This document shows, one piece after another, positions 1 to 64,000 of a DNA stretch of 64,000 nucleotides; positions within the stretch are counted from its first letter, which is position 1; each line of letters begins with the position of its first letter. The stretch covers positions 186,001 through 250,000 of the forward strand of contig NZ_CP087997.1 of the NCBI RefSeq assembly GCF_021044565.1, written 5' to 3'. The position numbers and the translations under genes were made by a program. A model generated the notes under the pieces. The model was not told the origin of the DNA. It saw only the letters and a list, made by a program, of their open reading frames with translations, and searched no databases. The stretch is from Subtercola endophyticus. GTDB taxonomy: Bacteria > Actinomycetota > Actinomycetes > Actinomycetales > Microbacteriaceae.

Positions 1-1
1 C

Positions 2-808
2 GGCATGGAGATCGAAGAGCTCGCCGTCGAGCGCCCCGAAGCATTGGCCCGCATCGAGGTGGATCCCATCGCGGGCATCGATCTCGAGACCGCCACGAAG
101 ATCGCGGTCGAGGCGAAATTCCCCGCCGAACTCGTCGACAAAGTCGCGCCGGTGTTCGTGAAGCTCTGGGACGTGTACAAGGGCGAAGACGCCACGCTGG
201 TCGAGGTCAACCCGCTCGTGCTCACGAAGGAGGGCGACATCATCGCCCTCGACGGCAAGGTCTCGCTCGACGAGAACGCCGACTTCCGTCACCCGAACCA
301 TGAAGCGCTCGAAGACGCCGAGGCGGCCGATCCGCTCGAGGCGAAGGCCAAGAAGCTCAACCTGAACTACGTCAAGCTCGACGGCGAGGTCGGTGTCATC
401 GGCAACGGCGCCGGTCTGGTGATGTCGACGCTCGACGTCGTGTCGTACGCCGGTGAGAAGCACGGCGGCGTGCGGCCGGCCAACTTTCTCGACATCGGCG
501 GCGGAGCATCGGCTCAGGTCATGGCCAACGGTCTCGATGTGATTCTCGGCGACGCGCAGGTCAAGAGCGTGTTCGTCAACGTCTTCGGCGGCATCACGGC
601 GTGCGACGCCGTCGCCAACGGAATCGTCGGTGCCCTCGAGGTGCTCGGCGACACCGCCACCAAGCCCCTGGTCGTGCGACTCGACGGCAACAAGGTCGAG
701 GAGGGTCGCCGCATTCTTCAGGAGGCGGCGCACCCGCTCGTGACACTGGCCCTCACCATGGACGAAGGCGCCGACAAGGCCGCCGAGCTCGCCGCAGCGG
801 CGAAGTAG
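2..808 (+). CDS. sucC: Succinate-CoA ligase, ADP-forming, beta subunit (3' part)
   Basis: This is the C-terminal part, about 268 residues, of the beta subunit of succinyl-CoA synthetase, which interconverts succinyl-CoA and succinate with ATP formation in the TCA cycle. The reading frame is open to the left window edge, so the start and roughly 120 residues of the ATP-grasp domain are missing (the family is usually about 390 residues). Visible hallmarks are the nucleotide-binding segment EVNPLVLT, the [12 protein letters not shown] segment that begins the CoA-ligase domain, and the [12 protein letters not shown] and [14 protein letters not shown] motifs. It is followed after 12 bases by sucD, its partner subunit, in an obvious operon. 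Confidence 0.97.
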
Positions 809-820
809 AGGAAGAACAAC

Positions 821-1723
821 ATGTCGATTTTTCTGAACAAGGACTCCAAGGTCATCGTGCAGGGCATCACCGGCGGTGAGGGCAGCAAGCACACGGCCCT
901 CATGCTGAAAGCCGGCACTCAGGTGCTGGGCGGTGTCAACGCCCGCAAGGCCGGCACCACCGTGAGCCACACCGCGGCAGACGGTTCTGCCGTCGAGCTG
1001 CCGGTGTTCGCAAGCGTGGCCGAGGCCATCGAGAAGACCGGTGCCGACGTTTCCATCGCGTTCGTGCCGCCGGCGTTCTCGAAAGACGCCATCATCGAGG
1101 CCATCGACGCCGAGATTCCGCTGCTGGTCATCATCACCGAGGGTATTCCGGTGCAGGATTCGGCCGAGGCCTGGGCCTACGCCAAGCAGAAGGGCAACAA
1201 GACCCGCATCATCGGACCGAACTGCCCCGGCATCATCACGCCCGGTGAGGCTCTCGTCGGCATCACGCCCGCGAACATCACCGGCAAGGGCCCCATCGGC
1301 CTCGTCTCGAAGTCGGGAACCCTGACCTACCAGATGATGTACGAGCTGCGCGACCTGGGCTTCTCGACCGCCATCGGCATCGGCGGCGACCCCATCATCG
1401 GCACCACGCACATCGACGCGCTCGCCGCCTTCGAGGCCGACCCCGAGACGAAGGCGATCGTCATGATCGGCGAGATCGGCGGCGACGCCGAAGAGCGTGC
1501 CGCGGACTTCATCAAGGCGAACGTCACCAAGCCGGTCGTCGGCTACGTGGCGGGCTTCACCGCTCCCGAAGGCAAGACCATGGGCCACGCCGGCGCCATC
1601 GTCTCGGCCGGTGCGGGCACCGCTCAGGGCAAAAAAGAGGCCCTCGAGGCAGCCGGAGTCAAGGTCGGCAAGACGCCGAGCGAGACCGCCGCGCTGTTGC
1701 GTGAGGTCTACGCCGCGCTGTAG
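821..1723 (+). CDS. sucD: Succinate-CoA ligase alpha subunit
   Basis: The 300-residue alpha subunit carries the CoA-binding Rossmann domain ([11 protein letters not shown] near residues 11-21) and the phosphorylated active-site histidine in [10 protein letters not shown] (His256). The motif [12 protein letters not shown] at about 132-143 is also typical. Length matches the family. It lies 12 bases after sucC with a purine-rich ribosome site (GAGGAAG), and a strong hairpin follows, so sucCD ends its transcript here. The enzyme acts as an alpha2beta2 or alpha-beta complex in the cytoplasm. Confidence 0.98.
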
Positions 1724-1801
1724 TTCGGTCAGGCGAGAGCGGATGCCCGAGCATCCACTCTCGCCGCGAGAGCAATCGGGTGCCGCAGTTGCGCCACCCG
1801 C

Positions 1802-1839
1802 ACGTAACGGCCCTCCATTCCGGTGGAGGGCCGTTACGT
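1802..1839 (+). terminator. Strong hairpin terminator after sucCD
   Basis: A perfect 16-bp inverted repeat (1802-1817 with 1824-1839) encloses a 6-base loop TTCCGG, followed by a short T-rich stretch. It sits about 80 bases after sucD and just before the next gene. It reads as a Rho-independent terminator. Confidence 0.85.
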
Positions 1840-1867
1840 TTGTACTGATGATGATCGGAGCCACAGC

Positions 1868-2428
1868 GTGAGCGCAGATACGCCCTTCTCTGCCGAGGGC
1901 CAGCCCGACGGCGCGGTGGATGCCCGGGGCGAACACCTCTCGTCCTATCGAAGCACTCGTGCCCGCCTCGTCACTCCCCAGGCCATCTACGGCACCCTTC
2001 TCGTCAGCGCGATCATCGGCACAGCGGCCGATGACGAAAAAGACCTCGACATTCTCATCACCACCCTCGGCACAGTTATCGTGTTCTGGATCGCTCACGT
2101 GTTCGCCGAGGGCATCGCCCACTACGGCACTCCGAAATCGGTCGGCCTGCCGATGCTCGCCTCCCTGAAGCACAGTCTGAATTCGGCGGCAGGGCTCCTG
2201 TACTCCGCTATCGTGCCGTGTTTCTTTCTGTTGCTCGGCGCTCTCGGCGTCATGGACGAGGGCACCGCCTATCGCATTTCGCTCTGGATTCCCGTGGTCT
2301 TGCTAGCCGCACTCGGCTGGCTCGCCATAGCCGATCGCGGCGGCACCTGGTGGGCTCGCATCTTGGCATCGCTCGTCACCGGGCTGCTCGGCCTTTTCGT
2401 CATTCTGCTCAAGATCGTTTTCCATTGA
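1868..2428 (+). CDS. Hypothetical multi-pass membrane protein
   Basis: A 186-residue protein of unknown function. I chose the GTG at 1868 because an upstream in-frame start would lie inside the sucCD terminator. A polar N-terminus of about 35 residues precedes four or five hydrophobic segments (about residues 39-55, 62-82, 106-128, 136-155 and 160-184), so it is an integral membrane protein. It ends 13 bases before the PerM-like gene and is probably co-transcribed with it. No catalytic motif or known domain was recognised. Confidence 0.7.
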   Translation: MSADTPFSAEGQPDGAVDARGEHLSSYRSTRARLVTPQAIYGTLLVSAIIGTAADDEKDLDILITTLGTVIVFWIAHVFAEGIAHYGTPKSVGLPMLASLKHSLNSAAGLLYSAIVPCFFLLLGALGVMDEGTAYRISLWIPVVLLAALGWLAIADRGGTWWARILASLVTGLLGLFVILLKIVFH

Positions 2429-2441
2429 ATCGACCCACCAC

Positions 2442-3782
2442 GTGAATCGCCCCACCACCGCCGTTCTCGCCGCACTCGACGCGCTGCTCTGCGTCGCCAT
2501 CGGCGTCGGCATTCCGCTTGTGATGCTCACCATTCTCTGGGCCGCGCAATTCGATCTCGCCGTCGACTGGACCGCCTTCTGGCGCGCCTCGACGGACTTC
2601 TGGATGCTCGGCAACGGTGTCGACCTGCTGATCACCATCGACCCCCAGACCGCGGCCCAACTCGGTCTCGAACAGGCCGCCGTGCCGTTCGTCATCGGCA
2701 TTGCGCCTCTCGGGTTCGCCCTGCTCACGGTGGTTCTCGGCCGCCGCTCGGGATTGCGCCTGGGGCAGTCGCCCTACCCGGTGTTCGGCGCGGTGGTGGG
2801 TGTCGTCACCGTGCTCGTGCTGGCCGCGCTCGTCTGGCAGAGCGCGCAGTCGACAACCGCCGCGGCGCCGTTCTGGCAGGCGATCGTGTTCGTTCCGGCG
2901 CTTTATGCGCTCGGCGCCGTCGCCGGTGCGTGGAGCACCCTGGTGCGTCTGCAGTCTCCTCTCGCCGAGCGGCTTCTCCGTGTCACCGATGTGCTCTCCG
3001 ACGAGGTGCGCTCGCTCACCGCGCTGGCGCTGCGCGGGGGAGCGATCATCGCGACGGCGATGGTGGCGGTCGGCGGCCTGGTCGTGGCGCTGCTGCTGGT
3101 CATCCACTATTCCACGGTCGTCTCGCTCTACGAGTCGCTGCAGTCGGGCATCGCGGGCGGTGCCGCGCTCACCCTCGGCCAGATCGCCTTCATGCCGAAC
3201 CTCGCCGTGTGGGCCGCGAGCTGGCTGCTCGGCCCCGGGTTCGCACTCGGCACGGGTTCGTCGATCTCGCCGCTGGGCACCCAGGTCGGCCTCATTCCGT
3301 CGTTGCCGGTCTTCGGCGCACTGCCGCAGAGCTCGGTGCTCGGTTACGCGGCGCTGATCGTGCCGGTGGTCATCGGGCTCGTGGTGTCGGCGGCGTTGCG
3401 CTCGCGGTTGAACGAGCCCGGCGAGTTCTCGCTGCGGCAAGCCGGCCGGATGCTCGGCGCAGGTGTCGGCATGGGCATCGTGGCGGCGGCCATTCTGGCC
3501 CTGCTCGCGGCCGTCTCGGGCGGTGAGCTCGGGCCGGGGCGCCTCGCCGACGTGGGGCCGAATCCTGGCGCCGTGTTCGTCTGGGCGCTGGTGATCTTCG
3601 CCGTCACCTCGTCGATCGGGCTCATCGCCAACGGCCTGCGGCGACGGGGGTCTGCCGACACGTCGGCGTCGGCATCGGCATCGGCGACAACGCCGTCGCC
3701 GGCCAAAGCTCGAGCCACCGAAGAGCCGACCACGCAAGCGCGAGCGAACGGCTCACAGGAGAAGGCGACAGAGCCCCGCTAA
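2442..3782 (+). CDS. PerM-like integral membrane protein (DUF6350)
   Basis: A 446-residue protein with about ten hydrophobic segments and a polar, Ala/Ser/Thr-rich C-terminal tail (from about residue 400). Size, topology and position directly before purN and purH match the DUF6350 / PerM family (Mycobacterium tuberculosis Rv0955 lies before purN Rv0956 and purH Rv0957), where PerM has been linked to cell division and persistence. The assignment rests on synteny and topology rather than a sharp motif. The GTG start at 2442 lies 13 bases after the previous gene. purN starts 9 bases after its stop, which suggests co-transcription. Confidence 0.72.
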   Translation: MNRPTTAVLAALDALLCVAIGVGIPLVMLTILWAAQFDLAVDWTAFWRASTDFWMLGNGVDLLITIDPQTAAQLGLEQAAVPFVIGIAPLGFALLTVVLGRRSGLRLGQSPYPVFGAVVGVVTVLVLAALVWQSAQSTTAAAPFWQAIVFVPALYALGAVAGAWSTLVRLQSPLAERLLRVTDVLSDEVRSLTALALRGGAIIATAMVAVGGLVVALLLVIHYSTVVSLYESLQSGIAGGAALTLGQIAFMPNLAVWAASWLLGPGFALGTGSSISPLGTQVGLIPSLPVFGALPQSSVLGYAALIVPVVIGLVVSAALRSRLNEPGEFSLRQAGRMLGAGVGMGIVAAAILALLAAVSGGELGPGRLADVGPNPGAVFVWALVIFAVTSSIGLIANGLRRRGSADTSASASASATTPSPAKARATEEPTTQARANGSQEKATEPR

Positions 3783-3791
3783 GCTTTCAGG

Positions 3792-4388
3792 GTGTTCTCG
3801 ATTGTCGTTCTGATCTCGGGCGGAGGGTCGAACCTCCGCGCGCTTCTCGAGGCCGCTGCAGACGCCGATTTTCCGGCGCGCATCGTCGCCGTCGGCTCCG
3901 ATACCGACGCACCCGGGCTCGAGCACGCCGAGGCGTTCGGCGTGCCCACGTTCACCGTCGTGCCGACCGCGTTCGCGGATCGAGCGACGTGGGGCGATGA
4001 ACTGCTGACGCACGTTCAGAGCTGGTCGCCCGATCTGGTGGTGTGCGCCGGTTTCATGCGCATTTTGCCGCCCCGCTTCGTGGCCGCCCTCTCGCCGAAC
4101 CTCATCAACACCCACCCGGCACTGCTGCCCGCCTTTCCGGGCGCGCACGCGGTTCGGGATGCCCTGGCCGCCGGTGTCAGCGAGACCGGTGTCACGGTGC
4201 ACATCATCGACGAGGGCGTCGACACCGGACCGGTGCTGTTGCAGCGGGCGGTGCCCGTGTTGTCGGCAGACACCGAGCACGACCTGCACGAGCGCATCAA
4301 GATCGTCGAGCGGAGTCTGCTGGTCGAGGCCGTCGCCGACATCGCCACGGCTCACATCACTACCGAACAACAGGAGACAGTCTCATGA
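3792..4388 (+). CDS. purN: Phosphoribosylglycinamide formyltransferase
   Basis: A 198-residue GAR transformylase using 10-formyl-THF in step 3 of purine synthesis. The N-terminal [11 protein letters not shown] phosphate-binding loop is present. The catalytic triad falls at Asn106 and His108 (INTHPALLP) and Asp144 (DEGVDTGPV), the same numbering as E. coli PurN, which supports the GTG start at 3792. Its stop overlaps the purH start by 4 bases (ATGA), implying translational coupling. It is cytoplasmic. Confidence 0.97.
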
Positions 4389-6028
4389 GCGGCCCCAAAC
4401 ACGATCCTTCGCTTTTTCACCACCGCGACCTCGTTCCCATCAAGCGCGCCCTCGTCTCGGTCAGCGACAAATCCGGTCTCGTCGAGCTCGCTGCCGCGCT
4501 CTCCGCCGCCGGCGTCGAGATCGTCTCGACCGGCTCGACCGCGAAGACCATCGCCGCCGCAGGCTTCGAGGTCACCGAGGTCAGCTCGATCACGGGCTTT
4601 CCCGAGTCGCTCGACGGCCGAGTGAAGACGCTGCACCCCTCGGTGCACGCGGGCATCCTCGCCGACCTCAGGCTCGAGTCGCACATCGCTCAGCTGCAGG
4701 AGCTTGAAATTCAGGCGTTCCAGCTCGTTGTGGTGAACCTGTACCCGTTCGCCGAGACCGTCGCGAGCGGCGCCGAGGGTGACGACGTCATCGAGCAGAT
4801 CGACATCGGCGGCCCGGCGCTGGTGCGCGCATCGGCCAAGAATCACGCGAACGTGGCCATCGCGGTCTCGCCGAACACGTACCCGCAGATCTTCGAAGCC
4901 CTCGAGTCGGGCGGCACCTCGCTCGCCACGCGCCGCAAGCTCGCGGCAACCGCCTTCGCGCACACCGCCGCCTACGACACGGCCGTCGCGACCTGGTTCG
5001 CCGAGCAGCTCGGTGCAAGTTCGCTGCCGGTCGAGGGCGTCTTCGACCCGACCGCGCCGCTGCCTGCCTCCGGGTACCCGAAGCTCATCGAGCGTAGCGT
5101 CTCGCTCTCGCACACGCTGCGGTACGGCGAGAACTCGCACCAGTCGGCCGCCCTCTACCTCGAGCCCAACGGCCGCGGAATCGCTCAGGCCACCCAGCTG
5201 CACGGCAAAGAGATGTCGTACAACAACTTCGTCGATGCCGACGCCGCCCTTCGCGCCGCGTTCGACTTCAGAGCTCCGGCCGTCGCCATCATCAAGCACG
5301 CGAACCCCTGCGGAATCGCCGTCGCGTCACCCACCGCTCTCGACCCCATCGCGTCGGCCCACCTGCGGGCGCACGAGTGCGACCCGGTCTCGGCTTTCGG
5401 GGGCGTCATCGCGGCGAACCGCACGGTCACGCTCGGCATGGCCGAGGCCGTGAAAGACATCTTCACCGAGGTGCTGGTCGCGCCCGATTTCGAAGCGGAC
5501 GCCCTGAAGCTGCTGCAGACGAAGAAGAACCTGCGTATTCTGCGCCTGCCGGCCGAATACGCCCGCCCCTCTGTCGAACTCAAGCAGATCAGCGGCGGCC
5601 TGCTGGCGCAGCAGGCCGACTCGTTCGTGGGCTACAGCACGGCGAACTGGAAGCTCGTCACCGGCCAGCCCGCCGACGCGGCAACCCTCGCCGACCTCGA
5701 GTTCGCCTGGAAGGCGTGCCGCTCGGTGAAGTCCAATGCGATTCTGCTGGCCTCGAACGGGGCGTCTGTCGGGGTCGGAATGGGGCAGGTCAACCGGGTC
5801 GACTCGTGTCACTTGGCCGTCACGCGGGCCGGCAGCCGGGCATCCGGTTCGGTCGCAGCCTCAGACGCTTTCTTTCCGTTCGCCGACGGGCTGCAGGTTC
5901 TGCTCGACGCCGGCGTCAAGGCCGTGGTGCAGCCTGGCGGTTCGGTGCGTGACGACGAGGTGATCGAGGCCGCGAACGCTGCCGGAATCACCATGTACTT
6001 CACGGGCGAGCGCCACTTCTTTCACTGA
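4385..6028 (+). CDS. purH: Bifunctional AICAR transformylase / IMP cyclohydrolase
   Basis: A 547-residue enzyme for the last two steps of IMP synthesis. An N-terminal MGS-like IMP cyclohydrolase domain ([44 protein letters not shown]) is followed by the AICAR transformylase domain with the KHANPCGIA motif and a C-terminal [12 protein letters not shown] segment. An AGGAGA ribosome site lies inside the end of purN, and the ATG at 4385 overlaps the purN stop. Its substrate AICAR is the same molecule (ZMP) whose triphosphate is sensed by the riboswitch before glyA at 19.6 kb. Confidence 0.98.
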
Positions 6029-6059
6029 TGAGTTTTCACTGATGAGTTTTCGCTGAGTA
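6020..6059 (+). repeat. Short tandem duplication at the purH stop
   Basis: The last bases of purH, TTTCACTGATGAGT, are repeated directly after the stop and followed by a third, degenerate copy (TTTCGCTGAGTAG). The first unit contains the real stop codon and the later units lie in the 62-base gap before the next gene. It looks like replication slippage. Confidence 0.7.
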
Positions 6060-6090
6060 GTCATTGCAACCAAACAGAGAGTCGACCATC

Positions 6091-7299
6091 ATGTTCAGGC
6101 CCCGCACCATTGTCGCGTCGATCGTCTCGGCGGTCGTCGTCGCCGCCATCGCGCACGTCGCGATGCTGCTGGCCTTCTTCATCGTGAAGGGCTTCGACGC
6201 ATCGGTGTTCGGCGTCGTGAACTCGTTCTTCGTTCCGCAGACGCTGTTCGTGCTGCTGTTCTCGGCGATCTTCGCCTGGATCGGCGCCTATCGTCGCTGG
6301 TATCTGGCGCTCATCGCCGGCTTGGTCTCGGGTGTACTCGGCGCGTTGGTCGGCACGGGAATTCCGGTTCTCGCGGCCGGTAACGCCCTCGATGGCCCCG
6401 TGATCGACTACCTCATCGGCACGCTGGTCGGCATCAATCTCGTGTTCATTCTCGTGGTGATTCTCGCTTCGGTGACCATCGGGCGACGCGTCTACTTCGG
6501 CATCGACCGAGAGGATGCCCAGCAGCCCTTCGCCGCCGAACGCCGAGTCGCGATCATCCGCCGTCCGCCCGCCACTCTCGCCGACGGTCACGTCACCCAC
6601 ATCGAGAAGAGCGACATCGACTTCGATCTGGCCGAAGAGCAGTGGGAATCGTACGTTTCGGTGCTCGAGACGAACGGGTGGGAGACCGTCGAGGTCGATG
6701 TGGCTCACGATCTGTCTGATTCGGTGTTCGTCGAAGACGCCGTGGTGATATTCGGAGACGTCGCCGTCATCACGAGCCCCGGTAGTGAGCACCGCATCGC
6801 CGAAACCGAGGCGGTGGAGAAGACCGTGCGCGAGGTGGGGCTGCAGGTCGCCCGCATCGCGGTGCCCGGCACTCTCGACGGCGGCGATGTTCTGAAGGTG
6901 GGCAGCACGGTCTACGTCGGGCGCAGCGGGCGCACGAACGCCGAGGGCATCCATCAGCTTCGGCGCATTGTCGCAGCGCTCGGCTACACGGTCGTGGCGG
7001 TTCCGCTGACGAAGGTGCTGCACCTGAAGAGCGCCGTGACTGCGCTGCCCGACGGCACCGTGATCGGCTATCTGCCGCTTGTCGACGACCCGAAGATCTT
7101 CGACCGCTTCTTGAGCGTGCCCGAGGAGGGCGGCGCTCACGTGGTGAAGCTCACCGACGATACCGTGCTCATGGCGGCGTCGGCGCCGAAGACCGCCGAA
7201 CTCATCGAGAACCTCGGCTACCGCGTGATCTCCGTCGACATCAGCGAGTACGAAAAGCTCGAGGGCTGCGTCACCTGCCTCTCTGTTCGCGTGCGCTGA
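6091..7299 (+). CDS. Membrane-anchored dimethylargininase-like protein
   Basis: A 402-residue protein with two parts. Residues 1-135 contain about four membrane segments (about 7-31, 49-66, 72-96, 107-130). Residues 150-402 form a pentein-fold amidinotransferase-like domain resembling dimethylarginine dimethylaminohydrolase (DDAH), which converts methylarginines to citrulline. Supporting motifs are [22 protein letters not shown] and [13 protein letters not shown], a His in [10 protein letters not shown] (His311), and a terminal Cys in EGCVTCLSV (Cys396, the probable nucleophile). I chose the ATG at 6091 over an upstream TTG. Soluble DDAHs are about 250 residues, so the membrane part is an addition. 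The substrate is inferred, not shown. Confidence 0.8.
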
Positions 7300-7310
7300 C
7301 CCGCCCTTCG

Positions 7311-7362
7311 ACTTTGCGAAAAGGCCCCGAAGACGCGGGTTTTGGGGGCCTTTTCGCAAAGT
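7311..7362 (+). terminator. Palindromic element copy 1, terminator-like
   Basis: An 18-bp perfect inverted repeat (7311-7328 with 7345-7362) starts TTTGCGAAAAGG and encloses a 16-base loop. It lies 12 bases after the dimethylargininase-like gene, so it probably ends that transcript. The arms and right flank (GTGGATGC) recur at 60629 and 61716, so it belongs to a dispersed family. Confidence 0.8.
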
Positions 7363-7489
7363 GGATGCCCGCTCGAAACTTGCGCCACGGCGCACTCTGT
7401 GTGTAGCCTTCAAGGCTGCCCAGAAACTCTCAGCCCCACGAGGGCGAAACCCCACACGCATCCACCTTCTGTTGTTGAGGACCCCGTTT

Positions 7490-9262
7490 ATGCCTGCCCC
7501 ACAAGGCCAGTCGACGTTCCGTACGCTCGCTCGCTTGTACGTCTACGCCAAACCGGCGATGCCCCGCATCTACGGAGCCATGGCGGTTTCGCTCACCGCG
7601 AGCCTCGTCTCGCTGGCGATTCCGCAGGTTCTCGCGGTGCTGATCGACGGGCCGCTCGCCGACGGTGATTCCTCGCAGATCTGGCCGGTCGTGCTGCTGG
7701 TGCTCGCGCTCGGTGTGCTCGAGGCGATTCTCATCGCGCTGCGCCGAGTGCTCGTGCTCACGCCGGGAACGCACGTCGAAGCCAGCATGCGCAACGGCCT
7801 CTACACGCACCTGCAAGACCTCCCGGTGGCCTTTCACGACCGGTGGCCGAGCGGCCAGCTGCTCTCGCGGGCGGTCAGCGATCTCAACCTCATCAGGCGA
7901 TGGATCTCGTTCGGCATCGTGATCATGGTCGTGAACGTGGTGACCATCTTCATCGGGTTCGCCATTCTCATCAGCATCAACTGGGTGCTCGGGCTCATCT
8001 TTCTCGTCGCCTCCATTCCGGTTCTGGCCTACAGCTATGTGTTCGAGGGCCGGTATTCCGAGGCCGCCCGGCGTAGTCAAGACCAGGTGGGCGACTTGGC
8101 GACCGCGGTCGAAGAGTCGGTGCACGGCATCCGTGTGCTCAAGGCGTTCGGCCGGGGGTCGTTCGCCCTCAAGAAGTTCGAACGGCAGGCCGAGCAGCTG
8201 CGCGGAACCGAGATCGAGAAGGCCAAGGCCGTGGCCAGCATCTGGCTGTGGCTGCTGCTCATCCCCGATGTGGCGTTCGCCGCGTGCCTGGTCGTCGGCG
8301 TCTGGCTCGCCTCGACCGGGCAGACCTCCGTGGGTGAGCTCGTGGCGTTCTTCGCCACGGGCACCGTACTGCTCTTTCCGGTCGAGTCGATGGGCTACTT
8401 TCTGGCGATGACCTTCGACGCGAAAACGGCGACGGCACGGTTCTTCGACGTGCTCGACTCGGTCAATACCATCACCGACCCCGAGAATCCCACGATCATC
8501 CCGAACCCGCGTGGTCAACTCACGTTCGACGACGTGCACTACCGCTATCAAGATGCGCCCGACCGGTTCACCGATCTGCTGAACGGAGTCGACCTGGTCA
8601 TCGAGCCGGGAGAGACCATGGCTCTGGTCGGCCTCACGGGGTCGGGCAAGACGACGCTCACCGCCCTGACCACCCGGCTGTACGACGTGAGCTCGGGATC
8701 GGTCAAGCTCGACGGCGTCGACATTCGCGAACTGACGCGCACCGAACTGCGCACGAACATCGCGATGGCGTTCGAAGACGCGACGCTGTTCAGCGCGACC
8801 GTGCGGGAGAACGTCGTTCTCGGCCGGCCCGACGCCAGCGATGCCGATGTCGCCGAGGCGCTCGAGATCGCGCAGGCCGGGTTCGTGTACGAGCTGCCCG
8901 ACGGTCTCGACACGCGCGTGGGCGAAGAGGGCCTCAGCCTGTCGGGCGGCCAGCGTCAACGGCTCGCGCTCGCGCGGGCCATCGCGGCCAAACCGAGGGT
9001 GCTGGTGCTCGACGACCCTCTCTCGGCGCTCGACGTCGATACCGAGGCCCGTGTCGAAGAGGCGCTGCGCCGCATCCTGGTGTCGACAACCGCTCTCATC
9101 GTGGCGCATCGCCCTTCCACGGTGTCGCTCGCCGACCGGGTGGCGCTTCTTGAAGACGGGCGCGTGACTGCTGTCGGCACCCACAGTGAACTGCTGGCGT
9201 CGAACGATCACTACCGGTTCGTCATTTCGAGTTTCGACCACGAGAAGGAGGTGCCCGCATGA
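7490..9262 (+). CDS. ABC exporter subunit, membrane + ATPase (degenerate ATP site)
   Basis: A 590-residue half-transporter: an N-terminal six-helix ABC type-1 exporter domain (about residues 20-310) then a nucleotide-binding domain. The NBD has Walker [10 protein letters not shown], a canonical signature LSGGQRQRL, Walker [12 protein letters not shown] and H-loop IVAHRPSTV. The Walker B glutamate is replaced by Asp (DDP), the mark of the degenerate partner in heterodimeric exporters. I chose the ATG at 7490 because upstream in-frame sequence runs through the palindromic element. It overlaps the next half-transporter by 4 bases. The substrate is unknown; multidrug or lipid export is typical. 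Confidence 0.93.
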
Positions 9263-11073
9263 GCCAGACGGCCGTTTCTGGTGTCGGGGGAGAAGAGCGC
9301 GACGACTTCACCCGCGCCGAGAGCAAGCAGATCAGGCAACGTTCGGTGCGCCTGCTGGGATCTCTGCTGCGCCCCGAGCGCTCGCGCCTCATCGTGAGCC
9401 TCGCGGTGGTCGTCATCAGCACGGCCGCGCAGGTCGCGGGCCCCGCCCTCATCGCCTACGGTATCGACAGCGGCCTGCCCGCCCTGCTCGCGAACGACTG
9501 GATGCCCGTGGCCTTCGCCGGCATCGCGTACCTGTTGGCAGGCATCGTCGGCGCGGTGCTCATCTCGTGGTTCACCGTGCTCACCGCGCGCATCTCGCAG
9601 GCCATTCTGTTCGATCTGCGCAAACGTGTCTTCGTGCAGACGCAGAAGCTCAGTCTCGAGTTTCACGAGACGTACACGTCGGGCCGCATCATCTCGCGCC
9701 AGACGAGCGACCTCGACGCCATCCGCGAGTTGCTCGATTCGGGCATCAACCAGCTCGTGCAGGGGCTGCTCTACATGCTGTTCATCGGCATCGCGCTGTT
9801 CGCGCTCGACTGGGCGAGCGGGGTCATTCTGGTCGTGTCGCTCGTGCCCTTGCTTGTGCTCACGCGGTGGTTCCAGTTGCGCTCGCAGGCGCTGTTCCGC
9901 CTCACGAGAACCGCCTCGGCGAAGCTGATCGTGAAGTTCGTCGAGACCATGACCGGAATTCGCGCCGTGCAGGCGTTTCGCACCGAGAAGAGCAACGAGG
10001 CCGAGTTCGCCGAGTTGACCGAGGATTACCGCTCGTCGAATGCCAAGGTCATCCGTCTGTTCGGCATCTTCGACCCGGGGCTGGTGCTCATCGGAAACGT
10101 GACGGTGGCCGTCGTGCTGTTGGTGGGCGCTTTCCGCGTTGTCGACGGCCAAGTCGCGGTCGGTGTGCTGCTCGCCGCGGTTCTGTACACACGACGTTTC
10201 TTCGACCCGATGGAGGAGATGGCGATGTTCTACAACTCCTACCAGTCGGCAGCTGCGGCGCTCGAAAAGATCTCGGGTGTGCTCGAAGAGCAGCCGAGCG
10301 TTCCCGATCCGGTGAAGCCCGTCGACCTCTATCACTCCAACGGCGAGATCGACTTCGACGAGGTCGAGTTCGGTTACCAGAACCGCCGTGTCATTCTGTC
10401 GAACTTCACCCTGCGCATTCCGCCGGGGCAGACGATCGCCCTCGTGGGTTCGACCGGAGCGGGCAAGTCGACCCTGGCGAAACTCATCTCACGGTTCTAC
10501 GACCCGACGCATGGCCGAGTGCTGCTCGACGGCGTCGACCTTCGCGATCTGCACCCCAAAGACCTGCGGCGCGCCATCGTGATGGTGACCCAGGAGGCGT
10601 ACCTCTTCTCGGGAACGGTGGCCGACAACATCGCCATCGGCAAGCCCGGCGCTTCTCTTGACGAGATCATCGCGGCGGCGAAAGCGGTGGGCGCGCATCC
10701 GTTCATCGAGGCCCTGCCGAACGGCTACGAGACCGACGTGAACAAGCGCGGCGGCCGGGTATCGGCCGGGCAGCGCCAGCTCATTTCGTTCGCGCGGGCC
10801 TTTCTCGCCGACCCCGCGGTGCTGATTCTCGACGAAGCCACGGCGTCACTCGACATTCCGAGTGAGCGGCTGGTTCAGGATGCCCTGCAGACCCTGCTCG
10901 CCGACCGCACCGCCATCATCATCGCCCACCGGCTCTCGACGGTGGCGATCGCCGACCGCGTGCTGGTCATGGAGCAGGGCCGAATCGTCGAAGACGGTAC
11001 ACCGGCCGAGCTGATCGGCGGAACGGGCCGGTTCGCGCAGCTGCACGCGTCGTGGCGGCAGTCGCTGGTGTGA
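9259..11073 (+). CDS. ABC exporter subunit, membrane + ATPase (catalytic partner)
   Basis: A 604-residue half-transporter with a type-1 exporter domain followed by an NBD with Walker [10 protein letters not shown], canonical Walker [12 protein letters not shown] and H-loop IIAHRLSTV, but an altered signature (VSAGQRQ instead of LSGGQ). Its Walker B pairs with the good signature of the upstream subunit to form one active ATP site, while its altered signature pairs with the degenerate Walker B. The two genes therefore complement each other as a heterodimer. The start overlaps the previous stop (ATGA), giving coupled synthesis. Confidence 0.94.
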
Positions 11074-11121
11074 ACCGCTGGTGTGAGCGTTCGGGCTGAG
11101 TCGCCGGAGGCCTTCGCGGGC

Positions 11122-11544
11122 CTACGGCGTCCAGCCGTACCAGGCCCCGTTGAGGGGAAAGATGTGCCATGCCCCCGTGCACACCACGCCGGCAGGGTCG
11201 ACCGATTGCGGCCACCACGTCTCGTCGAGCCCCGCCGTCGTGTTCTGTTTGACGGTCGGGTCACTGCCGGCAGCACAGGGGGTGTACTGAATCGGCGTGG
11301 CCCCGGGGCTGAACGTCAGAATGGTGGCGTTCTTCGTCTCGTCGGTCTTGATTCGAATGTTCGTGGCATCGGCGGGAACCCACGACGGAAGCGCCACGGC
11401 ACCCGTGACGCCCGCCGCGTCGGCGGGTGAGGCGTAGATAGCCGCCTGGAACGGCGGAGCGACGACGTTCGCGATGGCGCAGCCCGAGAACAAAGACGAT
11501 GCGGCAACGGCCAGCGACAGACTTACCAGCACACGTCGCTTCAC
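11122..11544 (-). CDS. Putative lipoprotein
   Basis: A 140-residue exported protein of unknown function. The N-terminus KRRVLVSLSLAVAASSLFSGC has the charged start, hydrophobic core and lipobox (LFSGC) of a lipoprotein signal peptide, so it should be anchored to the outer face of the membrane. The GTG start at 11544 overlaps the stop of the alkyltransferase-like gene (GTGA). Two later cysteines and several tryptophans near the end are the only other visible features. Confidence 0.75.
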   Translation of the reverse strand: MKRRVLVSLSLAVAASSLFSGCAIANVVAPPFQAAIYASPADAAGVTGAVALPSWVPADATNIRIKTDETKNATILTFSPGATPIQYTPCAAGSDPTVKQNTTAGLDETWWPQSVDPAGVVCTGAWHIFPLNGAWYGWTP

Positions 11545-11867
11545 AGATTCTCCGGTTTCCACATTGCCACAGCGTAGTCGACGCGGTAGCCCAAACCTGT
11601 AGACGAGCTTAGAAGCGGGGTGTGTTCGGCGTCGTAGTGCGGCCGGGCATCCGCTTCGAGGCCGCGGGGTGGATGCCCGCCGCTGCGTACCACGCGCCAC
11701 CAGGGATGACCCCCACCCGAACGCGCCATGACGGTGCCCACGGCTCTGGCGGCGCGCGACCCGAGCAGCGCTGCGACATCGCCGTAGCTCAGCACCTGGC
11801 CCGGTGGAATCGCGTCGACGATCTCGAGGACGAGCGCTCCGAAGTCGTCGGCGGGGGCGTCGGACAC
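11541..11867 (-). CDS. Alkyltransferase-like protein (MGMT family, no active Cys)
   Basis: A 108-residue protein matching the DNA-binding domain of O6-alkylguanine DNA alkyltransferases: IPPGQVLSYGDVAALLGS, then RAVGTVMA and the active-site segment. Where true alkyltransferases have PCHRV it has PWWRVV, with Trp56 in place of the acceptor Cys. This is the signature of ATL proteins, which bind alkylated guanine and flag it for nucleotide excision repair rather than repairing it. It sits between a GNAT gene (23-base gap) and a lipoprotein gene (4-base overlap). Confidence 0.88.
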   Translation of the reverse strand: MSDAPADDFGALVLEIVDAIPPGQVLSYGDVAALLGSRAARAVGTVMARSGGGHPWWRVVRSGGHPPRGLEADARPHYDAEHTPLLSSSTGLGYRVDYAVAMWKPENL

Positions 11868-11890
11868 GTGCGCGGGCTCAGGATCTCAGT

Positions 11891-12349
11891 TCAGAGGGTG
11901 AGTGCGGCGATCGTCTCGCCGAACTGGGTCTCGCCGATCGGAACGAAGCCGACCGCCAAGAAGAACGCCTCGGGGCCTTCGTCGCCGGGCTCGAACATCA
12001 CGGTCAGCCGATCGAAGCCGCGCGAACGCGCTTCGTCGGCCAGTGCCGTCACCGCGAACCGGCCGATTCCGCGGCCCTGTGCGGTCGCGGCGACGTTCAT
12101 GCGCCAGATGCAGCCGCGGAATTCGTCGTGCGGGCTGTCGGGGTCGAAGTTGCCCATGATGAAGCCGACGACCTCGTCGCCATCAAGAACGACCCGCGGC
12201 CATGCGGTCGACGGATTGACGTAGGCCTCGGCGATCGAATGCGACACGGGCGCGACGAACTGCTCTTGCCCGGGCTTCAACGTCAGCGTGTTGGCGGCAA
12301 CGATATTGCTAGCCGACAATTCTTCAAGTCTCAACTCAGCCATGATCAC
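11891..12349 (-). CDS. GNAT family N-acetyltransferase
   Basis: A 152-residue acetyltransferase with the acetyl-CoA loop QGRGIGRFAV at about 94-103 and a C-terminal FFLAVGFVPIGE beta-strand segment. The FVAPVSHSIAEAYVNPS start resembles spermidine/diamine acetyltransferase-type GNATs, but the substrate is not determinable. Two starts are possible, two codons apart (MIMAEL or MAEL). It is the first gene of a three-gene leftward operon with the ATL protein and the lipoprotein. Confidence 0.85.
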   Translation of the reverse strand: MIMAELRLEELSASNIVAANTLTLKPGQEQFVAPVSHSIAEAYVNPSTAWPRVVLDGDEVVGFIMGNFDPDSPHDEFRGCIWRMNVAATAQGRGIGRFAVTALADEARSRGFDRLTVMFEPGDEGPEAFFLAVGFVPIGETQFGETIAALTL

Positions 12350-12521
12350 AGGCTACTGGGCGGCGCTCGCAGGCGCCACAGGGTGAGCGTGTGCAACCTG
12401 TGGATCGGTGCAGAATCTGAGTGTCAAACTGTCTCTATGTCAAGATAGTTCTGAATGCGGGTAAGCTACTCCTTGGCTTTGTTTTCGGGCCCACGAGGCC
12501 CTTTCGCGGTAAGGAGATTGA

Positions 12522-13742
12522 ATGTCGAAAATCCATGTTGAGGGAACCGTCGTCGAGCTCGACGGAGACGAGATGACTCGCATCATCTGGCAGTCGATCA
12601 AAGACACGCTCATCTACCCGTACCTCGACATCAACCTCGAATATTACGACCTCGGCATCGAGCACCGCGACGCGACCAACGACCAGGTCACCGTCGATGC
12701 AGCGCTCGCCATTCAGAAGCACGGTGTCGGCGTAAAGTGCGCCACCATCACTCCCGACGAGGCCCGCGTCGAAGAGTTCGGCCTGAAGAAGATGTGGAAG
12801 AGCCCGAACGGCACCATCCGCAACATTCTCGGCGGCACCATCTTTCGTGAGCCCATCATCATCTCGAACATCCCGCGCCTGGTGCCCGGCTGGAACAAGC
12901 CGATCATCGTCGGCCGTCACGCGTTCGGCGACCAGTACAAGGCCACCGACTTCCGCTTCGAAGGCAAAGGCACGCTGACCATCTCGTTCCAGCCCGAAGA
13001 AGGCAGTGACGCCGAGCCACAGTCGTTCGAGGTCTTCCAGTCGCCCGGTTCGGGTGTGGCCATGGCCATGTACAACCTCGACGACTCGATTCGCGACTTC
13101 GCCCGCGCCTCGCTGAGCTACGGCCTGAACCGCAAGTACCCGGTGTACCTGTCCACCAAGAACACCATCTTGAAGGCCTACGACGGCCGTTTCAAAGACC
13201 TCTTTCAGGAGGTCTTCGACGACGAGTTCGCTGCCGCTTTCGCCGAGGCGGGCATCACCTACGAGCACCGTCTCATCGACGACATGGTCGCTGCGGCGCT
13301 CAAGTGGGAGGGCGGCTACGTCTGGGCCGCGAAGAACTACGACGGCGACGTGCAGAGCGACACCGTGGCGCAGGGCTTCGGCTCGCTCGGCCTCATGACG
13401 AGCGTGCTCTTCACCCCCGACGGCAAGACCGTCGAGGCCGAGGCCGCTCACGGCACCGTGACCCGGCACTACCGCCAGCACCAGGCGGGCAAGCCCACGT
13501 CGACCAACCCGATCGCCTCGATCTACGCCTGGACCCGCGGGCTTGCCCACCGCGCGAAGCTCGACGACAACGCCGAGCTGGCGACCTTCGCCGAGACGCT
13601 CGAAGACGTCGTCATCAAGACGGTCGAGTCGGGTGCCATGACGAAAGACCTCGCGTTGCTCGTCGGGCCTGACCAGAAGTGGCAGACCACGGAGGAGTTC
13701 CTCGCGACGCTCACCGAGAACCTCGCGACGCGGCTGAGCTGA
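12522..13742 (+). CDS. icd: Isocitrate dehydrogenase, NADP-dependent
   Basis: A 406-residue homodimeric (eukaryote-like subfamily) isocitrate dehydrogenase, oxidising isocitrate to 2-oxoglutarate. Recognisable segments are [19 protein letters not shown] at the start, [20 protein letters not shown] (substrate serine in SPNGT), [30 protein letters not shown] and the cofactor region [14 protein letters not shown]. An AAGGAGA ribosome site precedes the ATG. The 172-base upstream gap is divergent with the GNAT operon and contains a repeated TGTCAA at 12422 and 12439, but no clear promoter call is possible. Confidence 0.97.
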
Positions 13743-13764
13743 TTCGCTAGCCGCGCTGGCATCG

Positions 13765-14940
13765 TCAGCGCGCAGGTACGAATTCCGTCTGGGTCACCGG
13801 TTCGCCGGCGGCCCAGACGCGTTTAACGGCCCAGTTCTCGTCGAGCAGAACGGCGTCAGAAGCGTATCCGGGTGCGAGGTAGCCGAAGCGGGCATCCAGT
13901 CTCAGGGCCCGGGCCGGTGACGCGGTGACCGCCCGTACCGCGAGCACGGGGTCGACGCCGGAGTCGACGATGGCCGAGCGCAGGGCAGCATCTTGCGTCA
14001 GCGTCGAGCCCGCGATGGTCGGCGTGCCGACAACCGTTGCTCGGCCGCCGACGACCGATACGCTCAGATCGCCGAGGGTGTACTCGCCATCCGGTGCCCC
14101 CGCGGCAGCCATGGCGTCGGTCACGAGAACAATCCGCTGGGGGGCGGCGTAGAACGCCAGGGCGGCGACCTGCGGATGCACGTGAACTCCGTCGAGAATG
14201 AGTTCGATGGCGACCCGAGGGTCGTCGAGCGCCGCGGTCACCGGCCCCGGTTCGCGATGGTGGATGCCCGGCATCGCGTTGAAGGCGTGCGTGAGCATCG
14301 TGGCACCGCGGTCGAACGCCTGCCTCGCGAGATCGAATCCCGCCTCGGTGTGGCCGATCGCGACGACGACGTCGGCGTCGGCCAGCTGTTCGATAGCGTC
14401 GAGCGCGCCGGGCAGCTCAGGAGCGATGGTCAGCTGCCGCAGGGTTCCTCGTGCAGAGTCGAGCAGGCTCGAGATCTCGCCCGGGTCGGGGGAGCGCAGG
14501 TACTCGGGGTTGTGAGCGCCTCGGCGCCCTGGCGCGAGAAAGGGGCCTTCGAGGTGCGAGCCGAGGATGAGCCCATCGGTCTCGGTCAGGTGAGCGATGA
14601 TGCCGAGGTTCGTGCGCAAGACATCGTGCGGGCTCGCCACGAGACTGATCACCGACCGAGTGGTGCCGTGCGCCCGATGCACCGCAACCGCTCCGCGAAT
14701 CGCGTCGGCACCGTCGTCGAAGGCGAACCCGCCTCCGCCGTGACCGTGCACGTCGATGAAGCCGGGGGTGAGCATCCCCCCGTCGGCGTCGAGCACGCTC
14801 GCACCGGGTGCTGTCGCCCAGCCCTGCCAGCCCCGCCCGGTACCCGCGGCGAGAACGGTGTGCTCGCCCAGGGCGACCCAGAAGTCGTCGACGATTCCGT
14901 CGGCGTCGACTTTCGTCGCGCTGTGGATGACGACGCTCAC
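13765..14940 (-). CDS. nagA: N-acetylglucosamine-6-phosphate deacetylase
   Basis: A 391-residue amidohydrolase-superfamily enzyme that deacetylates GlcNAc-6-phosphate in aminosugar recycling or chitin use. Metal and active-site motifs are visible: GFIDVHGHGGGGF, the glutamate in SHLEGPFLAP, HAFNAMPGIHHREPG, and the catalytic Asp in LVTDAMAAAGAPDG. The GTG start at 14940 overlaps the stop of the upstream yrdB-like gene by 4 bases (GTGA). No nagB or PTS gene is next to it in this window. Confidence 0.93.
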   Translation of the reverse strand: MSVVIHSATKVDADGIVDDFWVALGEHTVLAAGTGRGWQGWATAPGASVLDADGGMLTPGFIDVHGHGGGGFAFDDGADAIRGAVAVHRAHGTTRSVISLVASPHDVLRTNLGIIAHLTETDGLILGSHLEGPFLAPGRRGAHNPEYLRSPDPGEISSLLDSARGTLRQLTIAPELPGALDAIEQLADADVVVAIGHTEAGFDLARQAFDRGATMLTHAFNAMPGIHHREPGPVTAALDDPRVAIELILDGVHVHPQVAALAFYAAPQRIVLVTDAMAAAGAPDGEYTLGDLSVSVVGGRATVVGTPTIAGSTLTQDAALRSAIVDSGVDPVLAVRAVTASPARALRLDARFGYLAPGYASDAVLLDENWAVKRVWAAGEPVTQTEFVPAR

Positions 14941-15293
14941 GCGAATTCCTTGCGGCCCGAGATGACGCCGGTCACCACGGCGAGCACACCGAACACGATC
15001 GCGACGAGCCACTGGCCCATCACGAGCCAGGCAAGCGCCGCGGATCCCATGATGACAATCTCGACGAGCGCCTTGCCGAACGGATCGATGCGGATCACGG
15101 CCTTAGGCGAACGGAAGAGGCCCCACAGCACGATGGCGAACAACGGTGCGCCGATTCCGAACACGACGTTCAAGAACGGCGGCCACGCCACGAAGCCCCA
15201 AAGCCCGAGAGTGAAGAAAGCGAACAGCTCCAGCAGAAACCGAAGAACGTCGAGGGGGCCGATTCGCACGGGTTGGGTGGCTTGCTCATTCAC
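14937..15293 (-). CDS. YrdB-like membrane protein (DUF2568)
   Basis: A 118-residue protein with four hydrophobic segments and the DVLRFLLELFAFFTLGLWGF opening typical of the YrdB/DUF2568 family, whose function is unknown. The GTG start at 15293 gives the family's usual length. Longer in-frame sequence upstream runs into the divergent MFS gene and is not credible. It is translationally coupled to nagA. Confidence 0.8.
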   Translation of the reverse strand: MNEQATQPVRIGPLDVLRFLLELFAFFTLGLWGFVAWPPFLNVVFGIGAPLFAIVLWGLFRSPKAVIRIDPFGKALVEIVIMGSAALAWLVMGQWLVAIVFGVLAVVTGVISGRKEFA

Positions 15294-15428
15294 GAATGCA
15301 ATGCTACTTGCACCCCTGCCGCTCGCGTCGCCGTTGCGGTACGATTGAGTTTGGCTGACGGATATCGTGCGGCCCCGGGCGTACTGACGAACCAGTGCCT
15401 GCCGCTTCGCCCAGAACTGGTTTCTCTC

Positions 15429-16883
15429 GTGACGACTACCGTCAAAGCCCCTTCGACCCCTGTTAAGCCCCGATTCCCCTACGCCGGACTCTTCATTCTC
15501 GCCATCGCTGTCTTCATCAGCGTGACAGCCGAGATGATGCCGACCGGCCTGCTTCCGCTCATGAGCGCTGAACTCGGCGTCGGCGAGGCTCAGATCGGCT
15601 TGCTGGTCACCTTCTTCGCCCTGTCGGTGGTGATCACGAGTGTTCCGCTCGTCGCCCTGACTCGCCGCTTCTCGAGACACAGCCTCATCGTGGTGGTGCT
15701 GTTGGTCGTTTCGGCGGCCGCACTGTTCTCGGCGCTCGCCCCGAGTTACCCGTGGCTTGTCGGTGCTCGTCTGCTGGGCGGAGTCGCGCACGGACTCTTC
15801 TGGGCCGTGGTCGGCGCGTACTCCGCACACTTGGTGCCCAAGGAGTACATCGGCCGTGCGGTCGCCGTCGTCACCTCGGGTGGCACGCTGGCGCTCGTTT
15901 TCGGTGTTCCGCTGGCGACCGTCGCGGGGCAGAACTTCGGGTGGCGCGCGCCCTTCGCCACCCTCGCTGTGCTCGGCGTCTGCGCGGCGTTTCTGATTCT
16001 GCGCTTTCTGCCGCGCGTCAACACCCCCGAGCTGTCGAAGCGAACCGCGGGGTCACCGGCGGATGCTCGCCCGGCGCAGCAGCGCGGCAAGCGCCGAATC
16101 GACCCGACGATCGCCGGTGTCGTACTGATCTGTGTCACGACGGCGGTCATCATGGTGGGCCACTACTCGCTCTACACCTATATCGCGCCCTTCTTGACGA
16201 CGTGGGTCGGGGTGCCGGCCGACCACGTCGGCGCAGCGCTTTTCGCTAACGGACTGGGCGGAGCGCTGGGGCTCGTGCTCGTGGCCGTGTTCTTCGGCAA
16301 GCGCCCGATGCTCGGCATCGTGATCGGCGTGGTGACGACGGCGGTCGCCGTCACGGTGATGGCCTTCGTCTCTCCGACCGTCGAGATCGCGATTGGCGCG
16401 TTCGTGCTCTGGGGCGCTGCGGGCGGTCTGCTGCCGTCGCTGTTGCAGGCGCGCCTTCTGCATGTCGCTTCGGCGCGCATCCGCGACACCGCGACCGCGT
16501 TCTTCTCCACGTCGTTCAACGTCGGCATCGCGTCTGGCGCCGTGCTCGGCGGCGCTCTGCTCACAAACGTCGGGCTGTGGTCGCTGCCGCTGGCTTACCT
16601 CGTTCTGCTGGGTGTCGGCCTCGGACTGCTCGTCTGGTCGGCCCTGGGGGCTCACCGACGCCGCGGTGCGGGTGCTGTGCCCCTCGCCGACAGCCCAGCC
16701 CTCGCCGACAGCGACAACGCCGTGGCGCGTGGCGAATTCGTCGGAGTCGGTTTCGCCGCCGAGGGATTCACCGGGCTCGATGATGCTCCGGCTTCCGAGG
16801 CTTCCGAGTCTCACGTGGCAGGGGCGAAGGTCACGCTGACCGATTTCTCTGGCCCGAAGCGGCCCGCAGACGAATCGCTGTAA
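15429..16883 (+). CDS. MFS transporter (DHA1-type exporter)
   Basis: A 484-residue major facilitator protein with about twelve membrane segments, opening with FPYAGLFILAIAVFISVTAEM and followed by GLLPLMSAELGVGEAQIGLL, typical of sugar/drug efflux DHA1 permeases. The GTG at 15429 begins just before the first helix and I prefer it to upstream in-frame starts that overlap the divergent yrdB. A polar tail of about 60 residues follows the last helix, and its coding end overlaps the end of the opposite-strand sigma gene by 73 bases. The substrate is unknown. Confidence 0.88.
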   Translation: MTTTVKAPSTPVKPRFPYAGLFILAIAVFISVTAEMMPTGLLPLMSAELGVGEAQIGLLVTFFALSVVITSVPLVALTRRFSRHSLIVVVLLVVSAAALFSALAPSYPWLVGARLLGGVAHGLFWAVVGAYSAHLVPKEYIGRAVAVVTSGGTLALVFGVPLATVAGQNFGWRAPFATLAVLGVCAAFLILRFLPRVNTPELSKRTAGSPADARPAQQRGKRRIDPTIAGVVLICVTTAVIMVGHYSLYTYIAPFLTTWVGVPADHVGAALFANGLGGALGLVLVAVFFGKRPMLGIVIGVVTTAVAVTVMAFVSPTVEIAIGAFVLWGAAGGLLPSLLQARLLHVASARIRDTATAFFSTSFNVGIASGAVLGGALLTNVGLWSLPLAYLVLLGVGLGLLVWSALGAHRRRGAGAVPLADSPALADSDNAVARGEFVGVGFAAEGFTGLDDAPASEASESHVAGAKVTLTDFSGPKRPADESL

Positions 16884-19444
16884 CGAACCGAGATGGTCAC
16901 CGGGCCGGCCGAGGTCGTATCGGGCAGCCTGAGCTGAACCGACGCGTTGCCGTCGGAATTCAGCGGCAGCCCGGTGGCTGCGCTGACACCATCGACGATC
17001 ACGTCGAAGAACGATTGAGCGTCGCCAGACGCGGCCAAGACGTAATCCACGTCGTCGAGTGTCGCGCCTGCCGTCGGCGACAGGATTCTGATGTCGTCGA
17101 GCACGACGGCCGTGCTCGACGTCGCGGCTGAAGCCACGCCCGCGTCGGAGACCTGGCGTACCGCGAGCCGATGGGTTCCGAACCCGAGTCCGGGAAAATC
17201 GCGCAGGCCGAAAGACCCCGAACCGTCTGCCACGGTCTGAGCTACCACCTCGGCGCCGACCGCCGTCTGATCGACGACCTCGACAGTCGCGCCAGGATTC
17301 GCTGTGCCCGCGAGGATCGGGTACAGCTGATTGTTCTCATCGAGCGTGAATTGCGCCTGCGGAGGTTGCGGCGCCTCGTCTGTCGGCGGAGGGGTCGTGG
17401 GTGGCGCAGTCGGCGGCGCGGTCGGCGGTGGTGAAGTGGGTGGTGGAGATGTCGGCGGTGCCGTTGGCGGCACAGTCGGCGGCACTGACGGCGGTGGAGA
17501 CGTCGGCGGTGGGGACGCTGGGGGTGACGCGGGCGGCGGTGATGCAGGCGGGGGAGACGTCGGCGGCGAGGTCGGCGTAGAGCCACCGCCCGGTTGAGTG
17601 CTCGCGCCTCCGTTCGTCGGTGACGACTGCGTCGGATCGCCTCCCGCAGTGCCTGTGCCGGAGCCCGATGACCCTGATCCGGACGACCCTGACCCGGACG
17701 ACCCTGACCCGGACGACCCCGACTCGGACGACCCTGACCCGGACGTGCCCGCGCCCGAGTGCGCAGACTGGCCACCCGCGCCCGACCCGGCGCCGTCGGC
17801 TGTGGTGTTCGCGGCGGCCTGTGCGGCGGCGGCTGCGGCCTGCGCGGCTGTCGCGGCCGCCGCTTGCGCAGTTGCCTCGGCGGCGGCCTGTGCGGCAGCC
17901 GTGCGAGCCGCGGCACCGGGCTTAGGCGCACCGTACAGCGCATTCGCGTCGAACTGTCGTTCACCACCCGAGGATTGCGCGGCCGCCACCTCGGAGATCG
18001 GGGTCGTCGCGGTGTGACTCGCCAGCGGACCGAGCACAAACGCGGCACCGATGGCTGCCGCTACGGCGAGCCCGATGCCCGCCAGCACACCCGGCGACGG
18101 CATGATCGAGGGAACGTTCGCCGGGGTGGGCATGCGGCCAACCGCGCGGTCGACGGGCGCTGCGGTGGCGGCGTGGCTCCCAGCGCGGCTAGCCGCTCGG
18201 CCGGCAGCGTGGCTCGCGGAGTGGCCTGCGGCGTGACTCGCGGAGTGGCCCGCGGCGCGACTCGCAGTGTCTCCACCGACAGCATTCGCATCGTGGATGG
18301 GTTCAGGGCCGCTGCTGCCGAGGGAGTGCGAGGTGTTCGAGTGGGTGTTGAACGCCTGCTGCATCTTGGCGGCGGCGTCGGCGCCAACCGGAGCGGAGCC
18401 GCCGCTGACGACCGAAGCGGACCCCGCCGCACCCGACCCCGCCGCACCCGACCCCGCCGCACCCGATCCCGCCCCGCCGGTGCCGACCGAGGCCGACCCC
18501 GCCGCACCCGATCCCGCCCCGCCGGTGCCGACCGAGGCCGACCCCGCCCCACCCGCGACGACAGAGCCCGACCCGGCCCCACCGGGGCCCACTCCACTCG
18601 CCAACGCGCCCAGCGTCGCGGCCGAAGCGCTGCTGCCGCCCTGCAGCCACACCGTGTAGGCGAGCGCACCGGCGATACCGGCCGCGAGCGGCAGCATCAC
18701 CAGAGCGAGCCGCGACCCGATGTCTTTGGCCTCTTCTTCGACAATGGTGCACGACGGGCACCCGGCCAGGTGCGCCTCGACACGTTTCGACTCGCGCGGG
18801 CCGAGACTGCCGCGGGTGTACGAACCGAGCTTTTCGATGACCGCCGCGCACTCGGTATCGGCCGAGCGAACCAGATGAGCCTGAATCCATGCCTGGCGCA
18901 GGCCCTCTCGAGCGCGGAAGGTCAGCGCCGACACCGCGTTCGACGTCATGCCGAGCAGCGGTGAGATCTCTTGCGACGAGAGCTGCTCGACCTCGCTGTA
19001 CCAGAGTGCCTCTTGCCAGCGGGTCGGCAGCGAGCGAAAAGCCTGTGCGGTGAGGCTCTTGTCGAGGGCCAGCAGAGTCTCGGAGTCTTCTGACGAGGGG
19101 TCGGCCAGGGCATCCAGTTCGTCGCTCGCGTCGACGATGCTGGCCTTGCGCCACTGCATGGCCACGTTGCGGATGGTGCTGAACAGGTACGGCCGGAACG
19201 CCGCCGTGGGCCCGCCGCCGCCCTTGATGGCCTGCAGAACTTTTGCGAAGCTCTCGGCGACGACGTCGTCGGGGTCGAGGGCGTAGCTGCGGGCGACCGT
19301 GCGGCCGGCTCGAGAGTGCCGGTTCCACAGCTCGCCGAAGGCGCGCGAGTCGCCTTCGCGGGTGCGTTGCACCAGCTCGAGATCGCTCGGGCCGTTCTCG
19401 TCGCCGAGCACCGCGTGCGCGCCGACCGGCCCTTCGTTGGTCAC
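16811..19444 (-). CDS. ECF sigma factor fused to zinc finger, membrane and Ig-like domains
   Basis: An 877-residue mosaic. Residues 20-190 are an ECF sigma factor: region 2 (DLELVQRTREGDSRAFGELW, AESFAKVLQAI) and region 4 (LPTRWQEALWYSEVEQLSSQEI, GMTSNAVSALTFRAREGLRQ). Residues 199-232 form an anti-sigma-type zinc finger (Cys199, His225, Cys229, Cys232). A membrane segment lies at about 245-267 and a second hydrophobic stretch at about 451-475. Between and after them are Gly/Ala/Ser repeats (280-350), Ala-His-Ser repeats (395-425), an Ala-rich stretch (510-547), Ser-Gly repeats (560-600) and a Pro-rich linker (625-690). Residues 700-877 look like two Ig-like beta domains. It appears to be a sigma factor held at the membrane by its own anti-sigma part; ECF families with such C-terminal extensions are known in actinobacteria. 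The target is unknown. Confidence 0.85.
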   Translation of the reverse strand: MTNEGPVGAHAVLGDENGPSDLELVQRTREGDSRAFGELWNRHSRAGRTVARSYALDPDDVVAESFAKVLQAIKGGGGPTAAFRPYLFSTIRNVAMQWRKASIVDASDELDALADPSSEDSETLLALDKSLTAQAFRSLPTRWQEALWYSEVEQLSSQEISPLLGMTSNAVSALTFRAREGLRQAWIQAHLVRSADTECAAVIEKLGSYTRGSLGPRESKRVEAHLAGCPSCTIVEEEAKDIGSRLALVMLPLAAGIAGALAYTVWLQGGSSASAATLGALASGVGPGGAGSGSVVAGGAGSASVGTGGAGSGAAGSASVGTGGAGSGAAGSGAAGSGAAGSASVVSGGSAPVGADAAAKMQQAFNTHSNTSHSLGSSGPEPIHDANAVGGDTASRAAGHSASHAAGHSASHAAGRAASRAGSHAATAAPVDRAVGRMPTPANVPSIMPSPGVLAGIGLAVAAAIGAAFVLGPLASHTATTPISEVAAAQSSGGERQFDANALYGAPKPGAAARTAAAQAAAEATAQAAAATAAQAAAAAAQAAANTTADGAGSGAGGQSAHSGAGTSGSGSSESGSSGSGSSGSGSSGSGSSGSGTGTAGGDPTQSSPTNGGASTQPGGGSTPTSPPTSPPPASPPPASPPASPPPTSPPPSVPPTVPPTAPPTSPPPTSPPPTAPPTAPPTTPPPTDEAPQPPQAQFTLDENNQLYPILAGTANPGATVEVVDQTAVGAEVVAQTVADGSGSFGLRDFPGLGFGTHRLAVRQVSDAGVASAATSSTAVVLDDIRILSPTAGATLDDVDYVLAASGDAQSFFDVIVDGVSAATGLPLNSDGNASVQLRLPDTTSAGPVTISVRYSDSSAGRFGPEKSVSVTFAPAT

Positions 19445-19510
19445 GGGTGTACTGCCCTTCTAGAATCGGTCTTCGAGGTCTCGCTGCTCGCCGCTGACAT
19501 TTCGAGAAAT

Positions 19511-19521
19511 ATTCGACGAAT
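19511..19521 (-). promoter_or_regulatory. Small palindrome before the fused sigma gene
   Basis: ATTCG-A-CGAAT is an 11-base palindrome in an AT-rich patch about 70 bases before the fused sigma factor start. It may be part of its promoter or an operator. Evidence is only symmetry and position. Confidence 0.25.
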
Positions 19522-19564
19522 AGTGAATGATACTCACACCACGTGAGAAAAGCAACGCTGCTAT

Positions 19565-19650
19565 GCTGGCCTGGTCGCAACTGGCGTTCAGATGGTTACC
19601 ATCGGGAAGCGACTGACACGGATTCGGCCGCTCGCCTGGGTCGCTACGGA
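19565..19650 (+). ncRNA. ZTP (pfl) riboswitch before glyA
   Basis: The stretch contains the conserved pieces of the pfl/ZTP riboswitch in the correct order: GGTCGCAACTGGCG at 19573-19586, a small ATGGT/ACCAT hairpin (19592-19603), the core CGGGAAGCGAC at 19603-19613, then the 3' element GCCGCTCGCCTGGGT at 19627-19641. The C-rich 3' element can pair back to the core as the known pseudoknot. ZTP riboswitches sense the purine intermediate ZMP/ZTP, which builds up when 10-formyl-folate is short, and commonly control glyA, folate and purine genes. glyA starts about 40 bases further on. Confidence 0.85.
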
Positions 19651-19691
19651 ACCACCGCACCATTCCGTCCTGTCGAAACCAAGGAGTCACC

Positions 19692-20999
<1,308 letters not shown>

Positions 21000-21007
21000 T
21001 CGAAAAC

Positions 21008-21949
21008 GTGGCAGAAGCCGTCACCGGGCAGCAGTTCACGCTGCGGTATGCCTCCGCCGAGCATCCGCAGGCCGCCGAATCGACCGCCATCGTCACCGAA
21101 CTGGCCGCGTCCCTTCGCCAGCTGGTGCTCGAGGGCGTCGAATCGGTCGAAACGCACTCGGCGGGGGTTCTGCCCCCCATGGGCGCCGGAATCGTGCTCG
21201 TGCCCTGGCCCAACAGAATCGCGGATGCCCGCTGGATTCTCGACGGAAAGCCCCAGCAACTCGACATCACCGAACCGGCGACGGGCAACGCGATTCACGG
21301 GCTGCTGCGCAACACGGCCTACCTGCTCACCGACTCGGCCGAGAACTCGGTGACGCTCAGTGCCACGGTGTTTCCGCAGCACGGTTACCCGTTTCTGCTC
21401 GACACGAGTGTGCAGTACCTGCTCGACGACAGCGGACTCACGGTGACGCACCGACTGCACAACCGAGGCACCGCAGCCGCCCCGGTGGCGGTCGGAGCGC
21501 ATCCGTATCTGCGGGTCGGTGACGTGCCCATCGAAGACCTCGTGCTGACGGTCGACGCCGGTACGCAGTTCGAAGTGGATGCCCGGGCGATTCCCACCGC
21601 CGAAGTCAGCCTCGACGGGTCGGCCTTCGACCTGCGGGCAGGGCGCCCCATCGGCGGTCTCGCCATCGACCACGGATACGGCTCGGTCGGCTTCACTGAC
21701 GGCATCGCGGTGCACTCGGTGACCGCCCCTGACGGTTCGGGCACCGAACTGTGGGGCGACGAGAGCTTCGCTTTTGTACAGGTGTATACGCCGCACAACT
21801 TTCCCCGCGAGTCGGGGCCGGGTTACGCGGTGGCGATCGAGCCGATGACGGCGCCCGCAAATGCGTTCAACACGGGGGAGGGCCTTCGCTGGCTCGAGCC
21901 CGGTGAGACGTTCACGGCGAGCTGGGGCATTCGGCACCGCTCGGCGTAG
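21008..21949 (+). CDS. Aldose 1-epimerase family protein
   Basis: A 313-residue galactose-mutarotase-like protein. Family motifs visible are VPWPNRIADARW, GNAIHGLLRNTAY (catalytic-His region), a GAHPYLRVGD segment, and EPMTAPANAFNTGEGLRWLEPGE near the end. It would interconvert sugar anomers in the cytoplasm; the exact sugar is unclear. It starts with GTG 8 bases after glyA and is probably co-transcribed, though no functional link is obvious. Confidence 0.9.
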   Translation: MAEAVTGQQFTLRYASAEHPQAAESTAIVTELAASLRQLVLEGVESVETHSAGVLPPMGAGIVLVPWPNRIADARWILDGKPQQLDITEPATGNAIHGLLRNTAYLLTDSAENSVTLSATVFPQHGYPFLLDTSVQYLLDDSGLTVTHRLHNRGTAAAPVAVGAHPYLRVGDVPIEDLVLTVDAGTQFEVDARAIPTAEVSLDGSAFDLRAGRPIGGLAIDHGYGSVGFTDGIAVHSVTAPDGSGTELWGDESFAFVQVYTPHNFPRESGPGYAVAIEPMTAPANAFNTGEGLRWLEPGETFTASWGIRHRSA

Positions 21950-22075
21950 CCCCCACCCCACTCGGCAGCCCGCGAGAGCGACTCTCCCGGACGAGAGGAG
22001 CCGCCGCGCCCATCGCTTTCGACCGGAAACGTCGCGCTCACTCGACTAACGATGTTGCGCGGTCGGAGACAGCAA

Positions 22076-22104
22076 AGGGCCGGCCCCCTCGGGGAGCCGG
22101 CCCT
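22076..22104 (+). terminator. Hairpin terminator between convergent genes
   Basis: AGGGCCGGC (22076-22084) pairs perfectly with GCCGGCCCT (22096-22104), and the inner CCCC/GGGG can extend the stem. A CTTCT tract follows. It serves the glyA-epimerase transcript and perhaps the opposite small gene. Confidence 0.75.
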
Positions 22105-22119
22105 CTTCTGTTCGAAAGG

Positions 22120-22356
22120 TCAGTTCTCGACGTTCGGCGGAGTCGCGTCGACCTCGCCCACGAAGTTGTACGGAATCGGTTCGACGGTGCCTTCGCCGAG
22201 GGCCCAGGTACGAACGGAGGTGGCGCCGTCGGCCTCGAAGGTGAGTTCGACGAGATCTTGGTAGGCCCCGTCGACGTACGGCAGTTCGATGACCTCGGCG
22301 TTGCCGACGGTTGTCGGGCCGATGAGTTCTGCTTTGTAGGTGCGTTCGTCGGTCAT
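22120..22356 (-). CDS. Small hypothetical protein
   Basis: A 78-residue soluble, acidic protein of unknown function, with an AAGGAAG ribosome site before the ATG. Segments such as GNAEVIELPYVDGAYQDLVELTFEADG suggest an all-beta fold. It has no membrane segment or signal peptide. It is divergent from the glutathione peroxidase gene and convergent with the aldose epimerase. Confidence 0.6.
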   Translation of the reverse strand: MTDERTYKAELIGPTTVGNAEVIELPYVDGAYQDLVELTFEADGATSVRTWALGEGTVEPIPYNFVGEVDATPPNVEN

Positions 22357-22529
22357 AGCTTCCTTGCTCTTCTCATGTGCTCTGTGCGCGTCGCTGCGTA
22401 TTCCCAAGCGTAAGGGGCACGCGGCGGGCGCGTAAGGGGCCCCGGTTGCACGTTCTCTCAAAATATCGGTGCAGCACTTCGAATAAACTAGTGGTGTAGC
22501 GACCGCACCGGTCGCGGTGAGGGTGAACG

Positions 22530-23024
22530 ATGACGTCGACGCTGTATGACATTGAATTCCAGACCGCCGAGGGTGAAACAACCACCCTCGACGCCTATCG
22601 CGACAAGGTGGTGCTGGTCGTGAACGTGGCATCGAAGTGCGGCCTCACGCCGCAGTACGCCGACCTGCAAGAACTGCAGCGCAGCTACGCCGACCGCGGT
22701 TTCAGCGTCGTCGGTTTTCCGTGCAATCAGTTCAATGGGCAGGAGCCGGGCACCGACGCCGAGATTCAGGAGTTCTGCTCCACGACCTTCGGCGTCGACT
22801 TTCCGGTCTTCTCGAAGATCGAGGTCAACGGCGAGGGCCGGCACCCGCTGTATTCCGAGCTCGCCGAGGCTCAGGATGCCGCGGGCGAGGCCGGTGACGT
22901 GCAGTGGAACTTCGAGAAGTTCTTGATTGCGCCCGGGGGAACGGTCGTCTCCCGGCTGCGGCCCCGCACCGCCCCGAGCGACCCGGAGTTCGTTGCTCTG
23001 ATCGAAGAGAATCTACCCGCCTGA
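22530..23024 (+). CDS. Glutathione peroxidase family thiol peroxidase
   Basis: A 164-residue peroxidase. The peroxidatic cysteine is Cys37 in NVASKCGLTPQY, and the catalytic partners Gln71 (NQFNGQEPG) and Trp126-Asn127 (WNFEKFLI) are present. Cys83 could be the resolving cysteine. Actinobacteria generally lack glutathione, so thioredoxin- or mycothiol-linked reduction of peroxides is more likely. It is followed after 25 bases by an MFS exporter. Confidence 0.93.
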   Translation: MTSTLYDIEFQTAEGETTTLDAYRDKVVLVVNVASKCGLTPQYADLQELQRSYADRGFSVVGFPCNQFNGQEPGTDAEIQEFCSTTFGVDFPVFSKIEVNGEGRHPLYSELAEAQDAAGEAGDVQWNFEKFLIAPGGTVVSRLRPRTAPSDPEFVALIEENLPA

Positions 23025-23049
23025 CTTCGCGCGCTGCCATACTCTCTGC

Positions 23050-24687
23050 ATGAGTAAGTGGGGCGCTGTCATCATTCTGGGTTTGGCGCAGTTCGTCATG
23101 GTGCTCGACAGCACCGTGATGAACGTGTCGATCTCGACGGTCGTGAAAGATCTCGACACGTCGGTCGCGGCCATGCAGGGTGCCATCACGTTCTACACCC
23201 TCACCATGGCCGCGATGATGCTGCTCGGCGCGAAGCTCGGCGACATCTGGGGTCGCCGCCGCGCCTTCGTCATCGGTGCGATCGTGTACGCGCTCGGATC
23301 GCTGATCACGGGGCTGGCGCCCAACATCGTGATGCTCTTTCTCGGCTGGTCGGTCATCGAGGGTTTGGGCGCGGTATTGGTCATCCCGGCCATCGCCGCG
23401 CTTGTCGCCAACAACTACCAGGGCCGTGATCGCGTCACCGCGTATGCAATCATCGGTGCCATCTCCGGTGGCGCCGTGGCTGCCGGGCCGCTGATCGGTG
23501 GATTCGTCACCACCTACTTCAGCTGGCGATACGTCTTCTTCGGCGAAGTGGCCATCATGGTCGTGGTGCTGCTGCTGTGCCGGCGCGTCACCGACAGCAG
23601 CGTGCCGCAGAAAATCCGAGTGGATGTTCTGAGCGTTCTGCTCTCGGCGCTCGGCCTCGTGGCGGTCGTCTTCGGAATGCTGCAGAGCAAGACGTGGGGC
23701 TGGATTCTGCCGAACCACCCGCCCGAGATCGGCGGAAACCCGGTCGAGCCGCTCGGGTTGTCGCTCGTTCCCTACTTCATCGTGGGCGGCGCGGCGTTGC
23801 TGTGGCTCTTCATTGTGCGCCAGCGGTACCTTGTGCGAACGAACCGGCCGCCACTGGTGCACGTCTCGATGTTCTCGATCGCGCAGCTTCGAGCGGGACT
23901 CTCGGTGCTTGCTGCGCAGTACGCCATCACCGCGGCCATCTTCTTCATGATTCCGGTCTACCTGCAGATGACGCTCGGGCTCGACGCGCTGAGCACTGGG
24001 CTGAAGATCTTTCCGCTCTCGATTTCGCTCATCGTGTTCTCGATTGTCGGAACCCGGCTGACGGCGATCTGGTCACCGCGCCGCATCGTGCGACTCGGTC
24101 AGATCATCTTGATCGGGGCGTCGCTCTTCTTGCTCTCGTCGGTGTCGCTCGACCTCAAATCGGTGCCGTTCGCCGTGGGGATGTTCTTCGCCGGCGCCGC
24201 CCTCGGCCTGCTGGCTTCGCAGCTGGGCAACGTGAACATGTCGGCGGTCACCGAAGAGCAGACCAGCGAGGTCGGCGGCCTGCAGGGAGTGTTTCAGAAC
24301 CTCGGTTCGTCACTCGGAACCGCGCTGATCGGCTCGGTGCTGATCGGGTCGCTGGCCTCGGGATTTCTGGGTGCCGTCAGCTCGAGCGACCTGCCCAGCA
24401 CGGTGAAGTCGCAGGTCAGCGACAGCACTCAATCGGGCGTGGAGATCGTGCCGGTGACGACGGTGACGGCCATCGCCGAAAAGGCTGGTGTGACGAGTGC
24501 TCAGGCCGCTCAAGTGGAATCGCTGTACGGCGACTCTCAAGTGTCGGCGCTGCGGCTGTCGTTTTTCGTGCTCACCGTGATCGCCATCGTCTCGCTGTTG
24601 TTCTCGAAGAACATTCCGACCCAGTTGGTCGGGGGAGAAGGCGGTGGCCGCTCGAAACGGCGCCGACCTGAAACCGCGACGACCTGA
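23050..24687 (+). CDS. MFS transporter, DHA2 (EmrB/QacA-like) family
   Basis: A 545-residue transporter with about fourteen membrane segments. Motif D1 LGLAQFVMVLDSTVMNVSIS opens the protein and motif A (GAKLGDIWGRRRAFVIG) follows helix 2, both typical of DHA2 proton-coupled multidrug exporters. A large loop lies between the last two helices, followed by a basic tail. A short tandem repeat (CGATGACCTGAAACGG) straddles and follows the stop. The substrate is unknown. Confidence 0.92.
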   Translation: MSKWGAVIILGLAQFVMVLDSTVMNVSISTVVKDLDTSVAAMQGAITFYTLTMAAMMLLGAKLGDIWGRRRAFVIGAIVYALGSLITGLAPNIVMLFLGWSVIEGLGAVLVIPAIAALVANNYQGRDRVTAYAIIGAISGGAVAAGPLIGGFVTTYFSWRYVFFGEVAIMVVVLLLCRRVTDSSVPQKIRVDVLSVLLSALGLVAVVFGMLQSKTWGWILPNHPPEIGGNPVEPLGLSLVPYFIVGGAALLWLFIVRQRYLVRTNRPPLVHVSMFSIAQLRAGLSVLAAQYAITAAIFFMIPVYLQMTLGLDALSTGLKIFPLSISLIVFSIVGTRLTAIWSPRRIVRLGQIILIGASLFLLSSVSLDLKSVPFAVGMFFAGAALGLLASQLGNVNMSAVTEEQTSEVGGLQGVFQNLGSSLGTALIGSVLIGSLASGFLGAVSSSDLPSTVKSQVSDSTQSGVEIVPVTTVTAIAEKAGVTSAQAAQVESLYGDSQVSALRLSFFVLTVIAIVSLLFSKNIPTQLVGGEGGGRSKRRRPETATT

Positions 24688-24716
24688 AACGGCGATGACC
24701 TGAAACGGCGATGACC

Positions 24717-24998
24717 TCAGACGGCGACGTCGGCGGAGGGCGCGGGCCGGTAGAACCGGCAGATCGCTGAAGCGGCGATGGCGAGTGCGAGAGGCAACGC
24801 GCAGAACACCAGCAGGTCGGAGGTCTGCAGCTCGCCTCGTGTCGTCGCGTTCAACAACAGGCCAAGCGCGCTGATGATCGCGGCGTCGAGGGCGAGCACG
24901 ATGGCGATCCGGTTGCCGTCTCGAAAGCTGTAGACGGCGGCGCCGAGGCTCGCGAAGAAGATGACGAGCGACACCAAGAAAGACCAGAGCGAGATCAC
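24717..24998 (-). CDS. Small membrane protein, hypothetical
   Basis: A 93-residue protein with three hydrophobic segments (about residues 4-24, 31-50 and 60-83). No family was recognised. It is convergent with the DHA2 exporter, and a 29-base gap separates their stops. The base composition is normal for the region. Confidence 0.55.
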   Translation of the reverse strand: MISLWSFLVSLVIFFASLGAAVYSFRDGNRIAIVLALDAAIISALGLLLNATTRGELQTSDLLVFCALPLALAIAASAICRFYRPAPSADVAV

Positions 24999-25027
24999 GA
25001 GGTCAGCCTAGCAACAGCGGCGCGTGG

Positions 25028-25288
25028 TCAGCAGTCCGGCAGGTCGAGCAGATTGTTGCGCGGGCTGTCGTCGAGGTCGGCTCGCAGATAGCCGCCGCCC
25101 GCGTCGACGGCGTGCAGTACGGTGGCGCGGCGGGTGGGCCACGACACCACATACGTGCATCCGCCCACCTCGATGTCGAGAATGGCGTCGGCCGCCGAGA
25201 TCAGCACTCCGGGCTGGTCTTCGCAGCCGAAGTGGGTGACGTACCCGTTTGCGCTTTTTCGAGTTGCTGTGACACGACGAACAGTCAT
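25028..25288 (-). CDS. DUF3892-like small protein
   Basis: An 86-residue protein. The ATG at 25288 gives MTVRRVTATRKSANGYVTHFG, which with the following CTYVVSWPTRRATV segment resembles the DUF3892 family (short beta-rich proteins of unknown role). It has three cysteines, one at the C-terminus. The family assignment is by eye. Confidence 0.6.
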   Translation of the reverse strand: MTVRRVTATRKSANGYVTHFGCEDQPGVLISAADAILDIEVGGCTYVVSWPTRRATVLHAVDAGGGYLRADLDDSPRNNLLDLPDC

Positions 25289-25468
25289 GGTGTGTGCTCC
25301 CGTTAGCCCGGGGCCCGCGTACTTCGCGCGGGCTCTCGTGAAACACCACAGTAGAACTTTCTCTGGCACCCGCAACCCGATCGGCAGCTGTCTGAGAGCT
25401 CACTCAGCCGCTCGTAACGTAAACCGACACAATGAGGTACGACGTCGATCGGCAGAACAGAGGTGCAC

Positions 25469-26530
25469 ATGCCCGGTGAACGAGTGCTGGTGACCGGAGG
25501 CACGGGGTTCATTGCCGCGCGCTGTATTGTGCAGCTGCTGGAGGCCGGGTACCGGGTTCGCACCACCGTTCGCGACGCGTCTCGCGAGCCGGCGGTGCGT
25601 GCGCTGGCGGCCGCGGCCGACGTGACGGGCGCCGCCGCCGGCGCCGACCGGCTCGAGATAGTCGAAGCGCACCTTCTGTCGAACTCGGGCTGGCCCGAAG
25701 CCGTCGCCGACTGCCGCTACGTGCTGCACGTGGCATCACCGTTTCCGCTCACCTCGCCCACGAACGAAAACGATCTTGTGGTTCCGGCCCGGCAGGGTGC
25801 TCTGCGTGTACTGCGGGCCTCGCGAGACGCCGGAGTCGAACGCGTGGTACTGACCTCCTCGTTCGCCGCCGTGGGGTACGGGCGAGCCGATCCGGGCCGC
25901 CCCTACACCGAAGACGACTGGAGCGATCTGAGCGCAACGTCGACGGGCGAGGTTACGCCCTACATGAAGTCGAAGACGCTCGCCGAGCGCGCGGCCTGGG
26001 CTTTCATGTCGAAAGAGGGCGGTGCGCTCGAACTGGCGGTTGTGAATCCGGTCGCCGTCTTCGGCCCACTGCTGGGGCCGAAGCTCTCGAGCTCGGTCGC
26101 CCTCGTGCTGAGCCTGCTGCGCGGCGACGTGCCTGCGGTTCCGCACATGTTCACCTCTGCCGTCGATGTGCGCGACGTCGCCGATCTGCATCTGCGGGCC
26201 ATGACGCATCCGGATGCCCGGGGCGAACGATTTCTCGCCGTGACCGGTTCGCCGCTCAGCTATCTGCAGCTCGCGCACCTGCTTCGTTCGAGGCTGGGTG
26301 AAACGGCTTCTCGCGTGCCGAAGCGGCAGTTGCCCGATTGGATGGTGTCGCTCATGGCCCCGTTCACCCCGCAGCTCGAAGAAATCCGCCCGCTGCTCGG
26401 TTTGTCGAAGCCCGCAAGCAACGCCAAGGCGAAACGGATGCTCGGCTGGGCGCCGCGCCCGAACATCGAGGCCATTCTCGCTTCGGCCGAGAGTCTCGTC
26501 GAGCTCGGTCTCGTTCCGCGCAGGCCCTGA
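25469..26530 (+). CDS. NAD-dependent epimerase/dehydratase, dihydroflavonol reductase-like
   Basis: A 353-residue extended short-chain dehydrogenase. The Rossmann motif VLVTGGTGFIAARC starts at residue 5, SSFAAVGYG carries the Ser region, and YMKSK is the YxxxK active site. The VASPFPLTSP segment is typical of 4-dihydromethyl-trisporate/dihydroflavonol-4-reductase-like enzymes. I chose the ATG at 25469 because AGAGG lies five bases upstream. The natural substrate is unknown. Confidence 0.87.
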   Translation: MPGERVLVTGGTGFIAARCIVQLLEAGYRVRTTVRDASREPAVRALAAAADVTGAAAGADRLEIVEAHLLSNSGWPEAVADCRYVLHVASPFPLTSPTNENDLVVPARQGALRVLRASRDAGVERVVLTSSFAAVGYGRADPGRPYTEDDWSDLSATSTGEVTPYMKSKTLAERAAWAFMSKEGGALELAVVNPVAVFGPLLGPKLSSSVALVLSLLRGDVPAVPHMFTSAVDVRDVADLHLRAMTHPDARGERFLAVTGSPLSYLQLAHLLRSRLGETASRVPKRQLPDWMVSLMAPFTPQLEEIRPLLGLSKPASNAKAKRMLGWAPRPNIEAILASAESLVELGLVPRRP

Positions 26531-26573
26531 CGCTCGCCCTCTCGAGACCCGGTGGGGGAGTCAGGCGTCAGGG
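26525..26573. terminator. Possible bidirectional terminator
   Basis: CCCTGACGC (26525-26533) and GCGTCAGGG (26565-26573) form a 9-bp inverted repeat with a 31-base loop, spanning the stop of the epimerase gene and lying just before the stop of the opposite-strand reductase. The long loop makes it a weak call. Confidence 0.4.
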
Positions 26574-26575
26574 GG

Positions 26576-27535
26576 TCAGGGCGTGAGTACGAGGCGTTGC
26601 GTCGCGGTTGTGGGCTCGGCCCAGACCGCCTCGACTTCGGAGAGCGGCCTCGCCACGACGGTGAGGGTGAACGCGCCTGCGACGATCTGCTCGACCAGCG
26701 AGGGGAGCGTGGCGAGAATTCCGCGCGCGCTCGCCGAACCCTGCCCGCTGCCGAGAAAGTGCACGTTCGCCTGGCGCAAGACGGCTGACGGCAGGGCGAT
26801 CGATTCTCCCGCAACCGCCCCGATCTGCACCCACGAGAGCAGGCGGGCGCGATCGTCGCGCCCGCGCACCAGCGGCAGGATGGCCGCCTCGGCCGGCGCA
26901 CCCCACAGGTAGTCGAGCACGACGTCGACGTTCGCCGCTTTCGCCTCGAGCTCTGCGGCGACCACGTCGGGCGCGGCAGCGATGTCGATGGTGATATCGG
27001 CACCGAGCGCCGGCAATGAAGCGAGCCGCGCCTCGCCACGCCCCGCCGCGATCACGGTGCTCGCCCCGAGGTGCTTGGCGACCTGAATCGCGAGCTGGCC
27101 GGCTGATCCGGTGGCCCCGAGAATCAGCACGGATTGGCCGGGCTCGAACGAGATTCTGTTCTTCAGCGCGACCCACGACGACATGGCGGGGTTCATCGCA
27201 GCCGCGAGCAGCAGCGGGTCGGCATCCGTCGGCAGGGCGACGCTGCGCCGCGCGTCGATCACCGTCTTCTCGGCCAGGGCGCCGTACAGCGTGTCGGGCA
27301 GGATGAAATAGGCCAGTGATCCGTCTGCCCGCCGCGCCACCCCGTCGATGCCCGGAATGAGCGGAAGCTCGTCTGTCGACGTGTAGTGCGACCCCGCCGC
27401 CTGAGAGCGCACTCGCGGATGCAGCCCCGATGCGATGACCGTGACCAGCTCTTCGTCTGCACTCGCCGGCACCGGTTCGGCGAACTCTTGGTACCGCGGT
27501 GGCTGACCGAAGGTGTTCACGACTGCGGCGTGCAT
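26576..27535 (-). CDS. Quinone oxidoreductase-like MDR protein
   Basis: A 319-residue medium-chain dehydrogenase/reductase. The nucleotide-binding motif is LGATGSAGQLAIQVAKHLGAS (about residues 139-159), and the GroES-like N-terminus lacks the zinc-binding cysteines, as in zeta-crystallin-type NADPH quinone reductases. It is divergent from a MarR regulator with a clear palindromic operator between them, so it is probably repressed by MarR and induced by electrophiles or phenolics. Confidence 0.88.
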   Translation of the reverse strand: MHAAVVNTFGQPPRYQEFAEPVPASADEELVTVIASGLHPRVRSQAAGSHYTSTDELPLIPGIDGVARRADGSLAYFILPDTLYGALAEKTVIDARRSVALPTDADPLLLAAAMNPAMSSWVALKNRISFEPGQSVLILGATGSAGQLAIQVAKHLGASTVIAAGRGEARLASLPALGADITIDIAAAPDVVAAELEAKAANVDVVLDYLWGAPAEAAILPLVRGRDDRARLLSWVQIGAVAGESIALPSAVLRQANVHFLGSGQGSASARGILATLPSLVEQIVAGAFTLTVVARPLSEVEAVWAEPTTATQRLVLTP

Positions 27536-27558
27536 GCTGGTCTTCTTTCGTCGAGACT

Positions 27559-27597
27559 AGTTGGTGATGCAAACTATATTACTTTGTGTCACCAACT
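27559..27597. promoter_or_regulatory. MarR-type operator in divergent promoter
   Basis: AGTTGGTGA (27559-27567) and TCACCAACT (27589-27597) form a perfect 9-bp inverted repeat around an AT-rich core (TATATT). It lies between the reductase start (27535) and the marR start (27618), where one repressor could control both directions. Confidence 0.75.
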
Positions 27598-27617
27598 AAA
27601 TCAACTACGATGGGTGT

Positions 27618-28052
27618 ATGCCAGCACCGGTCACCTCGCCCACGGTCGACGCCCTCGTGCAGTTGAGTTTCGCCGTGCATCTCGCTCTCACCCGCATCGC
27701 AGGGCAGTTCGACCTCTCGGTCACCCAACTCCGTCTGCTCGGAATTCTGCGCGATCGCACCCCGAGCATGGCGGCCATCGCCGACTTTCTCGAGCTCGAT
27801 CGTTCGTCGATCTCGGGCCTCGTCGACCGTGCCGAACGCCGAGGCCTCGTGGCGCGGCGTGCGTCGACAGTGGATGCCCGGGTCATCCTCGTCGAAGCGA
27901 CACCCGAGGGCCTGGCGGTCGGTGCGCAGATCGCTCAGGGCGTCTCATCGGCGCTCGAGCAGCTGATCGGCGACGCCACCCCCGCCGACATCGACGCCGT
28001 GGTGCGCCTCGCGGCCTCCCTTCAGGCCCGCGCCGACCGCGACATGACCTGA
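27618..28052 (+). CDS. MarR family transcriptional regulator
   Basis: A 144-residue winged-helix regulator. The DNA-binding part is about residues 35-95 (LSVTQLRLLGILRDRTPSMAAIADFLELDRSSISGLVDRAERRGLVAR), with the conserved DxR wing (STVDARVILVEATPEG). It is divergent from the MDR reductase and shares an operator with it, implying autoregulation and local control. Confidence 0.92.
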   Translation: MPAPVTSPTVDALVQLSFAVHLALTRIAGQFDLSVTQLRLLGILRDRTPSMAAIADFLELDRSSISGLVDRAERRGLVARRASTVDARVILVEATPEGLAVGAQIAQGVSSALEQLIGDATPADIDAVVRLAASLQARADRDMT

Positions 28053-28156
28053 GCCGTCTGTAGCCGTTCGGAGCGACGCGCGTATCGTCAGTGGAATTGC
28101 TGAGAAAACCTTCGGTTAGGTTGCGGTGAGCTCGCCTTTCATGAATCATTGAAGAC

Positions 28157-28345
28157 ATGACTCCGATCGTTACGCTCGTTCGCCCAGGCGACACGTCTCG
28201 CGAAGTTGTCGGCAATGATGGTCTCACTGACACTGAACGCGAGGAATTCGCTACGGCGTATCGCGAAGGCGTCGGTAGCCGGGTGATCAGCGCGTCTGCC
28301 TTGCGCCGTGCTGCCGAGCTACGCACGAAGCGTGCCGAAGGCTGA
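28157..28345 (+). CDS. Small protein, possible antitoxin-like partner
   Basis: A 62-residue charged, mostly helical protein. It was not recognised. It starts at an ATG after a weak GAAG site and its end overlaps the following GNAT gene by 14 bases or more. The size and overlap resemble the first gene of a GNAT-type toxin-antitoxin pair, but no ribbon-helix-helix or HTH motif is clear, so this is only a suggestion. Base composition here is lower in G+C than the flanks. Confidence 0.45.
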   Translation: MTPIVTLVRPGDTSREVVGNDGLTDTEREEFATAYREGVGSRVISASALRRAAELRTKRAEG

Positions 28346-28883
28346 GTCGTATAGCTGGGTAGACGCCGCGCCCGAACACGTCACTGCTCTGCAACACTTC
28401 ATTTGTGCCGATCCGCCGAAGGCCGCTTACGGTGGCTCACGCGAAAAGTACCACCCTCGTCCCTGGGAACTCGAAGTGCAGTCTGGTCTACGCGACCTGC
28501 GGCTTCCGCTGCCCGACAGTGAGCGATTGGTCATCGCACTCGACAGCGCGCATGAGGTCGCCGGAGCAGTGCGCCTGTCGTTCGATGTCACTGGCGAGCA
28601 GATGATGATCCTGGCAATAGCGACGCGCCACGATCTTCAGCGGCAAGGCATCGCGACAAGGGCACTGGAAATCGCCGTGGACATCATCGAACGCACCAGG
28701 GTCGCGTATGAGTTAAATTGCGATATCTGGGCCAAAATCCATCGTGAGAACCTTCGCAGTCAAAAGGTTTTTGCGGCGGCCGGGTTTGAATGGATCGAGT
28801 CGGTCGACGAGTCAGGGCTCGACTACTGGGCCAAACTCTTCGTTGCTCCCGACCCGCTTGGGCGCAAGGTTGCAGGTGTATAA
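28332..28883 (+). CDS. GNAT family N-acetyltransferase
   Basis: A 183-residue acetyltransferase with beta strand 4 / acetyl-CoA loop ILAIATRHDLQRQGIATRALE and a C-terminal NLRSQKVFAAAGFEWIE, the usual AAGFE ending. Starts at GTG 28332 or GTG 28308 are both possible; neither has a good ribosome site, which fits coupling to the overlapping small gene upstream. Codons such as TTA and ATA are more frequent than in neighbours, suggesting recent acquisition. It could be a stand-alone enzyme or a toxin. Confidence 0.7.
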   Translation: MPKAESYSWVDAAPEHVTALQHFICADPPKAAYGGSREKYHPRPWELEVQSGLRDLRLPLPDSERLVIALDSAHEVAGAVRLSFDVTGEQMMILAIATRHDLQRQGIATRALEIAVDIIERTRVAYELNCDIWAKIHRENLRSQKVFAAAGFEWIESVDESGLDYWAKLFVAPDPLGRKVAGV

Positions 28884-28920
28884 AGAGCAGAAGCCCACCG
28901 TACGAAGGAGTTCACTCGAC

Positions 28921-30030
28921 ATGTCTACCGATGAGGTTTCGTTGAGTTCTGCCGGCCCGCTGCTGTTCGCGCCCGAGGTCGCCGACGACGGCACGGCCGT
29001 ACTCTTCGTCTCCGACGTGTCGGCCGCAACGGTGTACGCGTTCGAGCTCGCGCCCGAGACACCCAACGCAGGCGAGTCGGATGTTCGGGTCGACCAGCTC
29101 GACGCGAAGCTGGCGTCGCTGCTCGGTGTTGAGCGCGGCGATGCGGTCATCAGAGGGATGGCCGTGCATCCCGTGTCGCGCTCGGTGTACCTGTCGATTG
29201 CGCGCGGGCACGGTGCCGAGGCCGGGCCGGCGCTCGTGCGAGTGGATGCCGACGGTTCTGTGACGGTGGCCGAGGTCGACGGGCTGACGGTCACGTCGTT
29301 CGAGCTCGACGACGCGCCCGACGCCGACGACGAGCGTCAAGACGTGTGGCTCGACGGCAGCGACGCCTCGGCGGCACCCCGCGAGATCTACGGCGTAGAG
29401 CTGAGCATCGCCCAGGTTCCCGCCCGCCGGTCGACCATCACCGACCTGGCCTGGGTCGACGGTTCGCTGTTCGTCGCCGGGCTCAGCGACGAGGAGTTCT
29501 CGTCGCGACTGCGGCGCGTCTCGTACCCGTTCGACGGTTCGGCGCGCGAGACGTCGGTCGAGATCTTTCACGTCGACCACGGAAAGTACGAGACGCAGTC
29601 GCCGATCCGTGCGCTCACGTCGTTCGACGGGGGAGCGGGCATTCTCGCCAGCTACACGTGTACTCCCGTCGTGCATTTCGATCTCGACGACCTCACCGAC
29701 GGCGCTCTGGTACGCGGGCGCACGGTGGCCGAACTCGGCCCGATGAACCAGCCCTTCAGCCTGCTTTCGTACGAGCGCGACGGCGAGGAGTTTCTGCTCG
29801 TGTCGAACACGCGGCATCCGCTGCTGAAGATCGCGGCGTCGTCGATCGCCGGTCAGGCAGCGCTGACCCAGCCGATGTCAGAAGACGGGGCGTCGATGGG
29901 TATTCCGCGCGAATCGCTGGATCACCCGGGCGTCACCTGGATGGCGAACCTCGACCGCAGCAACATCGTCGTGGTGCAGAACCTCGACGGCGAACTTCAC
30001 CTGCGCACGCTCGAGGCGGCCGTTCTCTGA
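28921..30030 (+). CDS. Beta-propeller-like protein of unknown function
   Basis: A 369-residue soluble protein, highly acidic, with recurring strand-turn patterns (AVLFVSDVSAATVYAFEL, GMAVHPVSRSVYLSIARG, DLAWVDGSLFVAGLSDE, FLLVSNTRHPLLKIA, VVVQNLDGELHLRTL) that suggest a six- or seven-bladed beta propeller. There is no signal peptide. AAGGAG lies upstream of the ATG at 28921. The following gene, 80 bases on, probably belongs with it. I do not recognise a named family or enzymatic motif. Confidence 0.65.
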   Translation: MSTDEVSLSSAGPLLFAPEVADDGTAVLFVSDVSAATVYAFELAPETPNAGESDVRVDQLDAKLASLLGVERGDAVIRGMAVHPVSRSVYLSIARGHGAEAGPALVRVDADGSVTVAEVDGLTVTSFELDDAPDADDERQDVWLDGSDASAAPREIYGVELSIAQVPARRSTITDLAWVDGSLFVAGLSDEEFSSRLRRVSYPFDGSARETSVEIFHVDHGKYETQSPIRALTSFDGGAGILASYTCTPVVHFDLDDLTDGALVRGRTVAELGPMNQPFSLLSYERDGEEFLLVSNTRHPLLKIAASSIAGQAALTQPMSEDGASMGIPRESLDHPGVTWMANLDRSNIVVVQNLDGELHLRTLEAAVL

Positions 30031-30110
30031 GGCACCCGAGCGAGTCGCGCGTCGACGGGCCGGGCTCCGCGCCCGCGCCTGCGCCGGCGCCCGCGCTTCG
30101 GGCCGAGTGG

Positions 30111-31262
30111 ATGAACGGGGCCGCCGTCATCCGTGCCCCCGAGCTGCCCGCATTGCTCGCCGTCGTGCCGGCCGATACACCGCTGGGCGACGGCCTCGTT
30201 GCAACTGCCGGCACGTGGACGCGCGACGGTGCTCCCGATGGTGCACGCGGCGGTGCGCGCGATGCTGCGCTCGACGCTGCGCGCGGCGGTGCGCCCGACG
30301 GTGCAATCGATGGCTCGCGCGATGATGCTGTCGCACGCTTCACGCCCCGCTTCGCCGCGCCGCCGGGTACGGTCTACACGATCCTCGCGCGCGACGCAGC
30401 GACCGGCCCGTGGAGGCGTTTCGCCGAGGTGCAGGTGCCCCGAGCATCCGTCGACCGCAGCACGGTCGTCGAAACGATCGACCCCGGCGTCGACGAGATC
30501 CCTGCGAACCTGCTGCGCTTCTCGGTGACCTTCTCGGCGCCGATGAGCGAGGGCGGGGCGGCAGCGGGAATCCAGCTGCGTGACGCCGCCGGCGTCGACC
30601 TACCCGGGGCCCTGCTCGACATGCCGCCAGAACTCTGGGATCGCACGCACCGCCGCCTCACCCTGCTGCTCGAGCCCGGCCGCATTAAGCGCGGCCTGCA
30701 GCCGAATGTGCAGGCCGGGCCGCCGCTCATCGAGGGCTCCACAATCACCCTCGTCATCGACCCGCAGCTGCAGGATGCCCGGGGCCAACACCTCGCGGCC
30801 GGCGCCGAGCGCGTTTACCGAATCGGGCCGCCGCTGCGGTCACGCATCGACCCCGCGCTCTGGCACATCACCTGGCCTGTTCCGACGGCAGCCGCGTCGG
30901 GCGCTGCAGCGGTACCGGCCGCCGATGCCGACGGCGCGACAGCCGACATCGACGCTGTCCGAGGGGGCGCGGCAGCAACGCTGGTCGTGCGCTTCGACCG
31001 GTCGCTCGACCGTGCACTCTGCCGCCGCTACCTGCGCGTGCGAGACTCGGCCGGCCGAGTCGTCGAGGGCTTCGCAACCCTCAGCGCCGACGCGACGACG
31101 TGGACGTTCGTGGCCGCCGCCCCGGGCATCCACTGGTCTTTGCACGTCGACACCCGCCTCGAAGACCTCGCCGGAAACTCGGTGCGCCGGGTCTTCGACC
31201 GCGACCTCTCGAGCCCGGCCGACGACGGCATCACCGCGTCGCACGTGGTTCTGGAGCCGTAA
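30111..31262 (+). CDS. Unknown protein with SbsA-type Ig-like segments
   Basis: A 383-residue protein from the ATG at 30111; no credible upstream start exists between the previous stop and this codon. Residues about 35-75 are a low-complexity Asp-Gly-Ala-Arg repeat. The middle (NLLRFSVTFSAPMSEGGAAAGIQL followed by RRLTLLLEPGRIKRGLQPN) resembles the SbsA-type bacterial Ig-like domain, and the C-terminal part repeats the pattern (TLVVRFDRSLDRALCRRYLRV, WSLHVDTRLEDLAGNSVRRVF). No signal peptide is visible, unusual for this fold. It follows the beta-propeller-like gene and may form a two-protein module with it. Confidence 0.6.
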   Translation: MNGAAVIRAPELPALLAVVPADTPLGDGLVATAGTWTRDGAPDGARGGARDAALDAARGGAPDGAIDGSRDDAVARFTPRFAAPPGTVYTILARDAATGPWRRFAEVQVPRASVDRSTVVETIDPGVDEIPANLLRFSVTFSAPMSEGGAAAGIQLRDAAGVDLPGALLDMPPELWDRTHRRLTLLLEPGRIKRGLQPNVQAGPPLIEGSTITLVIDPQLQDARGQHLAAGAERVYRIGPPLRSRIDPALWHITWPVPTAAASGAAAVPAADADGATADIDAVRGGAAATLVVRFDRSLDRALCRRYLRVRDSAGRVVEGFATLSADATTWTFVAAAPGIHWSLHVDTRLEDLAGNSVRRVFDRDLSSPADDGITASHVVLEP

Positions 31263-31563
31263 GACACCGCGGCTCAATCTTTTCCATCGACCGGAATCGT
31301 GAGCGCTGATCAGCGGCGCGAATAGTCACTATTACCGAATTCGATCTGACGAAGTCGCTGCAGCATGCTGCCGATTTCCGGCACCACGAGCATCCACCAC
31401 CTGCGGCAGAACCTGGCCGCTCAGCAGCTCCGCCTCGCGCCCGGCGAGGGCGAGGCGCTGGATGCCCTGGGCTAATCGCTCGGTCGAAGTACCCCGCGCG
31501 GTAGAAGGTGGTCGAGCCTTGCGAGGGGCGACAGGCCTTGGTCTGCTGATCGGGCATGCCCCG

Positions 31564-31631
31564 AAAACGGAGGAGATTTCGCAGGGGTGCCCGCATATGG
31601 CGCTTACCCCTCCGGAATCTCCTCCGGTTTT
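31564..31631. repeat. Nested inverted repeat
   Basis: GGAGGAGATT (31569-31578) pairs with AATCTCCTCC (31616-31625), extended by AAAAC/GGTTTT on the outside, and an inner AGGGGT/ACCCCT pair (31583-31588 with 31606-31611) continues the stem. It may be a terminator or a small structured RNA. Confidence 0.55.
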
Positions 31632-31719
31632 GCGCGGGCCGCGCCGAGCGGAGCTCTCGACGCGCGGTGGTTTGGCGCGGCCGCACTGGTTCGAACTACT
31701 GCGGATGCGCCAACACACC

Positions 31720-31915
31720 GCGCCCGCGCCCGAAGTACCGCGGGCGCGCCGAAGTACCGCGGGCGCGCCCGAAGTACCGCCGGAGCGCCGAAGTACCGCG
31801 GATGCGCCAAACGCCGCGCCCGCGCCCGAAGTGCCGAGGGCGCGCCAAGACACCGCGCGTGCCGGAGGGGCGCCGCCGGGAGCCGCCTGCCGGGAGCCGC
31901 CTGCCGGGACCACCT
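31720..31915. repeat. GC-rich short direct repeats
   Basis: Variants of GAAGTACCGCGGGCGCGCC recur about every 19-36 bases (31732, 31752, 31774, 31792, 31833), and GGAGCCGCCTGCCG is duplicated near 31880-31910. No coding function was recognised. Confidence 0.6.
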
Positions 31916-31955
31916 TCCGCGACGGCCGCCGTGCCGAGCCGAGGTGCGAGCGCGG

Positions 31956-32738
31956 TCAGGCCGTCGCGCCCCGAATGCGCCGCGAGAGCTCGTCGGCGTA
32001 GTGGCGTATCTCGGCGGCCAAGTCCGGCCAGCGCTCGGGGTCGATGTGGTCGCGCGCAAACGTGACGGCGATGCCCGCGGCCGGCCAGCCCGAGTGATCG
32101 CGCACGGCGACGGCGACGGATGCCAGCCCCTCGGTGACGTCTCCGTCTTCGGCAGCGAATCCGTTGCTGCGCACCCGGGCCAGAACTGCGCGCAGGTCGC
32201 GCAGCGAATACGCGTCTCGCGCGGTGCGCACCGTGAACGCCTCGGAGTTCGGAAAGAGGGCCCGCAGCTGCGCGGCCGGCAGCGTCGCGAGCAATGCCCG
32301 CCCGCTCGCCGTCACGTGGCTGGGCAAGCGCACTCCGACGTCAGTGATGAGCGCGGGCCGGTGCGGGGCTCGCTCTTCGACGAGGTAGACCACGTCGCGG
32401 CCGTTCAGCACGGCGAGGTGGGCGCTTTCGCCGATCTTGTCGACGAGGGCGGCCAAAATGGGCGCCCCCAAACGCGCCAACGGTTCCTGCCGCGTGAATC
32501 CCGAGCTGAGCTCAAAGGCGGCGATGCCGACGCCGTATCGCTGCGCCTCGGGGTAGTGGATCGCGTACCCGTGCTCCACGAGAACGCCGAGCAGCCGATA
32601 GACCGTCGAGCGAGGCAGCCCGAGCGCCGACGCGACCGACGCCGCGGCCGTCGGCCCGCGCTGGGTGGAGAGAAACGTGACGATCGAAAGAATCTGGTGC
32701 GCCGCGGGCGCTGCCGCGCGAGGGCTTGTCATCTGCAT
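31956..32738 (-). CDS. IclR family regulator of the hut operon
   Basis: A 260-residue regulator. An N-terminal winged HTH (about residues 15-70, ILSIVTFLSTQRGPTAAASVASALGLPRSTVYRLLGVLVEHG) is followed by the IclR effector domain (about 85-255, including HVTASGRALLATLP and VAVAVRDHSGWPAAGIAVT). It is transcribed divergently from hutH with 125 bases between starts and a palindrome in the gap. It therefore most likely controls histidine utilisation, replacing HutC-type regulation. Confidence 0.9.
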   Translation of the reverse strand: MQMTSPRAAAPAAHQILSIVTFLSTQRGPTAAASVASALGLPRSTVYRLLGVLVEHGYAIHYPEAQRYGVGIAAFELSSGFTRQEPLARLGAPILAALVDKIGESAHLAVLNGRDVVYLVEERAPHRPALITDVGVRLPSHVTASGRALLATLPAAQLRALFPNSEAFTVRTARDAYSLRDLRAVLARVRSNGFAAEDGDVTEGLASVAVAVRDHSGWPAAGIAVTFARDHIDPERWPDLAAEIRHYADELSRRIRGATA

Positions 32739-32794
32739 CCTCCCTCAGCGCGGGCCGCTGCTGCCGCCCCCGCCGTGTTGCGGTCGCGTTAACA

Positions 32795-32810
32795 GTCTCA
32801 CATCTGAGAC
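32795..32810. promoter_or_regulatory. Palindromic operator before hutH
   Basis: GTCTCA-CATC-TGAGAC is a perfect 6-bp inverted repeat with a 4-base spacer, lying between the IclR gene and hutH, 54 bases before the hutH start. It is the best candidate binding site for the IclR regulator. Confidence 0.6.
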
Positions 32811-32863
32811 ACCGGATGCCCGTGGGCCCACATTTCGCGGCCCCCGATGTATTTGATGGGCTC

Positions 32864-34417
32864 ATGACCACCACGATTTCCCCCGCCGTCGTTCTCGGCG
32901 CGGGCGCCCCGTCGATCGACGAGGTCGTTCGCATCGCCCGGTTCGGTGCGGCAGTGACCCTCGCCGACGACGCGCTCAGCGGCATGGCGACAACGCGCTC
33001 GATCGTCGAGCATCTCGCCGACGACCCCGAACCGCACTACGGCATCTCCACCGGCTTCGGCGCCTTGGCGACCACGTTCATCACGGCGGAGCGACGGCGG
33101 CAGCTGCAGCAGAGCCTCGTGCGATCGCACGCCGCCGGCTCGGGGCGCGAGGTCGAAACCGAGGTGACGCGTGCGCTGATGACGCTGCGGCTCTGCACGC
33201 TGCTGACGGCTCGCACGGGCATCCGCCCGCTCGTCGCCGAGACCTACGCCGCGGTACTCAACGCGGGCATCACCCCCGTCGTCTTCGAATACGGCTCGCT
33301 GGGCTGCTCGGGCGACCTGGCGCCGCTGGCGCACTGCGCCCTGGCGCTGATGGGCGAGGGCACCGTTCGCACCCGCGACGGCGAGCTGGTCGACGCGTCA
33401 GCGGCACTTGCCGAGGCCGGCATCACGCCCGTGGTTCTCGCCGAGAAAGAGGGGCTCGCGCTCATCAATGGCACCGACGGCATGCTCGGCATGCTGGCCC
33501 TCGCGATCACCGCCCTCGACCGGCTGATGACCACCGCCGACATCTCAGCGGCCATGAGCGTCGAAGCGCTGCTCGGAACCGACGCGGTCTTCGCGGCCGA
33601 TCTTCAGGCGCTGCGCCCGCAGTTCGGCCAGAGCGTGTCGGCACGAAACATCGCCCGGATGCTCGCTTACTCGCCTCTCGTCGCGAGTCACAAGGGCCCC
33701 GAATGCACGCGCGTGCAAGACGCGTACTCGCTGCGCTGCGCGCCCCAAGTGCACGGCGCCGCGCGCGACACCATCGCTCACGCCCGCCTCGTGGCCGAGC
33801 GCGAACTCGCGTCGGCCATCGACAATCCCGTCGTGACGCTCGACGGCCGGGTCGAATCGAACGGCAACTTTCACGGCGCTCCCGTCGCCTACGTGCTCGA
33901 CTTTCTCGCCATTGTCGTAGCGGATGTCGCGAGCATGTCAGAACGCCGCATCGACCGGATGCTCGACCCTCGCCGCAACGAAGGCCTGCCGCCGTTTCTC
34001 GCCCACGAGATCGGGGTCGACTCCGGGCTGATGATCGCTCAGTACACCGCGGCCGGCATCGTCTCGGAGCTGAAACGACTCGCGGCACCGGCGTCGGTCG
34101 ACTCGATTCCCTCGTCGGCGATGCAAGAAGACCACGTATCGATGGGCTGGGCGGCCGGCCGCAAGCTGCGGATCGCTATCGACGGTCTCGCCCAGGTGCT
34201 GGCGATCGAGGTCATGACCGCCTCGCGGGCGCTCGATCTGCGCGCCCCGCTGCTGGCAGGGCCCGCAACCGGAGCCGTTCGCGACCGGGTCAGAACCGTG
34301 GTGGCCGGGCCTGGTGCCGACCGGTATCTCGCGCCCGAGATCGCCGCGGTCGTCGAACTCGTCGCCGACGGCTCCGTGCTGGCGGCCGCGAGCACGGAGC
34401 TCGGCGCGCTCGAGTGA
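32864..34417 (+). CDS. hutH: Histidine ammonia-lyase
   Basis: A 517-residue aromatic-amino-acid lyase that deaminates histidine to urocanate. The MIO-forming site is GSLGCSGDLAPLAH with Cys148-Ser149-Gly150, so the usual Ala-Ser-Gly is Cys-Ser-Gly. YGISTGFGAL, NGTDGMLGML and SSAMQEDHVSMGW are other family motifs. I chose the ATG at 32864 because it gives the family length. It is the first gene of the hut operon; hutU follows after 99 bases. Confidence 0.96.
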   Translation: MTTTISPAVVLGAGAPSIDEVVRIARFGAAVTLADDALSGMATTRSIVEHLADDPEPHYGISTGFGALATTFITAERRRQLQQSLVRSHAAGSGREVETEVTRALMTLRLCTLLTARTGIRPLVAETYAAVLNAGITPVVFEYGSLGCSGDLAPLAHCALALMGEGTVRTRDGELVDASAALAEAGITPVVLAEKEGLALINGTDGMLGMLALAITALDRLMTTADISAAMSVEALLGTDAVFAADLQALRPQFGQSVSARNIARMLAYSPLVASHKGPECTRVQDAYSLRCAPQVHGAARDTIAHARLVAERELASAIDNPVVTLDGRVESNGNFHGAPVAYVLDFLAIVVADVASMSERRIDRMLDPRRNEGLPPFLAHEIGVDSGLMIAQYTAAGIVSELKRLAAPASVDSIPSSAMQEDHVSMGWAAGRKLRIAIDGLAQVLAIEVMTASRALDLRAPLLAGPATGAVRDRVRTVVAGPGADRYLAPEIAAVVELVADGSVLAAASTELGALE

Positions 34418-34516
34418 GTCCCGTGTCGCTGCCGCTGCCGCTTCCACATCACCTCACCGCATTCCACTGAGAAGCCTCCCCACCCCACACCTGTCACACC
34501 ACCGATCGGACACCTC

Positions 34517-36262
34517 ATGACCACCCTCGACCCCCGCCGGGCATCCGGCCCCCGTGTCGTTCACGCCGCCCACGGCACCCAGCTCTCGGCGAAGAGCTGG
34601 CAGACCGAGGCGCCGCTGCGAATGCTCATGAACAACCTCGACCCGGAGGTCGCTGAGCGCCCCGACGACCTCGTGGTGTACGGGGGCACCGGCAAGGCGG
34701 CGCGCAGTTGGGAGGCGTATGACGCGATCATCCGTACGCTCGAAGACCTCGACGACGACGAAACGCTGCTGGTGCAATCGGGCAAACCTGTCGGAGTCTT
34801 TCGCACTCATGTGTGGGCCCCGCGTGTGCTGATCGCCAACTCGAATCTCGTGGGCGACTGGGCGACGTGGCCCGAGTTCCGCCGGCTCGAGGCGCTCGGG
34901 CTCACGATGTACGGCCAGATGACGGCCGGTTCGTGGATCTACATCGGCACCCAGGGCATCTTGCAGGGCACCTACGAGACCTTCGCCGCCATCGCCGACA
35001 AGCGCTTCGGCGGCTCCCTCGCCGGAACCCTGACTCTTACGGGCGGCGCCGGTGGAATGGGCGGCGCCCAGCCCCTGGCGGTCACCATGAACGAGGGCGT
35101 CGTGCTCATCGTCGACGTCGACCCGGCGCGACTGCGGCGCCGCGTCGATCACCACTACCTCGACGAAATGACCGACGATCTCGACGACGCGCTCGCCCGC
35201 GTGCTCTCTGCGAAGGCCGAACGGCGGCCGTTGTCGGTCGGTCTCGTCGGCAACGCTGCCACCGTCTTCACCGAATTGCTCGAGCGAGGCGTCGCGATCG
35301 ACATCGTCACCGATCAGACGTCGGCACACGATCCGCTGGCCTACCTGCCCGAGGGTGTCTCGGTGGCCGAGTGGCCGGCGCTCGCCGCCGCCGACCCCGA
35401 GACGTTCACCGAGCGCTCGCGCGCCTCGATGGCCAAACACGTCGCGGCGATGGTCGGGTTTCAGGATGCCGGTGCCGAAGTCTTCGACTACGGAAACTCG
35501 ATTCGCCGCGAGGCCGAACTGGGCGGCTGCGAGCGGGCGTTCGACTTTCCCGGATTCGTTCCCGCGTACATCCGCCCGCTCTTCGCCGAAGGCAAGGGGC
35601 CGTTCCGCTGGGTGGCGCTGTCGGGTGACCCCGCCGACATCGCGGCCACCGACAGGGCGATTCTCGAGCTGTTTCCGAACGACACGAAGCTGCACCGCTG
35701 GATCACCCAGGCGGCGGAGAAGGTGTCGTTCGAGGGGCTGCCGGCACGAATCTGCTGGCTGGGGTACAAAGAGCGCCACCTCGCCGGGCTGAAGTTCAAC
35801 CAGATGGTCGCGTCGGGCGAGCTGAGCGCACCGATCGTGATCGGGCGCGACCACCTCGACTCGGGATCGGTGGCGTCGCCGTACCGGGAGACCGAGGGCA
35901 TGGCAGACGGCTCGGATGCGATCGCCGACTGGCCGCTGCTGAACGCGCTGCTGAACACCGCCTCGGGGGCGACGTGGGTGTCGATTCACCACGGCGGTGG
36001 GGTCGGCATCGGGCGCAGCATCCACGCCGGCCAAGTCTGTGTGGCCGACGGAACCGCGCTCGCGGCCGAGAAGATCGAGCGCGTGCTGGTCAACGACCCG
36101 GGCACCGGGGTCATGCGGCACGTCGACGCGGGGTACGAGCGGGCGCGCGAGGTCGCTCGCGAGCGAGGGCTGCGCATCCCGATGGAGGAGGCCGCCGGTC
36201 GTCACCCGGGCGCGGGCATCGATGAGGGCGCTGTGCTGGATCAGCGCGCGGGCGGCGCGTGA
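34517..36262 (+). CDS. hutU: Urocanate hydratase
   Basis: A 581-residue urocanase that hydrates urocanate to imidazolonepropionate using tightly bound NAD as electrophile. [45 protein letters not shown] (NAD-binding) and [19 protein letters not shown] are hallmarks. The C-terminal [15 protein letters not shown] is conserved. Its stop overlaps the start of the next gene by one base (TGATG). It is slightly longer than the usual 555 residues owing to a C-terminal tail. Confidence 0.97.
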
Positions 36263-37533
36263 TGCCGTCGACCGCGAGTGTCAGTGGTTCGGGCCTGTTG
36301 CCGGGTCTGCGCGAGATCGAGGATGTCGGCCGAGGCGGCTCGCGGACCGGCGGCGGCGCACGCGGCGGGTCGCTGGGCGGCTCGCGCGCTGGGTACCACC
36401 GTCACCTCTTCGATGACGCCGAACTCGACCTGCGCGCCTGGTTCATCGAGCGAGCCACCGCTGCAGGTCTCGCCGTCGAGACCGATCGCAACGCGAACAT
36501 CTGGGCGTGGTGGGGCGTGCCAGGCCCCGACGCGGTGGTCACCGGCAGCCACCTCGACTCGGTGCCGGGCGGCGGAGCCTACGACGGGCCGCTCGGGGTG
36601 GTCTCGGCCCTCGACGCCGTCGCCGCGTTGCGCGCGGCCGGCTTCGCCCCGAGCCGACCCTTCGCCGTCGTGGTCTTCGCCGAAGAAGAAGGATCGCGGT
36701 TCGGGGTGGCGTGCCTCGGCTCCCGTCTCATGACCGGGCAGCTGAATCCCGAGCGCGCACGCGCCCTCCTCGACCCCGACGGCGTTTCGCTCGCCGAGGC
36801 GGGCTCGCGTGCGGGCTTCGACGTGGCTAACCTCGGCCACGACCCCGAGGCCCTCGCGCGGATCGGCCTCTTCATCGAGCTGCACGTCGAGCAAGGGCGC
36901 GGGCTCATCGACCTGGGTGCGCCCGTCGCCGTCGCGTCGTCGATTCTCGCGCACGGCCGCTGGCGTCTCACCTTCACGGGCCAGGCGAACCACGCCGGCG
37001 CCACGCTGATGCACGGTCGCCGCGATCCGGTGGTTGCGGCCTCCCGTGCGATCGTCGGGCTTCGCGATATCGCTGCCTCGCACGCGGCTCAGGATGCCCG
37101 GACGACCGTCGGGCGTTCGAACTGGGCTCCGGGCGGCACGAACGTCATCGCCGCCGAAGCGTCGGTGTGGCTCGATGCCCGGGCGGCGACGGATGCCGAT
37201 ACTCGCGCCCTCGTCGCCGAGATCGTCGAGGCATCCCGAGCATCGGCGGCGCTCGAGGGCTGCGAGCTCGACGTGGCCGAAGAGAGCTGGAGCGGCGCCG
37301 TGCGGTTCGACGTCGGCCTGCGCGAGCGGTTCGCTGCGGCGCTCGGCGATGTTCCCCGGCTCAGCACCGGCGCCGGTCACGATGCGGGTGTTCTTGCCGG
37401 CGTCGTTCCGACGGCGATGCTGTTCGTGCGCAACCCCACCGGCATCTCGCACGCGCCGGAGGAGTTCGCCGAGCACGCCGATACGCTGGCGGGCGTCGAG
37501 GCGCTGACGAGCATCCTGCGGTCGCTGCTGTGA
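36262..37533 (+). CDS. M20 amidohydrolase, probable N-formylglutamate hydrolase of the hut pathway
   Basis: A 423-residue Zn-dependent hydrolase of the allantoate amidohydrolase / N-carbamoyl-L-amino-acid hydrolase group. All metal-binding motifs are present: GSHLDSVPGGGAYDGPLGV, the EEE in VFAEEEGSRFG, ELHVEQGRGL, and the C-terminal His in ISHAPEEF; the dimerisation loop has NHAGATLMHGRRD. It lies between hutU and hutF, with one- and four-base overlaps. Since HutF yields N-formylglutamate and no HutG-type deformylase is present here, the likely job is release of formate and glutamate. That role is inferred from context. Confidence 0.85.
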   Translation: MPSTASVSGSGLLPGLREIEDVGRGGSRTGGGARGGSLGGSRAGYHRHLFDDAELDLRAWFIERATAAGLAVETDRNANIWAWWGVPGPDAVVTGSHLDSVPGGGAYDGPLGVVSALDAVAALRAAGFAPSRPFAVVVFAEEEGSRFGVACLGSRLMTGQLNPERARALLDPDGVSLAEAGSRAGFDVANLGHDPEALARIGLFIELHVEQGRGLIDLGAPVAVASSILAHGRWRLTFTGQANHAGATLMHGRRDPVVAASRAIVGLRDIAASHAAQDARTTVGRSNWAPGGTNVIAAEASVWLDARAATDADTRALVAEIVEASRASAALEGCELDVAEESWSGAVRFDVGLRERFAAALGDVPRLSTGAGHDAGVLAGVVPTAMLFVRNPTGISHAPEEFAEHADTLAGVEALTSILRSLL

Positions 37534-39050
37534 GCGGCTCCGGTGGCGCCGAGCGCGAGGCCCGAGCCGACCGCGACGCTGGAGACGGCACCGGTGGCGC
37601 CGGCGACAGCGCCGCGTCGGCACGCGCGCAACGGCTCACGCGAGCAGACCCCACGGCCCCGGCGTTCTGGTGCGACACCGCCCTCGTGGCGGGTCGAGCC
37701 GTGCGATCGGTGCGGCTGGAGACCGACACGAGCGGCCGAATCGCCGCCGTGACCGGCGGAGTCGCGCCGCTCGGCGGCGACACACAGCTGGGAACCGTGG
37801 TTGCCGGAATGGCGAACGCTCACTCGCACGCCTTCCACCGGGTTCTGCGCGGGCGCACTAACGCCGGCAGCGGTGACTTCTGGGGTTGGCGCACCCGCAT
37901 GTATGCGGCCGCGAACGCCCTCGATCCCGATCTCTACCGCGCACTCGCCATCGGCGTCTTCGGCGAGATGCTCGCTGCCGGATACACCGCGGTGGGGGAG
38001 TTCCACTACGTACACCACCGGCCGGATGCAACGCCCTACACGCCGCCGCACGCCATGGAACTCGCGCTCGCCGAGGCCGCCCACGCCGTTGGCATCCGGC
38101 TCGTGCTGCTCGACACGCTCTACCTCACGGGCGGAATCGATTCGCCCCTCGAGGCCGAGCAGCGACGCTTCGGCGATGGCTCCGCTGAGCGGTGGCTCGT
38201 CCGCTGGTTTTCGCTTCGTGACGAACTCGCGCGTTACGCGCCGCTTGTCACTCTGGGTGCGGCCGTGCATTCGGTGCGCGCCGTGCCACCGGATGCTCTC
38301 GCCGTCGTTGCGCGCCAGCTTGCCCCCGACGTGCCCCTGCACGTGCACGTCTCGGAGCAGCCGCGCGAGAACGACGAATGCCTCGCGCGTTATGGAGCCA
38401 CGCCGACCAGGATGCTCGCCGACGCGGGCATGCTGAGCCCGCGCTTGAGCGTCGTTCACGCGACTCACCTCACCGACGGAGACGTGGCTCTGCTCGGCGC
38501 TGCCGGCGTCACTGTCGTCATGTGTCCGAGCACCGAGGCCGACCTGGGCGACGGAATCGGCCCCGCCCGACGCCTCGCCGATTCAGGATGCCGCATCGCT
38601 CTCGGCTCCGACCAGAACGCCGTCATCGACCCCTTTCTCGAAATGCGCGGTCTCGAAGCGGGGGAGCGGCTCGCCTCGGGCCGGCGCGGGCGGTTCTCGC
38701 CCGCCGACCTGCTCACCGCTGCGGGGCCCGACGGTTACGCCTCGCTCGGGCTCGGCGGCGGCCTGGCGGCGGGAGCCTGGGCCGACTGGGTCGAGGTCGA
38801 AACCATGTCGGTTCGCACCATCGGCGGCGACATCGAGCAGCTCGCCCTCACTGCGACGTCGGCCGACGTGCTCCGCGTTTTCGTGGGCGGTGTCTGCGTC
38901 GCCGGCAGCGGCAGCGGTGCACGCGTCAGTGCCGCCGACCGTGCCGCGCGCACGGCCCGCAGCGGCGCCCCAGACACCCCGGCCCACGCCCTCGGTCGGG
39001 CCATAGCCGAGATCGACCGACTTATCCAGAGGCAGCACCATGGCAACTGA
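37530..39050 (+). CDS. hutF: Formimidoylglutamate deiminase
   Basis: A 506-residue amidohydrolase-superfamily enzyme converting N-formimidoyl-L-glutamate to N-formyl-L-glutamate and ammonia. Metal ligands: AHSHAFHR, HVSEQPRENDECL, VHATHLTDGDV and the Asp in GSDQNAVIDPFLEMR. The GTG at 37530 overlaps the previous stop (GTGA). This gives an Ala/Gly/Asp-rich N-terminal extension of about 40 residues before the domain, longer than usual; a later start is possible. It overlaps hutI by 11 bases. Confidence 0.92.
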   Translation: MSGSGGAEREARADRDAGDGTGGAGDSAASARAQRLTRADPTAPAFWCDTALVAGRAVRSVRLETDTSGRIAAVTGGVAPLGGDTQLGTVVAGMANAHSHAFHRVLRGRTNAGSGDFWGWRTRMYAAANALDPDLYRALAIGVFGEMLAAGYTAVGEFHYVHHRPDATPYTPPHAMELALAEAAHAVGIRLVLLDTLYLTGGIDSPLEAEQRRFGDGSAERWLVRWFSLRDELARYAPLVTLGAAVHSVRAVPPDALAVVARQLAPDVPLHVHVSEQPRENDECLARYGATPTRMLADAGMLSPRLSVVHATHLTDGDVALLGAAGVTVVMCPSTEADLGDGIGPARRLADSGCRIALGSDQNAVIDPFLEMRGLEAGERLASGRRGRFSPADLLTAAGPDGYASLGLGGGLAAGAWADWVEVETMSVRTIGGDIEQLALTATSADVLRVFVGGVCVAGSGSGARVSAADRAARTARSGAPDTPAHALGRAIAEIDRLIQRQHHGN

Positions 39051-40182
39051 GCTCATCACCAATATCGGCGAGCTGACGACGAACGTCGGGCCCCGTCTCA
39101 TCGATGCGGCCGTCGTGCTCGACGGCGAGAGCATTGTCTGGGTGGGCAGCGCTCGCCGCGCCCCCGCCGCCGACACGGCGGTCGATGCGGGTGGCGCATC
39201 CGTTCTGCCCGGCTGGGTCGACTCGCACCTGCACCCGGTTTTCGCCGGCGACCGCGCAGCCGAATTCGAGGCGCGCATGCGCGGCGAGAAGTACAGTGCG
39301 GGCGGAATCGCCTCGACCGTCGCCGCGACGCGAGCCGCGACATCCGCCGCGCTCGAGCAGAACCTCGTGCGCCTGCTCGCCGAAGCCACCGCGCAAGGCA
39401 GCACGGCTTTCGAGGCCAAGACCGGCTACGGGCTCGACATCGCCACCGAAGCCCGTTCGGCCGAGATCGCCGCGCGGCACGTCGAGACCGTCACCTTTCT
39501 CGGTGCCCACCTCGTGCCGCCCGGGGTGGATGCCCGCGACTACCTCGACCTCGTCACCGGCCCCATGCTCGCCGCAGTTCTGCCCTGGGTTTCGGCCATC
39601 GACGTGTTCTGCGAGGCAGGCGCTTTCGACGTTGAGCAGAGTCGCGAGGTGCTCGCTGCAGGTGCGGCCGCAAAACTCGCCCTTCGGGTTCACGGCAACC
39701 AGCTCGGTCAGAGCGGCGGCGTAGCGCTCGCCGTCGAGGTCGGGGCTCTCAGCGTCGATCACTGCAACCATCTCTCGTCGGCCGACATCGACGCGCTGGC
39801 CGGCTCGCTGACGGTCGCCACGCTGCTGCCGGCCTGCGACCTCTCCACTCACGAGCCGTTCGCCCCTGCCCGCCGACTTCTCGACGCCGGCGCCACCATC
39901 GCTTTGGCGACGAACTGCAACCCGGGTTCGTCGTACACCACCTCGATGCCGTTCTGCGTGGCGACCGCCGTGCTGCAACTCGGGCTGACCGTCGACGAGG
40001 CCGTCTGGGCGGCGACCGCGGGGGGCGCTGCCGCGCTGGGTGTCGACGGCATCACCGGCACCATCGAGGTCGGCGCGCGAGCCGACCTGCAGCTTCTGGA
40101 CGCGCCCTCCGTCGCGCACCTGGCGTACCGCCCCGGTGTGCCGCTGGTCGAGCGGGTGTGGCGCGCGGGCCGTCACCAATAG
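39040..40182 (+). CDS. hutI: Imidazolonepropionase
   Basis: A 380-residue amidohydrolase that opens imidazolonepropionate to formimidoylglutamate. Motifs: the metal site SHLHPVFAGDRAAEF, EAKTGYGLD, FLGAHLVPPG, RVHGNQLGQSGG, DHCNHLS and ATNCNPGSS. It is the last gene of the operon. In the pathway it acts between HutU and HutF, so the gene order here is not the reaction order. Confidence 0.96.
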   Translation: MATELITNIGELTTNVGPRLIDAAVVLDGESIVWVGSARRAPAADTAVDAGGASVLPGWVDSHLHPVFAGDRAAEFEARMRGEKYSAGGIASTVAATRAATSAALEQNLVRLLAEATAQGSTAFEAKTGYGLDIATEARSAEIAARHVETVTFLGAHLVPPGVDARDYLDLVTGPMLAAVLPWVSAIDVFCEAGAFDVEQSREVLAAGAAAKLALRVHGNQLGQSGGVALAVEVGALSVDHCNHLSSADIDALAGSLTVATLLPACDLSTHEPFAPARRLLDAGATIALATNCNPGSSYTTSMPFCVATAVLQLGLTVDEAVWAATAGGAAALGVDGITGTIEVGARADLQLLDAPSVAHLAYRPGVPLVERVWRAGRHQ

Positions 40183-40196
40183 CCGACACCCTTCAG

Positions 40197-40220
40197 CCCC
40201 AACCAGGGTGCCGTTTTCAC
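40197..40220 (+). terminator. Possible terminator after hutI
   Basis: CACCCT (40197-40202) pairs with AGGGTG (40215-40220), followed by CCGTTTT. The stem is short, but position and T-run fit the end of the hut operon. Confidence 0.45.
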
Positions 40221-40362
40221 GTGTCGTCTCCCGCTGCAGCGGTTGCACCCCAACGCCATCAATGGCGCGGAATCAGCGGCTTCACCCTCGGCGACAACGT
40301 GACTATCGACGTCAAGCTCGACGTCGAACTTCACGAACAGGCAATCCGCGAAAGTGTCAGAA

Positions 40363-41205
40363 TCATTCTCCAGCGGGGAAATCGGTGGCCGAAGCGGAGT
40401 CCTGCTGAGCCTGCACGTCTGCGAGGCGTGCGGTCAACGCGCCGGTGATCATGTTGAACGAGTCGGTTCCCAGCACGATGCGCTTCGGCGCCGGATTCTG
40501 GTCGGCGCTGGCAATGATCGCCTCAGCCATCTTCACCGGGTCACCGGGGGAGAGCTGGGTGCCGCTCTCGATCATCGTGCGTGCGAAGGAGGCGGGGGAT
40601 GCGGCGTAGGCGTCGATTGCGGGGCCGAGTTTCGCGCTGCCGTACCGGAACGCGGTACGGGCGCCGCCCGGCTCGACGATCGTGACGCCGATTCCGAGTG
40701 GCGCGACCTCCTGGCCGACGGCATCGACGAATCCTTCGATACCCCACTTCGTAGCGTGGTACATCGACCCGCCCGGCAGCGCGGCCTGCCCGCCGAAGGT
40801 CGAGATCTGGATGATTCGGCCAGAGCCTTGCCCCCGGAGGTGCGGCAGCGCCGCGCGGATCACTTGGATGGAGCCGAGGAGGTTGGTGTCGAGTGCGTCT
40901 TCGACTTGCTCGTCGGTGAGTTCTTCGGCCGCACCGAAGAGGCCGTATCCAGCGTTGTTGACGATCACGTCGACGGTGCCGAGGTCGGTGAAGGCCTTGT
41001 CGACAAGGGGCCGGATGTCTGCGGTGTCGGTCAGGTCGAGCGTCTCGACCCAGAAGTTCTCGCCGTACGTCTCCGAAAGGTCGTTCACTGCGTCACGTTT
41101 GCGCACGGTGCCGGCGACGCGGTCGCCGCGTTCGAGGAGCTGCTCGGTCATTGCGCGGCCGAAGCCGCTGTTCACTCCGGTGATGAACCAGGTGCGCTGA
41201 GTCAT
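40363..41205 (-). CDS. Short-chain dehydrogenase/reductase
   Basis: A 280-residue classical SDR. The cofactor motif is WFITGVNSGFGRAM, NNAGYG is the stabilising motif, and the active site is YHATKWGIEGF (YxxxK) after ISTFGG. EPGGARTAF follows. It is divergent from an MmyB-type HTH regulator, a common pairing in actinobacteria, and is probably controlled by it. The substrate is unknown. Confidence 0.92.
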   Translation of the reverse strand: MTQRTWFITGVNSGFGRAMTEQLLERGDRVAGTVRKRDAVNDLSETYGENFWVETLDLTDTADIRPLVDKAFTDLGTVDVIVNNAGYGLFGAAEELTDEQVEDALDTNLLGSIQVIRAALPHLRGQGSGRIIQISTFGGQAALPGGSMYHATKWGIEGFVDAVGQEVAPLGIGVTIVEPGGARTAFRYGSAKLGPAIDAYAASPASFARTMIESGTQLSPGDPVKMAEAIIASADQNPAPKRIVLGTDSFNMITGALTARLADVQAQQDSASATDFPAGE

Positions 41206-41299
41206 GTCGTTTTCCCTTTACTTGCCTGTGAGCACTTGTCGCTGAGCGGTCGTTCCGCCATGAGCCCAGTGTTCAGCCGATCTGAGAAGTTAGCGATTG

Positions 41300-41323
41300 C
41301 CTGGTGAGACCCCTCCTGCCAGG
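41300..41323. promoter_or_regulatory. Inverted repeat between SDR and MmyB regulator
   Basis: CCTGG (41300-41304) and CCAGG (41319-41323) flank 14 bases in the divergent promoter gap between the SDR (start 41205) and the HTH regulator (start 41362). Candidate operator by position only. Confidence 0.35.
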
Positions 41324-41361
41324 GATACCCATGTCTTCGGTGGAGTGCTTACGGTTAGGTC

Positions 41362-42240
41362 ATGACCCCGAACGTGATTGGCGACTATCTGCGCGCACGA
41401 CGCGAACAAGTGCGCCCCGAAGACGTGGGCCTGGTCGACAACGGCCGCCGCCGCGTGCCCGGACTCCGCCGCGACGAACTGGCGATGCTCGCGGGAATCA
41501 GCACCGAGTATTACACCCGTCTCGAACAGGGCCGCGATCAGCATCCCTCGACCCAAGTGCTTGAGGCGGTGGCCCGTGCGCTTCATCTCGATGACGACGC
41601 CCGTGCGCATCTTCACCTGTTGGCCAGCCCCAGGCCCGGCACGTCTCGCGCGACACGACGCACCGAACGTGTGCGCCCCAGCGTGCAGCAACTGCTCGAC
41701 TCGTGGACTGAAACACCGGCATACGTGCACGGGCCTCTGCTGGACGTCATCGCCTCGAACGCACTGGCCCGCGCCCTCTCGCGGATGTTCGAACCGGGCA
41801 TGAATGTACTTCGATCCACCTTTCTCGATCCGGCCGTGCACGAATTGCTGCCCGATTGGGAAACCAAAGTCGTGACTCTCGTGGCAGCCCTCCGCGCCAT
41901 GGTCGGGTTCGATGTCGAAGACGTCCGGCTGACCGAACTCGTGGGCGAGTTATCGGTCAAGAGTTCCGCATTCGCCCGCCTCTGGTCGCGCCACGACGTG
42001 CGCCCACAATCCGGCGGCGGACTTCACGTGATGCATCACCACAGTGTGGGAGAGCTGCAGCTCACTTACGACAAATTCGAGGTCGCCGGCAGCGACGGGC
42101 AGACACTCGTCATCTATCACGCAGACGCGGGCAGTGGCACGGCGCAGGCGCTTCGCCTTCTCTCGACGCTGGCCGCTGACGCTGCTGTGCCGACAATTCC
42201 CGAGGATCGCCCGGTCATTCAGAGGCAGGATCCGCGCTAG
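41362..42240 (+). CDS. HTH transcriptional regulator, MmyB type
   Basis: A 292-residue regulator: an XRE-type HTH (about residues 8-75, with RRVPGLRRDELAMLAGISTEYYTRLEQGRDQHPS) followed by the MmyB-like ligand-binding domain (about 100-280, including FLDPAVHELLPDWE and MHHHSVGELQLTYDKFEV). The full domain order is present here, in contrast to the shortened paralogue at 48.4 kb. It is divergent from the SDR gene. Confidence 0.92.
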   Translation: MTPNVIGDYLRARREQVRPEDVGLVDNGRRRVPGLRRDELAMLAGISTEYYTRLEQGRDQHPSTQVLEAVARALHLDDDARAHLHLLASPRPGTSRATRRTERVRPSVQQLLDSWTETPAYVHGPLLDVIASNALARALSRMFEPGMNVLRSTFLDPAVHELLPDWETKVVTLVAALRAMVGFDVEDVRLTELVGELSVKSSAFARLWSRHDVRPQSGGGLHVMHHHSVGELQLTYDKFEVAGSDGQTLVIYHADAGSGTAQALRLLSTLAADAAVPTIPEDRPVIQRQDPR

Positions 42241-42283
42241 TCAGCGAGGATTCCCCTGCGGTTTAGAGAGTGACCGGCGTGTT

Positions 42284-43087
42284 GTGGATGATGACGAGAC
42301 TCACGATCTTGCCATCCTGTCGCCGACAACCTCTTTCTCCACTCACTGTGTACTCCTACTCCATAGGCGCAGGCCTGTCGTGCGCCTCGACAACTACGTA
42401 GCCGCCGCTGCGCAGGTCATCCGCCGATTCCGAGACGTGAACATACCGCTCGACGAGATCGCCGCGGTCATTCGGGCACCAAATCTCGTCAGTCGCGATC
42501 GACTGATCAATGCGCATCTTCAGCGGCTGCAGAACGAGTTGACAGCGACGCAGGCGGCCGTCGCTTCGTTGAGCGATTTACTCCTAGCCCCCGTCGCGAT
42601 CGCCCCGAACATCCGTCATCACAGCATCCCTCCCACGCGCGTGGCAGCCATCACCGCAACGGTAGGCATGGCAGAAGTAGGTCCCTGGTGGCAGGGTGCG
42701 CTCGGGGAGCTACGGGCGAGCCTGCGAGCACAGAACACATCGCTGGGGCTTGCAGGCGGAATGTTTGCGCACGAATTGTTTACCGACGAGCGCGGCCTCG
42801 CGACGATGTTCGTGCCTGTGGAGAAGTCGATCGCCGCGGTCGGCAGAATCACCGAAGTGGTATTGCCTGGGGTGGAGCTCGCGACGATCGTTCACGACGG
42901 CTCACCCTCAGAGATCGATCGATCGTACGGCGCGCTCGCCACATACGTTGCCGAACATGCCATTGGCGTCGAGGGCCCGATTCGCGAGTACTACCTGATC
43001 GGCGCCGATGAGACGAGCGATCGGTCTGCGTGGAGAACGGAGATCGGCTGGCCCATCTTCAGAACGCACGCCGATCAGAGCGACTGA
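42284..43087 (+). pseudogene. MerR-family regulator with degraded DNA-binding end
   Basis: From about residue 50 on the frame encodes a normal MerR dimer helix (QVIRRFRDVNIPLDEIAAVIRAP) and a GyrI-like effector domain ending REYYLIGADETSDRSAWRTEIGWPIF. The first about 45 residues (HDLAILSPTTSFSTHCVLLLH and on) align only loosely with a MerR HTH and lack the expected TGYRxY segment, as if bases were lost or changed. The only in-frame start is a GTG at 42284 with no good ribosome site. I read it as a decaying regulator; the alternative is an effector-binding protein that no longer binds DNA. Confidence 0.6.
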
Positions 43088-43114
43088 ACGGCGCGGTTCG
43101 CACGCAAGCCGCTT

Positions 43115-44095
43115 TCATCGGGTGAGGAGCTCCTCGCTGAGCATCCAGAGCCGGCGGGCGTCGTCGGCATTGAGCATGGCCGAGTTCGCATCGGACGGGA
43201 TGCTGGTGGCCGTGAGGGGCCGCACTTCGTCGTCGAGCTTCGCGACGTCGCTGTCTTTCAGGTAGACCCCGCCGACCCCGTCGAGGAGTGGGCTCGCAGC
43301 ACCGAACACCAGGTTCGCCGCCCCCTGCTCGACGGTTTTCTTACCTCCCTCGGGATCGATGATCGTGATGCCGTTCTCGTCGATGAGCCCTTGCTCGCGG
43401 TAAGACGCGACGCGGCTCGGGTCGTGGGGCCCGGGCCCGATGATCACTCCAGGGTGCGCGGCGAACGCGCGGATGCCCTCGCCTGCGTAACGGCGATCGA
43501 ACTCGACCGTGAAGAGAACATTGGCGCGCTTGGACTGCCCGTAGGCGGCGCCGGCGTTGTAGCCGCGCGAGAAGGCGAGGTCGTCCCAGCGGATCTCGCC
43601 GCCTCGGGCTGCTCCCGACGTGACGGTCAGCACTCTCGCGCCGTTCGCTTGTCGGAGGGCCGGCAGGAGTGCCTGGCTGAGCTGGAAGTGGCCCAGGTGA
43701 GACGTCGAGAACGAGAGTTCATTGCCGCGGGAGTCGAGGCGCAGCTCGGGGGTGAAAAGCATGGCCGCGTTGTTCACGAGGGCGTGCAACGGTCGGCCGG
43801 AGGCCATCCATCGGTCAGCGAACGCCTCCACCGAAGCCGGGTCGGTGAGATCGAGCTCGTCGACGACTACGCCTCGGATGCCCGCTACCACCGCCCTGGC
43901 GCGTTCGACATCGCGCGAGGCGACGGTCACTGACGCCCCTGCAGAGGCGAGAGCCCGGGTTACTTCGCGCCCGAGACGACCGTGGCCGCCGGTGACGATC
44001 GTGTTCCGGCCGGTCAGGTCGATGCCGTCGAGTACATCGGCGGCGGTGGAGGCAGCGGTGAATCCGGTGCCGAGGGGATGCTGGTTGTCGATCAC
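43115..44095 (-). CDS. Short-chain dehydrogenase/reductase (WW-oxidoreductase/retinol-type)
   Basis: A 326-residue SDR with TIVTGGHGRLGREV, NNAAMLF, and an active-site YGQSKRANVLF (YxxxK) after TSGAARGG. The FSTSHLGHFQLSQALLPAL segment is typical of retinol dehydrogenase-like SDRs. I chose the GTG at 44095; upstream sequence in frame is a basic repeat that overlaps the hydrolase gene. It lies 49 bases after the hydrolase and is probably co-transcribed with it. Confidence 0.9.
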   Translation of the reverse strand: MIDNQHPLGTGFTAASTAADVLDGIDLTGRNTIVTGGHGRLGREVTRALASAGASVTVASRDVERARAVVAGIRGVVVDELDLTDPASVEAFADRWMASGRPLHALVNNAAMLFTPELRLDSRGNELSFSTSHLGHFQLSQALLPALRQANGARVLTVTSGAARGGEIRWDDLAFSRGYNAGAAYGQSKRANVLFTVEFDRRYAGEGIRAFAAHPGVIIGPGPHDPSRVASYREQGLIDENGITIIDPEGGKKTVEQGAANLVFGAASPLLDGVGGVYLKDSDVAKLDDEVRPLTATSIPSDANSAMLNADDARRLWMLSEELLTR

Positions 44096-44144
44096 GGTGG
44101 TGCGACCTTTCAGTGTTCGATGGCGATGGCGATGGCGACGCCGA

Positions 44145-45053
44145 CTACTTCGAGTCGATGTGCCCGACGGGTTCGGCCGCCGTGGCCGCCGTGGCGTCCC
44201 AGGCAGCGGCATCGATGCCGAGGGCCGTCTTCAGGAAGGCGGTCGTGCTGCGGCGCACGAGCTCGACGCGCTCCGGGCTCTCGTCGGTCGTGGCGGTGGA
44301 GGAGTAATCCTGGATCCCGCCGAGGCCGTGCTCGCCGCCGTAAAGCGTGACCAGGTGACGCGCTCCGGGGCTCAGGTAATAGACGTCGGTGAACCAGTCC
44401 GGGCCCCGTGTGGAGAGGGGCGACTGGTCGTGGTCGCCGGCGACGACGATGCTCGGTGTGTTGAGCTGCGTGAAGTCCGGGCTCATGAACGCGAAGTTCG
44501 CTTGTGCGAAGGGGCTGAGATCTCCTCGAGCGATGCCGGTCGTCGAAAGCAGCACGCCGGCCTTCACCCGCTTGTCGGTTCGATCCTCTCCGGGCTGCCC
44601 CTCGGAATCGAGCACCCGGGCACCGAGCAGCATGCCGACGGACTGGCCTCCCCATGAGTGCCCCGCGACGGCGAGGCGCTGCGTGTCGACCCGGCTCGGG
44701 AGGCCCGGAACGGCGGCGATGATGGTGTCTAGTTCGTCGATGACCTGCTCGAGATCGTCGATGCGGGTGCGCCAGATGGTCGGATACCGCGGGTCGGTGG
44801 GAAGCAGCCCGAGGGTCGCGGAATCGAGGAACGTGGGCTGCACGACCACGAATCCGTTCGCGACCCAGTAGTCGACGAGCGGATCGGCAGCCATCATGGA
44901 CTGGCTGAACCCGTGCGCGAAGAGGATCACGGGTAGATCCGTGCCCTCGGTCGGTGCCGTGATGCGCACCTGCAGGTTCGTACCGCGATCCGGTGCGGCA
45001 AGCGTTACCGGCCGCACGCTGATGACTTGGGCGGATGTTTCGAGGGGAGACAT
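44145..45053 (-). CDS. Alpha/beta hydrolase
   Basis: A 302-residue hydrolase with nucleophile elbow GHSWGG, oxyanion region FAHGFSQS, acid region VVAGDHD and a His in YGGEHGLGG. It resembles chlorophyllase/PAF-acetylhydrolase-like esterases. I chose the ATG at 45053, with AAAGG upstream, over a TTG nine codons earlier. It is divergent from a TetR gene with a strong palindrome between, and is followed by the SDR gene. Confidence 0.88.
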   Translation of the reverse strand: MSPLETSAQVISVRPVTLAAPDRGTNLQVRITAPTEGTDLPVILFAHGFSQSMMAADPLVDYWVANGFVVVQPTFLDSATLGLLPTDPRYPTIWRTRIDDLEQVIDELDTIIAAVPGLPSRVDTQRLAVAGHSWGGQSVGMLLGARVLDSEGQPGEDRTDKRVKAGVLLSTTGIARGDLSPFAQANFAFMSPDFTQLNTPSIVVAGDHDQSPLSTRGPDWFTDVYYLSPGARHLVTLYGGEHGLGGIQDYSSTATTDESPERVELVRRSTTAFLKTALGIDAAAWDATAATAAEPVGHIDSK

Positions 45054-45075
45054 GAGAGGCCTTTCGCGAATGACG

Positions 45076-45151
45076 GTCAAAACGGATCGCCGTTCCGTAC
45101 GATACGGAACATTGGTTCGTTTCGCAAGTCAAAACGGATCTAGGTTCCGAT
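45076..45151. promoter_or_regulatory. Duplicated TetR-type operator
   Basis: GTTCCGTA-CGA-TACGGAAC (45092-45110) is a perfect palindrome. In addition GTCAAAACGGATC-N3-GTTCCG occurs twice (45076-45097 and 45129-45150). The repeats lie in the 126-base gap between the hydrolase and TetR starts, fitting autoregulation and control of the hydrolase-SDR pair. Confidence 0.75.
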
Positions 45152-45179
45152 AAATGATCCGCTGTGCGATGATCGAGGG

Positions 45180-45815
45180 ATGACGGCTGCCGCCCCTCTC
45201 GACGACGCGCCTCGACGACGCGACGTGGAGCGCAACGAGCGGGCGCTCCTCGATGCGGCCGCTACGGTCTTCACCACGTCGGGCGTGAACGCTCCCGTAC
45301 GTGAGGTCGCCGCTGCCGCCGGGGTCGGTGTGGCGACCCTCTACCGGCATTTCCCGACCAGATCCGATCTTGTGGTCGCCGTCTACCGTCACCAGATCGA
45401 CGCGTGCGCCGAAGCCGGGCCCCTGCTGCTCGCCTCGGAGCCGACGCCGTTCGCGGCCACGTTGAGCTGGGTGCACGAATTCGTGGACTTCCTCGGCACC
45501 AAGCACGGCCTTGCGCGCGTCTGGGAGGGCGACGCGGCCGGCTTTACGGCGCTGCATGTGCTCTTCGTGGAGCGGCTCGTCCCGGTGCTTGCCGAACTGC
45601 TGCAGGCGGCCCGGACGTCGGGCGAGGTGGTCGCCGACGTGACACCCTATCAACTGATCCGCGCCATCGGCGATCTCGTGGCCTTCAGCCCCCGCGACCC
45701 CCACTACGACGTCAGACGGATGGTCACGCTTCTCGTCACCGGACTGAAACAGCAGCAACCTCTCGACGCATCCAGGGCGCCGACGGGCACGGCGAACCGA
45801 CACGCCTCGGGGTGA
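45180..45815 (+). CDS. TetR family transcriptional regulator
   Basis: A 211-residue regulator. N-terminal HTH: ALLDAAATVFTTSGVNAPVREVAAAAGVGVATLYRHFPTRSDLV (about residues 22-65). The C-terminal ligand domain is of the SbtR-like type. It is divergent from the hydrolase, and its stop abuts the stop of the opposite-strand aldo-keto reductase with no gap. Confidence 0.92.
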   Translation: MTAAAPLDDAPRRRDVERNERALLDAAATVFTTSGVNAPVREVAAAAGVGVATLYRHFPTRSDLVVAVYRHQIDACAEAGPLLLASEPTPFAATLSWVHEFVDFLGTKHGLARVWEGDAAGFTALHVLFVERLVPVLAELLQAARTSGEVVADVTPYQLIRAIGDLVAFSPRDPHYDVRRMVTLLVTGLKQQQPLDASRAPTGTANRHASG

Positions 45816-46787
<972 letters not shown>

Positions 46788-46791
46788 TCAT

Positions 46792-46807
46792 GTAAGTAAT
46801 TACTTAC
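46792..46807. promoter_or_regulatory. Perfect 16-bp palindromic operator
   Basis: GTAAGTAATTACTTAC is fully self-complementary, lies 17 bases before the aldo-keto reductase start and 46 bases before the TetR start, and is AT-rich against the surroundings. A half-site-like GTAAGTGAAC follows at 46823. It is the likely site of the adjacent TetR repressor. Confidence 0.8.
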
Positions 46808-46852
46808 TTCAATACTAACGCAGGTAAGTGAACGTTTCACTACGATGGGCGG

Positions 46853-47413
46853 ATGGCACGAGACGCTGATGCAACGCGAGAACGGATCCTGGCCACCGCG
46901 GCCGACGAGTTCGCCGAACGGGGATTGGCCGGCGCCCGCATCGACCGCATCGCCTCCGGAGCGGCATCCAATGTGCGTCTGATTTACGCCTACTTCGGCA
47001 GCAAAGAGAACCTCTTCGGTGCGGTGCTGAACCGTGAGCTGACGGCGTTGGCTGAGGCCGTGCCCGTCGATGTCGACGATCTGCCGGAGTGGGTCGGGCG
47101 CCTCTTCGACTACCACCGGGCACACCCTGCCGCCGTGCGCATCAGCTTGTGGCGAGAGCTTGAGCGACCCGAACTCGGACCAGACCACTCACCGCTCTAC
47201 GCCGTGAAAGTCGCTGCGATAGCCACGACCGTCAACACTGCTGACACGGCAGTCGATCTGCTCGTGCTGCTGTACGGCATGGCCCAAGCCTGGTTCTTCG
47301 CGCCCGTAGGACTCAAACGAGCAGACGGTTCTGACCCCGAAACCGACAAACGGATCAGCGCCCACCGTCGCACCCTCGTCGCCGCGGCCCGCGCACTGAT
47401 CGAGCAGCTATAG
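46853..47413 (+). CDS. TetR/AcrR family transcriptional regulator
   Basis: A 186-residue regulator with N-terminal HTH (RERILATAADEFAERGLAGARIDRIASGAASNVRLIYAYFGSKENLF) and a short TetR ligand domain. It is divergent from the aldo-keto reductase, with the palindrome at 46792 as probable target. Confidence 0.92.
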   Translation: MARDADATRERILATAADEFAERGLAGARIDRIASGAASNVRLIYAYFGSKENLFGAVLNRELTALAEAVPVDVDDLPEWVGRLFDYHRAHPAAVRISLWRELERPELGPDHSPLYAVKVAAIATTVNTADTAVDLLVLLYGMAQAWFFAPVGLKRADGSDPETDKRISAHRRTLVAAARALIEQL

Positions 47414-47486
47414 ACGAGACGGTGGCGGTGTCGCCAGCTGTCTGACCCGGTCGGTTCCGGCGGTGATGGATGCCCCGGGCATCGGG

Positions 47487-48326
47487 TCAGCTGACCTCTC
47501 CGAAGCCGACCATGGTGCTGCTCGCTTCCCACAATTCGCGCGCAAGTTCGACAGAGCCGGCTTGCGGGTTGGTTTTGCGGGCGGGGCGCCCCTTTTCGAA
47601 GTAACTGCCGGGCTGCCATGCGGTGCCGGGGTCGGTGGTCGCCAGCCAGACGAGTTGGGCTGCACCCTTGGCGGGCGTGGTGATGAGGCGACGGATGATC
47701 GGGTTGCCGTAGACGAACCGCATGGCCCTGCTCGGTGTGTCGGAGGCGAAGTTGGTCGCGACGGTGCCGGGATGGAAGGCGGCGGCGGCGATGCCCTGGT
47801 CTCCGTACCGACGCTGCAGTTCGGCAGTGAAGAGGATGTTCGCGAGTTTCGCATCGCCGTAAGCCCTCGTTGGTGTTCGGCCGGCGGTGTTGTTGAGGTC
47901 GTCGATGACCAGTTTGCCGGTGATGCGGGCGGCGTCGCTGGAGGTCTGGATGAGGGTGGCTCTGCTGGAGGTCAGGCGAGGCAGCAGCAGGTTGGTGAGC
48001 AGAAACGGGGCGAGGTGGTTGATCTGAAAAGTCTTCTCGAACCCGTCGGCGGTGGGCGCCTTGTCTCCGAAGACGCCGCCGGCGTTGTTGGCGAGCACGT
48101 CGATGCGGGGATAGTGCGCGGCGAGATCTGTGGCGAGGGTGCGAACATCGTCGAGACAGGCGAAGTCGGCGATGAAGTAGTCGCTTCCGAGCTCGCGGGC
48201 GATGGCCTCTGTCTTTGCGGCAGACCTGCCCACGATGACGACGGTGTGGCCGTCGAGCGAGAGGCGGCGGGCGGCAGCGGCACCGATTCCGTCGCTGGAT
48301 CCGGTAATGACGATCGTTTTCGGCAT
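47487..48326 (-). CDS. Short-chain dehydrogenase/reductase
   Basis: A 279-residue SDR: TIVITGSSDGIGAAAARRL cofactor motif, NNAGGVFG, and active-site YGDAKLANILF (YxxxK) after TSSDAA. The HPGTVATNFASDT segment follows. The ATG at 48326 has GGAG upstream. The start lies 67 bases after the MmyB-type gene in the same direction, so the regulator and SDR are probably one transcript. Confidence 0.92.
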   Translation of the reverse strand: MPKTIVITGSSDGIGAAAARRLSLDGHTVVIVGRSAAKTEAIARELGSDYFIADFACLDDVRTLATDLAAHYPRIDVLANNAGGVFGDKAPTADGFEKTFQINHLAPFLLTNLLLPRLTSSRATLIQTSSDAARITGKLVIDDLNNTAGRTPTRAYGDAKLANILFTAELQRRYGDQGIAAAAFHPGTVATNFASDTPSRAMRFVYGNPIIRRLITTPAKGAAQLVWLATTDPGTAWQPGSYFEKGRPARKTNPQAGSVELARELWEASSTMVGFGEVS

Positions 48327-48393
48327 GGGTGTAGCTCCAAAGGGGTTCGGGGAGAGAGTTCGGGGGGGGTCTGGGAACGTCGAGACGCGGGCT

Positions 48394-49104
48394 TCAGCGA
48401 GGCTGAGTGACGCCTTTCCCTGCGGCGGTTCGCGCTGCGGCGTCGGGCCGGCGCAGCGCGGCGAGCAGCAGCAGCGCCTGCTGCGACGGCGTTCCCGGCT
48501 CGGCGGTGTAGATGCACAGGCGTTGGTGGTCGCCCGGAATCTCGAGGGCTTCGCAGTGCACGGTGATCTCGCCCATCTGCGGGTGCCGGTAGGTCTTCGA
48601 GCCGTTCGAAAGCGAACGTACATCGTGGCCGGCCCACCAGCGGGCGAATTCGGGACTCTGCTGCGCAAGGTCGTGAATCAGCTCGGGCAGCTGCGGGTCG
48701 TTCGGGTGCTGCCCGGCATCGTGACGGAGGGTCGCGACCGCCTCTTCAGCGACGGCCGCCCAGTCGCTGTGGATGGTGCGCGCTTCGGGGTCGAGAAAGA
48801 TGAACCGGGCGAGATTGCGGCCGTTGGCCGGGCGGGCGAGGTCGATGAGGTGCTGCCGCTCGGCGGGGTCGAGGCGCAGGGCTCGGGCGACGGCATCCAG
48901 CACCGAAAGCGACACGTTCGGCAGCCTGCCTTGCTCGAGGCGAGCGTAGTAGTCGACATTCACGCCGGCGAGCGAAGCGACCTCTTCGCGCCTCAGCCCG
49001 GCGACGCGGCGCATTCCACCGCCGATCAGCCCGACGTCAGCGGGCTGGAGCTTCGCGCGTCTTGTTCGGAGATAGTCGCGCAGAAGGTGGCGGGGATCGT
49101 CCAT
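48394..49104 (-). CDS. MmyB-type HTH regulator with internal deletion
   Basis: A 236-residue regulator. The HTH (about residues 5-75, RRVAGLRREEVASLAGVNVDYYARLEQGRLPN) is intact, but DPAERQHLIDLARPANGR runs directly into NLARFIFLDPEARTIHSDW. The about 55-60 residues that normally lie here (as in the paralogue at 41.4 kb, between HLLASPRPG and LRSTFLDPA) are missing, in frame. The rest of the ligand domain is present. It is divergent from the ECF41 sigma gene. It may still bind DNA but with altered sensing. Confidence 0.85.
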   Translation of the reverse strand: MDDPRHLLRDYLRTRRAKLQPADVGLIGGGMRRVAGLRREEVASLAGVNVDYYARLEQGRLPNVSLSVLDAVARALRLDPAERQHLIDLARPANGRNLARFIFLDPEARTIHSDWAAVAEEAVATLRHDAGQHPNDPQLPELIHDLAQQSPEFARWWAGHDVRSLSNGSKTYRHPQMGEITVHCEALEIPGDHQRLCIYTAEPGTPSQQALLLLAALRRPDAAARTAAGKGVTQPR

Positions 49105-49190
49105 GATGGCAAGTATGCGCCCGATCGTGAGGGCCTGGCAGGGGCTGATCGGCCTCCCCAAAACCGGCCGGAACACTTTCTTCGACGGTG

Positions 49191-49216
49191 GTCACAAACC
49201 GGCCGGCTACTCGGTC
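49191..49216 (+). promoter_or_regulatory. ECF41-type promoter before the sigma gene
   Basis: GTCACA (49191-49196), 17 bases, then GTC (49214-49216). This agrees with the published ECF41 target pattern TGTCACA-N16-CGTC apart from the outermost base of each box. The first 12 bases, GTCACAAACCGG, are identical to the site before the epimerase pair at 53445. The sigma start is 61 bases downstream, implying autoregulation. Confidence 0.75.
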
Positions 49217-49277
49217 TTACCTGACGAGAGCTCTGTTTGCAGGGCCGAAACGTACGCACAAGAGACAGGACGGCCTG

Positions 49278-50201
49278 ATGGTGGAGAACACAGCAGACAC
49301 AGGCGATGGCGTGGCGGGGCGGCCAGTATGGTCGACGATTTCGGAGGCGACCGACGTCTTCAGCGCCGCCCGGCCGCGGCTGTTCGGCATCGCGTACCGC
49401 ATGCTCGGCAGTGTCTCTGAGGCCGAAGACATCGTGCAGGAGTCGTGGCTGAGGTGGCAGGCCACCGATCGCAGCGTGGTGGAGAACCCGAACGCGTTCC
49501 TGGCGACGATCACCACCCGACTGGCGATGAACCTGGCCCAATCCGCCCGCGCCCGGCACGAGACCTACATCGGGCCTTGGCTCCCCGACCCCGTCGACAC
49601 CAGCGCGAACCCGGCGCTGGGAGCTGAGCGGGGCGAAGCGCTCGAGTACGCAGTGCTCATCTTGCTCGAGAAGCTCACACCGGCTGAGCGGGCCGCGTAC
49701 GTGCTACGAGAGGCGTTCGACTACCCCTACGAGCTCATCGCCGACGTCGTGCAGGCGACGGAGCCGGCCACCCGCAAGCTTGTGAGCCGGGCGCGTAAAC
49801 ATCTGGCCGATGAACGCCGCAGACCCGCGCCGGCGGCAGAGCACAAGCGGCTGCTCAGCGCATTCTTGACGGCGGCGCAGTCCGGTGACGTCGCCGTGCT
49901 CGAGAAGCTGTTCGCCGATGATGTGGTGAGCTACTCCGACGGCGGCGGTGTGAAGCTCGCGGCGCGCATCCCCATCATCGGCCGTTCGCGCGTAGCGAAG
50001 TTCGTTGCAGCGTTCTCGTCGCATTTCTGGACGGGCGTCGACCTGCGCTGGGTCGAGGCGAACGGGCGGCCCTCGGTGGAGCTCTCGCGTGACGGCGTGC
50101 CGTTCACCATCGTGACGGCGACCACCTCTGCCGACGGCATCGATCAACTGCTGTGGTTGATGAACCCCGCGAAGCTGCGCCCGATGACCAGCGCGTCATG
50201 A
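49278..50201 (+). CDS. ECF41 family RNA polymerase sigma factor (SigJ-like)
   Basis: A 307-residue sigma factor: region 2 (PRLFGIAYRMLGSVSEAEDIVQESWLRW, residues 34-60), region 4 (about 125-180), then a SnoaL-like C-terminal domain (about 190-300). The three ECF41 signatures are present: WLPDP (101-105) in the linker, DGGG (221-224) and NPAKL (296-300). In this family the fused domain adjusts activity instead of a separate anti-sigma factor, and targets are usually oxidoreductase/epimerase/decarboxylase genes nearby. The next gene overlaps by four bases. I chose the ATG at 49278, downstream of the promoter site. Confidence 0.95.
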   Translation: MVENTADTGDGVAGRPVWSTISEATDVFSAARPRLFGIAYRMLGSVSEAEDIVQESWLRWQATDRSVVENPNAFLATITTRLAMNLAQSARARHETYIGPWLPDPVDTSANPALGAERGEALEYAVLILLEKLTPAERAAYVLREAFDYPYELIADVVQATEPATRKLVSRARKHLADERRRPAPAAEHKRLLSAFLTAAQSGDVAVLEKLFADDVVSYSDGGGVKLAARIPIIGRSRVAKFVAAFSSHFWTGVDLRWVEANGRPSVELSRDGVPFTIVTATTSADGIDQLLWLMNPAKLRPMTSAS

Positions 50202-50599
50202 GCTACAGCGACGAATGGCTGGGCGGTCGATCGGCCGTCGACGCAGACGAGCACCGTCGAGGGGTGCATGCGCTGTGCGTGGCGGCCGAGAGTGGTCAGC
50301 CGGGCATCCTGAACCGAGTGCTCGACCCGTCGGCTCGTATGCTGACCGACGCTGCGGGCTCTGTTGCGATCGACAGGCAGACAATCGTCGGCGCGTGTTC
50401 CGTTTCGGCGACGATCTGTGAGGTGCTCGCCCGTCACCCGATGCAGATCAGCGAGCACGAAGTCAACGGACAGACGGGGCTCGTGCTGCGGCGCCACGGC
50501 CGAGTCATCGGCATCGCGAGTGTCGACGTGCAGGGTGGCCTCGTCACCGACCTGTGGATCGTGCTGAACCCTGACAAGCTGCGGCACTGGAATGAGTAG
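50198..50599 (+). CDS. Stand-alone SnoaL-like domain homologous to the ECF41 C-terminus
   Basis: A 133-residue protein that aligns with residues 189-300 of the preceding sigma factor: EHRRGVHALCVAAESGQ matches EHKRLLSAFLTAAQSGD, and VNGQTGLVLRRHGRVIGIAS through LNPDKL (124-128) matches ANGRPSVELSRDG through MNPAKL. The DGGG motif is replaced by DAAG. It has no sigma regions. The start overlaps the sigma stop (ATGA), so the two are made together. It is probably a separate sensor or modulator that acts on the sigma factor; this role is inferred. It overlaps the next gene by 8 bases. Confidence 0.8.
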   Translation: MSYSDEWLGGRSAVDADEHRRGVHALCVAAESGQPGILNRVLDPSARMLTDAAGSVAIDRQTIVGACSVSATICEVLARHPMQISEHEVNGQTGLVLRRHGRVIGIASVDVQGGLVTDLWIVLNPDKLRHWNE

Positions 50600-51845
50600 C
50601 GCTGAAAGCACCGGGGTCGCCGCCGCCCGCGGCGGCCTTCGGGTCAGGATGCTCGCCCGCGACACCGACGAGAAAGGCCGTGCATCGACCTCGCTCGAGC
50701 TGTTGTTCGACCTCACGTTCGTCGTCGCGATCGCCAGCATCACCGCGCAGCTCGCGCACGGGATCGTGAGCGGTCACGCCGCCGAGACGCTCGTGCCGTT
50801 TCTCGAGGTGTTCTTCGCGATCTGGTGGGCGTGGATGAACTTCACCTGGTTCGCCTCCTCGTTCGACACCGATGATGTGCCCTACCGTCTGCTGACGATG
50901 CTGCAGATGGCCGGGGTGCTCGTTCTCGCCGCGGGAGTGCCGGCCGCGTTCAACGACGCAAACTTCACCGGCGTCACCCTCGGCTACCTGATCATGCGCA
51001 TCGGACTGGTGGCGCAGTGGGTGCGGGCGGCCCGCGACGACGCGCAGAGCCGGCGCACGGCGAGCCGCTACGCGGTCGGAATCGTCATCGTGGAGGCGGG
51101 CTGGCTGCTGCGTCTCACGCTCGCCGACGGTGGAGTTCTGCCGACGGCATGGTTGTCGCCGGTCTTCCTGCTGCTCGTGGTCGCCGAGCTCTCGGTGCCG
51201 CTCTGGGCGGAGCGCACCGGCCACACGCGCTGGCACCCGCATCACATCGCAGAACGGTACGGGCTGTTCACGATCATCCTGCTCGGGGAGAGCGTGCTTG
51301 CCGCGTCGACCGGGCTGCAGGGCGCCCTGAACGGCGGCGGCGTGAGCGGCTCGCTGATCGTGGTGGCCGTCGCCGGGCTGATGCTGCTGTTCTCGTTCTG
51401 GTGGCTGTACTTTCTCGAACCGAGCGGTTCGGGTTTGGCCGCCCGGCCGAATCGCTCGTACCTGTGGGGGTACGGGCACTACGGCATTTTCGCTGCTCTC
51501 GCCGCGCTGGGCGCGGGCCTGGAGGTGGCGGTCTCTGCCGCAGAACACTCCGAGGTCTCGGTGACCATCGTGGCCTACGCAGTTGCGTTTCCTGCGGGTG
51601 CGTTTCTGGTGTTGTTGTGGGCTGTGCACGCGCCGATCGTGGCTCGCCCGGTCATTCGGCCCGCTGTCATTCTCGTGGCGGCAGCGGTGACCCTGGTGCT
51701 GCCGTTAGGCGCCGAGCTCGTCGGCCTGGTCGCCGTGGTGTGCTGCATTGCTTTCGTTTCGGCGTTCGTCGTAACGATCACCCTGGCGCTGGGGCGGTTG
51801 CGGGCAGCTGCCTCGCAGGCCGCCCCAGCATCACTCACACTGTGA
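50592..51845 (+). CDS. ltrA: Low temperature requirement protein A family membrane protein
   Basis: A 417-residue protein with about ten to twelve membrane segments, with the LtrA family opening TSLELLFDLTFVVAIASITAQLAHG, the FFAIWWAWMNFTWFASSFDTDD segment, and ERYGLFTIILLGESVLA in the middle. The molecular function of the family is unknown. It overlaps the SnoaL-like gene by 8 bases and is thus in the ECF41 operon. Its last 11 bases overlap the end of the opposite-strand epimerase gene. Confidence 0.9.
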   Translation: MSSAESTGVAAARGGLRVRMLARDTDEKGRASTSLELLFDLTFVVAIASITAQLAHGIVSGHAAETLVPFLEVFFAIWWAWMNFTWFASSFDTDDVPYRLLTMLQMAGVLVLAAGVPAAFNDANFTGVTLGYLIMRIGLVAQWVRAARDDAQSRRTASRYAVGIVIVEAGWLLRLTLADGGVLPTAWLSPVFLLLVVAELSVPLWAERTGHTRWHPHHIAERYGLFTIILLGESVLAASTGLQGALNGGGVSGSLIVVAVAGLMLLFSFWWLYFLEPSGSGLAARPNRSYLWGYGHYGIFAALAALGAGLEVAVSAAEHSEVSVTIVAYAVAFPAGAFLVLLWAVHAPIVARPVIRPAVILVAAAVTLVLPLGAELVGLVAVVCCIAFVSAFVVTITLALGRLRAAASQAAPASLTL

Positions 51846-52596
51846 CGGGCTGGTGGTGGAGCCAGTCGGCGTAGCGGGTTGAGAACAGCCTCGCCTCCGG
51901 TGCGGGCAGCAGCTCGGTCTCGGTGAGGGAGCTGCCGAAGTACCGGGCCAGCGGGTCGGTGATGATGTCGCGCGGATCACCGCGGTAGGCGAGGTCTTGT
52001 CGCACGAATTCCGAGAGCCGGTACTGGTCGGGGCCCGCGATCTCTGTCGTGCGATTCGTCGGCTCTGCGGTCGCTGCGTCGGCCAGCGCTGTGGCTACGT
52101 CGTCGGCGGCGATCGGGCGAACCTGTGCCTCTGACAGCAGAACACGCTTCTCGACGGTTGCCGCGTCGGCGATGCTGCGCACGAATTCGTAGAACTGCGT
52201 CGAGTGCACGATCGAGAACGAAGACCCCGAGTCCCTGATCAGCCTCTCCTGTTCGTTCTTGGCGAAGAAGTACCCGCGTTCGGTTGCTGCCAGCCGGTCG
52301 GTGCCGACCACCGAGAGGGCGACATGGTTCTTCACGCCGGCCGCGGCCCCGTAGGTGAGCAGGTTGAGGGTCGACGCGTAGAAGAACTCGAGCGCCCCGG
52401 CCTCGTCGAAGTACGACGAGTTCGACACGTCGACGATCACGTCGGCACCGTCGAGTACGTCGGCCAGCCCGTCTGCGGTGAACGAGTTCACGCCCGTGCG
52501 ACGGGATGCCGCGACAGCGGTCACACCGCGCTCGGTGAGTTTTTCGACCACACGTGAGCCGATGAGGCCGTGGCCGCCGATGACGACGATTCTCAT
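51835..52596 (-). CDS. NmrA-type NAD(P)-binding epimerase, paralogue 2
   Basis: A 253-residue atypical SDR with Rossmann motif RIVVIGGHGLIGSRVVEKL at the start, VIVDVSNSSYF and HVALSVVGTDRL in the middle, and HSTQFYEFVRSIADAA. It lacks a YxxxK active site, so it may sense or bind NAD(P)H or act on an unknown substrate. The start overlaps the stop of its upstream paralogue (ATGA). The pair lies under an ECF41-type promoter, matching the epimerases typically linked to ECF41. Confidence 0.88.
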   Translation of the reverse strand: MRIVVIGGHGLIGSRVVEKLTERGVTAVAASRRTGVNSFTADGLADVLDGADVIVDVSNSSYFDEAGALEFFYASTLNLLTYGAAAGVKNHVALSVVGTDRLAATERGYFFAKNEQERLIRDSGSSFSIVHSTQFYEFVRSIADAATVEKRVLLSEAQVRPIAADDVATALADAATAEPTNRTTEIAGPDQYRLSEFVRQDLAYRGDPRDIITDPLARYFGSSLTETELLPAPEARLFSTRYADWLHHQPVTV

Positions 52597-53369
52597 GAGG
52601 CGGGAGTCGCTTGCGTCGTTTGCGCTGCTTGCGTCTCGAGCCACTCGTCGAACGTCGTCGAGAAAATGGTCGCATCCGGGCCGGGCACCAGGGTGCGCTC
52701 GGCGAGAATCGCACCGAAGTACGGGGCGTCAGCGTCGGCCACGACCTCGCGAGGGTCCCCGCGGCGGGCGAGAGCGCCACGCACCAGGTCGTCGAGGCTG
52801 ATCTCGTCGGGGCCGGCGATGTCGAGGGTGCCGTTCAGCGGGGCACCGGCGGCGGTGCGAGCGACGGTGGTCGCGACATCCTCTGCGGCGATCGGGCGAA
52901 CCAGGGCGTGCGAGAGCCGCACGGTGTTGCCATCGGTGGCGGCTGCGGCGATGCTCTGCACGAACTCGTAGAACTGGGTGGCGTGCACGAGCGAGAATGG
53001 GATGCCCGAATTCTTGATGAGCGTCTCTTGAGCGACTTTGGCGCGCATGTAACCCGAGTCGGGCAGCCGGTCGGTGCCGACCACAGAGAGAGCGACGTGG
53101 TGGGTGACGCCGGCGAGCTTCTCGGCTTTGAGCACATTTGTGGTGGAGGTGGTGAAGAAGTTCATCACGTCGTCGTCGGCGAACGAGGGAGAGTTCGACA
53201 CATCGACGACGACCTGGGCGCCCTCGAGCACCTCGGCGAGGCCCTCGCCGGTGAGGGTGCTGACGCCGGAATTCGGTGACGCGGGGATGGCTTCGTGGCC
53301 GTGCTCGGTGAGCTTCGAGACGACCTTGGAGCCGATGAGGCCGGTTCCGCCGATGACAACGATTTTCAT
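52593..53369 (-). CDS. NmrA-type NAD(P)-binding epimerase, paralogue 1
   Basis: A 258-residue paralogue of the next gene: KIVVIGGTGLIGSKVVSKL, VVVDVSNSPSF, HVALSVVGTDRLPD, HATQFYEFVQSIAAAAT. The same segments in the same order show a tandem duplication. It is first in a two-gene operon with an ECF41-type promoter 51 bases upstream, so it is probably a direct target of the sigma factor encoded 4 kb away. The substrate is unknown. Confidence 0.88.
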   Translation of the reverse strand: MKIVVIGGTGLIGSKVVSKLTEHGHEAIPASPNSGVSTLTGEGLAEVLEGAQVVVDVSNSPSFADDDVMNFFTTSTTNVLKAEKLAGVTHHVALSVVGTDRLPDSGYMRAKVAQETLIKNSGIPFSLVHATQFYEFVQSIAAAATDGNTVRLSHALVRPIAAEDVATTVARTAAGAPLNGTLDIAGPDEISLDDLVRGALARRGDPREVVADADAPYFGAILAERTLVPGPDATIFSTTFDEWLETQAAQTTQATPAS

Positions 53370-53419
53370 GGTGTGCCTTCCGTTTCGCCGCCGACTGATG
53401 CCGTGCGGTCACAAGCTAG

Positions 53420-53445
53420 GACAGAACTGCTGCCCGGTTTGTGAC
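53420..53445 (-). promoter_or_regulatory. ECF41-type promoter before the epimerase pair
   Basis: On the minus strand, GTCACA (53445-53440), 17 bases, then GTC (53422-53420). The 12 bases GTCACAAACCGG are identical to the site before the sigma gene. The epimerase start is 51 bases downstream. Confidence 0.75.
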
Positions 53446-53501
53446 GCATTCGCGCAAAGTGTTCTCGGTTCGCTCGTGAATGCGCCGATCATCCCGTCGC
53501 G

Positions 53502-53527
53502 GTCACAGGATGCCGGGCTGCACGGTC
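53502..53527 (+). promoter_or_regulatory. ECF41-type promoter, leaderless context
   Basis: GTCACA (53502-53507), 17 bases, then GTC (53525-53527). The same spacing as the other two sites, with a different spacer sequence. The GTG (53535) and ATG (53538) starts of the next gene are only 8-11 bases after the -10 box, so the transcript would have almost no leader. Confidence 0.65.
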
Positions 53528-53537
53528 TTTCTTGGTG

Positions 53538-54089
53538 ATGAACATTAATTCGCTGCTCCCTGATGCCGGCTACCGCATCCACGCAGAGACGACCGTTCGC
53601 GCCCGCCCGCAACAGGTGTGGAACGAGTTGCTCGCCCTGACGATGCGTGATCTGCCATGCTCGTTCGCGTTGACGCTGCTGCGGCATGCCCCGGCGGTGC
53701 TCACCCGTCGCGAGAGGCTTCCCTCACGCGACGAGACCTTCCTCGCGGCCACGCCGATTCCGGTCGTCTTCACTGACGCCCCGCACCTCATCGTCTCCGC
53801 GGGCGTAAGTCAGCCCTGGAGACTTTTCGGCGGCGAGAGACCACCGGTCATCTCTGGCGACGAGTTCGCCGGCTGGCACGAGCCGGGCTGGGTGAAGGTG
53901 GCCATGCAATTTCGTATCGAGCCGCAGGGGCCGGATTCCCGGCTCATGACCGAAACGCGCATCAGCGCTACGGATGATCGTTCCGCGCGCTTGTTCGCAC
54001 CCTACTGGTACACGATTCGTGCCGGGAGCGTCATGATTCGGCGTGAAGCAATCCACACCGTCGCGACGCGGGCGGGAGGGTGCTCGTGA
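53538..54089 (+). CDS. SRPBCC-like hypothetical protein
   Basis: A 183-residue soluble protein opening YRIHAETTVRARPQQVWNELL, a pattern of START/SRPBCC (polyketide-cyclase-like) proteins, with a later KVAMQFRIEPQGPDSRLMTETRISATD strand pair. The family call is by eye. It starts a few bases after an ECF41-type promoter and is divergent from the epimerase pair. Probable member of the ECF41 regulon; substrate unknown. Confidence 0.7.
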   Translation: MNINSLLPDAGYRIHAETTVRARPQQVWNELLALTMRDLPCSFALTLLRHAPAVLTRRERLPSRDETFLAATPIPVVFTDAPHLIVSAGVSQPWRLFGGERPPVISGDEFAGWHEPGWVKVAMQFRIEPQGPDSRLMTETRISATDDRSARLFAPYWYTIRAGSVMIRREAIHTVATRAGGCS

Positions 54090-54194
54090 TGCGCGTCGCT
54101 CGCCGCATCATCGTCTGGTTTCTCTCGGCCGTCGCCCCGGCTAACGCGGGAATCGTCGCTGCAGGATCCCGGTGATCGTGGGCGACTTCTGGAG

Positions 54195-54727
54195 TTATCT
54201 CGAACGCTCGGCAGGTTGCACAGCGCCAATTGTCTCTTCGGCGTCTTTGACCAACAGGTACATTGCCGCATCATTTGCCATGGGCATAGATTCGAAGCCG
54301 GATTTTCGATAGAGGTTGGCCGCAGATTCGTTCAGCGCGTCGACAATGATCGCACGGATTCCTACGGAGACAGCTGCTTCAACACACTTGAGCAAGGCAT
54401 CCTGAGGCAGGGACGCGCCCAACTCGAAACCATTGAATCGCTCGTCGACTGCGAGTCGGCCAATGAGCACGACCGGAATCGGCAATGGCATGTTTCGACG
54501 CGGCTTGCCTGGCGCGACGTCGAGCGAGAGCGAGTTGGCCGATACGGAGTAAAGCCGGCGATCACCCCGCTGTCGCGCTCGACAGTCACGAATGTTCGGC
54601 TTGCGCCGGTGGCTTCGTGCTTGATGGCGCGACCGGAGAGCCAGAAGTCGAGCGACGTATCGCCGCAATCGAAGCCCGCGACAGGGTCGGTTCCGTCGAG
54701 CCCTCGCAGCCTCGAGAACGTACTCAA
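54195..54727 (-). pseudogene. GNAT toxin of a DUF1778 TA pair, frameshifted
   Basis: The first part (from 54727) reads as a normal TacT/AtaT-type GNAT toxin: GLDGTDPVAGFDCGDTSLDFWLSGRA, FVTVERDSGVIAGF. Directly after GVIAGF the frame is lost; one frame over it continues LYSVSANSLSLDVAPGK, IPVVLIGRLAVDERF, AIIVDALNESAANLYRKSGFE to the end near 54195. A single missing base near 54560 explains this. The start overlaps the antitoxin stop (ATGA). Unless rescued by frameshifting, no active acetyltransferase is made. Confidence 0.85.
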
Positions 54728-54999
54728 TCGGAGAAGACGCTCGGGCGCGAGAGAAGATCAGCGAGCCCGCTGACAGGCTTCGCGGGCTGGTCGAGGATCT
54801 TGTTGAATGCATCCCAGGAGCGCTTGGCGAGGTTCGGTTCACGATCGACTCGAATGACTTCGCTCGCCTCCCTGACGAGTACCGGCACCGAGAAGTCGGT
54901 AACTGACCGCCCAGAGAGCGCAGCGGCCTGCTCGATCGCTGCCTTCTGTTCTGGCGTGAGGAGGAGTTCGAGTCTATCCGACTTGGTTGCGATGCTCAT
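54724..54999 (-). CDS. DUF1778 antitoxin
   Basis: A 91-residue protein with the ribbon-helix-helix-type start SDRLELLLTPEQKAAIEQAAALSGRSVTDF, the hallmark of TacA/AtaR-like DUF1778 antitoxins, and a C-terminal arm that would wrap the GNAT toxin. I chose the ATG at 54999. The reading frame is intact although its toxin is frameshifted, so it may now act only as a repressor. TGTACA repeats lie just upstream. Confidence 0.88.
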   Translation of the reverse strand: MSIATKSDRLELLLTPEQKAAIEQAAALSGRSVTDFSVPVLVREASEVIRVDREPNLAKRSWDAFNKILDQPAKPVSGLADLLSRPSVFSD

Positions 55000-55007
55000 G
55001 ACTCGGT

Positions 55008-55028
55008 TGTACAGCAAATCTCTGTACA
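55008..55028 (-). promoter_or_regulatory. TGTACA repeats before the antitoxin gene
   Basis: TGTACA occurs at 55008-55013 and 55023-55028, 15 bases apart centre to centre, with a related GTAC at 55033. They lie directly before the DUF1778 antitoxin start and suit an RHH autorepressor. Confidence 0.55.
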
Positions 55029-55125
55029 TTGCGTACGGTCGAAGCGGGAGTTCAGCCCAGACGACCGACACAAAATCGTCGGTGTGTTGCACTTTAGCTC
55101 TGGTCGGCGCATAACTGGAGTTGAT

Positions 55126-55707
55126 ATGAAAACAGTCACCTTCGATGAACTCGTCACCACTATTCGCGAACTGACTGTGGAGGGTCGACCATCAATAGGT
55201 CGACCATCAATAGTGGGTGTCGATGGTTTCGGTGGATCTGGAAAAACAACACTTGTCGTGCGGCTCGTCAAAGAGCTTGGTGACTCCGCCATTGTCGCCA
55301 TGGACGACTTTGTGGTCAAGAAGGCGATCGATGATTCGTCTTGGGAACACGTCTGGGACCGAAATCGCCTGGCTCGACAAGTACTCGAGCCTCTGGCTCA
55401 TGGTCATCGATCGGCATATGAACCGCTCGATTGGGAGTCAGGTGGGTTCGGCGCCCCAATTGATCTGCCCGATGCTCGCTATGTGTTCATCGAAGGGATC
55501 ACCTCGCTTCATCCGACATTGCGACACTTTTATGACTCTTCCGTCTGGGTGAATACTCCCATCGAGATTGCGATGAACCGTGGCCAGGCGCGGGACGCCG
55601 GAAATGAAAATGAGCGGGGTTGGAAGCAATGGGCGCAAAACGATCTGCACTACCTGAGCGAGACGCGCCCTGATCAGTTTGCCGATGCCGTCATCGAGAA
55701 TGCGTAA
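55126..55707 (+). CDS. P-loop kinase, uridine kinase-like
   Basis: A 193-residue P-loop protein with Walker A GFGGSGKTT (34-42), an acidic IVAMDDFVVKK segment as in uridine kinases, YEPLDWESGGFGAPIDLPDA, and VFIEGITSLHPTLRHFYD. It probably phosphorylates a nucleoside or similar small substrate. The ATG at 55126 has GGAG upstream. Residues 20-29 are a perfect duplication (GRPSI twice) caused by a 15-bp tandem repeat. Base composition is lower in G+C than the core genes, consistent with transfer. Confidence 0.85.
   Translation: MKTVTFDELVTTIRELTVEGRPSIGRPSIVGVDGFGGSGKTTLVVRLVKELGDSAIVAMDDFVVKKAIDDSSWEHVWDRNRLARQVLEPLAHGHRSAYEPLDWESGGFGAPIDLPDARYVFIEGITSLHPTLRHFYDSSVWVNTPIEIAMNRGQARDAGNENERGWKQWAQNDLHYLSETRPDQFADAVIENA
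55183..55212 (+). repeat. 15-bp tandem repeat within the kinase gene
   Basis: GGTCGACCATCAATA is present twice in a row (55183-55197 and 55198-55212). Being 15 bases, it keeps frame and adds five residues before the P-loop. Confidence 0.9.
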
Positions 55708-55977
55708 ACGTTCGGCCCCTGGATTTCGTGGAATCGAGCCGCGCGACTTTACGCTGTCATGGGTGGGCCCCGTCGGGCTCGAACCGACGACCCACGGATC
55801 AAAAGCTATCGGCAACCCGACGAAGGCCCCTGATTTCGAGGGGTCTTTCCAGTGATGGTGCGGACGTCGCGTCTTAGGTGATCACCTGAGATGTGCCTCG
55901 TTCATGCACGGTTGTGGGCATTTCGTGGGCGCGCCTATTTACTCGCGTCATCTGGTATGAATGGTTATACTCTGAGT
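55708..55977. other. 270-base gap with att-like site
   Basis: It holds the tRNA-Lys 3' fragment at 55760-55805 and a small hairpin (CCCCT at 55828 with AGGGG at 55840) followed by TCTTT that may act as a terminator. No gene is seen. Confidence 0.55.
55760..55805 (-). repeat. Partial tRNA-Lys copy, att-like direct repeat
   Basis: These 46 bases match 57159-57204 at 45 of 46 positions, covering the anticodon loop to the 3' end of tRNA-Lys, in the same orientation. Beyond this, the acceptor 5' half and D arm are absent. Duplication of a tRNA 3' part at distance is the footprint of tyrosine-integrase insertion. Confidence 0.85.
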
Positions 55978-55979
55978 AT
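55967..55979 (+). promoter_or_regulatory. Operator overlapping the mazE start
   Basis: ATACTC-T-GAGTAT is a perfect 6-bp inverted repeat with one spacer base, and it overlaps the ATG at 55978. It suits autorepression by the MazE-like antitoxin. Confidence 0.5.
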
Positions 55980-56223
55980 GAAGACGGCGATATCAGTTCC
56001 CAACGGTGACTTCGAGCGTTTCGAGCGTGTGGCCGACAAGCATGGTATGAACCGGTCGGAGTTCTACCGACTTGCTGCGCAACGGCTCGCCGACGAGTTG
56101 GAGGGCGCGTCGGAACTGACTGCGATTGCGAATGCGGTCCTGGCTCGTACGGGACAACCATCGGGTGACGGCTTGTTCCTGCGTGAGTCGGAGCGTGTGA
56201 TGCGTGATGGAACCGAATGGTGA
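55978..56223 (+). CDS. MazE-like ribbon-helix-helix antitoxin
   Basis: An 81-residue protein with RHH-type N-terminus MKTAISVPNGDFERFERVADKHG then MNRSEFYRLAAQRLADEL, typical of antitoxins that pair with PemK/MazF toxins in actinobacteria. The acidic C-terminal part would bind the toxin. It overlaps the toxin gene by 7 bases and lies between the two tRNA-Lys repeats. Confidence 0.88.
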   Translation: MKTAISVPNGDFERFERVADKHGMNRSEFYRLAAQRLADELEGASELTAIANAVLARTGQPSGDGLFLRESERVMRDGTEW

Positions 56224-56564
56224 CGGCGCGCGGCGATGTCGTCTGGGTCGACTTCGGCACGCCGAGGGGGTCGGAACCGGCGAAAGTTCGGCCGGCGGTC
56301 GTAATTCAGGAAGACTGGCTCTTGGCAACGAGCATCGCCACGGTGCAGGTCGTTCCACTGACCTCGAACACCGGACTTGAGGCGTTTCCCGGCAACGTTC
56401 TGCTTCCTGCAGAGGCGTCGGGGCTCGAGAAGGACTCCGTCGCCGTCGTCTCCCAGGTCGGGCCAGTCAGCCGCGAGTTCCTCGATCCCTATCCGGCGGG
56501 CCACGTTCCCTCGTATTTACTCTCCGAGATCAGTTCAGGAATTCGACTCGTTCTTGGACTGTAG
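56217..56564 (+). CDS. MazF/PemK family mRNA interferase toxin
   Basis: A 115-residue toxin with the family opening RGDVVWVDFGTPRGSEPAKVRPAVVIQ, the TVQVVPLTSN strand and SQVGPVSREFL. These are the RNA-binding and catalytic surfaces of MazF endoribonucleases. The frame appears complete (the usual length is 105-120), so the pair may be active. Confidence 0.9.
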   Translation: MVTARGDVVWVDFGTPRGSEPAKVRPAVVIQEDWLLATSIATVQVVPLTSNTGLEAFPGNVLLPAEASGLEKDSVAVVSQVGPVSREFLDPYPAGHVPSYLLSEISSGIRLVLGL

Positions 56565-57158
56565 ACCGGGCAGCGAAGCAGGGGTCGAAAGGATGTCGAT
56601 AGTTCTGGAACGGCCCTTCCCTGTCATCCCCAAGCTCCCACAGCCGTCCTGTCTTAGAAACCCCTAGAACAGGAGGGAGACAGGCGTGATTGTAAGATGA
56701 GTTCTTGAGACAAACCGCATCTGCGGATTCTCGGGACATTTCTCCACTGGTCACCGGCGGCGCATATGCCTCGTTAAGGTTTAGGTTTTCAACACACTGG
56801 AACGTGAACCGGCAGCTCTGAACCCCGTTGGTACCCTGGGGCTGGTCATCTTGGAGTCGATTATCTAGAGATGGCTGTAGGCATCGTCTCGTGAGCTCAC
56901 GAGCGCGCTGAGCCCAGTGACGGTGAGAGACGCGATGTCACAGGGGCGGTGGGTAGCAGCAAGTTGAGCGCGCTGGTATCCGTCTAGGCCGTCGTCTGCG
57001 GTCCTCACCGCCGAGATTTACGGCCGCTCTCGGCGGCTGGCTCAACTTGGTCCAAAAGCAGGACGGTTTGGTTCGTATCTTTCAGTTGCGGGAAGAATGT
57101 GGGCAAATAAAATCGAGATTGAATCAATTTCGCGGAAAACTGCCACTGACCAGCCATT
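56565..57158. other. 594-base gap, no supported gene
   Basis: Between mazF and the tRNA there is no convincing frame. It has lower G+C than the core, a broken inverted repeat CCTGTCTTAG/CTAGAACAGG (56648-56657 with 56664-56673), and nothing that reads as an integrase or transposase. It may be the remains of the element's integration module. Confidence 0.6.
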
Positions 57159-57204
57159 TGGGTGGGCCCCGTCGGGCTCGAACCGACGACCCACGGATTA
57201 AAAG
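57159..57204 (-). repeat. tRNA-Lys 3' part, second att-like copy
   Basis: This is the intact partner of the repeat at 55760-55805. It lies inside the complete tRNA gene, so the roughly 1.4 kb between the two repeats has the layout of an element inserted at the tRNA 3' end. Confidence 0.85.
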
Positions 57205-57235
57205 TCCGATGCTCTACCAACTGAGCTAGAGGCCC
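57163..57235 (-). tRNA. tRNA-Lys (UUU)
   Basis: On the minus strand the acceptor stem GGGCCTC/GGGGCCC, D arm GCTCAGTTGGTAGAGC, anticodon arm with loop CTTTTAA, and T arm GTCGGTTCGAGCCCGAC fold into a standard 73-base cloverleaf. The anticodon is TTT (Lys). CCA is not encoded. Its 3' half is duplicated at 55760. Confidence 0.95.
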
Positions 57236-57319
57236 TTGACGACTAATCTACCGGGTTCGCGGCCGAGGCCGAAATCACGAATCTGCCCGAGCCGCGATGA
57301 GCAGAAGCGCAGAAGCGCC

Positions 57320-57724
57320 CTACCGCGCCGCCTTCGGCCGCTGGCGGTCAACCGCGGGCAAGAAGAACCGGGCGAGCACGAAGCTGGCGATCGCGGTGAT
57401 GAGCCAGAGCACCAGCGTCGCGAGCACCCACCCGGCCAGACCATTGATCTTGATGCCATTGGCGAACAGCGACGCGATGATCAGCGACACGAGCGTCGAC
57501 ACGATGCCGATGCCCCCGAGAAAGGCGGGCGCATTACGCGTCACGAGCTTCAGGATGATCGGCGACAAGATGCTCTGGGCGAGTGCAAACACCACCACCG
57601 TGATGAGAAAACCCTCCCAGGTCAGCGTCACGGCCGGCACCAGCAATGCCGCCACGACGAGCCCGACGCACGCCGCCGCGAGCGATACGCCCGCCCGAAT
57701 CAGCAGCACTTTGATCTTGGTCAC
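57320..57724 (-). CDS. Holin-family (PF04020-like) membrane protein
   Basis: A 134-residue protein with four hydrophobic segments (about 10-30, 38-56, 68-88 and 98-120) and the GFLITVVVFALAQSILSPIILKL pattern of the YvlD/phage-holin-4 superfamily. Such proteins are ordinary chromosomal membrane proteins and there is no other phage gene around. The GTG start is at 57724. Confidence 0.75.
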   Translation of the reverse strand: MTKIKVLLIRAGVSLAAACVGLVVAALLVPAVTLTWEGFLITVVVFALAQSILSPIILKLVTRNAPAFLGGIGIVSTLVSLIIASLFANGIKINGLAGWVLATLVLWLITAIASFVLARFFLPAVDRQRPKAAR

Positions 57725-57837
57725 GGTGCGCCCCTCTCACTACTCTCGCCTAACAGTAGTGGCCGCACGGCAGCCCTGCAGCTTTGTGAAGTAGCGTGGT
57801 TTCGCACGATTACGAAGCAGTAAAGGGAGGATGTTCG

Positions 57838-58467
57838 GTGGCCGACGAGTTCCACAAGCCGACGCTGTTCGCCGGCTCGACCTTCGAAGCCTTCAAGGGC
57901 GGCGACGACCCGGCGCAGATCAGCCGTATGGCCCACGACACCGCCGCTGCGCTGCTGAGCCGCGTGCGGGCCGATCCTGACGCGGCCGTCATCGACAGGC
58001 TTCTCGCGTACACCGACGAGCACGGCATCGACGCTATCGCCGAACTGTGGTCTCGGGCATCCGCTCGGTCTCTGCCGGGGGCCCTGTGGCGTATCTACCT
58101 GCTGCGCGCGTTGACCCGGCAAGACCCCGAGCAGTCGAGTTATGTGTTTCAGCGCGGTGCCGAGTTGTCTGCGACGATCGACCCTGTGGTCGCGGGGGCG
58201 CAGACGCCCACTGGGCCCGAAGAGATCACCGCGCTCGCCGACCAGATTCTGCGAGGGTTGTTCGAGGGCGATTTCGCGGTTGCGCTCGACCGGGCGGCGG
58301 CGTTCTGCCGGTTGATGGCCACCGGATGCGCGAGCCTCGCCGACGACGCCGAAGTGCTCTCACCCGCGCGCGCCAGCGAGCTCACCACCCGCGCGCTGCG
58401 CTTTCAGACCATCGCGGGCGAACTGACCGCCTGCGCGAGCCTGTGGCGGCGAGAGAGCCTCGATTGA
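57838..58467 (+). CDS. Conserved hypothetical protein
   Basis: A 209-residue soluble, mostly helical protein (VADEFHKPTLFAGSTFEAFKGG opening, SLPGALWRIYLLRALTRQDPEQ in the middle, LADQILRGLFEGDFAVALDRAAAFCRLMATG later). I chose the GTG at 57838, which has AAAGGGAGG upstream. I recall similar actinobacterial proteins carrying unreliable product names, and nothing in the sequence supports a specific function. No catalytic motif is visible. Confidence 0.7.
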   Translation: MADEFHKPTLFAGSTFEAFKGGDDPAQISRMAHDTAAALLSRVRADPDAAVIDRLLAYTDEHGIDAIAELWSRASARSLPGALWRIYLLRALTRQDPEQSSYVFQRGAELSATIDPVVAGAQTPTGPEEITALADQILRGLFEGDFAVALDRAAAFCRLMATGCASLADDAEVLSPARASELTTRALRFQTIAGELTACASLWRRESLD

Positions 58468-58624
58468 CGTTCGACGAGTTGGCGGTGCCCGAACCGACCA
58501 CCCAGAAACCCTTGGTAAAGTGTTCTAGCCGGGCCGCAGTAACCCCGGGCTCCAAATTTAGCCGCTCCGAGCGGCCTCGCGCCGAGAGGCGTTTCTGCGG
58601 CCTGGCTTTGCACGGGGCCGTCGC

Positions 58625-59020
58625 GTGAGGCCGTTTCGGTTTGCCGCCATATTGTGGACCATCATTGCGCTGCTGCTGAACGCGTACATCCACTTCTCTC
58701 TGGCGCCGGGCGTATCTGACGTCACCGGCAGCCTCATGAGCCTCAGCACCCTGTACTTCATCGAGGCGGCCGTCAACGTGCTGGCCGCGCTGTTTCTGCT
58801 CGTACGACCGCGCGTCTGGTCGGCCGTGTTCGCCATCGTGGTCGCGCTCGCCGGGCTGATCACGCTGGTGGCCTCGGTCTGGATGCCCCTGCATCTGCCT
58901 GGTGGCCTGCCCACCGTTCCGATGAGTTCGTGGACCACAGAGAAGGCCGTTTCGGCCGCCGCGCAGGTGTTCATCGTCATCAGCGGCTCGATGGTGGCCG
59001 CCACGGGCCGTCGCCGCTGA
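58625..59020 (+). CDS. Hypothetical four-helix membrane protein
   Basis: A 131-residue protein with four hydrophobic segments (about 5-25, 40-61, 66-88 and 105-125), starting at GTG 58625. No recognised family. It lies between the conserved hypothetical gene and sigK. In the 157 bases before it, the GC-rich inverted pieces GAGCGG/CCGCTC (about 58563-58577) could form a small hairpin. Confidence 0.6.
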   Translation: MRPFRFAAILWTIIALLLNAYIHFSLAPGVSDVTGSLMSLSTLYFIEAAVNVLAALFLLVRPRVWSAVFAIVVALAGLITLVASVWMPLHLPGGLPTVPMSSWTTEKAVSAAAQVFIVISGSMVAATGRRR

Positions 59021-59037
59021 AGTTTTCAGCCAATCGG

Positions 59038-59065
59038 CAATCCGATTTCGAACGCTGCTTCGAAT
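59038..59065 (+). promoter_or_regulatory. Candidate SigK-type promoter
   Basis: CAATCC (59038-59043), 16 bases, TCGAAT (59060-59065). This resembles the mycobacterial SigK consensus CCATCC / CCGAAT and lies 52 bases before sigK, so autoregulation is plausible. Confidence 0.45.
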
Positions 59066-59117
59066 ACCCGATGTCAAGACCAAACCCGGTCTCACGTCGA
59101 AGAGGTGGAAAACTGAG

Positions 59118-59711
59118 ATGCTTAAGCTCGTGACTCCCCACATCGAACGTGACGACCCTGCGCCGGAGGTGAGTCTGGACTCCCTTCTCGAACGGGTGGC
59201 CACGGCCGACCAACGGGCGTTCTCCGAGCTGTACGACAGGGTCGCTCCTCGGGTTTTGGGCCTCGTCAGAAGGCTGCTCGTCGACCACGCTCAGTCTGAA
59301 GAAGTGACTCAAGAGGTTTTTCTCGAGATCTGGAAAACGGCGCCCAAGTTCGACACCGAACGTGGGGCGGCAATGTCGTGGATCCTCACCATGGCGCACC
59401 GCCGGGCAGTCGACCGGGTTCGTGCGTCGCAGGCAAATCACGTTCGCGACCTCAAGATCGGCATTCGAGACCTAGAGCGCGAGTACGACCAGACCTCTGA
59501 AACCGTAGAAATACGAATCGAACACGAGCGAGTGAAGAAGGCGATGGGGCAACTCACCGAGTTGCAACGTCAGGCCATCAGCCTCGCTTACTATGGCGGC
59601 TACAGCCACAGTGAAGTAGCAGAACTTCTTCATGTGCCAATCGGCACGGTGAAGACTCGATTACGCGACGGAATGATCCGCCTGAGAGATGAGATGGGGG
59701 TGACCAAATGA
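59118..59711 (+). CDS. sigK: ECF sigma factor SigK
   Basis: A 197-residue ECF sigma factor. Region 2: FSELYDRVAPRVLGLVRRLLVDHAQSEEVTQEVFLEIWK (about residues 35-73); region 4: LTELQRQAISLAYYGGYSHSEVAELLHVPIGTVKTRLRDG. The closest type is actinobacterial SigK/SigL (ECF19), whose activity is blocked by the membrane anti-sigma factor RskA, encoded next with an ATGA overlap. Confidence 0.93.
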   Translation: MLKLVTPHIERDDPAPEVSLDSLLERVATADQRAFSELYDRVAPRVLGLVRRLLVDHAQSEEVTQEVFLEIWKTAPKFDTERGAAMSWILTMAHRRAVDRVRASQANHVRDLKIGIRDLEREYDQTSETVEIRIEHERVKKAMGQLTELQRQAISLAYYGGYSHSEVAELLHVPIGTVKTRLRDGMIRLRDEMGVTK

Positions 59712-60598
59712 CCCGCGATGATGAATACCTGTCGTCTGGTGCCTATGCCCTGAACGCGATGACGGCCGACGAACTGCGCGCTTTCGAGCGTGCGTTGGCT
59801 GAGTCGCCCGAGCTGCAGCGCGAAACCGACGAGCTGAGCGCCACGGCCACTCTGCTGGGATTGGCGACCGCGCCGGTCGAGCCGCCCGCGTCTCTGAAGG
59901 CCTCGCTGATGGCGAAGCTCGCCGAAACTGCTCAGGATGCTCCGGCCTCACCGCGGGCATCCACCCCGTCGAGCGTTGCCGACACCGAGCAGACCGAGAC
60001 GCACGAAATCTCGGCGGGCGAGGGCGCGAGCGTGCCGGAGTACGACATTCCGTCGACGCCGGAGATCGCTCCCGCATCCGCCAACGGGTCGGGTTCTGCC
60101 GCCGCCAAGGCCAACGCCCGCTGGTTCACCAAGCCGATGGGCGTTCTCGTTGCCGCTGCTGCGGCCGTCGCCCTGTTCGTCGGCGGGGGAGTGGTGGGAA
60201 ACGCGCTCACCTCGAGCCCTCCCGCGACCTCGCAAGACGCCTCGGCCAGCTCGCTCGCCCAGATCTTCTCGGCCGCCGACGTGCAGAGCACCCACACGTC
60301 GGTCGAAGGCGGCGGTCAGGCGACCGTCGTCTGGTCGAATTCGGTCGGATCCGCCGCCGTTGTAGCGCAGGGCATGCCCTCGCTGCCGGCAGACAAGACC
60401 TACGAGGCCTGGTACATCAGCGGCAGTTCGGGAGTCGCGACTCCCGCCGGAACGTTCGTTCCCGGCGGTGACGCCACGACCTGGCACGTGCTGAGCGGCA
60501 GCCTGACCGCCGGAGACACCATCGGCGTCACCGTCGAGCCCGCCGGCGGCTCTCAAACCCCCTCCACCACCCCCATCCTCGCCGTCAGCGCCGCCTAA
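59708..60598 (+). CDS. rskA: Membrane anti-sigma factor RskA-like
   Basis: A 296-residue protein: N-terminal sigma-binding domain (residues 1-75, YLSSGAYALNAMTADELRAFERALAESPELQRE), an Asp/Ala/Ser-rich linker, one membrane helix (about 144-166) and an extracytoplasmic RskA C-terminal domain with PSLPADKTYEAWYISG and GTFVPGGDATTWHVLSG. It should hold SigK at the membrane until regulated proteolysis. The start overlaps the sigK stop. Its last 4 bases overlap the end of the opposite DUF559 gene. Confidence 0.93.
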   Translation: MTRDDEYLSSGAYALNAMTADELRAFERALAESPELQRETDELSATATLLGLATAPVEPPASLKASLMAKLAETAQDAPASPRASTPSSVADTEQTETHEISAGEGASVPEYDIPSTPEIAPASANGSGSAAAKANARWFTKPMGVLVAAAAAVALFVGGGVVGNALTSSPPATSQDASASSLAQIFSAADVQSTHTSVEGGGQATVVWSNSVGSAAVVAQGMPSLPADKTYEAWYISGSSGVATPAGTFVPGGDATTWHVLSGSLTAGDTIGVTVEPAGGSQTPSTTPILAVSAA

Positions 60599-61608
60599 CC
60601 CTCTCCCTCCTCTTGCACCTCCGTCGAGTTTGCGAAAAGTGCTCCAACCTGGCGTGGTTGGGGCACTTCTCGCAAAGTGGATTGCGTCGCCACGGCTCGA
60701 GTGAGAGCATCCGTGATGTCACGAATAGTTCGTGAGGGGTGGGTGAAGAGCCCGTCGTCGTGAATGCGCAGTACGTCCCAACCCGCGCGCATGAACCGTT
60801 GCCAGCGAATCACGTCTTTGCGGTACTGGGCCTTCTTCGTGCGGTGCTGATCGCCGTCGTACTCGACGATCACGCGATGCTGCCGAAAGACGAGGTCCGC
60901 CCGGCCGATGCGGCCCGTGGCATCGTAGATCACAGGGTTCACCGCGGGTTCGGGCAGCCGAGCATCCCGAATGAGGAGTCGCAGTAGCGTCTCGGGCCGC
61001 GACTCGGCACCCTGCCTCACCAGTTCGAGGGCAGCGGATGCCCGTGCCTTACCCCGCCCGTGAAACTCAGCCGTTCGTGCGCGCAGCTCGGCCAAAGCGA
61101 CATACGGACGGGGATCGGCGCGATCTTGAACCTCTGGCTCCAGAACCAGGTGGTCACCCGCAACCACCAACTCCTTCAACGAGAGTTGCGCGGCTAGGCC
61201 GAGCCAGGTGTCAGCAGCGTCGGAACAGGGGAGCCCGAAGCGCCGAACCACAGACCGTGGAGACGCGGTGTCTTTGCTCTGGTGCCCTCGAACCCCACGA
61301 ACCCGTGACGCGGCTCCCGGAGCCGCGATGGTCACGTGCACCTGCTCCGCTCTTACTCGCCAGGGCGGCAGCGGAACGAGCCACAGTTGCGCCGCAGATT
61401 CATGACTGAACCATTCTCGGGGCCGAAGGCGTGGAGCGAAGGCCTGGATGGCCGTGGCGGTCGAACGCGGTGGCAGGCGTACCCCGGGGAACGGGCGCTT
61501 CAGATCGCGGCCGCGAAGCCGTGACCGCGAGAGCCCGCGCAGGCGGGCCTTCTTGACGCTGAACGGATCGCGCTGAAGAGGATGTGGCAGCAGTACATGT
61601 CGTGGCAT
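60595..61608 (-). CDS. DUF559 endonuclease-like protein (AbiEi-antitoxin-type N-terminus)
   Basis: A 337-residue protein from the ATG at 61608 (one ten codons upstream is possible). The N-terminal GLSRSRLRGRDLKRPFPGVRLP resembles actinobacterial AbiEi-like antitoxin proteins. The C-terminal region has the DUF559 / Vsr-like nuclease core GRADLVFRQHRVIVEYDGDQH followed by YRKDVIRWQRFMRAGWDVLRI, with Asp and Glu of a PD-(D/E)XK-type site. Its last 25 residues are encoded by palindromic element copy 2, so the true ancestral end may have been earlier. It is bracketed by inverted copies of that element. Confidence 0.75.
   Translation of the reverse strand: MPRHVLLPHPLQRDPFSVKKARLRGLSRSRLRGRDLKRPFPGVRLPPRSTATAIQAFAPRLRPREWFSHESAAQLWLVPLPPWRVRAEQVHVTIAAPGAASRVRGVRGHQSKDTASPRSVVRRFGLPCSDAADTWLGLAAQLSLKELVVAGDHLVLEPEVQDRADPRPYVALAELRARTAEFHGRGKARASAALELVRQGAESRPETLLRLLIRDARLPEPAVNPVIYDATGRIGRADLVFRQHRVIVEYDGDQHRTKKAQYRKDVIRWQRFMRAGWDVLRIHDDGLFTHPSRTIRDITDALTRAVATQSTLREVPQPRQVGALFANSTEVQEEGEG
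60629..60676 (+). repeat. Palindromic element copy 2
   Basis: A 21-bp inverted repeat (60629-60649 with 60656-60676; one mismatch, one G-T pair) beginning TTTGCGAAAAGTGC, loop TGGCGT. The flanks are CGTCGAG on the left and GTGGATTGC on the right. It can end transcripts from both rskA and the opposite gene. Confidence 0.8.
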
Positions 61609-61715
61609 GCCCCCATAGTGCCCATCCCCAGCCTCCACCCCCTCGACTTATCCACACCCCTCTCTGCCCTCCCCGCGTGCCTAACCTTCTCGTGCCCCTC
61701 CCGCCGAGCATCCAC

Positions 61716-61763
61716 TTTGCGAAAAGGCCCCCAAGAACTCGATCTTGGGGGCCTTTTCGCAAA
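61716..61763 (-). repeat. Palindromic element copy 3, terminator-like
   Basis: A perfect 21-bp inverted repeat (61716-61736 with 61743-61763), beginning TTTGCGAAAAGGCCC, loop ACTCGA. On the minus strand its flanks are CGTCGAG (left) and GTGGATGCTCG (right), the same as copy 2 on the plus strand. It lies 51 bases after the pstB stop and probably ends the pst transcript. Confidence 0.85.
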
Positions 61764-61774
61764 CTCGACGGGAT

Positions 61775-61808
61775 GGGGGAGGGGGAGGAGAGGGAGAGGG
61801 AGGGGGGC
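61775..61808 (+). other. G-rich tract with quadruplex potential
   Basis: At least four runs of three or more G separated by 1-6 bases lie between the pstB stop and the terminator-like element. The tract is purine-only on the plus strand. Confidence 0.5.
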
Positions 61809-61814
61809 CCGGGG

Positions 61815-62594
61815 TTAGCCGAAGCGGCCCGAGACGTAGTCCTCGGTTTCTTTCATGGTGGGGCTGCCGAAGATGGTGGTGGTCTCGTTGAACTCGATGA
61901 GCTTGCCGGGCTTGCCCGTGCCGGCGATGTTGAAGAACGCGGTGCGGTCGGAGACGCGGCTGGCCTGCTGCATGTTGTGGGTCACGATGACGATCGTGTA
62001 CTCCTCTTTCAGCTCCGTGATGAGGTCTTCGATCGCGAGCGTGGAGATGGGGTCGAGGGCCGAGCAGGGCTCGTCCATCAGCAGAACGTCGGGCGAGACC
62101 GTGATGGCGCGCGCGATGCAGAGACGCTGCTGTTGTCCGCCCGAGAGGCCGCCGCCGGGCAGGTTGAGGCGGTCTTTCACCTCGTTCCACAGGTTCGCGC
62201 CGCGCAGGCCCTTCTCGACCAGCTCGTCGGCGTCGCTCTTGGCCAGGCGGCGGTTGTTCAGCTTCAGACCGGCGAGCACGTTGTCGCGAATCGACATGGT
62301 GGGAAACGGATTCGCGCGCTGAAACACCATGCCGACCTGGCGGCGAACAAGCACGGGGTCGACTCCGGGTGCGTAGAGGTTGTTACCGTCGATCAGCACC
62401 TCGCCTTTGACGTGGGCACCGGGGATCACCTCGTGCATGCGGTTGAGCGTGCGCAAGAACGTGGACTTGCCGCATCCCGATGGCCCGATGAAGGCGGTGA
62501 CGGTTCGGGGCTCGATGGTGATCGATACCCCTTCGACGGCGAGAAAGTCGCTGTAGTACACGTTGAGATCGTTGACTTCGATGCGCTTCGACAC
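61815..62594 (-). CDS. pstB: Phosphate ABC transporter ATP-binding protein
   Basis: A 259-residue ATPase of the high-affinity phosphate importer. Walker [10 protein letters not shown], PstB-typical [15 protein letters not shown], signature LSGGQQQRL, Walker [13 protein letters not shown] and H-loop IVTHNMQQA are all present. It is the last gene of pstC-pstA-pstB as read leftward and normally also signals phosphate status through PhoU. Confidence 0.98.
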
Positions 62595-62643
62595 GGGTTT
62601 CCTTTGTACGTTGGTTCGTGAAAGTCGGGGAACGGATGCGCGT

Positions 62644-63744
62644 TTAGCGCATGCCCTTCGGAGCGAAGATCTTCGCGCAGACCCGCGCGATGAGGTTGAA
62701 GATAACCACGAGAATCACCAGCAGCAGAGCGGCACCCCACGCCGAAGCATTCGAGGCGGCGATGTCTTTGCCGGGAAAGGCGTAGCCGGTGTAGGCGAGC
62801 ACAGGAAGGGTCTGCATGGGGCCCTCGAACGGATTCGCGTTGAAGTTGTCGGTGAAGCTCGCGGCGATGAAGATCGGCGCGGTCTCGCCGATGACGCGGG
62901 CGACAGCAAGCATGATGCCCGTGATGAGCCCGGCAATGGCCGTCGGCAGCACGATCTTCACGATGGTCGAGAACTTCGACACCCCCAGCGCGAAAGACGC
63001 TTCGCGCAGGTCGTTCGGAACCAGCTTCAGCATTTCTTCACACGAGCGCACCACGGTCGGAATCATCAGCACACACAACGCGATCGAGGCCGAGAAGCCG
63101 CTGAACGCTTTCGGGCCGACGATGATCGAGAACAGCGAGAACGCGAACAGACCGGCGACAATCGAGGGGATGCCCGTCATGACGTCGACCAAGAACGTGA
63201 CGGCGCGAGCAAGCCCCTGTTTGGGCAGCGCGTATTCGACTAGATAGATCGAGGTCAGCAGCCCGATGGGAATCGAGATGAGGGCGGCGATACCCGTGAT
63301 GATCAGGGTGCCCACGATGGCCTGCAGAGCGCCGGGCGTCTGGGTGACGGTCAGTGTGTTGGGGTCGAACGACGAGCTACCCACCGACGTGATGTAGCTC
63401 CAGCTGATCTCTCCGGCACCCTGAGCGATCACGGTAGCCAGTGTGGATACCAGCGGAATCAGTGCGAGCAGGAAGGCTACCGTGACCAACCCGCGAACGA
63501 CGCGGTCGGTCGCCTTGCGACGGTTCTCGACGACGCTGGAAAGAATCGCCAGCGCGATGAGATAGATCACGGCCGTGAGTACGAGCCAGCCGACGATGCT
63601 GAAACCGACGAGCAGCAGCAGCAGGGCCGAGACGAGAAGCGAGCCGCCCAGAATGTAGAACTCGGCAAAACGGGGCAGCTGGCCGGTGGTCAGCGAGTTT
63701 GCGACGGGGCCGGTGGGCTTGGTGCGCGGGCTGAGAACGCTCAT
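62644..63744 (-). CDS. pstA: Phosphate ABC transporter permease PstA
   Basis: A 366-residue permease. About three hydrophobic segments in the first 120 residues form an extension common in actinobacteria. The main six-helix permease domain then follows, with [32 protein letters not shown] and the EAA-type loop [23 protein letters not shown]. The start overlaps the pstC stop by 4 bases. Confidence 0.97.
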
Positions 63745-64000
63745 TTGCCTGCTCCTTCGACGTCGTCTTCAGAAATATGCGGTTCGGTGTCTACGTCGCT
63801 CGCGCGACCGTCGCGGTTGACATCATCGAGAGTGACAATCACAGCGGAATCGCCGGAAGGCAGCTGACTGAGCGGGCCGGGGCCGCTCGACTTGCTGCCG
63901 CCCTTCTTGCGTTTGCCCCTCTTGCCGCCGACGATCGCCCGGGCGATGGAGTTGACCGCGAGCGAGATCACGAACAGCATCAGACCGGTGCCGATGAGGG
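63741..64000 (-). CDS. pstC: Phosphate ABC transporter permease PstC (3' end)
   Basis: Only the last about 86 residues are in the window; the frame is open to the right edge. It reads a final membrane helix (LIGTGLMLFVISLAVNSIARAIV), a basic stretch GGKRGKRKKGG, and an acidic tail. Helix plus position before pstA identifies PstC. The tail after the last helix is longer than usual. Confidence 0.9.
   Translation of the reverse strand, partial: LIGTGLMLFVISLAVNSIARAIVGGKRGKRKKGGSKSSGPGPLSQLPSGDSAVIVTLDDVNRDGRASDVDTEPHISEDDVEGAGK

Follow-up and report, generated by a model that had tools for sequence, protein, structure and literature searches.

A putative local ECF41 sigma factor regulon and its stand-alone SnoaL-like protein in Subtercola endophyticus

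Organization of the locus

We analyzed a 64 kb stretch of the Subtercola endophyticus genome, referred to here as the window. The genes and predicted promoters of the region are listed below.

49191..49216 (+): promoter 1 (autoregulation), GTCACA-N16-GGTC then TTACCTGACGA, found by matrix and extended pattern; start predicted from the clade consensus at about 49223, with a 55-nt leader
49278..50201 (+): ECF41 sigma factor, 307 aa, with sigma2, sigma4, a WLPDP linker and a C-terminal SnoaL/NTF2-like extension
50198..50599 (+): stand-alone NTF2-like protein, 133 aa, with an ATGA overlap with the sigma stop, NPDKL and KLxxW
50592..51845 (+): LtrA membrane protein (PF06772, 4.2e-92), third gene of the sigma operon, 8-nt overlap
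51835..52596 (-): NmrA-type NAD(P)-binding protein (PF13460), second gene of the pair, ATGA overlap, start checked
52593..53369 (-): NmrA-type NAD(P)-binding protein (PF13460, PF05368), first gene of the pair
53420..53445 (-): promoter 2, GTCACA-N16-TGTC then CTAGCTTGTGA, found by matrix and extended pattern; predicted start at about 53413, with a 44-nt leader
53502..53527 (+): promoter 3, GTCACA-N16-GGTC then TTTCTTGGTGA, with the weakest matrix score (27.6); predicted start at about 53534
53538..54089 (+): 183-aa protein, SRPBCC-like by eye only, the presumed target of promoter 3

The sigma factor contains both PF04542 and PF08281 and scores 324.1 bits against TIGR02957 (cut-off 323.25), the match extending to position 279 of 281, and on its domains and this family model it belongs to ECF41; against PRK09636 it reaches 266.7, just below 271. 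Its closest solved relative is SigJ (5xe7, 8.7e-41). The expected linker is present as WLPDP, the form WLPEP being found in 43 of the 49 clade sigma factors. The C-terminal extension is also present, with a weak match to PF12680 (20.6 bits against a cut-off of 27) and with motifs in altered form (DGGGV and NPAKL), a feature shared by much of the clade. One motif of the ECF41 extension is DGGGK. A second ECF41 motif is given as NPDKL in the available text of PMC7730460. The NmrA pair (51835-53369) provides the neighbouring COE genes, and the genome encodes a second, distant ECF41.

The GC content of the region is 0.664 and that of the window 0.663, so that base composition gives no sign of recent import, and a foreign composition was rejected. 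The clade sigma factor was found in none of the 10 same-genus genomes listed.

Promoter motifs in the window and the genome

The initial annotation had placed three GTCACA-N17-GTC sites, identically spaced, before the sigma gene, the NmrA pair and the SRPBCC-like gene, and the 64 kb window indeed has three exact matches there, at 49191-49216 (+), 53420-53445 (-) and 53502-53527 (+). Its two further observations also hold: the first two sites have GTCACAAACCGG in common, exactly, and the departure from the published motif, TGTCACA-n16-CGTC (PMC3426412), is confined to the first base of each box, with core and spacing in agreement. The exact published form is absent from the window sites, and site 53420 too lacks both the T of the published first box and the C of the published second box.

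Taken alone, the bare count is weak evidence, since at least three matches occurred in 5 of 100 shuffles of the window (0.85 expected). Genome-wide the bare pattern is not rare, with 31 matches (17 + 14) compared with 7 for the reversed pattern. Thirty of these were fetched as loci for open-frame and matrix comparison; 29 of the 30 lie inside an open frame of at least 80 aa, and the three window sites do likewise, so that this test does not discriminate.

The three window sites lie together in a span of 4.3 kb; with the other 28 spread over 4.32 Mb, such a span should hold about 0.03. On a matrix derived from 127 sites of other genomes they reach 35.8, 35.5 and 27.6, with the rest of the window at 8 or below. 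The training sites were preselected for GTCACA-N16-[GT]GTC, and only the remaining columns therefore count as independent evidence; when the nine fixed bases are left out, the three sites score 17.7, 17.5 and 9.6, and the next best of the 30 scores 1.2. Furthermore, an extended 37-base pattern allowing up to three mismatches occurs in 4.32 Mb at the three window sites only (control 0). The extended pattern thus singles out these sites genome-wide, which the bare motif, proposed for such a scan in the initial annotation, does not.

The frequency of the bare pattern in the genome and in the shuffled window would suit an explanation in which the three copies are a matter of chance, and the second ECF41 offers another sigma factor that might read them. 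Against both stand the extended-motif controls and the spacing controls given below, and the sites listed for the 14 kb surrounding the second ECF41 (L079) include no exact k=17 site. We regard this explanation as very improbable; chance as the origin of the three copies is largely excluded.

A promoter signature of the clade

The ECF41 clade of the window sigma factor is largely actinobacterial. Sigma positions 61 and 88 distinguish this clade from other ECF41 and are candidate determinants of -10 specificity. Related loci were divided into groups A, B and N (N being non-clade) according to their score against the window sigma factor, with cut-offs at 335 and 240 bits that were set after the scores had been seen. 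A second set, the best 80 clade loci listed, overlaps the first (43 clade, 27 group B and 30 non-clade loci) in some genomes (for example L261 and G388), which leaves the orders other than Micrococcales as the sole fresh sample.

Across 42 related loci, the window excluded, GTCACA-Nk-GTC occurs 129 times at k=17, compared with a mean of 5.4 at 22 other spacings. Among the best 80 loci listed there are 104 such matches in the 34 Micrococcales loci and 76 in the 46 others, compared with 3.9 and 5.2 at other spacings. A side peak at k=12 (29 in the 42-locus set, 32 in other orders) was discounted: k=17 sites account for 23 and 30 of these, with an additional GTC slightly further upstream, within the extended -10 region. 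Clade loci of Micrococcales carry about three promoters apiece, those of other orders 1.7.

The base before the -10 GTC is G in 100, T in 27, A in one and C in one of the 129 clade sites, compared with T17, C9 and G1 in non-clade ECF41, and -10 CGTC is found at none of the 180 sites of the best 80 loci listed. GGTC or TGTC at -10, and almost never the published CGTC, is on the sites sampled a clade-wide signature, a well-sampled change of promoter specificity inside one sigma family. The clade motif continues to the predicted start, with a T preceding it and GG at the start itself. An exact search of 31 clade genomes for the extended pattern gave 66 matches, in 23 genomes, compared with one for the reversed control, and 57 of the 66 lie near a clade sigma gene. 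The extended motif should thus allow such regulons to be read from sequence.

Predicted targets

The 43 clade loci contain 116 sites, of which 40 are upstream of NmrA genes (27 loci), 21 are upstream of sigma or sigma/SnoaL frames (21 loci), and 11 have no called target. Judged on one member per cluster, further clade targets look like enzymes, namely alpha/beta hydrolases and FAD and pyridine-nucleotide oxidoreductases. The initial annotation had joined the sigma factor, a SnoaL-like modulator with LtrA, the NmrA pair and the SRPBCC-like protein into one small system. The NmrA and sigma sites bear out its core, and the sequences are best read as a local, autoregulated and conserved ECF41 regulon. 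It had given too little weight to two features, the clade-wide change of the -10 base and the kinship of the SnoaL-like modulator with the ECF41 C-terminal domain.

Its other two members fared less evenly. LtrA is also present in 9 of the best 80 loci listed; in the 43 clade loci it is found only in the window and as one weak match, and it occurs in none of the 27 group B and none of the 30 non-clade loci. A role for LtrA as partner is thus supported by the former set but hardly by the latter. The SRPBCC-like gene does have a site before it, and a transcript from promoter 3 would be leaderless or nearly so, given its predicted start. Its link to the regulon is this one site in one genome. Neither Pfam (E up to 10) nor NCBIfam nor PDB has a match to the protein; the other 30 of the 31 clade genomes searched yielded no homolog, and the other 298 of the 299 family genomes searched yielded two distant ones. 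The gene looks like a private addition.

The stand-alone SnoaL protein

The only homology of the second gene's product is to the ECF41 C-terminal extension. Library matches at 1e-3 are all to sigma-factor models, over their C-terminal part, and Pfam gave nothing credible. An AlphaFold2 model built with 40 sequences has an NTF2 fold (pLDDT 90.8); a single-sequence model (pLDDT 37.8) was discarded. Foldseek placed SigJ first, with the sigma factors SigJ and SigG1 as the top structural matches. We therefore conclude, from homology and predicted fold, that the protein is related to the ECF41 C-terminal regulatory domain and exists on its own. Across the 40 aligned proteins of this type the stretch P-x-K-L-xx-W is near-invariant.

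The gene lies directly downstream of the sigma gene in 23 of the 43 clade loci, compared with none of 26 group B and none of 29 non-clade ECF41 loci (26 of the 27 and 29 of the 30 were scored, the rest having no called sigma frame). Locus L139 was counted as having the gene elsewhere; its second clade sigma factor has an adjacent SnoaL gene. In 20 of 41 cases the SnoaL gene begins within the sigma gene, giving an overlap of 4, 11 or 14 nt, gene starts in related loci being heuristic. No stand-alone SnoaL gene is present in 13 of the 43 clade loci, four of which carry a pseudo-sigma instead, or in 33 of the 46 non-Micrococcales loci among the best 80 listed; the sigma factor can therefore dispense with it. 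Of the 23 SnoaL genes not adjacent to the sigma gene, no more than 6 are preceded by a site within 400 bp. Loci with SnoaL have 2.95 promoters and those without 1.46, a suggestive difference that is not significant after allowing for relatedness (median p 0.22; L291, which has no complete sigma frame, was left out of the sigma tree), and we rejected SnoaL presence as a driver of promoter number.

The promoters and regulon could be real and the SnoaL protein an NTF2-type enzyme (isomerase, hydrolase or cyclase) acting with the NmrA enzymes and those of other targets and making no contact with the sigma factor. Many small enzymes have this fold, ketosteroid isomerases and other NTF2 proteins score near the sigma factors, and the enzyme-like character of other clade targets fits. 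The restriction of library matches to sigma-factor models and the near-invariant P-x-K-L-xx-W argue the other way, and we consider an enzyme rather unlikely. Less likely still is a functionless, decaying remnant of a tandem second sigma factor. Degenerate full-length tandem sigma factors do occur, in four loci, and SnoaL presence changes at least eight times on the sigma tree; the frame is nevertheless intact, with a third-position GC of 0.80, the residues are conserved, the predicted fold is confident, and tight coupling to a sigma gene recurs.

Proposed mechanism

We favor, as the somewhat more probable reading overall, a local three-promoter regulon run by the sigma factor, with the stand-alone SnoaL protein as a regulatory subunit in trans. 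Starting from what the sequences display directly (conserved promoter motifs, clade, homology, predicted fold and gene order), we infer transcription by the ECF41 sigma factor, binding in trans, a ligand and the sign of regulation. The sigma factor would transcribe its own operon (sigma, stand-alone SnoaL and LtrA), the divergent NmrA enzyme pair and one further gene, these units being served by three copies of the clade promoter NGTCACA-N16-KGTC with its conserved start-site sequence. It carries the usual built-in SnoaL/NTF2 domain, and the SnoaL protein, whose synthesis begins at the sigma stop codon, most likely serves as a second regulatory subunit. This would bind the sigma factor, probably at the WLPEP-type linker or against the built-in domain, and adjust sigma activity to the presence of a small ligand.

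The C-terminal domain restrains ECF41 sigma factors according to the available text of PMC3426412 and PMC8999054, and the former argues against a second protein in ECF41 signal sensing. Where a relative of the fused sensor exists as a separate, coupled protein, as in this clade, it could be added, taken away or titrated.

Comparison with known systems

As described in the available text of PMC3426412, the ECF41 sigma factors of Bacillus licheniformis and Rhodobacter sphaeroides resemble the present one in their sigma2-sigma4 architecture with a fused C-terminal domain and WLPEP linker, in their neighbouring epimerase or oxidoreductase genes (counting NmrA as epimerase), in promoter spacing, and in having promoters before both sigma and COE genes. 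They differ in that one target gene or operon per sigma factor is the general case, compared with three sites here, and in the -10 CGTC, compared with GGTC/TGTC here; a free-standing C-terminal-domain protein further sets the present system apart. SigJ of Mycobacterium tuberculosis, nearest to the sigma factor in sequence among solved structures and ranked first by Foldseek for the stand-alone protein, has the domain fused, and its available description makes no mention of a separate copy such as exists here. The ECF56 system SigG1-RsfG of Streptomyces tsukubaensis, in the available text of PMC7730460, likewise combines a fused SnoaL_2 sigma factor with a partner gene, co-transcribed with SigG1, whose product RsfG binds the sigma factor. 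RsfG is described there as having no conserved Pfam domain, whereas the partner here is a SnoaL domain of the sigma type.

Origin of the SnoaL protein

In a tree with 17 of the 37 stand-alone proteins (another contained all 37), these cluster with two kinds of sequence, the domain of another ECF41 subfamily and the degenerate tandem sigma factors, the grouping with pseudo-sigma domains having support of 93/90. The KLxxW tryptophan is common to both. The SnoaL protein is not a duplicate of the adjacent sigma factor's domain, to which it is 25% identical (E 5e-5), compared with 35% (9e-17) to the second ECF41, and the tree agrees. Most likely it was once the C-terminal domain of another ECF41 sigma factor, and would have lost the DNA- and polymerase-binding parts and kept the P-x-K-L contact motif. 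We tentatively suggest that a second ECF41 sigma factor was whittled, via degenerate forms, to a trans regulatory-domain subunit of a sigma factor of another subfamily; the recipient would, just as provisionally, be of a different ECF41 subfamily with its own GGTC/TGTC -10 code. If true, a sigma factor would have been converted into a sigma regulator.

A division of labor in which NPDKL is lost in cis and kept in trans was rejected as a simple account, the motif being too variable in both: the 49 clade domains have NPAKL in 9, NPEKL in 7, NPHKL in 6, NPDKL in 5 and others, and exact NPDKL is present in only 6 of the 37 stand-alone proteins.

Sampling of ECF41 loci

Two sets of loci were used. 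For the first, the window sigma had matches in 50 of the 398 family genomes (E ≤ 1e-60) and, in a wider query, in 104 of the 396 order genomes (E ≤ 1e-40); none of the 10 same-genus genomes listed carries a clade sigma (window sigma query, E ≤ 1e-60). Loci were grouped by phmmer score to the window sigma into A, its own clade (≥335 bits), B, an intermediate group (240–335 bits), and N, non-clade ECF41 (<240 bits). The second set comprised the best 80 loci, split into Micrococcales and other orders.

Promoter sites in the window

The initial annotation described three equally spaced GTCACA-N17-GTC sites. All three are present, and the window contains no others. The sites and their neighbours are:

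47487–49104, reverse strand: short-chain dehydrogenase and MLTR-type XRE regulator
49191–49216, forward strand: site before the sigma gene
49278–50201, forward strand: ECF41 sigma factor
50198–50599, forward strand: stand-alone SnoaL
50592–51845, forward strand: LtrA
53420–53445, reverse strand: site before the NmrA pair
53502–53527, forward strand: site before the SRPBCC-like gene

The bare pattern is not rare: the genome scan that had been proposed returned 31 matches, against 7 for the reversed pattern. The refutation test named in the annotation, random commonness of the motif, therefore called for a sharper tool. A 38-column promoter matrix was trained on 127 sites, with the window left out; training restricted the base before GTC to G or T, so that column is not independent. 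The three sites score 35.8, 35.5 and 27.6, while nothing else in the window exceeds 8 and the reversed window reaches at most 5.1. On the columns outside the nine fixed bases they head the 30 of 31 genome matches that were scored (one had no locus), with 17.7, 17.5 and 9.6 against 1.2 for the next, and they are the sole genome-wide matches to the extended pattern with up to three mismatches. Five loci of the same genome (L006, L009, L010, L028 and L029) have similar GTCACAC...GTCGTC matches within frames of ~550 amino acids, so several of the 31 hits seem to come from one coding segment repeated among paralogs. The dehydrogenase and XRE regulator genes diverge from the sigma operon, and the matrix scan found no further site before them.

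Spacing and altered promoter code

In the 42 A loci other than the window, spacing 17 accounts for 129 sites, and the 22 other spacings tested average 5.4; the corresponding values are 12 and 1.0 in B (27 loci) and 27 and 3.2 in N (30 loci). The next-largest spacing in A, 12, has 29 matches, 23 of which are also spacing-17 sites. Loci of A hold 0 to 8 sites, mostly 1 to 4, and those of N 0 to 2.

Base counts at the box edges (first set)
Group: base before the -10 GTC; first base of the -35 box
A: G100 T27 A1 C1 (background C frequency 0.47); C51 T54 G20 A4
B: G11 A1 (base before GTC)
N: T17 C9 G1; T in 26 of 27

Upstream of the -10 box, CC is favoured in A and B and GG in N; the conserved G at the predicted start sits one base further downstream in the former two groups than in N. 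The remark that the outermost base of each box departs from the published TGTCACA-n16-CGTC is, on the A/B versus N counts, a reproducible difference. Among the best 80 loci, the counts for the base before GTC are G84 T19 A1 for Micrococcales and G44 T31 A1 for the other orders, with no C in 180 sites. Since T also occurs there in N, G is the cleaner mark. The -35 box starts with T in 63 of 76 sites from other orders, which makes its relaxation chiefly a feature of Micrococcales. Two positions of the sigma, 61 and 88, distinguish A plus B from N and may be tied to the change of code.

The exact extended pattern occurs 66 times across 23 of the 31 clade genomes (control, 1). As read from the list, nine of these sites lie on a different contig from the clade A sigma or >20 kb away, one of them adjoining a B sigma. 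Exact extended sites at G128:C1:1902029, G332:C2:426756, G272:C1:1982809 and G035:C2:844876 are remote from the listed clade sigmas of their genomes and suggest distal targets in some relatives. Six loci (L076, L127, L128, L131, L137 and L139) contain two clade sigmas close together; most of these pairs are divergent, and motif sites flank or separate the two genes.

Predicted regulon

Targets were identified from one member per cluster for 116 sites, which fall in 32 of the 43 A-type loci of the first set (window included; some loci were later named differently). NmrA genes follow 40 sites, in 27 loci, and sigma or sigma/SnoaL frames follow 21. Alpha/beta hydrolases follow clusters of 10, 9 and 5 sites, a pyridine-nucleotide oxidoreductase 8, and an MFS transporter and a GNAT protein 2 each; the remaining targets are single, and no target was called for 11 sites.

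The initial placing of LtrA in this system holds in part. Homologs occur in nine of the best 80 loci, and in six of these a spacing-17 site lies close to where the gene begins. The order promoter-sigma-LtrA, much like that of the window, is seen in L316 (Arthrobacter oryzae). In the first set LtrA is scarcely seen: among 43 A loci there are the window and a weak match in L138, and there is none in 27 B or 30 N loci. No homolog of the SRPBCC-like gene turned up in the other 30 clade genomes searched, and across 299 family genomes, that of the window among them, there are two, both distant. The promoter of this gene is the weakest of the three, and its transcript would have little or no leader.

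Origin and possible role of the stand-alone SnoaL

Thirteen of the 43 A loci lack the stand-alone SnoaL, an NTF2-like relative of the ECF41 C-terminal domain. Four of these (L072, L119, L122 and L123) instead have a second sigma of full length as the next gene. Pfam, run on all but that of L072, no longer recognises sigma2 in these proteins and places sigma4 just above the cut-off. The C-terminal domains of the tandem second sigmas form one group with the stand-alone proteins (support 93/90), nested in a lineage made up of domains from other full-length ECF41 sigmas and separate from A and B (99/92); support is moderate, given 69 rows, 131 columns and 17 of 37 stand-alone proteins. A second tree with all 37 splits them from the sigmas sampled there (SH-aLRT 99). 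The KLxxW tryptophan is shared by the stand-alone/tandem group and its ECF41 lineage; the A and B domains examined all lack it. Presence of the stand-alone gene requires at least eight changes on the sigma tree. In four of the best 80 loci (L263, L271, L289 and L295) a weak second sigma match (77–85 bits) adjoins the clade sigma, possibly a further degenerate tandem sigma.

According to published work, the fused ECF41 domain restrains the sigma and is also partly required for activity, and no partner protein was found (PMC3426412); a review adds that it contacts the linker (PMC8999054). Given this restraint and contact, a free SnoaL domain would bind the sigma in trans. Neither a stand-alone SnoaL partner of an ECF41 sigma nor a GGTC subclass of ECF41 promoters appears in the literature searched, which included passages of PMC3426412, PMC8999054, PMC7730460, PMC8103513 and PMC9205884; either may have been described before.

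Neighbouring toxin-antitoxin-like genes

54724–55092 and 54195–54842, reverse strand: TacA1-type antitoxin (PF08681, 2e-16) beside GNAT-like pieces
56217–56564, forward strand: PemK/MazF-like toxin gene (PF02452, 4.1e-20)

By eye, the GNAT-like frames resemble parts of such a protein, and neither matches Pfam at 1e-3. A small unassigned ORF lies immediately upstream of the toxin gene.
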